39,454 bases of DNA from the NCBI GenBank assembly GCA_903861005.1, contig CAIOSP010000111.1, forward strand, positions 1 through 39,454, written 5' to 3'. A model generated the notes under the pieces. The model saw only the letters and a list, made by a program, of their open reading frames with translations, searched no databases and was not told the DNA's origin. Within the stretch, counting starts at the first letter, position 1; each line of letters starts with the position of its first letter. A program made the translations under genes and the position numbers. This document shows positions 1 to 39,454 of the stretch, piece by piece. The DNA comes from an uncultured Pseudomonadota bacterium (lineage in GTDB: Bacteria; Myxococcota_A; UBA796; GCA-2862545).

Positions 1-1
1 C

Positions 2-79
2 GCGCTGACCACGCTCGGCACGGCCCTCGCCGACAACTTCGGCGAAGTCTCCAACGCGCTGAACGTCGCCGTCCCCTAA
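2..79 (+). CDS. C-terminal end of a probable Flp-type pilin (partial)
   Basis: Only the last 25 codons and the TAA stop are in the window; the gene begins upstream. The visible peptide starts ALTTLGTALADNF and ends NALNVAVP. Flp/Fap (type IVb, Tad-system) pilins typically end with a hydrophobic helix running into a TTLGT-like segment followed by NVS/NAL-like residues, and this matches well. The hydrophobic N-terminal segment that would confirm the assignment lies outside the window. A strong hairpin follows the stop directly, so this is the last gene of its transcript. It could be another small secreted helical protein with a similar tail. Confidence 0.6.
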   Translation, partial: ALTTLGTALADNFGEVSNALNVAVP

Positions 80-97
80 GCTTCGGCTTAGTGCAAG

Positions 98-130
98 CGC
101 CCGTCAAGGCTTAGGCCTTGGCGGGCGTTT
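98..130 (+). terminator. Intrinsic terminator behind the pilin-like gene
   Basis: A 13-bp stem (98-110 with 115-127, one G-T pair) closes a four-base loop and is followed by TTT and a T-rich stretch. It begins 18 bases after the TAA at 77-79, as expected for a rho-independent terminator. Confidence 0.85.
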
Positions 131-247
131 CTGCTTTCTGGCGCGGCGATGCGGGCCGCGTCCGCGGGGTAGGCTCACGAGGAGCACGACACACCCTGCC
201 CCAGGCGACGGAGAAAACGCGCCGAGCCCGTCGAGGCCCGGCCGCGC

Positions 248-1765
248 TCAGTCCTTCTCGCCGACGCGACGCGGGACCATGCGCACGCTCTTGAGCGCCT
301 CCTGGGCGCCCTCGTTGCCAGCCTCATGGTACTCGGCGTCCTCGTTCACGTTCCACACGTCGTACGCCTTGCTCCCGGTGAGGATGTTCTTCACCGTCAG
401 CATCGCGGTCATCATCGCGTGGTCCTGGTTGTTGTACTTGTGCATGCCGTTGCGGCCGACCAAGTGCAGGTTCGGGTAGTTGGCGTCGATGTCCGCGCGG
501 ACGGCGTCGACGTGAGTCTTGTAGGCGTCGTCGTAGACCGGGTAGGCCTTCTTCTGGCGGACCACGCAGCCGTCGACGATGTCCTTGGCGTCGACCATGC
601 CGAGCTCGCCGAGCTCACGCTTGGCCAGGGCGACCAGCTGCTCGTCCGTGGAGGTCCACAGGCCGTCGCCCTCGAAGCAGAAGTACTCGAGGCCCAGGCA
701 CGTGGAGTCCGCGTCGGGGATCAGCTCGGGCGACCAGGACCGGAAGTTCTGGATGCGGCCGACCTTCACCGTGGGGACGTGGATGTAGATCCAGTTGTCG
801 GGGAACAGGTCCGGCTTCTTCACCATCAGCGCGACGGTGATGAAGTCGCGGTAGCGGAGCGCCTGAGCGTTGGCGAGGCTCTTGGGCGCCACCGGCATGG
901 ACGTCATCAGCTCGCGCACCGGCGCCGACGAGATCACGTGGTTGGCGGTGAAGGTCTTCACCTCGCCCGACGCGCTCTTGGCCGTGATGGTCCAGAGCTT
1001 CTTCTTCTTGTCGTAGGACAGCGCGTCGAGCGTGTGGCCCATGTGGATCTGGCCGCCCTGCGCGCGCGTCTTGGTGGCGGCGGCGTCCCACATCATGCCC
1101 GGCCCGCGGCGCGGGTAGCGGAAGCTCTCGATCAGGCTCTTGATGACCTCACCGTCGGCCGTCTTGGCGCTGGACCGCTTGAGCTGCGGGACGGAGTTCT
1201 GCACGGCGCTGATGATCGCGGTGCGCAGGTCCAGGCCCTTGATGCGCTGCGCGGCCCAGTCGGCGGAGATCTCGTCACAGTTCATGCCCCACACTTTCTC
1301 GGTGTAGGTCTTGAAGAAGATCGAGAACAGCCGCTCGCCGAATTGGTTGGACACCCACTGGTGGAAGGTCTTGGTGTCCTCGTGCGGGAACGCCTTCTTG
1401 CGGGCAAAGGACAGCACGCACCAGGTGCTCTCCAGCAGGCCCAGGTTGCCGAGCGCCTCGAAGGCCTTCAGCGGGTACGAGTAGTACTTGCCGTCGTAGT
1501 AGATGCGCGACAGGCGCGGCCGCTCGATGAAGTCCTCAGGCAGCAGCTCGTTCCAGAGGTCCACGACCTCCTTGGACTTCGAGAAGAACCGATGCCCGCC
1601 GATGTCGAACAGGTAGTTCTTGTAATTGGCCGTGCGGCTGATGCCGCCGACGTAGACGGGATCGGCCTCGATCACCGTGGTGGAGATGCCCGCCTTGGTG
1701 AGCAGGTAGGACGAGGTCAACCCGGCAGGACCCGCCCCGATCACGAAGACTTCGGAATGACTCAC
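248..1765 (-). CDS. FAD-dependent oxidoreductase, UDP-galactopyranose mutase-like
   Basis: About 505 residues. The N-terminus carries a Rossmann dinucleotide motif (VIGAGPAGLTSSYLL), then an acidic strand end (VIEAD) and GGISRT, DIGGHRFFSK, a signature shared by UDP-galactopyranose mutases and protoporphyrinogen-oxidase-like amine oxidases. The C-terminus (LVGRNGMHKYNNQDHAM) is the second FAD-contacting segment of this family. Members usually lie in surface-polysaccharide loci, and the divergent neighbour here is an STT3-like membrane protein, so sugar modification is plausible; the substrate is unknown. The frame opens at a TTG (1771), but an AGGGG ribosome site sits six bases before the GTG at 1765, so GTG is preferred. 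No signal peptide; probably cytosolic. Confidence 0.8.
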   Translation of the reverse strand: MSHSEVFVIGAGPAGLTSSYLLTKAGISTTVIEADPVYVGGISRTANYKNYLFDIGGHRFFSKSKEVVDLWNELLPEDFIERPRLSRIYYDGKYYSYPLKAFEALGNLGLLESTWCVLSFARKKAFPHEDTKTFHQWVSNQFGERLFSIFFKTYTEKVWGMNCDEISADWAAQRIKGLDLRTAIISAVQNSVPQLKRSSAKTADGEVIKSLIESFRYPRRGPGMMWDAAATKTRAQGGQIHMGHTLDALSYDKKKKLWTITAKSASGEVKTFTANHVISSAPVRELMTSMPVAPKSLANAQALRYRDFITVALMVKKPDLFPDNWIYIHVPTVKVGRIQNFRSWSPELIPDADSTCLGLEYFCFEGDGLWTSTDEQLVALAKRELGELGMVDAKDIVDGCVVRQKKAYPVYDDAYKTHVDAVRADIDANYPNLHLVGRNGMHKYNNQDHAMMTAMLTVKNILTGSKAYDVWNVNEDAEYHEAGNEGAQEALKSVRMVPRRVGEKD

Positions 1766-1805
1766 GGACAACCCCTGGTGGCGCCCGGTCCCTTAATCCG
1801 AGGCC

Positions 1806-1864
1806 CGCGGATCGTCATGCCCTCGACAGCCCGATCCGCGCGTCCGTAACGGGATGATCCCGTT
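1806..1864. promoter_or_regulatory. Two inverted repeats in the divergent intergenic region
   Basis: Two perfect inverted repeats lie between the divergent genes: CGCGGATC (1806-1813) with GATCCGCG (1833-1840), and the 17-base palindrome AACGGGATGATCCCGTT at 1848-1864. The second has 8-base arms around one base, the geometry of a dimeric regulator site. No clear -35/-10 pair was recognised, so an operator role is inferred from position and symmetry only. Confidence 0.4.
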
Positions 1865-1982
1865 GGCGGTGCCGCGCCCGATCCGCCATCGGCGCGGCGG
1901 GTGGTGGGAATGGGTCACGACGGATATCGAACCCCGACTGCGACGCGCGGCGGCGCGCCTAAGCGACTCGGAGGGATCGAGC

Positions 1983-3746
1983 ATGACCGCGACCACCGAG
2001 CCGAACGACACGCCAGCGGCTCGCCCGCCGATCGCGCTGTGGTGCTTGATCGCCACGCTGTTCACCGCGGGGTGGGAGTGGACGCGCAACCCCACCCGCC
2101 TCGCGTCCTCGCTCGGCGACACCGACGACGCGACGCGGCTGATCGAGGTGCGCGCGTGGATGCACGGCGCGTCGTGGACCGACATGACACTGCCCGCGTT
2201 CGGCGGGGATCACCCGCTCGTCTCGCACTGGTCGCGCCTGATCGACGTGCCGCTGCGCGCGCTGCTGACCGGCTTTGACTCGGTGCTCCCGCCAGCGACG
2301 GCCGTGATCGCGCTGCGCGTGCTGTGGCCCAAGCTGGTGCTGTTCGCGTTGCTGTTCGTGCTCGCGCGCGAGGCAGCTCGTCGTGCGGGCGCCGCCGCCG
2401 CGGGCTTGGTGATCCTGCTCACGATCGCGTCGTCGTCGGCGCTGCTGCAGTACACGATCGGCCGCATCGATCACCACAACGTGCAGATCCTCTCCGCGGT
2501 GGCGGGCGCGCTGTGGATCGCGTCGAGCTTCCGCAACCCCAGCGTCGGCTGGCTCGCGGGCGCCTCGCTCGGGCTCGGTACGGCGATCGGGTACGAGGGC
2601 CTGCCGCTCACCGCCGCCACCCTCGGCCTCGCGGGCGCGCTCGCGCTGTTCACCGGTCGCGGTGCTCCGGGTGTGTCTCGCGCGGCCGGTGCGTACGCGC
2701 TCACGCTCGCTGGCGCGTTCGCGATCACCGTCGCACCGTCGCACTGGCGTGAGGTCCACTGCGACGCGCTCTCCGGAAACCTAGTGCTGCTCACGGCGAT
2801 CGTGTCGCCCGCGTTGGTGCTCGTGCTCACACGACTCGCGGCTGCGCCGCTCGCGCTGCGGGTGGTGACGATGTCCGTCGCGCTGACCGCCGCGCTCGCG
2901 CTCTATGTGGCGGTCGAACCGCCGTGTCTGGGCGGTCCGTTCGGACAGGTGAACCCCGCGGTGAAGCCCATCTGGATGGACCACGTCATGGAGACGAAGA
3001 GCATCGTCGCGCTCTTCGATCTCATGCCCGCGGCGGCGCTCTCCTTCCTGCTGCACACATGCGTCGCGCTCCTTGCGGCGGCGCTCACGTGGCGCGCGCG
3101 CCGCGACGACGAGTCGCTGCTCACCCTGGCGGTGCTCGGCGTGGCGGCGCTGCTCAGCGTGCTGCAGCTCAAGCTGATCTCGTACGCGTCGGTGCTCGCG
3201 CTCGTGCCGATCGCGGTGTGGATCGCCGGCCTGCAGGCTACGCCAAGCGTGTCCGCGCCAGCGGTCCGCGCGATCATGTTCCTGCTGCTCAACCAGACGA
3301 CGCTGTTCGCGCTGTCGAACGTCGTGCCCCACAAGGCCACCGACAAGAAGCTCTCGTCGGGCTTGGCTGCGGTGGCCAAGTGCACCAGCACCAAGAGCGT
3401 GTCCGCGCTCGCGACGCTCCCCGAGGGGCTCGCGGTCGTCGACCTCACGCTCGGGCCGTACGTGGCGGCGCTCACGCCCCTTCGTGTGCTGGCCGCGCCC
3501 TACCATCGCATCGACGCGCAGATCTTGCAGACCGACCGCATCTTTCGAGGCCCGCCCGACAAGGCACGCGCGCGGCTTGTCGAGGAGCACGTGCAGTACG
3601 TGATCCTGTGCGACGGCGTCGTGTTCGACGACACGCCCGCGGACTCCCTCCGCACAGCCCTCACCCGCGACGCCGCCCCGGACTACCTGGAGCCTCTGTC
3701 GCTGCCGACCGACACGCCCCTCAAGGTCTGGCGGGTCAAACCGTAG
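1983..3746 (+). CDS. Multipass membrane protein, STT3/GT-C glycosyltransferase-like
   Basis: 587 residues with one hydrophobic segment near residue 15-30 and many more to about residue 440, then a soluble C-terminal domain. Between the first helices is an acidic loop (LGDTDDATRLIEVRAW), and further on there is GRIDHHNVQIL. An acidic motif in the first periplasmic loop and a later DHH motif are seen in STT3/PglB/AglB-like GT-C enzymes, which move sugars from lipid carriers. I therefore infer a GT-C fold; the acceptor is unknown. The frame is open from 1854, but a GGAGGG site precedes the ATG at 1983 with good spacing, and the hydrophobic N-terminus fits that start. It is divergent from the UDP-galactopyranose mutase-like gene. 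Confidence 0.6.
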   Translation: MTATTEPNDTPAARPPIALWCLIATLFTAGWEWTRNPTRLASSLGDTDDATRLIEVRAWMHGASWTDMTLPAFGGDHPLVSHWSRLIDVPLRALLTGFDSVLPPATAVIALRVLWPKLVLFALLFVLAREAARRAGAAAAGLVILLTIASSSALLQYTIGRIDHHNVQILSAVAGALWIASSFRNPSVGWLAGASLGLGTAIGYEGLPLTAATLGLAGALALFTGRGAPGVSRAAGAYALTLAGAFAITVAPSHWREVHCDALSGNLVLLTAIVSPALVLVLTRLAAAPLALRVVTMSVALTAALALYVAVEPPCLGGPFGQVNPAVKPIWMDHVMETKSIVALFDLMPAAALSFLLHTCVALLAAALTWRARRDDESLLTLAVLGVAALLSVLQLKLISYASVLALVPIAVWIAGLQATPSVSAPAVRAIMFLLLNQTTLFALSNVVPHKATDKKLSSGLAAVAKCTSTKSVSALATLPEGLAVVDLTLGPYVAALTPLRVLAAPYHRIDAQILQTDRIFRGPPDKARARLVEEHVQYVILCDGVVFDDTPADSLRTALTRDAAPDYLEPLSLPTDTPLKVWRVKP

Positions 3747-3869
3747 GGTGCTTGGGTGCGTCGGGTCAGACAGGCGAGCTCCAAGCGTGGCTAAGGCGCG
3801 TGTTCGCGACTGGCGTTAAGGCCCGCGCCCCGCGGATCCCCGCGCTACCCCCAGGCCTGGACATCACGC

Positions 3870-4712
3870 ATGAGCGCTGAACGCGTCGTCGCCTTTCAAG
3901 GCATGCTCGGAGCCTTCTCGCACCTAGCCTGCCGGGCCACGCACCCCGACTGGACCGTGCTCCCCTGCCCCACGTTCGACTCGGTGTTCGACGCCGTGGA
4001 GTCGGGCGCCGCGGCGCGCGCGGTGATCCCGGTCGAGAACAGCCAGGCCGGCCGCGTGACCGACATCCACCGCCTGCTCCCGCAGCGCGGCCTGTTCATC
4101 GTGGGTGAGCACTACCAGCCCATCCACCACCAACTCGTCGCCATCCCGGGCACCAAGCTCGCGGACGTGCGGACGGTGCGCAGCCACCCGCAGGCGCTCG
4201 CCCAGTGCCGTGAGTACCTGAACGCGCGGAACATGGAGGCGGTGGCAGCACGCGACACCGCGGAGGCTGCGGTCGAGGTGGGTCGCCTTGGCGACAAGAC
4301 GATCGCCGCGATCGCCAGCCGCGTCGCCGCCGAGATCCACGGCCTGGAGATCCTCGACCAGGACATCGAGGACGCCCACGACAACACCACGCGCTTCCTG
4401 GTGATGAGCCCCACGCCCGTGGAATTCGCACCGGACGCGGGACCGCTCGTCACCAGCTGCCTGTTCCGCGTCCGCAACATCCCCGCCGCGCTCTACAAGG
4501 CGCTCGGCGGGTTCGCGACCAACGGCGTGAACCTGCTCAAGCTGGAGTCCTACCAGCTCGGCGGGTTCCAGTGGGCGCAGTTCGTCGTCGACCTGGAGGG
4601 CCACCCGGAGGATCCGGCGGTCGCCCGCGCGCTCGAGGAGCTGAGCTACTTCGCGACCGAGCTACGGCTGCTCGGCACGTTCCCCGCAGCCCCCCGCCCC
4701 GATCAGGCGTAG
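3870..4712 (+). CDS. pheA: Prephenate dehydratase (monofunctional)
   Basis: 280 residues, the usual length of monofunctional PheA, which converts prephenate to phenylpyruvate in phenylalanine synthesis in the cytosol. The catalytic domain begins with VVAFQGMLGAFSH and contains IPVENSQAG and the catalytic Thr-Arg-Phe triplet (T174-R175-F176). A C-terminal ACT domain (about residues 193-270) should bind phenylalanine. Its usual ESRP motif reads ESYQ here, followed by a WAQFVVDLEGHPED segment, as in a subgroup with ESYx at this position. There is no chorismate mutase domain. The ATG at 3870 has only a weak ribosome site. The 3' end overlaps thrB on the opposite strand by ten bases. Confidence 0.93.
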   Translation: MSAERVVAFQGMLGAFSHLACRATHPDWTVLPCPTFDSVFDAVESGAAARAVIPVENSQAGRVTDIHRLLPQRGLFIVGEHYQPIHHQLVAIPGTKLADVRTVRSHPQALAQCREYLNARNMEAVAARDTAEAAVEVGRLGDKTIAAIASRVAAEIHGLEILDQDIEDAHDNTTRFLVMSPTPVEFAPDAGPLVTSCLFRVRNIPAALYKALGGFATNGVNLLKLESYQLGGFQWAQFVVDLEGHPEDPAVARALEELSYFATELRLLGTFPAAPRPDQA

Positions 4713-5626
4713 CCGACCGCGTTGGCCAGGTAGAGCCACCACGCGCCCACCGCCGACGGCGTGACGACGCGGGTCTCGACCGGCGTGCCGGCCTGACGGA
4801 AGGGCTGCGCGAGCGCCTCCGCCACGCGCGGCGCGTCGACCAGCGGGTCCATCACAAACGCGGCCATGGTGCTGCCCGATCCGCTGATGAACGCCGAGGC
4901 GGCGCCCGCCGCGCACGCGCCGGCGATCGCCTCGTCGACCGGGCCGATCAGCGGCTTGCGGTAGGGCGTGTGGAGTCGGTCCTCCTGACCCACGCGCAGC
5001 GACGCCGCGTCGCCCGTCACCAAGCCGTGCACCAGGAACGCCAGACGGTTGGTGCTGAACACCGCGTCCGTGCGGCTGTACGACGACGGCAGCACCTTGC
5101 GCGCCTCCTCCGTGCGGACCTCGATCGCCGGGATGCACAGCGCGACGCGCAGCGCGGGCGGCGCGTCCAGCCGGAAGGTGCGGAAGCCCGACGGCGTGCG
5201 CGTGCCCGCGGTCAGCCCGCCCAGCATCGCGGCGACCACGTTGTCCGGGTGGCCCTCCTGCTCGGTCAGGAAGTCCAGGGCCTCGTCGATGGGCGGGCGC
5301 TTGCCCGAGAAGTGGGCCCACGCGACGTAGCCGGCGACGTGCGCCGTGGCGGAGGAGCCTAGGCCGCGGTTCCAAGGCACGCGGTCGGTCTGGTTGATCG
5401 ACACGCCGTGCGTGAGCTTGGTGCCGAACGCGCGCTCGGCGGCGTGCATCGTGCGGATGAGCAGGTGGTCGTCCGGGTCGACCATGGCGCCGGTCACGCT
5501 GGCCGTGCCGACCGGGCCCTGCGCGGACACGTCGAAGCGGTTGAACAGCGACACGGCCATGCCCAGCACATCAAAGCCGGGGCCCAGATTCGACAAGCTC
5601 GCAGGTACGACGATCGGAATGCCCAA
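4703..5626 (-). CDS. thrB: Homoserine kinase (GHMP kinase family)
   Basis: 307 residues, normal for ThrB. It phosphorylates homoserine in threonine synthesis. The N-terminus has VPASLSNLGPGFDVLGMA, the homoserine-kinase version of the GHMP motif 1; the ATP-binding loop is VPWNRGLGSSATA, and a third glycine-rich motif (SAFISGSGSTMAAF) lies near residue 230-245. The frame is open to 5872, but homology begins at GIPIVVPAS. A GGGAGG site stands four bases before a TTG at 5626, which I take as start. The TGA lies inside the end of pheA, so the two amino-acid genes converge and share ten bases. Confidence 0.9.
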   Translation of the reverse strand: MGIPIVVPASLSNLGPGFDVLGMAVSLFNRFDVSAQGPVGTASVTGAMVDPDDHLLIRTMHAAERAFGTKLTHGVSINQTDRVPWNRGLGSSATAHVAGYVAWAHFSGKRPPIDEALDFLTEQEGHPDNVVAAMLGGLTAGTRTPSGFRTFRLDAPPALRVALCIPAIEVRTEEARKVLPSSYSRTDAVFSTNRLAFLVHGLVTGDAASLRVGQEDRLHTPYRKPLIGPVDEAIAGACAAGAASAFISGSGSTMAAFVMDPLVDAPRVAEALAQPFRQAGTPVETRVVTPSAVGAWWLYLANAVGYA

Positions 5627-5709
5627 GATGCCTCCCAAGGTCGGCGCCCGTAGCGCGTGAGGCGACCCGTTGCACCGCGACACGGGAGAACGGCAACGAC
5701 GCCGCAGGT

Positions 5710-6837
5710 TTAGAGTCGGCCCGACCCCACGATCAGGTCGGCCAGCTCCTCCGCCACGCCCGAGCCCAGCGCAACCCCCATCCCCCCCATGCGCACGCCC
5801 ACCGCCACGCCCGGGGAGACGGTCCGAACGATCGGCGCCTTGTTGGGTCCAAACGCCATGATCCCAGCCCATCGGTGCGACACCGACACCGACTGGCCCG
5901 GCAGGATCACGTCCCGGAGCAGGTCGTCGAGGTAGGCCTGGATGCGCTCGGTGGTCAGGAGCTCCGCGGTGGCCTCACCCGCGAAGTCCAGGTTGCGACC
6001 TCCGCCGAGCAGCACGCGCCCGTCCACCTCGCGAAAGTAGACGAAGCCCTCGTCCAGGTGGAATACGCCACGAAACGCGAGGCCCGGGACAGGGTCGGTC
6101 ACCAGCACCTGGCCGCGGCCGGGGGTGACCTCCAGGTCGGGGAGCAGCGCGCGCGTGAACGCGTTCGTGCACACGGCGACGTGCTTGGCGCGCAGCGACA
6201 AGTCGCCCACCTCCACCCGCACGTGGTCGCCCTCGGACGCGATGGCCTTCACGTCGGCGCCGGTCCAGACGGTGATGTCGGCGGCGCCGCAAGCCTTCAG
6301 CAGCGTGCGCATCAGGCGGCCAGAGTCCAGCGCGCCCTCCCGACGCAGCGACACCAGGTGGGGGACTCGCGCGCGTGAGAACCCGAACTCGCCGATCCGC
6401 GCGTCGTCCAGCAGGACCGCGCCCGCGCCAAGCACCGGCCGGAGCGCGCGCTCGACCTCCTCAAGCCGGTCGAGGACACCGACGGTGTGAGGCTCGATCA
6501 GCTCCCACCCGCCGGTGTGCTCGTAGCCAGCGTCCTGCGCGCCGACCCTGGCCAGCAGCGCCTGCGAGCCACGGAAGCGCCGCTCCACCAGCGCGAGCGT
6601 CGCGTCCCAGCCCACCGAGTCCACGTCGGACAGCAGCTCGGTCAGGCTGCCAAAGCAAGCGAAGCCGGCGTTTCGGCCGGTGGCGCCTGACGCGAGCAGC
6701 CCGCGCTCCAGCACCAGGATGGACGCCGAGGGCAGGCGCGCCCGCACCGCCAGGGCGGTCGCGAGGCCCACGAGCCCCGCTCCGACCACCACGACTTCCC
6801 ATTGTCCGAAGTGCTTCGATTCCCAGTAACTGCGCAT
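5710..6837 (-). CDS. FAD-dependent amino-acid oxidase/dehydrogenase (DAO family)
   Basis: 375 residues. The N-terminal VVVVGAGLVGLATALAV is a Rossmann FAD motif, followed by LVLERG and the GATGRNAGFA segment typical of DAO-family enzymes (glycine oxidase, sarcosine oxidase, D-amino acid dehydrogenase). The C-terminus (HRWAGIMAFGPNKAPIV then GMGVALGSGVAEELADLI) is the second flavin-contacting half. The family oxidises the C-N bond of small amines or amino acids; the substrate cannot be read from the sequence. It starts at an ATG with little upstream purine and lies 83 bases upstream of thrB on the same strand, so it could be co-transcribed with it. No signal peptide is visible. Confidence 0.82.
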   Translation of the reverse strand: MRSYWESKHFGQWEVVVVGAGLVGLATALAVRARLPSASILVLERGLLASGATGRNAGFACFGSLTELLSDVDSVGWDATLALVERRFRGSQALLARVGAQDAGYEHTGGWELIEPHTVGVLDRLEEVERALRPVLGAGAVLLDDARIGEFGFSRARVPHLVSLRREGALDSGRLMRTLLKACGAADITVWTGADVKAIASEGDHVRVEVGDLSLRAKHVAVCTNAFTRALLPDLEVTPGRGQVLVTDPVPGLAFRGVFHLDEGFVYFREVDGRVLLGGGRNLDFAGEATAELLTTERIQAYLDDLLRDVILPGQSVSVSHRWAGIMAFGPNKAPIVRTVSPGVAVGVRMGGMGVALGSGVAEELADLIVGSGRL

Positions 6838-6896
6838 TTGCCGCAGCTAACACGGCTGCCGTACCCAACCCGCGTACAAATACTGACGCCCGTAGT

Positions 6897-6925
6897 TTCC
6901 CAAAGCCACCCCTCCAGGGTACTAT
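6897..6925 (+). promoter_or_regulatory. Candidate sigma70-type promoter
   Basis: TTCCCA (6897-6902) and TACTAT (6920-6925) are separated by 17 bases, each matching four of six consensus positions. They lie about 65 bases upstream of the ATG at 6989, between divergent genes. Visual match only. Confidence 0.3.
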
Positions 6926-6988
6926 TGGGCATGCTTCGGACTTCCCGCACCACCATGCGGCTCAACCGAAGCCCCTCCGGAGGATGCC

Positions 6989-7363
6989 ATGAACGACGTT
7001 GACCTGACCGAAGCGCCGCCCCTGCCCGAATGGCTCGCCCGCGACCCCGCAGTCCGTCCGAGCGCCGTGAAGTCCCGCCGCGCGCCCGAGCCTGAGCTCA
7101 TGGAGCTCTCCGAGCTGCTCGACCTGACGCCGATCGCCGAGGAGTCCTCGCACGACGGGCCCACGCTCCCCACCATCGACGACGTCGTCGGTCTCCCCTC
7201 GCAGAAGGTGGCCGCCGCCAAGGCGACCTCCCGTCGCGAGCGCCTCGCGGTGAAGGCCGAGGTCGATCCGAACGACTGGCTGCTGGTCGCGCTGGGCGTG
7301 TCCATGTCGGCCGTCATGCTCGGCGCCCTCATCATGCTGTTCGGCGGCTACGGCCTGATCTGA
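6989..7363 (+). CDS. Small tail-anchored membrane protein, unknown function
   Basis: 124 residues. The first about 95 are charged and proline-rich with several acidic runs (LMELSELLDLTPIAEESS), and the last about 23 form one hydrophobic helix (WLLVALGVSMSAVMLGALIM) ending in GGYGLI. That is a C-terminal tail anchor with the bulk of the protein probably cytoplasmic. No family recognised. A strong GGAGG lies five bases before the ATG, so the start is secure. It is followed at 99 bases by the 2OG oxygenase gene on the same strand and has a possible promoter upstream. Confidence 0.7.
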   Translation: MNDVDLTEAPPLPEWLARDPAVRPSAVKSRRAPEPELMELSELLDLTPIAEESSHDGPTLPTIDDVVGLPSQKVAAAKATSRRERLAVKAEVDPNDWLLVALGVSMSAVMLGALIMLFGGYGLI

Positions 7364-7461
7364 GGGGAGTGACGCAGAGCGTGGCTCCTCCGGGTCGCGC
7401 TCCGCGCCTCGCGATACGCTGGCGCACCACGAGTTGCGTCGCGCGCGTGGCGGGACCCCCA

Positions 7462-8346
7462 ATGAGCACCCTCGACAGCGGACTCCGGGCCTGGATCCAC
7501 AACAACCTCGATCGCGGCTGCACGCCCGAGTCGATGGTCGAGGCGATGGTGGTCGCCGGCCACGCGCGGGCCTTCGCGTGGCAAGCTGTCCCCACCGTGA
7601 TCGCCGAGCGTCGCCAGTCGATCGCCGGGAACGACATGCCCGCGTCCGCCTTGGCGAGCCGCGCCCGCGTCCCCGAGCCGCTCCCCGTACCGACCGAGGC
7701 CTTCGTCGAGACGTCCGACCGCCGTGTGCGCGTGGTGATGGCGCTCAACCTGCCGCGCGTGATCGTGTTCGCCGACGTGCTCTCCGCGGAGGAGTGCGAC
7801 GAGCTGATCCGCCTGTCTGCGGTCAAGCTCCAACGAAGCCGCATCGTCGACCCCGCCACCGGCGCCGAGAGCGAGCACGACGAGCGGACGAGCCACGGCA
7901 CCTACTTTCTGCTCAAGGAGAACCCGCTGGTCGCCACGATCGACCGCCGCCTCTCCGAGCTGATGCGCTGGCCCGTGGAGAACGGCGAGGGTCTGCAGAT
8001 CCTGCACTACACCAAGGGCGGCGAGTACAAGCCGCACTTCGACTACTTCAGCCCCACCGACCCCGGAAGCGGCGCGCACATCTCCAAGGGCGGCAACCGC
8101 GTCGGCACCATGGTGATCTACCTGTCCGACGTGGAGGCCGGCGGCACCACCGTGTTCCCCGACGCGGGCATCCACGTGACGCCCGTGAAGGGCAACGCGG
8201 TCTTCTTCAGCTATGACACGCCCACGCCCGCCAGCCTGACGCTCCACGGCGGCGCGCCGGTCGAGCGCGGCGAGAAGTGGATCGCCACCAAGTGGGTCCG
8301 CGAGCACGCGTACACGGACCCGGATGCCATCGATGAACCCCGCTGA
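7462..8346 (+). CDS. 2-oxoglutarate/Fe(II) oxygenase, prolyl 4-hydroxylase-like
   Basis: 294 residues from the ATG at 7462; the frame is open back to a GTG at 7369, but the extra 31 codons do not resemble the family. The C-terminal P4Hc domain (about residues 95-278) carries the iron ligands H192-x-D194 (KPHFDYF) and H262 (LTLHGG), and K272 (EKWIATKW) in the 2-oxoglutarate-binding position. VGTMVIYLSDVEAGGTTVFP is typical of bacterial prolyl-4-hydroxylase relatives. An N-terminal helical segment (about 1-60) of the WIHNNLDRGC type occurs in several bacterial members. It would hydroxylate a protein side chain; the target is unknown. It overlaps the following VF530 gene by 14 bases, implying translational coupling. 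Confidence 0.88.
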   Translation: MSTLDSGLRAWIHNNLDRGCTPESMVEAMVVAGHARAFAWQAVPTVIAERRQSIAGNDMPASALASRARVPEPLPVPTEAFVETSDRRVRVVMALNLPRVIVFADVLSAEECDELIRLSAVKLQRSRIVDPATGAESEHDERTSHGTYFLLKENPLVATIDRRLSELMRWPVENGEGLQILHYTKGGEYKPHFDYFSPTDPGSGAHISKGGNRVGTMVIYLSDVEAGGTTVFPDAGIHVTPVKGNAVFFSYDTPTPASLTLHGGAPVERGEKWIATKWVREHAYTDPDAIDEPR

Positions 8347-8572
8347 GCAAAAGGACCCACTTCAAGGCGTCACGCTGGAGAAGATGCTGACCATCCTGGT
8401 GGAAGAGCGCGGCTGGCCCGCCTTGGCGGAGCATGTGAAGGCGAACTGCTTCTGGAATGAGCCGACCATCAAGTCGAGCCTGAAGTTCCTGCGGAAGTTC
8501 CCCTGGGCCCGCGCGCGCGTGGAGGGCATGTACCTGTGGCACCTACGCGAGCTGAAGCGAGAGGGCCGATGA
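8333..8572 (+). CDS. VF530 (DUF2132) family small protein
   Basis: 79 residues. The sequence DPLQGVTLEKMLTILVEERGW followed by SSLKFLRKFPWARARVE is the conserved core of the VF530 family, small single-domain helical proteins proposed to bind DNA; their biological role is not settled. Two ATGs in frame (8324 and 8333) could start it; the second gives the usual family N-terminus. The gene begins inside the end of the oxygenase gene, and its TGA overlaps the ATG of the patatin gene (ATGA), so the three are probably translated as a unit. Confidence 0.85.
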   Translation: MNPAEQKDPLQGVTLEKMLTILVEERGWPALAEHVKANCFWNEPTIKSSLKFLRKFPWARARVEGMYLWHLRELKREGR

Positions 8573-10023
8573 GCGCGCTCGACCGACTCGGCCTGCGCGA
8601 CCGCATGGTGAAGGTCGCCGACGCGACCTCCTACGAGTCCTTCCTGGCGGCCGCCGCAGACGTGGAGGAGGCCTCTGGCGCGTCGACGTGGCGTGACGGT
8701 GTGGACCTGCCGAACGTGGACGTCCCGCTGCTCGTGACCCACACGGAAGAGCTGCGCCGACTGCGCGAGTCGCGCCAGGCCGAGCGCCTGGTCGCGGCGC
8801 TCGAAGAGGCCCTCTACCGCCACCAAGGCGAGCTCGCCGACGTGCGCCTGTACGGCACCAGCGTGCTCGGCCCCCCCAAGGTCGCCGAGCGGTTCTGGGA
8901 CGAGGTGGAGGCCTCGATCGACCTGCTGTCGGACACCGCCGCCACCGGCCTGCCGCCTGCGTTGGTGGTCGCTCGCTTCGAGCGCGCGGCCCACGTGTTC
9001 GGTCGCTCGGCGCTGCTGCTCAGCGGCGGCGCGTCGCTGGGCTTCTTCCACATTGGCGTGATGCGGGCGCTGTTCAACCAGGGGCTGCTCCCCACGGTGC
9101 TGTCCGGCTCGTCGATGGGGGCCATGGTCGCGTGTGGGGTGGCCGCACGCAACGACGACGAGCTCCGCACGCTGTTTGGCGATCTCGGCACGCTGCGGAC
9201 CGACGCGCTGCGCATGCTGCCGCCCGGCGAGATGCGTCGCCAGCGCAGCGTCTACGACCCCATCCAGCTTCGCGACGTCATCCTGCACAACAACGGCGAC
9301 CTGACCTTCGGCGAGGCGTTCGCGCGGACGGGCCGCATCGTGAACGTGTCGGTGTCGCCCACCCGCGAGCGCCAGAAGCCGCGCGTGCTGTGCTACCTCA
9401 ACGCCTGCGACGTCACCCTGCTGTCGGCGGCGCTCGCGTCGAGCGCCGTGCCCGGCGCTTTCCCGCCCGCGGTGCTCGAGCAGCGTGGCCGCGACCACGT
9501 CACGCGAGCCTACATGGGCACCGAGACATGGATTGACGGCACGTTCAAGGGCGACGTACCCAAGCAGCGGCTGGCCCGCCTCCACGGCGTGAATCACTTC
9601 ATCGTCAGCCAGGTGAACCCGCACGTGGCGCCGCTCGGCCGCATCGCCCAGCGCCAAGGCGTGGTGCCGTTCCTGGTCGACGCGGCGGTGTCTTCGGTGC
9701 GGGTGCGCGCCGCCCATGACCTGGGCCTGGTGCGCCGCGCGCTCGCGCCGACGCCGCTTTACAAGCCGCTTGATCTGGCCCACAGCCTGGTCGACCAGTC
9801 CTACGGCGGTGACATCGACATCCACCCGCGCTTCCGCGCGCGCGCGCTGATGCGGACGTTCGCGAACATCTCGCGGGCGGAGCTCGAGGCCCACGTGCTG
9901 GAAGGCGAGCGCTCGACGTGGCCGCTGATCGCCCGAATCAAGGATCAGACCCGCGTCGAGCGGGGCTTGGCGCGCGCGATCGCGCGCCTCAAAAGTGTGG
10001 ACCTTGGGTCCTCCACAACATAG
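8569..10023 (+). CDS. Patatin-like phospholipase with DUF3336 N-terminal domain
   Basis: 484 residues. The N-terminal about 140 residues resemble DUF3336 (SYESFLAAAADVEE, then LRRLRESRQAERLV), the domain preceding patatin in TGL-type lipases. The patatin domain has the oxyanion loop GGASLG (153-158), the lipase motif GSSMG with nucleophile Ser182, and the catalytic Asp323 in DGT. Near the C-terminus, GERSTWPLIARIKDQTRVE is also characteristic of the TGL-type group. Expected activity is hydrolysis of acyl esters in phospholipids or triacylglycerols. There is no signal peptide. The ATG at 8569 overlaps the stop of VF530. The pyruvate dehydrogenase operon starts 66 bases downstream. Confidence 0.9.
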   Translation: MSALDRLGLRDRMVKVADATSYESFLAAAADVEEASGASTWRDGVDLPNVDVPLLVTHTEELRRLRESRQAERLVAALEEALYRHQGELADVRLYGTSVLGPPKVAERFWDEVEASIDLLSDTAATGLPPALVVARFERAAHVFGRSALLLSGGASLGFFHIGVMRALFNQGLLPTVLSGSSMGAMVACGVAARNDDELRTLFGDLGTLRTDALRMLPPGEMRRQRSVYDPIQLRDVILHNNGDLTFGEAFARTGRIVNVSVSPTRERQKPRVLCYLNACDVTLLSAALASSAVPGAFPPAVLEQRGRDHVTRAYMGTETWIDGTFKGDVPKQRLARLHGVNHFIVSQVNPHVAPLGRIAQRQGVVPFLVDAAVSSVRVRAAHDLGLVRRALAPTPLYKPLDLAHSLVDQSYGGDIDIHPRFRARALMRTFANISRAELEAHVLEGERSTWPLIARIKDQTRVERGLARAIARLKSVDLGSSTT

Positions 10024-10041
10024 CGGATCACGGGCCGACGC

Positions 10042-10058
10042 CGTCCCGACCCGGGACG
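10042..10058 (+). other. Short perfect hairpin upstream of aceE
   Basis: CGTCCCG and CGGGACG pair around a three-base loop in the 66-base gap between the patatin gene and aceE. No T-run follows, so it is not an obvious terminator; it could be an mRNA-stability or leader structure, or chance. Confidence 0.3.
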
Positions 10059-10089
10059 CGTCCGGCTCGGCAATGAGGGCGCTTCCCCC

Positions 10090-12771
10090 ATGAGCGACAT
10101 CCTTCGCAAGCTGACCGAAGACCCCGACGTGGATCACGAAGAGATCCAGGAGTGGGTCGAGAGCCTCGCGGATCTGAAGGCGCGCTACGGCGCAGAAAAG
10201 ACGGGTCAAATCCTGGCCTATCTCCAGGACATGGCGTTCCGACAGGGCATCCACATGCCCTTCACCGCCAACACGCCGTACATGAACACCATCGCGGTGG
10301 ACGAGCAGCCGGCCTTCCCGGGCGACCGCGAGTTGGAGCGCCGCATCAAGAACGCGGTGCGCTGGAACGCCATGGCCATGGTCGTGCGCGCCAACCGCGA
10401 CCACGCCGCGCCCGGCGGCCACATCAGCACCTACGCCAGCTCGGCGACGCTGTATGAGATCGGGTTCAACCACTTCTTCCGCGCGCCCACGCGCGAAGAG
10501 GGCTTCCCCGGTGATCTGGTCTACTTCCAGGGTCACGCCAGCCCCGGCGTGTACGCGCGCGCCTACCTGGAAGGCCGCATCACGGAAGAGCACCTGATGA
10601 ACTTCCGGCGCGAGCTCAAGCCCACGCCGGGCCTGTCCTCGTACCCGCACCCGTGGCTGATGCCGGAGTTCTGGCAGTTCCCCACGGTCAGCATGGGCCT
10701 GGGCCCCATCGGAGGCATCTACCAGGCGCGGTTCATGCGCTACCTGGAGCACCGCGGCCTGATCAAGCCGACCGACGCCAAGGTCTGGTGCTTCCTGGGT
10801 GACGGCGAGACCGACGAGCCCGAGGCGCTCGGCGCCATCAACCTCGCGGTGCGCGAGAAGCTCGACAACCTGATCTTCGTCGTGAACTGCAACCTGCAGC
10901 GCCTGGACGGCCCGGTGCGCGGCAACGGCAAGATCATCCAGGAGCTGGAGCGGCTGTTCCGCGGCAGCGGCTGGAACACGCTCAAAGTGTTGTGGGGCGG
11001 CGGCTGGGATCACGTGCTCGCGGCGGACGACGGCGAGCTCGTCACCCGCATGGGCGAGGTCGTGGACGGCGAGTACCAGAAGTACACGGTCAGCTCCGGC
11101 GCCTACGTGCGCGACCACTTCTTCAACAGCCCCAAGCTCAAGGCGCTCATCGCGCACCTGTCCGACGAGCAGATCCAGAAGATCAAGCGCGGCGGCCACG
11201 ACCCCGAGAAAGTGTTCGCCGCCTACGAGCGCGCCGTGAAGTCCGAGGGCCTGCCCACGGTCATCCTGGCCAAGACCATCAAGGGCTACGGACTGGGCGA
11301 CGGCGGCGAGGGCCGCAACGTCGCGCACAACAACAAGAAGCTCAACGAGGAGCAGCTCAAGGAATTCCGGACGCGCTTCGCGATCCCCATCTCCGACGAG
11401 CAGGTGGCCGACGCGCCGTTCTACCGGCCCGACGAGCACAGCCCCGAGATGCACTACCTTCACGAGCGCCGCGCCTCGCTCGGCGGCCCGGTCCCGCAGC
11501 GCCTCGGCATGGCCAACCGGCTGACCGCGCCCAAGCTCGACGAATTCAGCGACCTGCTGCACGGCAGCAAGGGCCGCGAGCTGTCCACCACCATGGCGTT
11601 CAACATGGTGCTCGCCAAGCTGCTCAAGCACAAGGAGCTCGGCCGCCTGATCGTCCCGATCATCCCCGACGAGGCGCGCACGTTCGGCCTCGATCCGCTG
11701 TTTGGCCAAGTGGGCATCTACTCGAGCCAGGGCCAGCTGTATGAGCCGGTCGACGCCGACAACGTCGCCTACTACCGCGAGGCCAAGGACGGGCAAATCC
11801 TGGAGGAGGGCATCAACGAGGCCGGCTCCATGGCGTCGTTCATCGCGGCGGGCACCGCGTACAGCACCTACGGCGTCAACACCATCCCGTTCTACATCTA
11901 CTACTCGATGTTCGGGTTCCAGCGCGTCGGCGATCAGATCTGGGCCGCCGCGGACAGCCGCGCCAAGGGTTTCCTGCTCGGAGGCACCGCGGGCCGCACC
12001 ACGCTCAACGGCGAGGGCCTGCAGCACCAGGACGGGCACAGCCACCTGGCGGCGTCGGCCGTGCCCAACGTGATGGCCTACGACCCGGCCTTCCAGTACG
12101 AGGTCACCGTCCTGATCCAGGACGGCATCAAGCGCATGTACCAGGACGACGAGTCGATCCTCTACTACATCACACTGGGCAACGAGAACTACGCGCACCC
12201 CGACATGCCCGAGGGCGCCGAGGACGGCATCCGCGCCGGCCTCTACGAGTTCACGACGGTAGGCCCCGCCGACGCCAAGTGCACCGTCCGCCTGCTCGGC
12301 AGCGGCAGCATCCTCAACGAGACCCTGCGCGCCGCCCAGCTGCTGGCCGACCGCTACGGCGTGCGCTCGCACATCTACAGCGCCACCAGCTACAAGACCC
12401 TGCGCTGGGCCGCGCTCGACGCGGACCGCTTCAACGCGCTCAACCCCGACGCCCCCAAGCGCTCCTGCCACCTGTGGGACCTGACGCGCGGCTGGACGGA
12501 GCCCGTGATCGCCGCGAGCGACTACGTGCGTCTGGTGAGCGAGCAGATCGCGCCGTGGCTTGCCGACTTCACCGCGCTCGGCACGGACGGCTTTGGCCGC
12601 AGCGAGGGCCGCGAAGAGCTGCGCCGCTTCTTCGGCGTCGACGCGGAGAGCATCACGCTCGCCGCGCTGTACCGCTTGGAGGCGCGCGGCGATCTGCCCG
12701 CAGGCACTGCGGCTTCTGCTGTGCATGATCTCGGCATCGACGCGTCTGGCAAGAATCCCCTGACCGACTGA
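10090..12771 (+). CDS. aceE: Pyruvate dehydrogenase E1 component, homodimeric type
   Basis: 893 residues, close to the roughly 890 of Escherichia coli AceE. It decarboxylates pyruvate with thiamine diphosphate and acetylates the E2 lipoyl group. The thiamine motif starts at G237-D-G-E-T-D and ends at N266-C-N-L-Q-R-L-D-G. The C-terminal transketolase-like part contains GTAGRTTLNGEGLQHQDG, and the YHxRR-like MHYLHERRASLGG lies mid-protein, all typical of AceE rather than the heterodimeric E1. It is followed at 26 bases by aceF and then lpd, so the complete complex is encoded in one operon. A GAGG lies upstream of the ATG at somewhat long spacing. Confidence 0.97.
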   Translation: MSDILRKLTEDPDVDHEEIQEWVESLADLKARYGAEKTGQILAYLQDMAFRQGIHMPFTANTPYMNTIAVDEQPAFPGDRELERRIKNAVRWNAMAMVVRANRDHAAPGGHISTYASSATLYEIGFNHFFRAPTREEGFPGDLVYFQGHASPGVYARAYLEGRITEEHLMNFRRELKPTPGLSSYPHPWLMPEFWQFPTVSMGLGPIGGIYQARFMRYLEHRGLIKPTDAKVWCFLGDGETDEPEALGAINLAVREKLDNLIFVVNCNLQRLDGPVRGNGKIIQELERLFRGSGWNTLKVLWGGGWDHVLAADDGELVTRMGEVVDGEYQKYTVSSGAYVRDHFFNSPKLKALIAHLSDEQIQKIKRGGHDPEKVFAAYERAVKSEGLPTVILAKTIKGYGLGDGGEGRNVAHNNKKLNEEQLKEFRTRFAIPISDEQVADAPFYRPDEHSPEMHYLHERRASLGGPVPQRLGMANRLTAPKLDEFSDLLHGSKGRELSTTMAFNMVLAKLLKHKELGRLIVPIIPDEARTFGLDPLFGQVGIYSSQGQLYEPVDADNVAYYREAKDGQILEEGINEAGSMASFIAAGTAYSTYGVNTIPFYIYYSMFGFQRVGDQIWAAADSRAKGFLLGGTAGRTTLNGEGLQHQDGHSHLAASAVPNVMAYDPAFQYEVTVLIQDGIKRMYQDDESILYYITLGNENYAHPDMPEGAEDGIRAGLYEFTTVGPADAKCTVRLLGSGSILNETLRAAQLLADRYGVRSHIYSATSYKTLRWAALDADRFNALNPDAPKRSCHLWDLTRGWTEPVIAASDYVRLVSEQIAPWLADFTALGTDGFGRSEGREELRRFFGVDAESITLAALYRLEARGDLPAGTAASAVHDLGIDASGKNPLTD

Positions 12772-12797
12772 ACGTCGACACCCGGCACGAGGCACCC

Positions 12798-14042
12798 ATG
12801 GCTGTCGAATTCAAGCTCCCCAACCTGGGCGAAGGCATCTCCGCTGGCGACGTGGTGAGCGTCGGCGTGAAGGTCGGCGACGCGGTCGCCAAGGGCCAGA
12901 CCGTCATGGAGGTCGAGACCGACAAGGCAGTGATGGACGTGCGCGCGCCCGAGTCGGGCACGATCGTCTCCGTCTCCGCGACGGTCGGCGCGAAGATCAA
13001 GCCGGGCGATGTCGTCATCACCTACGACGTGGTCGACGGGGCCGCGGCGGCCGCGCCCGCCCCAGCCGCCGCGCCACCGGCCGTCGCAGCGCCTCCTCCC
13101 GTCGCCGCGCCTGCGCCGATCGCCACGCCGCCCGTACACGATCCCGCCGTGCCGATCCCCGCGTCCCCCGCGGTCCGCAAGTTCGCGCGTGAGCTGGGCG
13201 TGGATCTCGCGCAGGTCGCTGCCACGGGCCCGCGCGGTCGCGTGCTGGAGATCGACGTGAAGGCGCACGTGAAGCGCCTGATGCACGCAGGCCCCGTGGC
13301 CGCAGCGACGGGCGTGCAGCCGGCGATGCCCGACTTCACGCGCTGGGGCGAGGTGGAGACGCTGCCGCTCAAGGGCGTGCGCAAGGCCACCGCCGACAGC
13401 GTGCAGCGCTCCTGGTCGCTCATCCCGCACGTCACGCAGTTCGACGTCGTGGACATCACGGGCACCGAGGCGTCCCGCAAGAAGTTCATGGACGCCCGCA
13501 AGGGTCAGCCCGGCAGAATCACCATGACCATCCTGGCGATCAAGGCCGTCACCAAGACCTTGGGCGAGATGCCGCAATTCGCCGCCAGCATCGACATGAG
13601 CCGCGGCGAGGTCATCCGGAAGAAGTACCGGCACATCGGCGTGGCGGTCGACAGCGAGAACGGCCTGATGGTGCCCGTCGTGCGCGACACCGACAAGAAG
13701 AGCCTGCTTCAGATCTCCGAGGAGGTGGAGGGCCTCGCCGAGAAGGTGCGCACCCGCAAGATCGCGCTCGAGGAGATGCAGGGCGCGGTGTTCACCATCA
13801 GCAACCTGGGCAGCATCGGCGGCACGCTGTTCACGCCGATCGTCGCGTGGCCTGAGGTCGCCATCCTGGGCATCAGCCGCGCGCGCACTGAGCTGCAGAT
13901 GCACGACGGCCAGATCGAGTCGCGTCTGATGCTCGGCCTGTCGCTGTCGTACGACCACCGCGCGATCGACGGCGCGGACGGCGCGCGCTTCCTCAAGCGC
14001 GTCGGCGAGATCCTCGCCAACCCCTTTGAGCTGGTGAGCTGA
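12798..14042 (+). CDS. aceF: Dihydrolipoamide acetyltransferase, pyruvate dehydrogenase E2
   Basis: 414 residues. One N-terminal lipoyl domain (about 1-78) with the modified lysine K43 in ETDKAVMDV; a flexible Ala/Pro linker (about 84-115); a peripheral-subunit-binding domain (SPAVRKFARELGVDLAQVAATG); a second short linker; and the catalytic acyltransferase domain ending in SYDHRAIDGADGARF with H387 and D391. It takes the acetyl group from E1 to CoA and forms the core of the complex. Only one lipoyl domain is present, where many gammaproteobacterial enzymes have two or three. The lysine needs lipoylation; lipB lies about 15 kb away in this window. lpd starts three bases after the stop. Confidence 0.96.
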   Translation: MAVEFKLPNLGEGISAGDVVSVGVKVGDAVAKGQTVMEVETDKAVMDVRAPESGTIVSVSATVGAKIKPGDVVITYDVVDGAAAAAPAPAAAPPAVAAPPPVAAPAPIATPPVHDPAVPIPASPAVRKFARELGVDLAQVAATGPRGRVLEIDVKAHVKRLMHAGPVAAATGVQPAMPDFTRWGEVETLPLKGVRKATADSVQRSWSLIPHVTQFDVVDITGTEASRKKFMDARKGQPGRITMTILAIKAVTKTLGEMPQFAASIDMSRGEVIRKKYRHIGVAVDSENGLMVPVVRDTDKKSLLQISEEVEGLAEKVRTRKIALEEMQGAVFTISNLGSIGGTLFTPIVAWPEVAILGISRARTELQMHDGQIESRLMLGLSLSYDHRAIDGADGARFLKRVGEILANPFELVS

Positions 14043-14045
14043 TCC

Positions 14046-15521
14046 ATGACCGACACCCCCGTCGAAGCCCCCCACGGCCTCACGCCCGAGCAGGCCGCCA
14101 CCCGCCACGTGGTGGTGATCGGCGCGGGCCCCGGCGGCTACGCGGCCGCGTTCCAGGCCGCAGACCTCGGGTTTCAGGTCACGCTGATCAACCGAGAGCC
14201 GCGGCTCGGCGGCACCTGCACGCTGCGCGGCTGCATCCCGAGCAAGGGCCTGCTTCACGTCGCCAAGCTCATCCAGGAGGCGCGCCACGCGTCGGTCTGG
14301 GGCGTGACGTACGCTGAGCCGGTGATCGAACTCGACAAGCTGCGCGCCTACAAGGACGGCTACGTCGACCAGCTCGGCCGCGGCATCGCGCAGGTGGCGG
14401 CGGCGCGCAAGGTGCGCACGATCGAGGCGACGGCGCGCTTCAAGGACGCGCACACGCTGACGCTCACGCCGGGTGAAGCGGGCGCGCCGCTGGAGCAGAC
14501 CGAGCTCCAATTCGATCACTGCATCATCGCCACCGGGTCCGTCCCGGCGATGCCCGCGCCCTGGAAGGCACTGGACGACGGGCGCATCCTCGACTCCACC
14601 AGCGCGCTCGCGCTGCCTGACGTGCCCAAGCGCCTGCTGGTGATCGGCGGCGGCTACATCGGCCTGGAGATGGCCTGTGTGTACGCAGCGCTCGGCTCGG
14701 AGATCACGGTGGTCGAGGCCACGCCCGGCCTGCTCCCCGCCGCCGATCGCGACCTGGTGAAGCCGCTCGCCGCGCAGCTCAAGAAGGTGCTCAAGGTCAT
14801 CCACCTCTCCACGCGCGTGGAGGCGATCGAGCCCAAGGACGACGGCGTCCACGTCACGCTCGCGGGCGAAGGCGTGGAGCCGGTGCAGGTCTTTGATCGC
14901 GTGCTCGTCAGCGTCGGCCGTCGCCCGAACACGGACGGCCTGGGCCTGGAGAACACGCGCGTGCAGGTTGACGCCAAGGGCTTCGTGCTGCACGACGCGA
15001 CCATGCGCACCGACGAGCCCAGCGTGTTCGTCGTGGGTGATGTCGCGGGCGAGCCGATGCTCGCGCACAAAGCGCACGCCGAGGCGCGCGTCGCCGTGGA
15101 GGTGCTCGCCGAGCGCCGCGCCGCGTGGGACGTGCGCGCGATGCCCGCCGTGGTGTTCACCGATCCGGAGCTCGCCTGGGTGGGCGTGACCGAGGACGAG
15201 GCGAAGGCCAAGGGCCTGGACGTCGAGATCGGCCGCTTCCCGTGGGCCGCGAACGGCAAGGCGATCGCCATCGGCCGCACCGAAGGCATGAGCAAGGTGA
15301 TCCTCGACCGCGCGACCGGGCGGGTGCTCGGCGCGGGCGCGGTGGGCTGGGAGGCCGGCGCGTTGATCAGCGAGTACTCCCTCGCGATCGAGATGGGCGC
15401 GGTGGCCGAGGACATCAGCCTGACCGTGCACCCGCACCCCACCCTCAATGAGACGGTGTGGGGCGCGGCCGAGGTCGCGCTCGGCGTGGCGACCGACATC
15501 TACCGGCCCAAGAAGCGCTAG
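14046..15521 (+). CDS. lpd: Dihydrolipoamide dehydrogenase, pyruvate dehydrogenase E3
   Basis: 491 residues. An FAD Rossmann motif (VVVIGAGPGGYAAAFQA) begins near residue 18; the redox-active disulfide is C58-TLRG-C63 in GGTCTLRGCIPSK; the NAD-binding motif is LLVIGGGYIGLEMAC; and the C-terminal dimerisation domain ends with HPHPTLNE, where H464 and E469 form the catalytic pair. It reoxidises the E2 dihydrolipoamide with NAD. It is tightly coupled to aceF (three bases apart). The N-terminal about 17 residues before the FAD motif are longer than usual but contain no lipoyl domain. Confidence 0.96.
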   Translation: MTDTPVEAPHGLTPEQAATRHVVVIGAGPGGYAAAFQAADLGFQVTLINREPRLGGTCTLRGCIPSKGLLHVAKLIQEARHASVWGVTYAEPVIELDKLRAYKDGYVDQLGRGIAQVAAARKVRTIEATARFKDAHTLTLTPGEAGAPLEQTELQFDHCIIATGSVPAMPAPWKALDDGRILDSTSALALPDVPKRLLVIGGGYIGLEMACVYAALGSEITVVEATPGLLPAADRDLVKPLAAQLKKVLKVIHLSTRVEAIEPKDDGVHVTLAGEGVEPVQVFDRVLVSVGRRPNTDGLGLENTRVQVDAKGFVLHDATMRTDEPSVFVVGDVAGEPMLAHKAHAEARVAVEVLAERRAAWDVRAMPAVVFTDPELAWVGVTEDEAKAKGLDVEIGRFPWAANGKAIAIGRTEGMSKVILDRATGRVLGAGAVGWEAGALISEYSLAIEMGAVAEDISLTVHPHPTLNETVWGAAEVALGVATDIYRPKKR

Positions 15522-15524
15522 CGC

Positions 15525-16880
15525 GTGACGCGGCCGACGACCGACCCGGCGACGACGACGACGTGGGATCGCTCCGACCGCGTCGTCGCCGCCGTCGCGC
15601 TCCTCGCGGCGCTGCTGCACCTCGTCCGAGTGGACTCAGCGCCGCCCGGCTTCTTCGACGACGAGGCCGCGATCGCCGCGCAGGCGATCTGCGTCGCGCA
15701 GTCCGGCCATGAGCTGTTCGGCGCGCGCTGGCCCGCGTTCGCCCCGCTGATCGGCGACGGGCTCGTCACCCCCGTCACGCTCTACGTGTCGGGGGCGTGG
15801 ACGTGGATCTTCGGCACCTCGATCTTCGCGTTCCGCCTGCTCGCGAACGTCATGGCGCTGGTTGGCGCGGCCGGCGTCGCGTACGGCGGGCGCAGCACGC
15901 GCGAGCGGCTGTGGTTGGGCGCGCTGGTGCTCACCTCGCCGTGGCTGTTCTCCGTGTCGCGCATGTTCATGGACCCGGTGTTCGGGTTCGCGGCGCTCGG
16001 CTGGATGTTCGGGCTGTACCGGCGCGAGCGATGGGCCGGGTTCGGCGTCGCGAGCGCGCTCGCGGCGATGACCTACCCGCCGCTGCGCGTGCAGATCGCG
16101 CTCACCTGGGCCGTGCTGCTCGTGGTCGATCGCGCGGGACGGCGCGCTCGCCCCTGGCTCGGCGGGTGGGCGCGCGCCACGGTCTGCGCGGCGCTCGCCG
16201 GCACGCCGATGTGGCTCGCGCTCTCAGATCCTGCGTACCGCGCGCGAGGGTGGTCGCTCGCGATCTGGAACCAGAACTTCATGGAGGCGCACGGCCTCAC
16301 GTTCACGCCCACCGCGGCGAACCTGGCGGGGCTGGCGCAGATCTACGCCGACAACCTCCGCCTGTTCCTCACGCCGTCCTTCCTGCTGTGGGACGGCGAC
16401 GCGAACCTGCGGCACGGCGTCGGCGTGGGCGTGCTGGCGTGGGTGGAGGTGGCGGCGCTCGCGTGGATCGTCGGCGCGCGCCTCACGCGTCAGCCCACCC
16501 CCTCCGCGCGCGCGACCGTGCGCGGGCTGCTGCTCGTGCTCGCCAGCGTGACCGGCGCCGCGTTGACCAACGAGGGCCTACCGCACACGCTCCGATCGAT
16601 CGGCGCGGCCGCCGCGCTCGCGTGGCTGGTGGCGGACGTCGTCACCCAAGCCGGCCCTCGCGCGCGCGCGACGCTGACCGCGGCGCTGGTGGTGGGCGCC
16701 TCGGCGTTCGCGTGGGTCCACCTGTCGCGCGCGCCGCAGAACGGGCCGTGGTTCCAGGAGGACGTGGTGAAGGCCGCCGCGCACGGCGACCCGCTCCCCG
16801 CCGACACACCACGCCCCGCGCGCGACTACTACGACCTGACGAGCGGCCGCACGCGCTGCCGCGCGGACGACCCGCGCTAG
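15525..16880 (+). CDS. Multipass membrane glycosyltransferase-like protein (GT-C/GT39 type)
   Basis: 451 residues with about ten hydrophobic helices. After the first helix is an acidic periplasmic loop (SAPPGFFDDEAAIAAQ), the position of the catalytic/metal-binding acidic pair in ArnT/PMT-like GT-C enzymes; FFDDEA is a common form in bacterial family-39-like proteins. It would use a polyprenyl-phosphate sugar at the periplasmic face; substrate unknown. The start is the GTG at 15525, three bases after the lpd stop, with no good ribosome site, so translation probably depends on coupling. It may be transcribed with the pyruvate dehydrogenase operon without being functionally related. Its TAG overlaps the stop of the opposite-strand gene (shared CTAG). 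Confidence 0.7.
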   Translation: MTRPTTDPATTTTWDRSDRVVAAVALLAALLHLVRVDSAPPGFFDDEAAIAAQAICVAQSGHELFGARWPAFAPLIGDGLVTPVTLYVSGAWTWIFGTSIFAFRLLANVMALVGAAGVAYGGRSTRERLWLGALVLTSPWLFSVSRMFMDPVFGFAALGWMFGLYRRERWAGFGVASALAAMTYPPLRVQIALTWAVLLVVDRAGRRARPWLGGWARATVCAALAGTPMWLALSDPAYRARGWSLAIWNQNFMEAHGLTFTPTAANLAGLAQIYADNLRLFLTPSFLLWDGDANLRHGVGVGVLAWVEVAALAWIVGARLTRQPTPSARATVRGLLLVLASVTGAALTNEGLPHTLRSIGAAAALAWLVADVVTQAGPRARATLTAALVVGASAFAWVHLSRAPQNGPWFQEDVVKAAAHGDPLPADTPRPARDYYDLTSGRTRCRADDPR

Positions 16881-17614
16881 GTCCGGCTGTGGCCGACGAG
16901 CTGGCGATACGTCGACGCCTGCGCCGCCGAGACCAGCACCGCCGCGGGGATGATGCCCACGCAGCAGGCCAGCAGCCCGACGAACGGCACGAACATCACC
17001 GCGAGCGTGAAGACGATCGACTTGCCCCAGCAGGTGGACGTCAGGCGCCAGGACTCGTTGAACGCGTCCAGCGCGGGCATCTGCTTGTCGATCACCAGGT
17101 ACATCGCGGGCGACAGGCGCGACAGCAACAGCACGTCCCAGACGCGGTTGAACAAGCTGCCCGCGAGCGTGGAGCCAAGCACGAGGAGCTGCACGCCCGC
17201 GTCGTCCTGGTTCGGGAGCATCAGCGGCCCGAACTGAAAGGCGAAGGCCACCGCGAACCCGGGCAGCATGGCGAGCAGGAACAACAGGCCGGCCGTGAAC
17301 ACCGGAGCCCAAACCTCGCCCACCCTGTTGAAGCCGGAGAACACCGTGCCCAGCTCGGCCTGACCATCGAGCGCGTCCAGTGTGAAGCGCGTGGTGCCCC
17401 AGGTGACGACCGGGATCACCAAGAGCGCCGGGAGAAGGCAGGCGATCACGCTCACGAAGCTGGCGAGGCCCGCGACCAGGAGCATCACCAACCAGATGCC
17501 CAGGTTTCGCGACATCGCGTCCCAGCCTTCCCGGAAGCTCTGGCTCAGGTCAAAGTCGCCGCCGCCCAGGATCGCGGCAGGTGCCGCCGTCGGCGTCTCG
17601 AACGGATTGCTCAT
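16877..17614 (-). CDS. Integral membrane protein, unknown function
   Basis: 245 residues with about five or six hydrophobic segments. The first 20 or so residues (MSNPFETPTAAPAAILGG) are polar and proline/alanine-rich; the next part (SFREGWDAMSRNLGIWLVML) leads into the first helices. TTRFTLDALDGQAELGTVF between helices is a layout I associate with DUF975-like and related small integral membrane families, but I cannot name the family securely. The frame is open to 17650; a GGGGAG site before the ATG at 17614 decides the start. It lies 75 bases downstream of the DUF3516 helicase on the same strand and may be co-transcribed. Confidence 0.65.
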   Translation of the reverse strand: MSNPFETPTAAPAAILGGGDFDLSQSFREGWDAMSRNLGIWLVMLLVAGLASFVSVIACLLPALLVIPVVTWGTTRFTLDALDGQAELGTVFSGFNRVGEVWAPVFTAGLLFLLAMLPGFAVAFAFQFGPLMLPNQDDAGVQLLVLGSTLAGSLFNRVWDVLLLSRLSPAMYLVIDKQMPALDAFNESWRLTSTCWGKSIVFTLAVMFVPFVGLLACCVGIIPAAVLVSAAQASTYRQLVGHSRT

Positions 17615-17689
17615 CGTCACTCCCCTTGGCGCTGCATTCTCCGACGACACGCCGCGGATCGCAAGCGCGCAGACCTCTCCACGCTGCCG

Positions 17690-20257
17690 CTACTCGGCGA
17701 TCCCCACCAGCCGCACGATCGGCCCGAGCGGGTTGGTGTCCTCGCGCAGGTCGATGCGACCGACGATCGCCCACGTCCCCACGTCGGCCTCGTCGTCCTG
17801 GTGACCCTCGACATCGTAGGTCTCCACCTGGATCTCGGTCGGTGGGTAGAGCACCTGGCGCACGTCCCACTGGTGCGGCCCGGTGGGCGTGAGCACCGTG
17901 TTCCAGGCGCGGCGCGCGCGGTGGTCGAACCCGATCGCGCTGTGCTCCTCCAGGAAGGGAGCGAGCGCGGCGGACAGCTCCTCAGCACCCCACGCGCTCT
18001 CCTCGTCCTGGCGAACGGCGGCGGCGGCCTCGTCGAAGTCCTGGTGGGCGAACGCACGCACCAGCGCGTGCAGCTCGGCGCGGACGCGGGCGGTGAACGC
18101 ACGGCGGTCGGCGGAGATGTCGGCCTTGCGGACGTCGTCCACCGGCGAGTCGGCGCCGTGCAGCAGCTGCTCCCACTCGGTGAGCAGGCTGGTGTCGACC
18201 TGCCCCAGCATGGCGCGCAGGTAGGCCAGCACCTCGACCAGCGCGTCCGACTGATCGTCGAGGGGCACGTTCTGCTCGAGCGCCTTGTAGACCTCGGTCA
18301 GGTAGCGGAGCAGGACGCCCTCGGAGCGCTGAAGCTCCAGGTCACGCACGTACTCGGCGAACGACGCCGCGCGCTCGATCATCTCCCGCGCGATCGACTT
18401 GGGGCGGATCGCCTCGGCGTCCAGCCACGGGTGGTGCTCCAGGTAGGCGTTAAAGTACGCGTAGATCGCCTCGCCGTTCGGCTTGGGCCAAGTGATCTCC
18501 TCGAGGATCTCCAGGCGCTCCTCGAACGGGACGCCGGCGGCCTTGAGCTCGGCGATCTTCTGACCCTTGGCCTTGTCGACCTGTCGGAACAGCACCGCGC
18601 GCGGGTGCTCCAGGATGGCCTCGACCCAGCTCACCACGTCGAGCGCGTAGGTGGGCGACGCCACGTCGAGCGTGCCCAGCGCGTCGAGCAGGAACAGCGA
18701 CAGCGAGTGGTGCAGCGTGAAGTCGTGCTGCAGCGTGGGGTCGAGCCGCAGGCCCTGCTCGTCGCGCAGCGCGACCGCGGTCTGCTCCAGGTTGGCGAGC
18801 AGCGTCGCCGTCTCACGGCGGAGCTCGTCCTTGCGCTTCTCAAACACGTGGCTGCGGTCGATCAGAGCGAGCATCGCGTCCACGCCGCGCTGCGCGTCGC
18901 CGTGGGTCTCCTCGGCGTGCTGCATGAGCGACAACAAGCGCCCGTGGTCCACCGTGAAGCGACCTTCGAGCGGCTCCGGCGGGCGCTCCACCAGCTGCGC
19001 GAACGTCGTCTCGTCCCAGTGCTTGTAGCCCTTGGCCGGAGGCTGGGCCTTGACCATCTTCTTGAGCTTCTTGGGGTCGCCGGAGCGCTCCTTGGCGTTC
19101 TCGATGACGTGCGCGGGCGCCTGCACGACGACGTAGCCAGCGGTGTCGTAGCCCGCGCGGCCAGCGCGACCGGCGATCTGCTTGAAGTCGCGGACGGGAA
19201 GGATGATCACCTTCTCGCCGTCGAACTTGCAGAGCTGCGTGAACAGCACGGTGCGGATGGGGACGTTGATGCCCACGCCCAGCGTGTCCGTGCCGCAGAT
19301 GATCTTGAGCAGGCCCTGCTGCGCCAGCCGCTCCACCAGCAGGCGGTAGCGCGGGAGCAGCCCCGCGTGGTGCAGGCCGACGCCGTGCAGCACGTAGCGA
19401 CGCACCGTCGACCCGAACGGGCTGTGGAAGCTGAAGCCCTTCACCGCGTCCGAAATCGCGCGCTTCTCCTCCTTGGAGCAGTAGTCGACGCTCATCAGCG
19501 CCTGCGCGGCCTCGGTCGCCGCGTTCTGCGTGAAGTGCACCACGTAGACCGGCGCCTTGTCCGACGTCACCAGGCGCCGCAGCGCGTCGTGGATCGGCAC
19601 CATGCTGTAGCTGAAGTCGAGCGGCACGGGGCGGTGCACGCCCCTGACCTCGGCGACGGCCTTGCCGGTGCGGGCCTCCAGGTCGGCGCGGATGGCGGTG
19701 GTGTCGCCCAGCGTGCCGGACATCAGCAGGAAGGTGGTCTTGGGCAGCGTCAGCAGCGGGATCTGCCAGGCCATGCCTCGGTCGCGGTCGGCGTAGTAGT
19801 GGAACTCGTCCATCACCACGCTGGTGACCTTGGCGTCCTCGCCCTCGCGCAGGGCCAGGTTGGCCAGGATCTCCGCGGTGCAGCACACGATCGGCGCGTC
19901 GCGGTTCACGGCGCCGTCGCCGGTCATCAGGCCCACGTGCTCGGCCCCGAACGTGCGGCACAGCTCAAAGAACTTCTCGCTCACCAGGGCCTTGATCGGC
20001 GCGGTGTACCAGGCGCGGCCCAGCTCGCAGAAGGTCTTGAAGTGCAGCGCCGTGGCGACCAGCGACTTGCCGGACCCGGTGGGGGTGTCGAGCACGACGT
20101 GACGGCCCGTGAAGATCTCGAGGATCGCCTCTTCCTGGTGCGCGTAGAGCGTCAGGCCAGAGTCCGACACCCACGCGAGGAAGGCCTCGAGCATGTCGTC
20201 GGGGTGGGAGAATCCCTTCTCGGGGATGCGTTCGTCGAGCCGGAGGATGTGCGCCAT
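17690..20257 (-). CDS. DEAD/DEAH-box superfamily II helicase, Ski2-like with DUF3516 C-terminus
   Basis: 855 residues. Walker A is TPTGSGKS (G61-S65); the Walker B/DExH-type motif is VVMDEFHYYAD near residue 150; motif III is LLMSGTLGDT; motif VI is QIAGRAGRAGYD near residue 360. The Q-motif-like start is LTLYAHQEEAILEI. The C-terminal half (about 400-855) is helical and lacks known catalytic motifs, as in the DUF3516-containing helicases found mainly in Actinobacteria and Myxococcota. Ski2-like enzymes unwind RNA or DNA with ATP; the role of this bacterial subgroup is not established. ATG start; no close partner gene upstream. The downstream membrane protein may be in the same transcript. 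Confidence 0.88.
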   Translation of the reverse strand: MAHILRLDERIPEKGFSHPDDMLEAFLAWVSDSGLTLYAHQEEAILEIFTGRHVVLDTPTGSGKSLVATALHFKTFCELGRAWYTAPIKALVSEKFFELCRTFGAEHVGLMTGDGAVNRDAPIVCCTAEILANLALREGEDAKVTSVVMDEFHYYADRDRGMAWQIPLLTLPKTTFLLMSGTLGDTTAIRADLEARTGKAVAEVRGVHRPVPLDFSYSMVPIHDALRRLVTSDKAPVYVVHFTQNAATEAAQALMSVDYCSKEEKRAISDAVKGFSFHSPFGSTVRRYVLHGVGLHHAGLLPRYRLLVERLAQQGLLKIICGTDTLGVGINVPIRTVLFTQLCKFDGEKVIILPVRDFKQIAGRAGRAGYDTAGYVVVQAPAHVIENAKERSGDPKKLKKMVKAQPPAKGYKHWDETTFAQLVERPPEPLEGRFTVDHGRLLSLMQHAEETHGDAQRGVDAMLALIDRSHVFEKRKDELRRETATLLANLEQTAVALRDEQGLRLDPTLQHDFTLHHSLSLFLLDALGTLDVASPTYALDVVSWVEAILEHPRAVLFRQVDKAKGQKIAELKAAGVPFEERLEILEEITWPKPNGEAIYAYFNAYLEHHPWLDAEAIRPKSIAREMIERAASFAEYVRDLELQRSEGVLLRYLTEVYKALEQNVPLDDQSDALVEVLAYLRAMLGQVDTSLLTEWEQLLHGADSPVDDVRKADISADRRAFTARVRAELHALVRAFAHQDFDEAAAAVRQDEESAWGAEELSAALAPFLEEHSAIGFDHRARRAWNTVLTPTGPHQWDVRQVLYPPTEIQVETYDVEGHQDDEADVGTWAIVGRIDLREDTNPLGPIVRLVGIAE

Positions 20258-20368
20258 GGCGGCGCCCTATCGCGTCAGGGCGTGGGGTCGCTCACGCGCC
20301 GGTCGATCGAAGGCAGCGGAGGTCGACGGTCGGCGGGTCCGTCGGCTAGCGTCGAGCCAGGAGACACC

Positions 20369-20932
20369 ATGCGCACCACACTCTGGGGACCTCACCTGCT
20401 CGCGGCGCTCAGCGCGCTCGGCGCCTGCCAGGCCAAGGACGAGCCCTCCGTCGACACCGACACCGGCTTGGTCGACTCCGACAAAGCAGACACCGACGTG
20501 GTCGCCCACGACACGGGGGACACCGGCGCCGCGGCGGACACCGACGACACGGACATGGTGGACACGGACGGCACCCACGTCGTGCTGCACGGCCAGCTCT
20601 TCTGCGAGCTGCCGTCGCCCGCCACGCCCGCCGGCGTGCCCGCCACCCCCGGCTTCGCGAAGATCACGCTGGTGCAGCCCTGGTACTGCCCGCCGCTCAG
20701 CGGCTGCTCGGAGAACACGAACATCGAGGTGATCGCGGAGACCACGCTCGACCAGAACGGAGTTTTCGAGCTGGACTTCCAGACCGGCCCGTACGCGGTG
20801 GAGGAGCTCTACCTCTACACCAACATCAAGGACGGCGTCTGCGGCAACGGGTACCAGTTCACCCAGCGCGCGCTGACCGAGTACGCCGACTTCTCGGACA
20901 TCGTCATCGACGTCGACTCGATCTTCTTCTGA
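20369..20932 (+). CDS. Asp/Thr-rich lipoprotein, unknown function
   Basis: 187 residues. A signal peptide ends in a lipobox (LSALGAC, Cys at about residue 20). Residues about 25-68 form a linker dominated by Asp and Thr with repeated DT, DTD and DTG units, followed by a domain of about 115 residues with several cysteines (FCELP, YCPPLSGC, VCGNGY) and a FELDFQTGPY-like strand pattern, possibly a beta-sandwich. Such acidic DT-rich linkers are common in lipoproteins of myxobacteria-like organisms. It is probably anchored in the outer membrane with the domain exposed. A GGAG precedes the ATG at 20369. Function not recognised. Confidence 0.75.
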   Translation: MRTTLWGPHLLAALSALGACQAKDEPSVDTDTGLVDSDKADTDVVAHDTGDTGAAADTDDTDMVDTDGTHVVLHGQLFCELPSPATPAGVPATPGFAKITLVQPWYCPPLSGCSENTNIEVIAETTLDQNGVFELDFQTGPYAVEELYLYTNIKDGVCGNGYQFTQRALTEYADFSDIVIDVDSIFF

Positions 20933-20950
20933 GCGCGGCTGCCTGACCCG

Positions 20951-20984
20951 GGAGCGCGGCGACCGACACGTCGCGCCGCGCTCC
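20951..20984. terminator. Hairpin between convergent genes
   Basis: GGAGCGCGGCG (20951-20961) pairs perfectly with CGCCGCGCTCC (20974-20984), and the loop holds a further CGAC/GTCG pairing. It lies between the convergent stops at 20932 and 20999. No T-run, so this is a probable bidirectional hairpin rather than a classic terminator. Confidence 0.55.
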
Positions 20985-20998
20985 GACCGGGGTCGTGC

Positions 20999-21733
20999 CT
21001 AGGGGACGATCGTCGCGTGCACGATGTAGTCCAGCTTGGGGAAGCCCTTCTTCAGGTACTCGTTGCCCTGGTGCGTGATCATGCCCTGGTCCGGGCCTCG
21101 ACCGCGCGGCGCGCCCTCGCCGTAGCCGGTGTAGAGCTTGCCCACGACGTCGATGCCCGCGACCACCTCACCGAACGCCGCGAAGCCCATGCCGTCGAGG
21201 TTGGTGTTGTCCTCGTAGCTGATGAACAGCTGCGTGGTGCGCGAGTTGGGGCCCGACGTGGCGAAGGTCAGCGTGCCCTTGGTGTTGGAGTGCTTGACCG
21301 GGTCGTCCTGGATGTCGGAGTTGGACCAGGCCTGGGTCACCGCAGGGTTCCCGTGGATACCAAACTGCGCGACGAAGCCGGGCACCGCGCGGAAGAAGGC
21401 GATGTCGTCGTAGAACCCGATCTTCACGAGGTTGTAGAAGCGGTCCACGCCCTTGGGCGCCCAGTCGCGGTGCACGGCCACGACGAAGCTGCCCTTGGTG
21501 GTCTCCATTTGGACCTTGAACTCGGCGGGCGCCGTCTCGGTGGCGAGCGACGGGTTGAGCAGCGCGGGGTTGGGTGCGCCAGCGGCCACCGGCTCAGCGG
21601 CGGGCGCGGGCGTGGGCTCCGGCGCGGGGGGCGGCACGGGCTCAGACGTGACCGGGTCGGCCAGCACGGGGGCCGGAGGGGGCGGCGCGCCGCAGGCGGC
21701 GAGCAGGACGAGCAGCAGCATCGGACGGAGCAT
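20999..21733 (-). CDS. Cyclophilin-type peptidyl-prolyl isomerase lipoprotein
   Basis: 244 residues. A signal peptide with lipobox (LVLLAACG, Cys near residue 14) is followed by a Pro/Ala-rich linker to about residue 60, then a cyclophilin domain from about residue 75. The domain contains the catalytic FFRAVPGFVAQFG, and SRTTQLFISYEDNTNLDG and AAFGEVVAGIDVV, all family hallmarks. It should catalyse cis-trans isomerisation of prolyl bonds in the periplasm while lipid-anchored. The frame is open to 21910, but a GAGG before the ATG at 21733 and the lipobox fix the start. It is divergent from the esterase lipoprotein and converges on the Asp/Thr-rich lipoprotein. Confidence 0.9.
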   Translation of the reverse strand: MLRPMLLLVLLAACGAPPPPAPVLADPVTSEPVPPPAPEPTPAPAAEPVAAGAPNPALLNPSLATETAPAEFKVQMETTKGSFVVAVHRDWAPKGVDRFYNLVKIGFYDDIAFFRAVPGFVAQFGIHGNPAVTQAWSNSDIQDDPVKHSNTKGTLTFATSGPNSRTTQLFISYEDNTNLDGMGFAAFGEVVAGIDVVGKLYTGYGEGAPRGRGPDQGMITHQGNEYLKKGFPKLDYIVHATIVP

Positions 21734-21928
21734 CGGGACCTCACTCGGGGTGCGACGAGGTAGCACGGCCCGATCGCGCGGTCGCGAGCGGGGTTCGCCA
21801 CGCCTGGGCGGTCGACGACGACGCCCCTCGCACCCGCGTTTACGCGCGGCGCCCAAAAATGTTTCGCGGGCTCTGACACAAGGCCCGGCCGCCGGAGTTG
21901 TAGAGATCACAAGGCCCCTGGAGGCTCC

Positions 21929-22744
21929 GTGCTCCGCTCCCCCATCCCCGCGCTCCTGGTGCTCGCCGCGTGCAAGTCAGCCCCCGCGCTCGACACCACC
22001 GGCGACGTCTCCGAGCAGACGTTCCACTCTGACCTGATGTCGGACGACTACATCCTGCGCGTGCGCCTGCCGCCGGACGTGGACACGGAGGGGGCCTACC
22101 CGCTCCTCATCCAACTGGACCCGACCTTCGCGGGCCTGCACCAGTTCGCGACCACCGGCGGCCTGGTCTCCAAGCACGAGGCCGACGGCGACTGGCCCGA
22201 CTCGGTGATCGTCGGCGTCGACTACGCGGACCCGTCCACCCGGGAGCGCGACTACCGCACCCCGGATCCGGTCGACCCGACGTTCCAGAGCGACCACGCC
22301 GACCTGTTCTACCGCGTGCTCACCGAGGAGATCCTGCCGCATCTGGACGACTCGCTCCCGGTCGATCCCACGCGGCGGCTGATGCTCGGGCACTCCAACG
22401 GCGGCGTATTCGGCTGGTACACGATCTTGCGCCACGACCCGTCGGTGACGCCGCCGTTCGCGGGAGTGATCGCCGCCGACGCGGGGCTCGACGAGGCGCT
22501 CTTCACCTACGAGCGCCTGCACGCTGAGCGCGCCGACTCGCTGCCGACCGTGATCTACGCGACGCACGCGCTCTACAACGGCGCGGAGCAGAAGATCACG
22601 TTCGACGCGCTGGAGGAGCGCCTGCGCGGGCGCGGCTTCCCCGACCTCAACGCCACCATCGAGGGCCTGGACACCGACCACGGTGGCGCCGTCATCCCCT
22701 CCTACGAGCGCGGACTCGACAAGCTCTTCTCGGAGATCCCATGA
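21929..22744 (+). CDS. Alpha/beta-hydrolase lipoprotein, esterase (Fes/esterase D-like)
   Basis: 271 residues from a GTG with a good GGAGG site. The N-terminus has a lipobox (LLVLAACK, Cys near residue 15). The mature part follows the putative-esterase pattern: YILRVRLPPDVDTEGAYPLL, then LIQLDP in the oxyanion position, DPTRRLMLGHSNGG with nucleophile Ser156, a candidate acid (IAADAG), and DTDHGG near the end supplying the catalytic His. It should cleave ester bonds at the cell envelope; substrate unknown. It overlaps the next gene by four bases (ATGA), so the two are coupled. Confidence 0.82.
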   Translation: MLRSPIPALLVLAACKSAPALDTTGDVSEQTFHSDLMSDDYILRVRLPPDVDTEGAYPLLIQLDPTFAGLHQFATTGGLVSKHEADGDWPDSVIVGVDYADPSTRERDYRTPDPVDPTFQSDHADLFYRVLTEEILPHLDDSLPVDPTRRLMLGHSNGGVFGWYTILRHDPSVTPPFAGVIAADAGLDEALFTYERLHAERADSLPTVIYATHALYNGAEQKITFDALEERLRGRGFPDLNATIEGLDTDHGGAVIPSYERGLDKLFSEIP

Positions 22745-23367
22745 ACCCGATCCACGCCTTGAGCGCGCTCCTTCTGTTGACGGGCAGCGCGGCCGCCGCG
22801 GAGCCGCACCTCCCCGAGGACGGCTCGGTCGACCGCACCGTGCACGTCCGCCTGGACACCGACGCCACCTGGGGGATCGGCGGGCAGATGTTCCTCGGCG
22901 CTTCGGCGCACGGGACTGCGTACGTTGGCGCGTGGAAGAGCAAGCGCGCCACGGGGAGCGTCGACTTTGGGCTCCAGCTCGCGTACCAGAACGAGCCGAC
23001 CTTCCTCGCGTTCTGGATCGACCCCGAACAGGTGAAGGGCGCCACGCACCGCGTCCAAGCGCTCGCCACGGTGGGCCACACTTTCCACATGGGCGGCAAG
23101 CGACAGGTGGCGCTGGGCCTGCACTGGTTCATGGGCCTTAACCACTGGGACTCGGCGTACTCGCTCGACTACAGCCAGGAGGACGTGCACGGGAAGGCGT
23201 CGGTGAAGGACGACTTGTTCGTCACCGGGGCCGAGGTCCAGCTCGCTTACCGTTTCTCCAAGCACGTCGGCGTGAACCTGGCGCTGCTGGCGCCCATGCC
23301 CACCGCGTCGTCCTACGTGATCACGTTCGGCTCGATCGGGCTTGGCCTGACCTACTACCTCCGCTAG
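22741..23367 (+). CDS. Probable outer-membrane beta-barrel protein
   Basis: 208 residues. A signal peptide (about 1-20, cleavage near GSAAAA) is followed by alternating polar/hydrophobic strands with many Gly, Tyr and Phe residues (WGIGGQMFLGASAHG, VDFGLQLAYQ, QVALGLHWFMGLN). It ends SIGLGLTYYLR, resembling the terminal strand of small barrels except for the final Arg in place of an aromatic residue. I infer a small outer-membrane barrel; no named family recognised. The ATG lies inside the esterase stop codon region, so the two proteins are made together. Confidence 0.65.
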   Translation: MNPIHALSALLLLTGSAAAAEPHLPEDGSVDRTVHVRLDTDATWGIGGQMFLGASAHGTAYVGAWKSKRATGSVDFGLQLAYQNEPTFLAFWIDPEQVKGATHRVQALATVGHTFHMGGKRQVALGLHWFMGLNHWDSAYSLDYSQEDVHGKASVKDDLFVTGAEVQLAYRFSKHVGVNLALLAPMPTASSYVITFGSIGLGLTYYLR

Positions 23368-23377
23368 GCTCGGGGGC

Positions 23378-23641
23378 ATGACCCGCCCCTCCCCCGCCAA
23401 GCCGGCGCTGTTCTGGATCGGCCTCGCGTGCGCCGCGGCCAGCTACGCCTGGACCACGCGCCCCGCCGCCGACGACCCATCGTGGACGCCGGACGGCACG
23501 GGCCTGTGCTGGCACTGGCGCGCCGACGACGGCTCGATCGCGCAGTGCTGTCGGCTGCGGACCGGCGTGTGGTGGGACGCGGAGCGCCACCTGTGCGACG
23601 GCGCCCGCCCCGGTCACGGCGCGCCAGAGCCCACCCGGTAG
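23378..23641 (+). CDS. Small membrane-anchored or secreted cysteine-containing protein
   Basis: 87 residues. One hydrophobic segment (about 10-26, ALFWIGLACAAASYAW) is followed by a compact domain with several Trp and Cys residues (LCWHWRADDG, QCCRLRTGVWW, HLCDG), suggesting a disulfide-bonded periplasmic module. It starts ten bases after the preceding stop. Its last 28 bases overlap the end of the opposite-strand glycosyltransferase gene. No family recognised; real coding status is likely from the Cys/Trp pattern and position but not certain. Confidence 0.5.
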   Translation: MTRPSPAKPALFWIGLACAAASYAWTTRPAADDPSWTPDGTGLCWHWRADDGSIAQCCRLRTGVWWDAERHLCDGARPGHGAPEPTR

Positions 23642-25161
23642 AAGCCCACGCGCACCGGCGCGCCGCCGTAGCGCTCGAAGAGCCAGCCGCGGTCTGCCAG
23701 ACCGCCCACCGCGATCGGCGTGAGCGCGTGCGCGGCCTCGAAGGGCGCGCAGCGGTCGACGTCGAGCATCTTGTAGCTGACCGCCGTGCAGGCCGTGCTC
23801 CGGTAGTACACCACGCAGGAGCCGTCGTCGGGCGCGTCGTCGAGCCAGGTCCAGCGGTGGGGCGTGCCGACGGACGCCTTGAGGCCGTCGGGCAGCACCA
23901 GGCTCATGTCACCCTCGAGCGGGAGCGTCACGATCGTGCAGCCGTCCGGCACCTCGGGAAGGTGGGTCCGCACGAACTGGTACTCGAGCGCGGGCGTGAA
24001 CTCGGCGTAGGCGTCGGGCAGCGTGGTCGCGACGGACGCGGCGACGGCACCCAGCGCCATCAGGCCCGCGGGCACGGTCAGCGCGGGGATCCGATGCGCG
24101 ACGCGATCGACGAGCGCCTCGACGCCGACGCCGACGAGCAACGCCATCCACGGCAGCACGCGGAGCTGGTGGCGCGCCAGGCACCACGACTCAATCGAGC
24201 CGATCGACCAGCGCGCGTTGGGCACCAGCGACCCCACGGCCACCATCAGCAGCGCGGTCGCGAGCGTCGCGCGCACCGCCGGCCTCCCGGACGGCGCCAA
24301 CCACAGCGACGCGGCGAGCGCGGCGGGCACGAAGGGCGTCGACCAGGGGACGAGGTGCGCGAGCCCGTGCTCGAGCAGCCCGTGCCCCTCCACCAAGCCG
24401 AGTGAAGGGTCGCTGAGCGCGCGCCCGAAGGCCAGGATGGACACCAAATCCGGCAGCGCCACCGCCGCAGCGATTAGGCCTACCGGCAGCCACGCGCGCC
24501 AGGACAGGCCGGGCTGCGATAGCCACGCCCACCCGAGCACCAGCGCGGGCAGCACGATGGCCTCCGGACGCATCGCGCCGGCGAGCCCGAGCGACAGCCC
24601 CGCGGCCCAGGTCGCGCGCGCGGAGCGCTCGCCGGGCGCGATCACGAACAGCGCCGCGACCAACACGAGGGCCGCCTCCACGATCTGTGGCGCGTCGGTG
24701 TGGCTGAAGCGGACGTGCAAGCCCATCCCGCCCATCACGACCGTCGCGACGGACGCCGCCAACCAGCCGCCGCCCAGACGCCACGTCAGCAGCCCGACGA
24801 GCGGCACGGTCAGCGCGCCAAACACCGCGACGACGTCGAACACCGTGAGGTCGCTGACCGGCAGGCCGACGGCCCACAGTACCCGCATCAGCGCGATCAG
24901 GCCGTGCGCGTAGCGCCAATCCAGGCCACGCCAGGAGTGGAACACGTCGTCGCTGCGCGGGTTGATGTCGTGGGGCACGGCCGGCGCGGCCAGACGCAGC
25001 GCGAGCGCGACGAGCAGCACGACCAAGCCCAGCGCGAGCAAGCCGCGCGGCGCGACGCGCGCAGCCTGAGCGGCCTCACGCGCGACGCACCACGCCCACC
25101 CCGCCCACGCGGTGACGAGCACGGCCAGCACGACACCGCCTGCGAGCTGGGCCGGGTCCAC
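23614..25161 (-). CDS. Multipass membrane glycosyltransferase-like protein (GT-C type)
   Basis: 515 residues with about ten to twelve hydrophobic helices and a soluble C-terminal domain of about 130 residues. After the second helix comes an acidic loop (HDINPRSDDVFHSWRGLDW), the place of the catalytic acidic residues in GT-C enzymes; later loops include RFSHTDAPQIVE and GAMRPEAIVLPAL, seen in dolichyl-phosphate-mannose-transferase-like families. It probably transfers a sugar from a polyprenyl carrier outside the inner membrane; substrate unknown. The frame runs open to 26196, but a GGAGG before the GTG at 25161 sets the start. It is divergent from the SGNH hydrolase gene. Confidence 0.7.
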   Translation of the reverse strand: MDPAQLAGGVVLAVLVTAWAGWAWCVAREAAQAARVAPRGLLALGLVVLLVALALRLAAPAVPHDINPRSDDVFHSWRGLDWRYAHGLIALMRVLWAVGLPVSDLTVFDVVAVFGALTVPLVGLLTWRLGGGWLAASVATVVMGGMGLHVRFSHTDAPQIVEAALVLVAALFVIAPGERSARATWAAGLSLGLAGAMRPEAIVLPALVLGWAWLSQPGLSWRAWLPVGLIAAAVALPDLVSILAFGRALSDPSLGLVEGHGLLEHGLAHLVPWSTPFVPAALAASLWLAPSGRPAVRATLATALLMVAVGSLVPNARWSIGSIESWCLARHQLRVLPWMALLVGVGVEALVDRVAHRIPALTVPAGLMALGAVAASVATTLPDAYAEFTPALEYQFVRTHLPEVPDGCTIVTLPLEGDMSLVLPDGLKASVGTPHRWTWLDDAPDDGSCVVYYRSTACTAVSYKMLDVDRCAPFEAAHALTPIAVGGLADRGWLFERYGGAPVRVGFYRVGSGAP

Positions 25162-25299
25162 GCGTCCTCCGGAACAACCGACGCATACGGCGCTGAACCG
25201 CCGCGGGCCAACGGGCGGCGCGGCTGCTGCGCACCGGCGCCGCGTGCTACGCTCCCGAGCACGGCTCCAGCGTCCTCGGCGCGGCCCGGTTGAGGATCG

Positions 25300-26304
25300 A
25301 TGACCCCCAAGCGCGCGCTCGGACGGCTCCTGGCCATCACGCTGTCGATCGCCGCCAGCCTGGCGTGGGCGGAGGCGATCACCCGCTGGCTCAAGCCGAC
25401 GCCGCGCGGCCAGATCATCCGCGCCAACCGCGGCCCAGGCGAGTGGGAGGTCACCATCCGGCACGGCCAGCCCACCTGGAGGGACGCCGGGAGCGCGCCC
25501 CGTCGAAACGAGGACTGCCCCAAGCCCGGCACCCGGGACGTGGTGCTGCTCGGCACGTCGATCACGTTCGGGGCGGGCTTGTCGCCGGAGGACAGCCCGA
25601 GCGCGCGCCTGCAGGCGGACCTGGACGCGACCGAGCCCGGCGTGTGGTGCGTGATGGATCTGTCGCAGCCGGCCTACACCGGCGGCAACCGCGTCGCGGA
25701 GCTGACTGACGCCCTGGAGACGCTGCACCCGGACGTGGTGCTGTGGGAGGCCTGGGGCACCGACGCTGACCGATACACGATCGTCGGGACCGACGCGTAC
25801 AACTTCGGGCCGTTCGATCCGGACGCCGCGGGCCTGCCCTACGCGGTGCCGCTGCCCGCGCCGGTCAGCGCGTGGCTGTTCCAGAACTCGCGCCTGTACG
25901 AGTACGCGATGATCGCGCTCGGCACCGGGCACAAGACCGACGAGGAGCGCTGGGCGCCGTGGATGACGACCGGCTTGCCCGCGGTCGCCGACGCCGCGCG
26001 CGCCGGCGGCGGCGTGTTCGGGATCTACGCGCCGATCGGCATGGAGCGCGCGCCCGAGACCTGGATCGACGTGCCCGGCCTGCCCACCCGCATGGAGCGG
26101 CCGTGGGCGCTCGCGCACGACGTCCCGTACCTGCACCTGGCCGAGCCGATGCGCGGCGCGGACATCACGCGCATCCGGTTCGACACCGTGGGGCACCTCA
26201 ACGCCGAGGGCGCCAAGCTGTTCGCGCGCGCGCTGGCCGACTGGCTGCGCGCGGACCTCGCGCCGCGGCTGCCGCAGGCGACGGCGACGACGCCGCCGAG
26301 CTGA
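25300..26304 (+). CDS. SGNH/GDSL-type hydrolase, membrane-anchored
   Basis: 334 residues. An N-terminal hydrophobic segment (LLAITLSIAASLAWAEAI) acts as signal anchor. Block I is VVLLGTSITFGAG with nucleophile Ser87; the Gly of block II and Asn of block III are less clear (PAYTGGNRV; EAWGTDADR). The C-terminal block is FDTVGHLNAEGAKLF, giving H299 with D295 as possible partner; spacing is one residue longer than the usual DxxH. Family members remove or add acyl groups on envelope sugars. The divergent neighbour is a GT-C protein, so a role in surface glycan decoration is possible. A GAGG lies before the ATG at 25300. Confidence 0.72.
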   Translation: MTPKRALGRLLAITLSIAASLAWAEAITRWLKPTPRGQIIRANRGPGEWEVTIRHGQPTWRDAGSAPRRNEDCPKPGTRDVVLLGTSITFGAGLSPEDSPSARLQADLDATEPGVWCVMDLSQPAYTGGNRVAELTDALETLHPDVVLWEAWGTDADRYTIVGTDAYNFGPFDPDAAGLPYAVPLPAPVSAWLFQNSRLYEYAMIALGTGHKTDEERWAPWMTTGLPAVADAARAGGGVFGIYAPIGMERAPETWIDVPGLPTRMERPWALAHDVPYLHLAEPMRGADITRIRFDTVGHLNAEGAKLFARALADWLRADLAPRLPQATATTPPS

Positions 26305-26362
26305 CGACGTCTACGCGGCGACTACCCACCGCGCGCGTGCGACGCGGACCACATCGCCAAAC

Positions 26363-26419
26363 AAAAAAATCCGCCTTCGCCCGCGCGCCCGACGAGGGGC
26401 GCTGCATGACGAAGGCGGA
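26363..26419 (-). terminator. Intrinsic terminator behind the tRNA cluster
   Basis: On the minus strand a 10-bp stem (26410-26419 with 26370-26379), with an inner GC-rich pairing, is followed by seven Ts (26369 down to 26363). It begins eight bases after the 3' end of tRNA-Arg and ends the minus-strand tRNA transcript. Confidence 0.92.
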
Positions 26420-26426
26420 GAGAGTG

Positions 26427-26500
26427 TGCACCCAAAGGGAGTCGAACCCCTAACCTTCGGATTCGTAGTCCGACGCTCTATCCAGTTGAGCTATGGGTGC
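26427..26500 (-). tRNA. tRNA-Arg (anticodon ACG)
   Basis: 74 bases. Acceptor arms GCACCCA and TGGGTGC pair fully; the anticodon stem TCGGA/TCCGA encloses the loop CTACGAA, giving ACG (wobble A normally edited to inosine, reading CGN codons). T-loop TTCGACT. CCA is not encoded. Confidence 0.95.
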
Positions 26501-26561
26501 GTGGTGCGATTCACCGTCGCGGGCGCCCTTTAACAGGCGCTGCGGCGGCGCGCAAGGGGGA

Positions 26562-26651
26562 TGGCGGAGTCAGAGGGATTCGAACCCTCGGTGGCTTTTA
26601 CACCACACACGATTAGCAATCGTGCACCTTCGACCACTCGGTCATGACTCC
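26562..26651 (-). tRNA. tRNA-Ser (anticodon GCT), CCA encoded
   Basis: 90 bases including an encoded CCA. Acceptor GGAGTCA pairs with TGACTCC; the anticodon loop TTGCTAA gives GCT, reading AGC/AGU. A long variable arm (GGTG/CACC stem) marks a class II serine tRNA. T-loop TTCGAAT. Confidence 0.95.
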
Positions 26652-26673
26652 ACGCTTGGAACTTGAAAAGATG

Positions 26674-26758
26674 CGGAGGCGGAGGGATTCGAACCCACGG
26701 AACCTTTCGGTTCGGCGGTTTTCAAAACCGCTGCCTTAAACCACTCGGCCACGCCTCC
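26674..26758 (-). tRNA. tRNA-Ser (anticodon TGA)
   Basis: 85 bases without CCA. Acceptor GGAGGCG pairs with CGCCTCC; the anticodon stem GCGGT/ACCGC encloses TTTGAAA, giving TGA, reading UCN codons. A long variable arm (CGAACC/GGTTCC region) is present. The next tRNA-Ser lies 22 bases downstream, so the two are probably cut from one precursor. Confidence 0.95.
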
Positions 26759-26815
26759 GGCGAGGCAGGCCCGCGTCTGCTATCCGGCACACACCCGCTG
26801 TCAAGCAACGGGCCC

Positions 26816-27683
26816 CTACAACGCAGTCCCACACGCGCTCAACTCGGCGTCGCACGTGCCGTCTCGCACGAACGGATCCAGGCACGACAGCAGGTCGAGC
26901 GCGTCGCCGCGGGCAGCTTGCGCGCCTCGCCGTCCGGCAGCCGCTCGGCGACGTAGCCGGGCGCCCAGGTGGAGAGGTTGTCGAAGGTCTCGGCGGTCAG
27001 GCCCTGGTCGGACTCGATCGGCCCGCCAAAGCACGGGTAGCCCATCGCGGGGTCGGCGTCGTCGAGGGTCTGTACCTCGGCCGCGCGCTCAGGGCGCACT
27101 AGGTAGACGATGACGTAGTGCACCACCGCGCCCTGGTCGGGGACGACGTGGATCGCCTTCACGTACAGGTCCTCGGAGAGCGCGGGCCCAAGCGGCAGGC
27201 AGCGGTAGTCGTCGGTGATGCGCGCGCTAGCCGTGTAGTCGGCGCCCGCGTCCAGGTGCAGGTCAGGCGTGCCCAGGTCCTCGGGCGTCTCGATCGTGGG
27301 GGCCACGTAGCCGGCCTCGTCCCCCTCTTCGTACCCGAAGTCCGCCCACGCCTGGAAGACCGCCACCTGCGCGTCGGTCAGCGCGCGGGAGCCGGCGATC
27401 GGGTGGCAGTCCGGGCTCGCGTGCCAGGGCGGCATCTTGCGTGACTGCACCACGCCCACCATCGACGCCGCCCACGACGGCGCGCCCGAGGCGAACGACA
27501 CGTCCGGCGCGTCGAAGGACAGCGGCCCGATGCCCCCTGACGTGTGGCAGGACACACAGGACGCCTCGACCACCGGGCGGACGTCCTAGTGCCAGGTCAC
27601 GACGTCCGCGCCGTCCGGGGGCTCGACCGAGGCCGCCACGTGCAGGCGCCGAGGAACAGAAGCCCGAACCCGATCGCGCGCAT
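26816..27683 (-). pseudogene. Disrupted lipoprotein cytochrome c / copper monooxygenase-like gene
   Basis: The intact middle frame holds a haem motif (EASCVSCH), SRKMPPWHA, and VVPDQGAVVHYVIVYLV followed by a STWAPGYVAERLPDG segment, the N-terminal and first copper-domain pattern of myxobacterial cytochrome/Cu type II ascorbate-dependent monooxygenase-like proteins. Three lesions are visible. A good start (ATG at 27683, GGGAG site, lipobox LFLGAC) is out of frame with the rest, needing a shift near 27640. An in-frame TAG at 27586-27588 interrupts TWH-DVRP, where relatives usually have Glu. Near 26905 the frame must shift again to reach the tail ALDLLSCLDPFVRDG, which stops at 26816. Most of the usual C-terminal copper domain is missing. 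Sequencing errors could explain single lesions, but three plus a deletion favour decay. Confidence 0.72.
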
Positions 27684-27733
27684 GGCCGCTCCCGACGGCG
27701 CGCGATCCAACGCGCGCGCCGCATGCGGGCATT

Positions 27734-29038
27734 CTAGCGGATCACGTCCACGCCCATGTAGGGGCGCAACACTTCGGGCACCACGATGCTGCCGTCCGCC
27801 TGCTGGTAGTTCTCCAGGATGGCGAGCAGCGTGCGGCCCACGGCCAGGCCGGAGCCATTGAGCGTGTGCGGGAAGCGGGTCTTGCCCTTGCCCGCCTCAG
27901 TCGGGCGGTAGCGGAGGTCCATCCGGCGCGCCTGGAAGTCGCCGTAGTTGGAGCAGGACGACACCTCACGGTAGCGCTCCTGGCTCGGCAGCCAGACCTC
28001 CAGGTCATGGCACTTGGTGGCGCCAAAGCCGATGTCCGCCGAGCACAGCAGCATACGGCGGTAGGGAAGGCCCAGCTTCTCCAGGCACTGCTCGGCGTGG
28101 CGCGTGAGCTGCTCGTGCGCGTCGGCCGACGCCTCGGGCGTGCTGAACCAGACCATCTCCACCTTGTGGAACTGGTGGACGCGCAGGATGCCGCGGGTGT
28201 CGCGACCGGCGCTGCCCGCCTCGGAGCGAAAGCAGGGCGAGAAGGCGGCGAAGCGCTTGGGCAGGTCCGATTCGTCCAGGATCTCCTCGCGGTACAGGTT
28301 GGTGACCGGGACCTCCGCGGTGGGGATCAGGTAGGCTTCCTGGCCGTTGAGCGGCTCAGCGAGCTTGAACATGTCAGCCGCGAACTTGGGGAGCTGGCCG
28401 GTGCCCTCGGCGACGGAGCCCCACACGATGTAGGGCGCGAGGATCTCGGTGTAGCCGTGCTCCTCGGTGTGCGTGTCGACAAAGAAGTTGATGAGCGCGC
28501 GCTCCAGGCGGGCGCCCTTGCCGATCAGCACGCTGAAGCGCGCGCCGGCGAGCTTGGCGGCGCGGCCCAGGTCCAGGATGCCGAGCGCCTCGCCCAGGTC
28601 CACGTGGCTCTTGGGCTTGAAGTCAAAGGTGGGCGCCGTGCCCCAGGTCTTCACGACGACGTTGTCGTCCTCACCGCCGCCGACGGGGACGGAGTCGTCG
28701 AGCAGGTTGGGCAAGCGCAGGCAAAGGTCGCGCAGCTCGGACTCGACGTCGCCCAGGGTGGTCTCGATCACCGCGATGCGGGCGTTGTTGGCGCCGACCT
28801 CGGCCTTCTTGGACTCCGCCTGATCGCGGTTGCCCTGCTTCATCAGCGCGCCGATCTCGGCGGAGATGGTGTTGCGGGCGCTGCGGCGGTCGTCGCGCTC
28901 TTGGACCAGCGCGTTGCGCTCCGCGGCCAACGCGACGATCCGATCGACCGACGCGATCGTGGCGTCGTCCGCGCGGCGCGCGACCAGGTTGGCGCGGATG
29001 CGATCGGGTTCGGACGCGACGAGGCGGGAGTCGAGCAC
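27734..29038 (-). CDS. serS: Seryl-tRNA synthetase
   Basis: 434 residues, standard length. It charges tRNA-Ser with serine. The N-terminal coiled-coil arm (about 25-110; RNTISAEIGALMKQG and neighbours) binds the long variable arm of tRNA-Ser. Class II motif 2 is CFRSEAGSAGRDTRGILRVH and motif 3 is LNGSGLAVGRTLLAILENYQ. The TAEVPVTNLYREEIL serine-binding segment is present. The frame is open to 29050; a GGAGG five bases before the GTG at 29038 decides the start (MLDSRLVASEPD). It lies 29 bases downstream of lipB, and two serine tRNA genes follow about 1 kb downstream on the same strand. Confidence 0.97.
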   Translation of the reverse strand: MLDSRLVASEPDRIRANLVARRADDATIASVDRIVALAAERNALVQERDDRRSARNTISAEIGALMKQGNRDQAESKKAEVGANNARIAVIETTLGDVESELRDLCLRLPNLLDDSVPVGGGEDDNVVVKTWGTAPTFDFKPKSHVDLGEALGILDLGRAAKLAGARFSVLIGKGARLERALINFFVDTHTEEHGYTEILAPYIVWGSVAEGTGQLPKFAADMFKLAEPLNGQEAYLIPTAEVPVTNLYREEILDESDLPKRFAAFSPCFRSEAGSAGRDTRGILRVHQFHKVEMVWFSTPEASADAHEQLTRHAEQCLEKLGLPYRRMLLCSADIGFGATKCHDLEVWLPSQERYREVSSCSNYGDFQARRMDLRYRPTEAGKGKTRFPHTLNGSGLAVGRTLLAILENYQQADGSIVVPEVLRPYMGVDVIR

Positions 29039-29067
29039 AGGGACCTCCAAGACACGGGGCCCGGCCT

Positions 29068-29778
29068 CTATCCAGCCGCGACCTCCCCGGAAAGCCGGGC
29101 GAGCAGCGCGTCGGCGCCTGCGTCGTCGCGCACGACCGCGTGAAGCAGAGGCCCCGACGGGTCCAGGTGCAGGTGGGTCGCGAGCTGCGCCACCAGACCC
29201 GGGATCAGCGCGTCGATCGACGGGCAGGGCCGAAGGTGGTCGGCCAAGCGGGTCATCACCTCAGCGTCGAACCCACAGGGCCGGATGCGCCCAAAGCCCG
29301 CCAGGTCGGCGTCCACGTTGAGCGCCAGGCCGTGCCAGGTCACCCACGACCGCACCGCGATGCCGATCGAGCAGACCTTGTGCCCGTCGATCCACACGCC
29401 GGTGTTTCGCGGGTCGCGCCCGGCGGACAGACCCAAGTCGCCGAGCAGGCCGATCACGGAGTCCTCGAGGGCGCGGAGCGCGGCGTGCAGGTCACGGCGG
29501 CCCTCGGGCAGCGCGACGATCGGGTAGACGACGAGCTGACCGGGCGCGTGCCAGGTGGCGTCCCCTCCCCGCTCCACGCGCACCACCGGCGCCCCGTCGG
29601 GCGCGATCACGGACTGCTCGGCGTCGCGCTTGCGACCCAGCGTGATGGTCGGCGCGTGCTCCAAGAACAGCACCACGTCGCCCAAGCTGCCGGCGGCGAC
29701 GCGCTCGACCAGCGCCTCTTGAAGCCGGTGCACCGCCGCGTACGGCGAGAGGCCGCCCAGGCGCACCCAGGTGGTCAT
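29068..29778 (-). CDS. lipB: Octanoyl-[acyl carrier protein]:protein N-octanoyltransferase
   Basis: 236 residues. LipB transfers octanoate from acyl carrier protein to the lipoyl lysine of E2 and H proteins, the first step of lipoate assembly. The signature RGGDATWHAPGQLVVYP fits the family pattern; HKVCSIGIAVRSWVTWHGL contains the conserved lysine, and RIRPCGF the conserved cysteine of the catalytic pair. LNVDADLAGF lies between. Its substrate in this window is AceF (K43). The ATG at 29778 overlaps the tmk stop by four bases, so translation is coupled. The C-terminal about 40 residues beyond the core are longer than in E. coli. Confidence 0.93.
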   Translation of the reverse strand: MTTWVRLGGLSPYAAVHRLQEALVERVAAGSLGDVVLFLEHAPTITLGRKRDAEQSVIAPDGAPVVRVERGGDATWHAPGQLVVYPIVALPEGRRDLHAALRALEDSVIGLLGDLGLSAGRDPRNTGVWIDGHKVCSIGIAVRSWVTWHGLALNVDADLAGFGRIRPCGFDAEVMTRLADHLRPCPSIDALIPGLVAQLATHLHLDPSGPLLHAVVRDDAGADALLARLSGEVAAG

Positions 29779-30380
29779 GCGCCCAGCGCGTCGACCGCCG
29801 CGCCGATCTGCGAGGCCACGTCGTCGATCGCCTGCGCGCCGTCGATGTGCACCACGCGCCAGCCGCGCGCGACGAGGGTGGGCATGACCTCGGCGTAGCG
29901 CGCGACGATCGCCGCCAGCGCGGCGCGCTCCTCGAACATCTCCCGCGCGGCGCCGCGCGCCGTGATGCGAGCGAGCGCGGTGTCCACGTCGATGTCGACC
30001 ATGATCAGCAGGTCGGGCGCACGGAAGGTGGCGTTGAGCGAGGCGATCTGCTCCAGCGGATGATCGAGCGACTGGTACGCGAGCGAGGACGGCAGGTAGC
30101 GGTCCGACACCACCCACGCGCCGCGCGCGACCGACGGCTCGACCAGGCGCGCCAGGTGGTCGGCGCGGTCCGCGGCGAAGAGCCACGGCAGCGAGGCCTG
30201 GGACGGCGCGTCAGGCTCGCCGCGCAGCACGGCGCGGATCATGCGGCCGATCGGACCGGTGGTCGGCTCGGCGGTGCGCGCCACCTCCACGCCCCGCGCG
30301 ACGAGCGCGGCGCACAGGCGCTCGGCCTGGGTGGTGGTGCCTGCCCCATCCAACCCTTCGATGACGATAAACCGACCCAC
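29775..30380 (-). CDS. tmk: dTMP kinase with atypical P-loop
   Basis: 201 residues, normal length. It phosphorylates dTMP to dTDP. The N-terminus reads FIVIEGLDGAGTTTQAERL: the P-loop lysine is replaced by threonine (T15). The DRYLPSSLAYQS segment (DRY/S motif), TAEPTTGPIGRMIR (nucleotide-site segment), and LIMVDIDVDTALARITARG are all family features, so the enzyme identity is safe. The frame continues upstream, but a GGAGGG before the GTG at 30380 and the family N-terminus fix the start. It is the first gene of tmk-lipB-serS and is divergent, 67 bases away, from the first sulfatase-like gene. Confidence 0.92.
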   Translation of the reverse strand: MGRFIVIEGLDGAGTTTQAERLCAALVARGVEVARTAEPTTGPIGRMIRAVLRGEPDAPSQASLPWLFAADRADHLARLVEPSVARGAWVVSDRYLPSSLAYQSLDHPLEQIASLNATFRAPDLLIMVDIDVDTALARITARGAAREMFEERAALAAIVARYAEVMPTLVARGWRVVHIDGAQAIDDVASQIGAAVDALGA

Positions 30381-30447
30381 ACACCCTCCGCGCGGCGACC
30401 GTCGCGATCCGGCCTGCGCCTGGATAGTGCGCCGGGAGCGGGTGATC

Positions 30448-32061
30448 ATGCAACGTCCTCTCCTGATCGGCGCCCTGGTCGCCATCGCGCTCACCGGGAT
30501 CGGCGGTGGGATTTGGCTTCTCACGCGTTCGCACGAACCGCAGGTTGAGCCCGCCCCGGCGGACGAAGCCGCGGCGCCACGTCACGGCCGCCGCGGGAGT
30601 CGCCACGGCGAGGCGTCGGACCCGATGCGCGACGTGAACGACGACTCGCCCGTCACGCCGCCCGACGCCCTGATCGCCATCATCCGGCCGCATGACCCCA
30701 AGCTGGCCAAGCCGGACGCCGCCCCGGTCCAGGCGCCCACCACGCTGCCCAACGTGGTGGTGATGTTGGGCTGCACCGTCCGCAAGGACCAGCTCTCGCC
30801 CTACGGCGCGGACTCGTTCATCACGCCACGCCTGTACGCGCTCGCCAAGAGCGGCACCCTGTTCGACGACGTCATCGCCGCCGCCCCCTGGACCCGCGCC
30901 GCGTCCACCGCCATCCTCACGGGGCAGCACGCGCTGAACATCGGCATGGTCGAGCCGTCGAGCGGCCGCGACGACAGCCGCATCCCGGACGGCACCAAGA
31001 CGCTCGCTGAATACATGCGCGCGCGGGGCTACCTGACGGTCGGCGCCACCTCCAACCCCAACCTGTCGGCCGTGTTCGGGTTTGATCGCGGGTTTGACGC
31101 CTACCAGCCCGGCCTGCCCGACAAGTGGGGCGCCAAGCTGTCGGGTCGCACGCTCGCCGACGCCGTGCTCACCGAGCTCAAGGCCAAGCGCGCCGCGGGC
31201 GACACGCGGCCCGTCTACCTGCGGACCATGATGCTCGACGCGCACGCGCCGCGCTCGGCGTCGGGCGACGCGCTGATGCCGTTTCGCGAAGAGGGCGTGC
31301 CGGAGCGGGTGGCGCAGTACCGCTACCACCTGCACAAGCTCGACGACGCCATCGGCTACACCATGGACCAGCTCGCCACGATCGGCATCGACCCGTCGAA
31401 CACCGTGTTCGTGTTCGTCGGCGACCACGGCGAGGGCATGAACTACCCTGGCCACCACGGGTTCGGGCACGGCCAGTACTTTGGGTCCAGCTCGGTCTAC
31501 GTGCCGTGGATCATGAGCGGCGTCGGCGTCGCGCGGAATCACCGCGTGCTCGGCCTCGCCAGCCAGGTGGACGTGCTGCCCACGCTGCTCGGCGTGATCG
31601 GCGCGCCGCTTTCGCCCACCGACCCGACGGACGGCCAGGACTGGAGCGCGCTGGTGCGCGGCAACCCAGGCGCCATCGACCGTGACCACGTGATCTCCGA
31701 CACCTGGTTCGCGGCGTCGTCGCGCGCGGCGATCTTCACGCCCTACCTGCAGTGTCAGCAGGACTTCGGCAGCTCCGCGCGCCAGCAGCGCAAGGGCAAG
31801 TTCGTGCCCGGCTGCTACGACCGCTACGAGGACGTGCTGTTCGCCCACCCGCTCCCCGACACCGACCCTCGGCACGCCGAGCTCGACGCATTGACGGCCA
31901 CCCTCGTAGGCTGGCGCAAGGCCGGTACGGACGCGCTCGGGACGCTGCAGCACCAGAACGCGCCGGTGAGCGAAGATCTGGCGCAGCAGCTCGGCGCGCT
32001 CGGCTACGTGGACGCAGAAGAGGCAGGCGGCGACAAGGCCGCCAAGAGGGCCAAGCCATGA
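30448..32061 (+). CDS. Sulfatase-superfamily protein 1, atypical metal site
   Basis: 537 residues with an N-terminal membrane anchor (about 5-24, LIGALVAIALTGIGGGIWLL), a linker to about residue 100, then a sulfatase fold: NVVVMLGCTVRKDQLSPYG, APWTRAASTAILTG, TVFVFVGDHGEGMNYPG and the terminal QLGALGYVD typical of sulfatases. In relatives the first strand ends in Asp, a metal ligand; here it is Cys109. The nucleophile position (usually Cys/Ser, Thr in the phosphatase-like branch) is T149. D326-H327 of the second metal pair are kept. The enzyme may have altered or no hydrolase activity. Start chosen at ATG 30448; a GTG six bases earlier is an alternative. Overlaps the next gene by four bases. 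Confidence 0.8.
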   Translation: MQRPLLIGALVAIALTGIGGGIWLLTRSHEPQVEPAPADEAAAPRHGRRGSRHGEASDPMRDVNDDSPVTPPDALIAIIRPHDPKLAKPDAAPVQAPTTLPNVVVMLGCTVRKDQLSPYGADSFITPRLYALAKSGTLFDDVIAAAPWTRAASTAILTGQHALNIGMVEPSSGRDDSRIPDGTKTLAEYMRARGYLTVGATSNPNLSAVFGFDRGFDAYQPGLPDKWGAKLSGRTLADAVLTELKAKRAAGDTRPVYLRTMMLDAHAPRSASGDALMPFREEGVPERVAQYRYHLHKLDDAIGYTMDQLATIGIDPSNTVFVFVGDHGEGMNYPGHHGFGHGQYFGSSSVYVPWIMSGVGVARNHRVLGLASQVDVLPTLLGVIGAPLSPTDPTDGQDWSALVRGNPGAIDRDHVISDTWFAASSRAAIFTPYLQCQQDFGSSARQQRKGKFVPGCYDRYEDVLFAHPLPDTDPRHAELDALTATLVGWRKAGTDALGTLQHQNAPVSEDLAQQLGALGYVDAEEAGGDKAAKRAKP

Positions 32062-33371
32062 CACGCGCGTTGCTATGGATGTCGCTCGTGCTGCTGGCCG
32101 CGTGCCCGGCCAAGTCCGACGAGAAGAAGAAGGATCCGCCGTCGCGCATGCGCACGGCGACGATGGGCGAGCTGGCCGACCCCGACGCCCCCACCCCCGA
32201 TCCGCTCGCCGCGCTCCCCGTGCCCGCCGCCGCGTCCGACGCCGCCCGCGACACGCTGGTCCTGGTGGTGCTGGGCAGCGCGCGCGCCGATCACGTCGCG
32301 TGGTGCGGCGGCCGGGCGCACACGCCGTTCCTCGCCACCCTGCGTGACGCGCATCAGGCCGTCACCACCTGCGACGCGATCGCCACCACGCCGTGGGACG
32401 CGCCGGCGATGATCGACCTGCTCACCGGCGTCGCGTCGAGCGCGTCGGACCCAGCCGTCGGGGCCGAGCCCCTGCCGGTCACGCTCAAGGCGCGCGGCTT
32501 CACGAGTGTGCTCGTCAACACACGACCGCAGGCGCCCACCGACGCGTGGACCCAGTCGTTCGACGCCACGCACACCGCGCCCAACGCGCGCGCCTGGCGC
32601 TACGGCGGCGTGGCGACGGCGATCGACGTGGCGCTCGCCAAGACCGACGCCAAGAAGCCGCTGCTGCTGGTGGTGGTGCTGTCCGACGCCGAGGACCCCT
32701 GGGCGCCGGTGCCGCGCCTGCGCTGGGGCCGCAACCAGGACTGGATGTCGCTCACGCGCGACGACGGCACGCGCGACCCGCGCGCGGTCGGCCTGCGCAA
32801 CGGCGAGCTGCCGCTCGACGTCGAGGACCGCTTCCGTATGCAGCTGGGCGCCGGCTACGACCACGGCGTGGAGCTCGCCGACGCGAACACGCGCGCGGTG
32901 CTCGCGTCGCTGCAGAAGTCGGGCCGGGATCTGTCGAAGATGCGGCTGGTGGTGGTGGGCGATCACGGCGCGGCGCTCGGCGAGCGCGGCCTGATCGGCG
33001 ACGCGCCCGTCACGTTCGAGTCGTCGGTGCGCGTGCCGCTCGTCGCGGTCGACACGGCCGCGCCCACCGCGCCGCTCCCGCCGCTGCTGTCCACGCTCGC
33101 CGTGCGCGGCTGGCTGCTCGACGGCGTGTGGTCCGCGGAAGTGCCGCCGGTCGCGCTGGCCCGCGCCAACTCGGACGGCTCCGGTCGCGTGACCATGGCG
33201 TCCACTTGGTCGTCCCCCACCGCCAAGCTCACGTGGCGCGAGGGCAAGTGGGAGTCGTTCGACCTGTCGACCGATCGTGACGAGGCTGACCCCATCGCGC
33301 CTGCCGAGGATGACCCTCGGATGTTGCGGCTCGCGCCTCGGGTGTCTGCATCGGGAGCAGCAAAGCCTTGA
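32058..33371 (+). CDS. Sulfatase-superfamily lipoprotein 2, probable pseudoenzyme
   Basis: 437 residues. A signal peptide with lipobox (LVLLAACP) is followed by a Lys/Pro-rich linker to about residue 60. The fold is still recognisable: LVLVVLGSARADHVAWCGG, TTPWDAPAMIDLLTG, LVVVGDHGAALGERGLIG and VRVPLVAVD. The metal Asp at the end of the first strand is Gly73 and the nucleophile position is Asp114; only D302-H303 remain of the core site. The carboxy end lacks the usual LxxLGYV tail. I infer loss of the ancestral chemistry, perhaps a binding or regulatory role. Its ATG overlaps the stop of paralogue 1. Confidence 0.75.
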   Translation: MTRALLWMSLVLLAACPAKSDEKKKDPPSRMRTATMGELADPDAPTPDPLAALPVPAAASDAARDTLVLVVLGSARADHVAWCGGRAHTPFLATLRDAHQAVTTCDAIATTPWDAPAMIDLLTGVASSASDPAVGAEPLPVTLKARGFTSVLVNTRPQAPTDAWTQSFDATHTAPNARAWRYGGVATAIDVALAKTDAKKPLLLVVVLSDAEDPWAPVPRLRWGRNQDWMSLTRDDGTRDPRAVGLRNGELPLDVEDRFRMQLGAGYDHGVELADANTRAVLASLQKSGRDLSKMRLVVVGDHGAALGERGLIGDAPVTFESSVRVPLVAVDTAAPTAPLPPLLSTLAVRGWLLDGVWSAEVPPVALARANSDGSGRVTMASTWSSPTAKLTWREGKWESFDLSTDRDEADPIAPAEDDPRMLRLAPRVSASGAAKP

Positions 33372-33404
33372 CGGGTGGTGCAGGCGTAAGACTTAGTAGG
33401 CGCC

Positions 33405-34379
33405 ATGCCTAAGCGTGAGCCCCCGATCCCCGAAGGCTGCGACGCCACGATCCGCACGGCGGTCTTGCAGCACTTGATGCACGTGCTCCGCGGCGACGCC
33501 GCGGCGTCCGCGCGTATGGTGATCGACTCGGGCCGTATGGTCGGCCTCGGATTGGTGGCGATTGGGCCCGACCGCTTCGTGCGGCCACGACAGCGCATGC
33601 AGGGCGTGCCGATCGAGGACTTCCACCTGGAGCTCGACGCGACGTGGTCCTTCGACCAGTTCAAGCCTGAGTCCGCGGACGCCGTGCCCGCCGAGGTCCG
33701 TGAGACCTTCTGGGTGCAGGCCGGCATGCGAGAGGCGCTCGGCATGTACCTGGGGATCGACGGCCGGTTCGTCGGCTACGTCAGCGTGTACCGCGCCACC
33801 ACATCGCCCCCGTTCAGCGACCACGACCGCGACATCGCCGACGCCCTCGCGCCGTGGGTGGTGAAGGCATTCCAAGCGGCGATCACGGTGGAGGACACGC
33901 GCGGCATGGCGGCGGGCCGCTACCTGTTCGAGCCGGGCGGCGCGCTTCGCTTCCAGTCCGGCGCCCTCGGCGACGTCGCCAAGGTGACGCTCGGGCGCTG
34001 CGCGGACGAGTTCCTGTCCGGTGCACGCCTGGCCGAGTCGATCCTCGGGGACTGGCGCCTGTCGATGTCGCGCCTCCTCGGCGCGGGCACGCATGCCGCC
34101 CTCGTCGAGGTGCGCCCGGTACACTCGGGGCTGGTGCCCGCCGTGATGACGCTGACCCCGATCAAGCGCCGCATCGCCGCCTGGGCCGCCCGCGGCGACA
34201 CCGCCGGCGAGATCGCCAAGCGCATCGGGCGTCACCCGGAGACCGTGCGCGCGCACCTCAAGGAGATCTACGACCTCCTCAAGATCGGCAGCCGCGTGGA
34301 GCTTGCAGACCTGTGTCGCGGCCTGTGGACCGCAGACGCGGAAGACCCCGAGCCCGGCCAGCAACCAAAGGACGCCTGA
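33405..34379 (+). CDS. LuxR-type transcriptional regulator with GAF-like N-terminus
   Basis: 324 residues. The C-terminal about 65 residues form a LuxR/FixJ helix-turn-helix: LTPIKRRIAAWAARGDTAGE, then IAKRIGRHPETVRAHLKEIY and LLKIGSRVELADL. The N-terminal about 180 residues look like a GAF/PAS-like sensor (GMYLGIDGRFVGYVSVYRA, FSDHDRDIADALAPWVVKAF) with no recognisable phosphoacceptor Asp, so activation is probably by ligand. It lies 33 bases after sulfatase paralogue 2 and 176 bases before paralogue 3, in the same direction, and may regulate this cluster. That link is inference from position only. Confidence 0.85.
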   Translation: MPKREPPIPEGCDATIRTAVLQHLMHVLRGDAAASARMVIDSGRMVGLGLVAIGPDRFVRPRQRMQGVPIEDFHLELDATWSFDQFKPESADAVPAEVRETFWVQAGMREALGMYLGIDGRFVGYVSVYRATTSPPFSDHDRDIADALAPWVVKAFQAAITVEDTRGMAAGRYLFEPGGALRFQSGALGDVAKVTLGRCADEFLSGARLAESILGDWRLSMSRLLGAGTHAALVEVRPVHSGLVPAVMTLTPIKRRIAAWAARGDTAGEIAKRIGRHPETVRAHLKEIYDLLKIGSRVELADLCRGLWTADAEDPEPGQQPKDA

Positions 34380-34397
34380 GGGCGCCGGCCGGGCTCG
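34349..34397 (+). repeat. Inverted repeat spanning the regulator stop
   Basis: CGAGCCCGGCC (34349-34359, inside the last codons) pairs perfectly with GGCCGGGCTCG (34387-34397) across 27 bases. No T-run follows. It may be a weak terminator or mRNA structure between the regulator and the third sulfatase-like gene. Confidence 0.5.
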
Positions 34398-34555
34398 TTG
34401 TCAGCAACGAAAGACGCGCGAACGCGTCATTCCGCATGCACAAGGTCATCCCCCCCCTTGCCCGCGTCCCCATAGAGTAGACCGCGCCCGTGACACCCAC
34501 AAGTACCCGATCAGGGGAGGCTTCTCGGCGCCGAGCGCGCGCGCTATGCGGCGGC

Positions 34556-36001
34556 ATGCGCACACGCTCCACGCGACTCGCCCTCGTCACCCTCCTCCTC
34601 GCTGAGCTCGCGGCCTGCCGCGGCGGCGGCAACGGCGGCGCACGCGGCGGCAACCACCGCGGCGGCGCCGGCGGTGGCAGCAAGTCCGGCGGAAACGAGC
34701 CCGCCGACGTGGCCGGCTACACCATCCAGAAGGTCACGCTGCCCGACGCGCCCGCGGCCGACACGCCCGCGCGCCAGCCCAACGTGATCCTCATCGTGCT
34801 CGACACCGTCCGCGCGATGGACCTGCACCTCTGCGGCTACGAGCGGCCCACCACGCCGTTCCTCGACGACTTCACCACGCGCCCGGGCGTCACGCACACC
34901 TGCCATGCGTACAGCCCCGGCACCTGGACCATCCCGAGCCACACGTCGTACTTCACCGGCGTGCCGGTCAGCGAGCACGGCTACGACAGCGTGTCGCACG
35001 GGTTTGGGACCGACCTGCCCGTGCTGTCCGAGGCCATGGCGGACCGCGGGTACCAGACGGTGATGGTGTCGGCCAACCCCACGCTCTCCGCCGCCTCAGG
35101 CCTGGACCGCGGCTTTCAGCATGTGACGGTGGCCAAGACCCTGCGCGAGCTGCGCGGCGACGAGACCCCGCGCGCCGTGCGCAAGCTGCTCAAGGCCGAA
35201 GCCGACCTGGACAAGCCGCTCTTCCTGTTCGTCAACGTGCTCGACGCGCACGACCCCTACCCGCGCGTGCCCGAGAACACCGGCTGGGTGCCCGCGCAGG
35301 ACCCGGTCGACTTCCCCGTGTTCGACGTGGGCCAGGACAGCGAGTACCACCGCTACGTGCGCGGCGAGCTCAACGCCGCAGACACAAAGGCCTACGAGAC
35401 CCGCGTCCGCAACGGCTACGACTGGGGCCTGGCCATGGCCGACCGCACCCTGTCGCTGCTGATTGAGGTGCTGCGCCGCGACCACTGGCTGGACCACGGC
35501 TACCGCATCGTCATCACGTCCGACCACGGCGAGTACCTGGGCGAGCACGGCCTGCTTCGCCACGGCTGCTACACCTGGGAGCCGGTCGTGCGCGTGCCGT
35601 TCGTCTACGTCGACAGCGAGCACCCGGAGGGCGTCAAGCTCCCCGAGCCCTTCCCGTCGCTGCAGGCCTACTACCTGATGATGAACGGGGCCCTGCGCGC
35701 GGACGTGCCGACGGTGTCGTTCTCGGAGTCGCGCGAGGGCGACGTGAAGGTGGGCGCGGACATGACCGCGCTGTGGACGTCGAACACGGAGAAGCTGGTG
35801 GCGTACCCGCCGGGTCGGTACCTGTACGACCTGGACAAGGACCCGGGCGAGCTGGGGCGCGAGCCGCTTGGCGAGCATCCGATGCGGGTGATCCTCGACA
35901 ATTTTGAGGCGGAGCATCAGGCGAATTTGAAGGCGGAGCGGGAGAAGGTGGCGAGCCCAGAGCGGGTGATGGAGCTGCAGGCGTTGGGGTACGTGCAGTA
36001 A
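34556..36001 (+). CDS. Sulfatase-superfamily lipoprotein 3, motif-complete
   Basis: 481 residues. A signal peptide ends in a lipobox (LLLAELAACR), followed by a Gly-rich linker (about 22-45). The sulfatase/phosphatase domain keeps the expected residues: NVILIVLDTVRAMDL with metal Asp83, GTWTIPSHTSYFTG with Thr125 at the nucleophile position, ITSDHGEYLGEHGL with D323-H324, and the terminal ELQALGYVQ. FLFVNVLDAHDPYPR is also typical. Threonine at the nucleophile position is seen in the phosphatase/phosphotransferase-like branch, so the substrate need not be a sulfate ester. It is expected at the periplasmic face or cell surface. The start is ATG 34556; the frame opens at a GTG 66 bases earlier, but the lipobox supports the ATG. 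Confidence 0.85.
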   Translation: MRTRSTRLALVTLLLAELAACRGGGNGGARGGNHRGGAGGGSKSGGNEPADVAGYTIQKVTLPDAPAADTPARQPNVILIVLDTVRAMDLHLCGYERPTTPFLDDFTTRPGVTHTCHAYSPGTWTIPSHTSYFTGVPVSEHGYDSVSHGFGTDLPVLSEAMADRGYQTVMVSANPTLSAASGLDRGFQHVTVAKTLRELRGDETPRAVRKLLKAEADLDKPLFLFVNVLDAHDPYPRVPENTGWVPAQDPVDFPVFDVGQDSEYHRYVRGELNAADTKAYETRVRNGYDWGLAMADRTLSLLIEVLRRDHWLDHGYRIVITSDHGEYLGEHGLLRHGCYTWEPVVRVPFVYVDSEHPEGVKLPEPFPSLQAYYLMMNGALRADVPTVSFSESREGDVKVGADMTALWTSNTEKLVAYPPGRYLYDLDKDPGELGREPLGEHPMRVILDNFEAEHQANLKAEREKVASPERVMELQALGYVQ

Positions 36002-36352
36002 GCCGATTGTTCGGCACGATCGCGTCTGGGCCAGCGTGGTGGAGGCACCTCCGCATTTGTGCCCGGCCCGAGGGGGCGGAAGGGGTCCCGGAGTAGGCAC
36101 AATGCCCGTCCTGAGGGTGCGCAGGATTTCCAGCTCTGGCGCGCCTTTGGCCGAGGATTCGCACTCGCAGTCTCCAGGCGAGATCGCCCTTCGGCGACCC
36201 GCATCGATCCGCTCGTCGGGCGCGTTGAGGTGAGCGAGCCAGCCGCCTCAGCCGCGCGCTCCGAGCGAAGCGCGCACCTCAGGCGACCCCTGGGTCGCAG
36301 GCAGGACCCAAGGGAGCTCTTCCGTCAACCACGAGGCTCGTGCTTCGGGTGA
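36002..36352. other. Gene-free stretch with several small hairpins
   Basis: No convincing gene between two convergent stops. It holds perfect inverted repeats: GGAGG/CCTCC (36041-36052), TTGTGCC/GGCACAA (36057-36063 with 36096-36102), GCGCGCT/AGCGCGC (36254-36260 with 36269-36275), GCGACCC/GGGTCGC (36283-36289 with 36292-36298) and CACGA/TCGTG (36330-36342). None has a T-run. A structured RNA, remnants of a repeat element, or clustered terminators are possible. Confidence 0.4.
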
Positions 36353-37165
36353 CTAGGGGCGAGTGTCCATCTCGGCGTTCAGGCGTTTCACCATCGAACG
36401 CTCGTACCAACGCGGTGCGAGTCGCGACACCCACCACGCCAGCCACGCCACGCGCCCGACCAGCAACAACCGCCGGCGCCCCTCGACCGCAGCGACGACG
36501 CGACGCGCCACGTGTTCCGGCGCGAGCGCATCACCGACCACCGTGCGGGGGCCCTGAACGCCGCCGCCATCACCACCGAGGTGCGCGGCCGCGATCGCGG
36601 TCGCGATGAAACTCGGACACACCAGCAGCACATCGAGCCCGCGCTTCCCGTATTCGGCGCGCAAAGTCTCGAAACACCCGTGCAGCGCGTGCTTGCTCGC
36701 CGCGTAGCCGGAGCGGGCAGCCAGTGGCGCGAAGCCGGCCACGCTCGAGATCACAACCACCGTCCCGCGGCGCTCCAGCAGCGCCGGGAGTGCAGCATGG
36801 GTCGCGTTGACCGCGCCAAAGAAATTGACCGCCATCACGCGCCTGATCACCGCGGGTTCGGTCTGGGCGAACAGGCTGCGGTGGCTGACCCCGGCGTTGT
36901 TGACGAGCACATCGACGCCACCCAGGCGGCGCACCACCTCGGCAAGAGCGGCGCGACACTGATCTTCGTCGGTCAGGTCGCAGCGCACGGCGAGCAATTC
37001 CGGCAGCGCCAGATCACGCTGCAGCCGCCCCAGTGACTGCTCATCGACGTCGAGCGCCGCGATTCTCGCGCCGCGGGCCGCGAACGCGGTGCAAAGCGCG
37101 CGCCCGAGCCCACCGGCGGCACCGGTGATCACCACCACCCTGGAATCGAGTTCACGCGCCTTCAT
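36353..37165 (-). CDS. Short-chain dehydrogenase/reductase
   Basis: 270 residues, classical SDR size. The cofactor motif is VVVITGAAGGLGRALCTAFA; LVNNAGVSH is the NNAG motif; ISSVAG gives the catalytic Ser and YAASK the catalytic Tyr and Lys. An Asp (AALDVDE) at the end of the second strand suggests NAD rather than NADP. The C-terminal about 50 residues are hydrophobic/basic (LLLVGRVAWLAWWVSRLAP), possibly for membrane association. The substrate is unknown. Two adjacent ATGs follow a GGAG; the second (37165) has the better spacing, and a further ATG at 37207 lacks a site. An IS66 element begins about 210 bases upstream. Confidence 0.85.
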   Translation of the reverse strand: MKARELDSRVVVITGAAGGLGRALCTAFAARGARIAALDVDEQSLGRLQRDLALPELLAVRCDLTDEDQCRAALAEVVRRLGGVDVLVNNAGVSHRSLFAQTEPAVIRRVMAVNFFGAVNATHAALPALLERRGTVVVISSVAGFAPLAARSGYAASKHALHGCFETLRAEYGKRGLDVLLVCPSFIATAIAAAHLGGDGGGVQGPRTVVGDALAPEHVARRVVAAVEGRRRLLLVGRVAWLAWWVSRLAPRWYERSMVKRLNAEMDTRP

Positions 37166-37417
37166 CATCGCTCCACGACGGGCGGCCAGCCTCCCGACCA
37201 CGGTCATTGTCGGTTGTGAGCGCGCCGGGGGCGCCGGAAAATCAATCGCCCTCCATCCGCGTCCTGAAAACTACCACACGCAGTCTTGGGGTGCGATTCG
37301 CTTCCGCGCGCCCCGTTCACCGCCTCGCCGCGCGTCCTAGAGCGTGACCGGCGCGCGATTGAACTCCGCGTACTGACGTAAGCGATCAACGTACGACGTC
37401 ACGCCCCGACCTTGACC

Positions 37418-38899
37418 TCAGACCGCCGCAGTCCACGCCCAAGGCAGCAGCTCCGCGATCCTGCTCGCCGGGTGCGTGTTGATCCGGACCAGCACATCCT
37501 GAAGGTACGCCTGCGGGTTCACGCCGTGCTTTTGGCACGTCGCGACGATGGTCTGCAGCTTCGCCAGGTTCTCGGCGCCCTCGTCCTTCCCCGCGAACAG
37601 GAAGTTCTTCCGTCCGATCGCCACGGGCTTCAGTGCCCGCTCCGCGGTGTTGTTGTCCAATGCGACACGCGCGTCGTCCAGGAACTGACGTAGGGCGACC
37701 TCTTGCTTCTGGGCGTACCGCATCGCCTTCCCCAACGGTGACTTCGGCGGGTTGGCCTCCAGGTGCTCGGCGACCCACGCGAAGAACGCATCGACGTGCG
37801 GCTTGGACTCGATCCGTCGCATGGCCAGGTGCGTCGGCGTGCCGACGATGTCCTTCTCGGCCGCTCGGTGCTCGACGTCGTACAGCCGCGCGATCCAGTC
37901 CATCGCGACACCGGCCTCGACGGGCGCCGATTCCAGGGCCCGGAAGAACTCCCGTCGGACGTGCGCCCAGCAGCCGGCACGCGTTCGCCCGTCGGGCGTC
38001 GTGACCGCGTTGTAGCCGCTGTACGCGTCCACCTGGAGGGTGCCTTCCGTGGTGCCAAGGATGCGAACCGGCGTCGCGCCGCTACGCGACGGGCTGTACG
38101 TGAACGCCACCACCTCGTCGCTCACGAACGTCCACACGTAGCCGCGCTTGCAGCTCCCCTCCGCAAGCACCGGCAGCGGCGTCTCGTCCGCGAACACGTG
38201 GTCGGCCGACGCCTCCCGCTTCAACAGCTCCTGGTAGATCCCGTCGATCTGGTCCGCCGCACGATGGAACAACGTGCACAGGGTCGCCCGGCTCACCGGC
38301 GAACCCACCCGCTGGAACTGCTTGGCCTGGCGGTACAGTGGCATGCCGTCCGCGCACTTGGCCACGGCGACATGGGCATGAAGCGCAGGCCCATACTCGC
38401 AGCCGTCGGTCACCTGCGGCGGCGCCGCGGCGGTGACGATGCCCTTTCCGCAACGGCACGCGTAGCGCTCGCGGATCCAACGGATCTGAACGACCTGGGC
38501 AGGGACGTACTCGAACTGCGTCGTCGTGGCACCGTCTCCGAGGGGCGCCAGGTTGGACTCGCCGCAGCACGGGCAGACCTGCGCCGCGACGGGGACCTCG
38601 ATGACCCGCTCCTCGACCGGCCACGCGTCACGCGCGTCGCGGTTCTTGCGGCGCTGGTCGACGCGCTCGGCCTCGCGCTCGGCAGGATCCTTGTCGTCTT
38701 GGGCCTTCTTGCGGGCCTCGCGGCGCGCGTCGGGCACACGCTCAGCCTTGCGGCCGAACAACATGCGGCGCAGCTCCGCCAGCTCGGCGCGCTGCTGCGC
38801 GTTCTCCTGCTGGAGGACCGTCACGATGATCTCAACGATCGGACGCGTGTCGTCCGGCAGCTTCGCGATCAACGCAGCGATGTCGAGGGTGTCGCCCAT
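37418..38899 (-). CDS. tnpC: IS66 family transposase (TnpC)
   Basis: 493 residues, full length for this family. A coiled-coil N-terminus (about 25-95, VLQQENAQQRAELAELRRML) is followed by a Cys-rich zinc-binding part (CPCCGESNL, YACRCGKG). The DDE catalytic domain shows Asp in HVFADETPLPVL, Asp in LQVDAYSGYNAV and Glu in NNTAERALKPVAIGRKNFLF. It cuts and joins the element ends. No frameshift or stop was seen, so it is probably functional if the rest of the element is intact. The ATG at 38899 lies 12 bases after the tnpB stop. Confidence 0.97.
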   Translation of the reverse strand: MGDTLDIAALIAKLPDDTRPIVEIIVTVLQQENAQQRAELAELRRMLFGRKAERVPDARREARKKAQDDKDPAEREAERVDQRRKNRDARDAWPVEERVIEVPVAAQVCPCCGESNLAPLGDGATTTQFEYVPAQVVQIRWIRERYACRCGKGIVTAAAPPQVTDGCEYGPALHAHVAVAKCADGMPLYRQAKQFQRVGSPVSRATLCTLFHRAADQIDGIYQELLKREASADHVFADETPLPVLAEGSCKRGYVWTFVSDEVVAFTYSPSRSGATPVRILGTTEGTLQVDAYSGYNAVTTPDGRTRAGCWAHVRREFFRALESAPVEAGVAMDWIARLYDVEHRAAEKDIVGTPTHLAMRRIESKPHVDAFFAWVAEHLEANPPKSPLGKAMRYAQKQEVALRQFLDDARVALDNNTAERALKPVAIGRKNFLFAGKDEGAENLAKLQTIVATCQKHGVNPQAYLQDVLVRINTHPASRIAELLPWAWTAAV

Positions 38900-38911
38900 G
38901 GCGACGTTTGA

Positions 38912-39289
38912 TCACGAACGAGGCGTCGTGTCGATCCCCGATCGGATCGGAGTCCAGGGTTTGGATCGTCGAACCTGAGACGCATCGATTCCGTCGAGCA
39001 GCATCGCGAGCTGCGCGCTGTCCAGCATCACGGTGCGCGCGCCTGCTTCGAAGGCGGGCAGCTTGAACCGGCCGCGCTCGAGTCGCTTCGACCCCAGCAC
39101 GTAGCCGCCGCGATCCCAGGCCAGGATCTTCGCCCGGTCGCGCGACCGGGAGAGGAACACAAACAGGTGCCCGCTGAAGACGTCGAAGCCAGAGGCGGTG
39201 ACCAGCGCCGCAAGACCATCGAACCCGCGCCGCATGTCGGTGGTCGTCGTCGCCAGGTAGATCCTGACCGACGACGGCAGCATCAGCAT
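38912..39289 (-). CDS. tnpB: IS66 accessory protein TnpB (Orf2)
   Basis: 125 residues. VRIYLATTTTDMRRGFDGLA, then FSGHLFVFLSRSRDRAKIL and WDRGGYVLGSKRLERGRF are the conserved core of the IS66 TnpB/Orf2 family, which is needed for transposition though its biochemical role is unclear. Its ATG overlaps the end of the preceding tnpA gene, as usual in IS66 elements. Confidence 0.95.
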   Translation of the reverse strand: MLMLPSSVRIYLATTTTDMRRGFDGLAALVTASGFDVFSGHLFVFLSRSRDRAKILAWDRGGYVLGSKRLERGRFKLPAFEAGARTVMLDSAQLAMLLDGIDASQVRRSKPWTPIRSGIDTTPRS

Positions 39290-39454
39290 CGGGCGACGCC
39301 TCGGATCACGGCCGCGAACCAGTCGGGCGGCGGCGGGACGTCGAAGATCAAGGCAGCGCCGCCGACGTGGACGGCGAAGGTGGGTCGGGCGTTCGTGAGC
39401 TCGACCTGGAGGAAGCCGCCCGGCTGATCGTCGGACCTGTGGTGGTGAATCCAG
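39283..39454 (-). CDS. tnpA: IS66 accessory protein TnpA (Orf1), C-terminal part
   Basis: The frame runs from beyond the right edge and ends in TGA at 39283-39285, overlapping the tnpB ATG. The visible 56 residues (PGGFLQVELTNARPTFAVHV, then DVPPPPDWFAAVIRGVA) have the form of the C-terminal segment of IS66 Orf1 proteins, whose N-terminal helix-turn-helix would lie beyond the window. Assignment rests on this and on gene order. Confidence 0.75.
   Translation of the reverse strand, partial: WIHHHRSDDQPGGFLQVELTNARPTFAVHVGGAALIFDVPPPPDWFAAVIRGVARC

Follow-up and report, generated by a model that had tools for sequence, protein, structure and literature searches.

Introduction

In MCR-1, zinc is held by Glu246, phospho-Thr285, Asp465 and His466, with Glu246 binding Zn1 (PMC5031297), and in the arylsulfatase EfAS the metal ligands are D20, C61, D311 and H312 (PMC12421950). 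The type I (S1) sulfatases are recognized by a formylglycine motif of the form C/S-x-P/A-x-R (PMC12421950). PbgA/YejM, a regulator in lipopolysaccharide control (PMC7157816), was first held to be inactive and then shown to be a Mg-dependent phosphatase whose unusual site contains Asn403 and Arg451 (PMC7576196). In Listeria, LtaP and LtaS are two superfamily paralogues that serve one envelope pathway (PMC4192460), a situation that bears some likeness to the one reported here.

The present locus lies in a stretch of 39,454 nucleotides (hereafter the window), which is contig C111 of a 5.81 Mb genome in 223 contigs, 96.7% complete. It holds three genes of the sulfatase superfamily (copies 1, 2 and 3) around a LuxR-family regulator, which a first-pass annotation had interpreted as a duplicated enzyme with one catalytic and two modified copies, perhaps forming a ligand sensor under the LuxR protein. 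Copy 1 resembles MCR-1/EptA and LtaS/LtaP by its Thr nucleophile, its Asp-His metal pair, the extra histidines of its pocket, its envelope anchoring and its fold, but presents a Cys at the metal position where these proteins have a Glu. In addition, MCR-1/EptA and LtaS/LtaP carry a multi-TM domain, whereas copy 1 has one N-terminal helix. To our knowledge, Listeria LtaP and LtaS are both catalytic and include neither a Cys type nor a dead partner.

The likeness to type I sulfatases and to PMH/EfAS lies in the fold (Z 30-37 for copy 1) and in the position of the first-strand Asp, and the Asp-His pair of the copies is as in PMH and EfAS (PMC12421950). The formylglycine motif of these enzymes is, on the contrary, absent from the three copies, which read WTRAAS (copy 1), WDAPAM (copy 2) and WTIPSH (copy 3) at this place, Thr standing instead at the nucleophile position of copies 1 and 3, and copy 1 differs further by its Cys at the metal position. 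PbgA/YejM is comparable by its fold (6xlp) and by an altered active site associated with a regulatory role, but, besides having a 5TM domain, it retains Asp268 and Thr302 (PMC7576196), whereas copy 2 has lost both positions. Neither a Cys at this position nor coupled pairs of the kind described below were reported in the papers found by a search of the open-licence literature.

Organization of the locus

Copy 1 (positions 30448 to 32061, plus strand; 537 amino acids) encodes a Cys-type protein with an N-terminal TM anchor and overlaps copy 2 (32058 to 33371, plus strand; 437 amino acids), a putative sulfatase-fold pseudoenzyme lipoprotein, by four bases (ATGA), as the first-pass annotation had noticed. 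The gene of the LuxR-family regulator (33405 to 34379, plus strand; 324 amino acids, with a C-terminal HTH, PF00196) is on the same strand, its start lying 33 bp beyond the end of copy 2, and may be co-transcribed with it. Copy 3 (34556 to 36001, plus strand) encodes a conventional Asp/Thr lipoprotein of the superfamily with 481 amino acids from its ATG, a GTG start being possible at 34490. On the upstream side of copy 1 lie, in divergent orientation, the thymidylate kinase gene tmk (29775 to 30524, minus strand), a lipoyl ligase/transferase gene and serS, an arrangement (serS-lipB-tmk / copy 1) that marks a conserved locus; since the open frame of tmk runs into the 5' part of copy 1, this gene probably begins at a more internal codon. 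The downstream side holds a short-chain dehydrogenase and an IS66 element. Between 33300 and 36400, no sigma-70-like promoter was found, and four terminator-like sites were all on the minus strand.

The three proteins match the Pfam Sulfatase family (PF00884) with 98.6, 36.9 and 91.4 bits for copies 1, 2 and 3, respectively (cut-off 25). The host genome encodes 33 such matches, and in the 30 whose first metal position was read, Cys occurs in copy 1 only, Gly in copy 2 only and Asp in the other 28. The translated copies bear out the residues first assigned to the metal position (Cys109, Gly73 and Asp83) and to the nucleophile position (Thr149, Asp114 and Thr125, copy 3 being numbered from its ATG), as well as the retention of the Asp-His pair in every copy (D326-H327, D302-H303 and D323-H324). 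Copy 3 alone has the complete Glu/Asp, Thr, Asp, His metal set (D83, T125, D323, H324) and, as had been proposed, looks to have stayed catalytic, whereas copy 1 departs from the set at C109 and copy 2 at G73 and D114.

A predicted helix at residues 3-25 of copy 1, which reads as a TM anchor, and a lipobox-like LAAC recognized by eye in copies 2 and 3 make all three proteins look envelope-anchored, in agreement with the earlier reading, and a multi-pass membrane domain is seen in none of them. The AF2 models of copies 1 and 2 both keep the alkaline-phosphatase superfamily fold (Z 36.7 and 30.9 to 6hr5, respectively). The term paralogues applied to the three copies holds in a distant sense only. 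A recent triplication of one gene was considered and rejected, given that pairwise identities are 23-28% and that copies 1 and 3 belong to two distinct, old clades.

A Cys-type branch of the superfamily

The active site of copy 1 comprises C109, T149, D264, H266, D326, H327 and H341, so that nothing but the Asp is lost. An alignment of 22 Cys-type rows shows C109, R112, T149, H266, D326, H327 and H341 to be invariant, the invariance of C109 being there by choice since the rows were picked as Cys-type; the unbiased counts are those of the 54-member and order tables given below. Copy 1 has only three cysteines, C109, C436 and C456, the last two being nearly invariant in the same 22 rows. This alignment yielded an AF2 model (pLDDT 84.1, pTM 0.84) in which C109 directly follows strand 102-108, T149 opens helix 149-158 and D326-H327 come after strand 319-325, a predicted placement that is as the superfamily fold demands. 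The structural neighbors of the model are 6hr5 (Z 36.7), 6xlp (Z 32.2) and 9koq (Z 31.4), the latter being the Enterococcus faecium arylsulfatase EfAS according to its entry title.

Copy 3 aligns to chain 9koq_A without gaps through the first strand and, as counted in the alignment, its D83 falls on D16, its nucleophile on C57 and its Asp-His pair on D307-H308. By our own reading, these numbers appear to be four below those of the published EfAS ligands, as a constant offset. The alignment of copies 1 and 3 is likewise ungapped over this strand, and this, together with the alignment of copy 3 to EfAS and the role of Glu246 in MCR-1, indicates that C109 occupies the position of the acidic ligand of the catalytic metal. 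Cys109 was also considered as a formylglycine cysteine, a possibility dismissed on account of the wrong strand, the lack of a Pro at +2, an Arg at +3 and the presence of Thr149 at the nucleophile place. A plasmid collection searched with copy 1 (E<=1e-20) gave no match.

When 58 related genomes were searched with copy 1, 30 had matches at E<=1e-30. A residue table of 54 family members, from which were left out two C-terminal fragments lacking the position (G012:C537 and G012:C90:2958-3542) and an Asp-type protein of another subfamily (G005:C182), comprises 43 members with Cys and Thr, four with Asp and Thr, and seven altered ones. A Cys-type profile was searched in the own phylum of the host, i.e., in a sample of 235 genomes and in the whole order and class sets. 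In the 63 genomes of the order it gave 46 matches in 29 genomes, all within the 54-member table; 39 of the 46 have Cys and Thr (28 of the 63 genomes) and seven are altered. By family, Cys-type genomes are distributed as 18/21 in f1, 2/2 in f3, 4/4 in f5, 2/4 in f6, 2/10 in f4 and 0/22 in f2. A genome of family f4 (G050) has a Cys-bearing fragment below the cut-off, which stands outside the family count. The 71 genomes of the class gave, outside the order, an Asp-type match (G066), and the phylum sample a Cys type in G123 and Asp types in G151 and G246.

Thr149 is kept in all Cys members (39/39 in the order, 43/43 overall), and the Asp-His pair is present in every Cys-type row that covers this stretch. 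Among the seven altered members, six lack the Thr and two of these also lack D326. In the tree, built without G012_C660 and G050_C810, two N-terminal fragments that do not reach the Asp-His pair, six altered members form one group and G008_C56b another, both inside the Cys branch, in about two origins; being thus nested, the Asp seen in G016 and G014_C123 is secondary and accompanied by the loss of the nucleophile. The Thr is lost only where the Cys is lost (Fisher value 7e-7, not to be taken as the probability of independent samples since the co-loss rests on about two evolutionary events), and these sequences are most naturally read as showing that the Cys and the Thr act jointly. Two Asp-type rows, G020_C103 and G066_C44, branch with the Cys groups at a fork that the tree leaves open, so that the Cys may have arisen once or more than once.

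As judged from these comparisons, copy 1 belongs to an order-wide branch in which a Cys replaces the metal-ligand Asp and the rest of the site is kept. We propose to define this Cys-type subfamily by a Cys at the first metal position with the Thr, Asp-His, DxH and HG elements kept, a definition that includes copy 1 and leaves copies 2 and 3 outside. The view that two copies had lost their site thus holds for copy 2, whose predicted fold is intact, and is not supported for copy 1, where Cys109 is a conserved trait of the subfamily.

A putative maintained pseudoenzyme and the history of the locus

Copy 2 has G73 in place of the acid, D114 in place of the nucleophile, E212 for H266 and D315 for H341, the two further histidines of the pocket being thus lost as well, and keeps D302-H303. 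Its predicted fold is kept (pLDDT 82.1), with Z 30.9 over 315 residues to 6hr5 and 26.4 to 6xlp, and its C83 and C105 are scaffold residues that are invariant in a 17-row alignment, one row (L200:6381-8078) being left out. The sole ortholog found (94% identity) is that of a congener, G001 (CANJMY010000128.1, 'Proteobacteria bacterium isolate RH-23may17-505'), and copy 2 is thus seen in one genus only. The G001 contig (5,414 bp) aligns throughout to positions 27908-33321 of the window at 94.4% and ends inside copy 2, the region of the LuxR gene and copy 3 being beyond its end. Between the window and G001, dN/dS is 0.232 (NG86) or 0.089 (YN00) for copy 2, 0.249 or 0.080 for copy 1, 0.289 or 0.097 for tmk and 0.088 or 0.019 for serS, so that copy 2 is constrained as tightly as copy 1 and tmk and less than serS. 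These values and the frame that is intact in two species (the G001 copy being cut by the contig end) led us to discard a decaying pseudogene. By its sequence and its predicted fold, copy 2 is a real and maintained pseudoenzyme, which has lost the nucleophile and metal ligands and presumably the activity, and has kept fold and selection. Since YejM tolerates site losses, copy 2 is best called putatively dead.

In G002, which belongs to another genus of the same family, the tmk/serS side is recognized by sequence and is followed by a Cys-type gene that overlaps by 4 bp an intact Asp/Thr lipoprotein gene. The gene located between tmk and serS in this genome occupies the place of lipB, a match by position and not by sequence. 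The partner gene of G002 is sister of copy 3 (99/94) and not of copy 2. Copy 3, whose site is of the conventional Asp/Thr kind, is thus, by phylogeny, orthologous to the gene that in G002 is paired with the copy 1 relative. In G006, tmk and a Cys-type gene are found without the partner. By these layouts, the pair formed by copies 1 and 3 is the older one, copy 2 and the LuxR gene standing between them only in the genus of the window, as far as seen. An ortholog of copy 3 was searched elsewhere in G001 and none was found, the best match having 36% identity.

Copy 2 has a branch length of 2.07, and its place inside the copy-3-like family is not resolved by the tree. Among the 39 sequences of the copy-3-like set, altered sites occur, beyond copy 2 and its ortholog, in C9 with its G001 ortholog and G002_C4 (one group, 94/87), in G035 with G052 (100/100), and in C119 on a very long branch; G057_L048 and G049_L050 are counted neither as altered nor as intact on account of start choice. 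The loss of the site with retention of the gene is thus a repeated event in these bacteria.

Coupled gene pairs and the LuxR neighbor

In seven genomes (the window, G001, G002, G004, G014, G008 and G017) of five genera (g1, g2, g4, g8 and g14), the end of a complete Cys-type gene shares exactly 4 bp with the start of a sulfatase-like gene downstream, as ATGA in six cases and as GTGA in one. The downstream partner is an intact Asp type in G002, a Cys type in G004, G014 and G017, and a degenerated protein in G008; that of the window and G001 is putatively dead. Four-base overlaps are common in bacterial operons, and these pairs hence show coupling, not contact. Such pairs include 10 of the 39 Cys-type genes of the order, the remaining ones being single or partly unreadable at contig ends in the subset of neighborhoods that were read; most Cys-type genes are thus unpaired, which indicates that a partner is not always needed. 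Large polytopic membrane proteins flank Cys-type genes in G008, G010, G014 and G017. Nine of them had no Pfam match, and one compared with PDB sequences had no match either. By eye only, they look like glycosyltransferases of the GT-C kind, and an envelope-glycan substrate is for this reason a guess.

LuxR relatives were detected at E<=1e-8 in 6 of 58 genomes, the host being one of the six, and at this threshold there was none in G002, G004, G006, G008, G014 and G017. Apart from the host, G001 (the congener) is the only pair holder with a match, and this match is a separate paralogue. The nearest paralogues (G000:C62 and G001:C44) share 36% identity with the regulator, and no sulfatase-like gene was found in the approximately 14 kb read around each of G000:C62, G001:C44 and G013:C5. 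The order of the cluster is therefore conserved in relatives as regards the coupled pair and not as regards the regulator, which appears from these comparisons to be a lineage-specific neighbor and is not supported as part of the conserved unit.

Discussion

We lean, with modest confidence, towards an explanation in which copy 1 is a working Cys-metal envelope enzyme coupled to a sulfatase-fold partner. Cys109 would replace the Asp/Glu that holds the catalytic metal in metalloenzymes of the alkaline-phosphatase/sulfatase superfamily, and C109, D326 and H327, with Thr149 as the nucleophile, would hold one metal, probably zinc. The Thr nucleophile, the lack of a formylglycine motif, the helix or lipid anchoring and the fold fit phosphate-type hydrolysis or transfer better than the action of a type I sulfatase, and the ester attacked by copy 1 would be of the phosphate type and probably carried by an envelope glycan or lipid. 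Copy 1 is translationally coupled to the gene of a second sulfatase-fold protein. The ancestral partner at the locus would be an intact copy-3-like lipoprotein, as still seen in G002, and in the genus of the window the coupled slot would now be occupied by the strongly diverged copy 2, with catalysis lost and fold kept. We infer that copy 2 is most likely a structural or regulatory partner in contact with copy 1, copy 3 remaining downstream as a separate active enzyme. More generally, and only tentatively, the branch may combine a Cys-Asp-His metal site and Thr catalysis with a repeatedly coupled heteromer whose partner is catalytically dispensable, be it Asp-type, dead, Cys-type or degenerated.

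The whole Cys-type branch could instead be non-catalytic, Cys109 disabling metal binding and the proteins serving as binding or sensing domains whose residues are kept for ligand recognition. The replacement of a metal ligand, the further decay of some branch members and the regulatory role of the structural neighbor PbgA/YejM (6xlp, Z 32.2; PMC7157816) go in this direction, but the universal conservation of the Thr in Cys-type members, that of the Asp-His pair wherever covered and the loss of the Thr only in members without the Cys make it rather unlikely. Moreover, Cys is a good zinc ligand, which counts against such a branch-wide loss of catalysis. Control by the LuxR protein, or signaling of a ligand-sensing enzyme set to it, as had been proposed earlier, draws on the proximity of luxR, which could be co-transcribed with copy 2; we consider it highly improbable in view of the rarity of LuxR relatives, their absence from the pair-holding genomes beyond the host and G001, the match in G001 being a separate paralogue, and the three paralogue loci devoid of sulfatase-like genes. 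The least probable reading that we weighed sees in copies 1 and 2 sulfatases that arose by duplication and are decaying towards pseudogenes, with copy 3 doing the work: copy 2 indeed lacks several catalytic residues and altered members are frequent in this lineage, but purifying selection on copies 1 and 2 equals that on the thymidylate kinase, with frames intact in both species as far as the G001 contig extends, and Cys109 is conserved across many genera.

The interest of the locus is in the conserved Asp-to-Cys change and in the coupled pairs, not in the LuxR neighborhood. In a large superfamily that is studied for its catalytic promiscuity, the acid of the first strand belongs to the core metal ligands, and its natural replacement by Cys across an order, all else being kept, offers a ready test of how the identity of a ligand sets the choice of metal and the chemistry, phosphate versus sulfate. 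The coupled pairs with intact or dead partners form, similarly, a natural series in which to ask when an enzyme becomes a pseudoenzyme partner.

Neighboring genes and paralogs

An IS66 transposase and its Orf2 protein are encoded close to the right-hand contig end (window 37418-39289, minus strand). Elsewhere in the window, two minus-strand open frames of 860 aa (23614-26196) and 244 aa (26839-27573) had no Pfam match at E<=1e-5. A paralog of the window LuxR regulator (36% identity) is present in both species of the genus, in the window genome (G000:C62, L201:6793-7776) and its congener (G001:C44, L202:6008-7423), and no sulfatase-like genes were found near it in either. In four genomes, Cys-type genes are adjoined by mutually homologous polytopic membrane proteins of ~490-600 aa (L134:1359-6471; L135:3697-5481; L140:2551-7275; L142:5129-9829), which have no Pfam match and by eye resemble GT-C glycosyltransferases.

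Altered sulfatase-fold proteins

A second altered copy-3-like group, with Ser or Val at the nucleophile position and THG replacing DHG, is retained across two genera of the family (G000:C9, L195:5864-7294, minus strand; G001:C41; G002:C4, L199:4606-6105). Active-site residues are also lost in sulfatase-fold proteins of G035:C136 (L193:6103-7515), G052:C67 (L194:5781-7208) and G000:C119 (L029). Such loss appears to be frequent among sulfatase-fold proteins in the order of the window genome.
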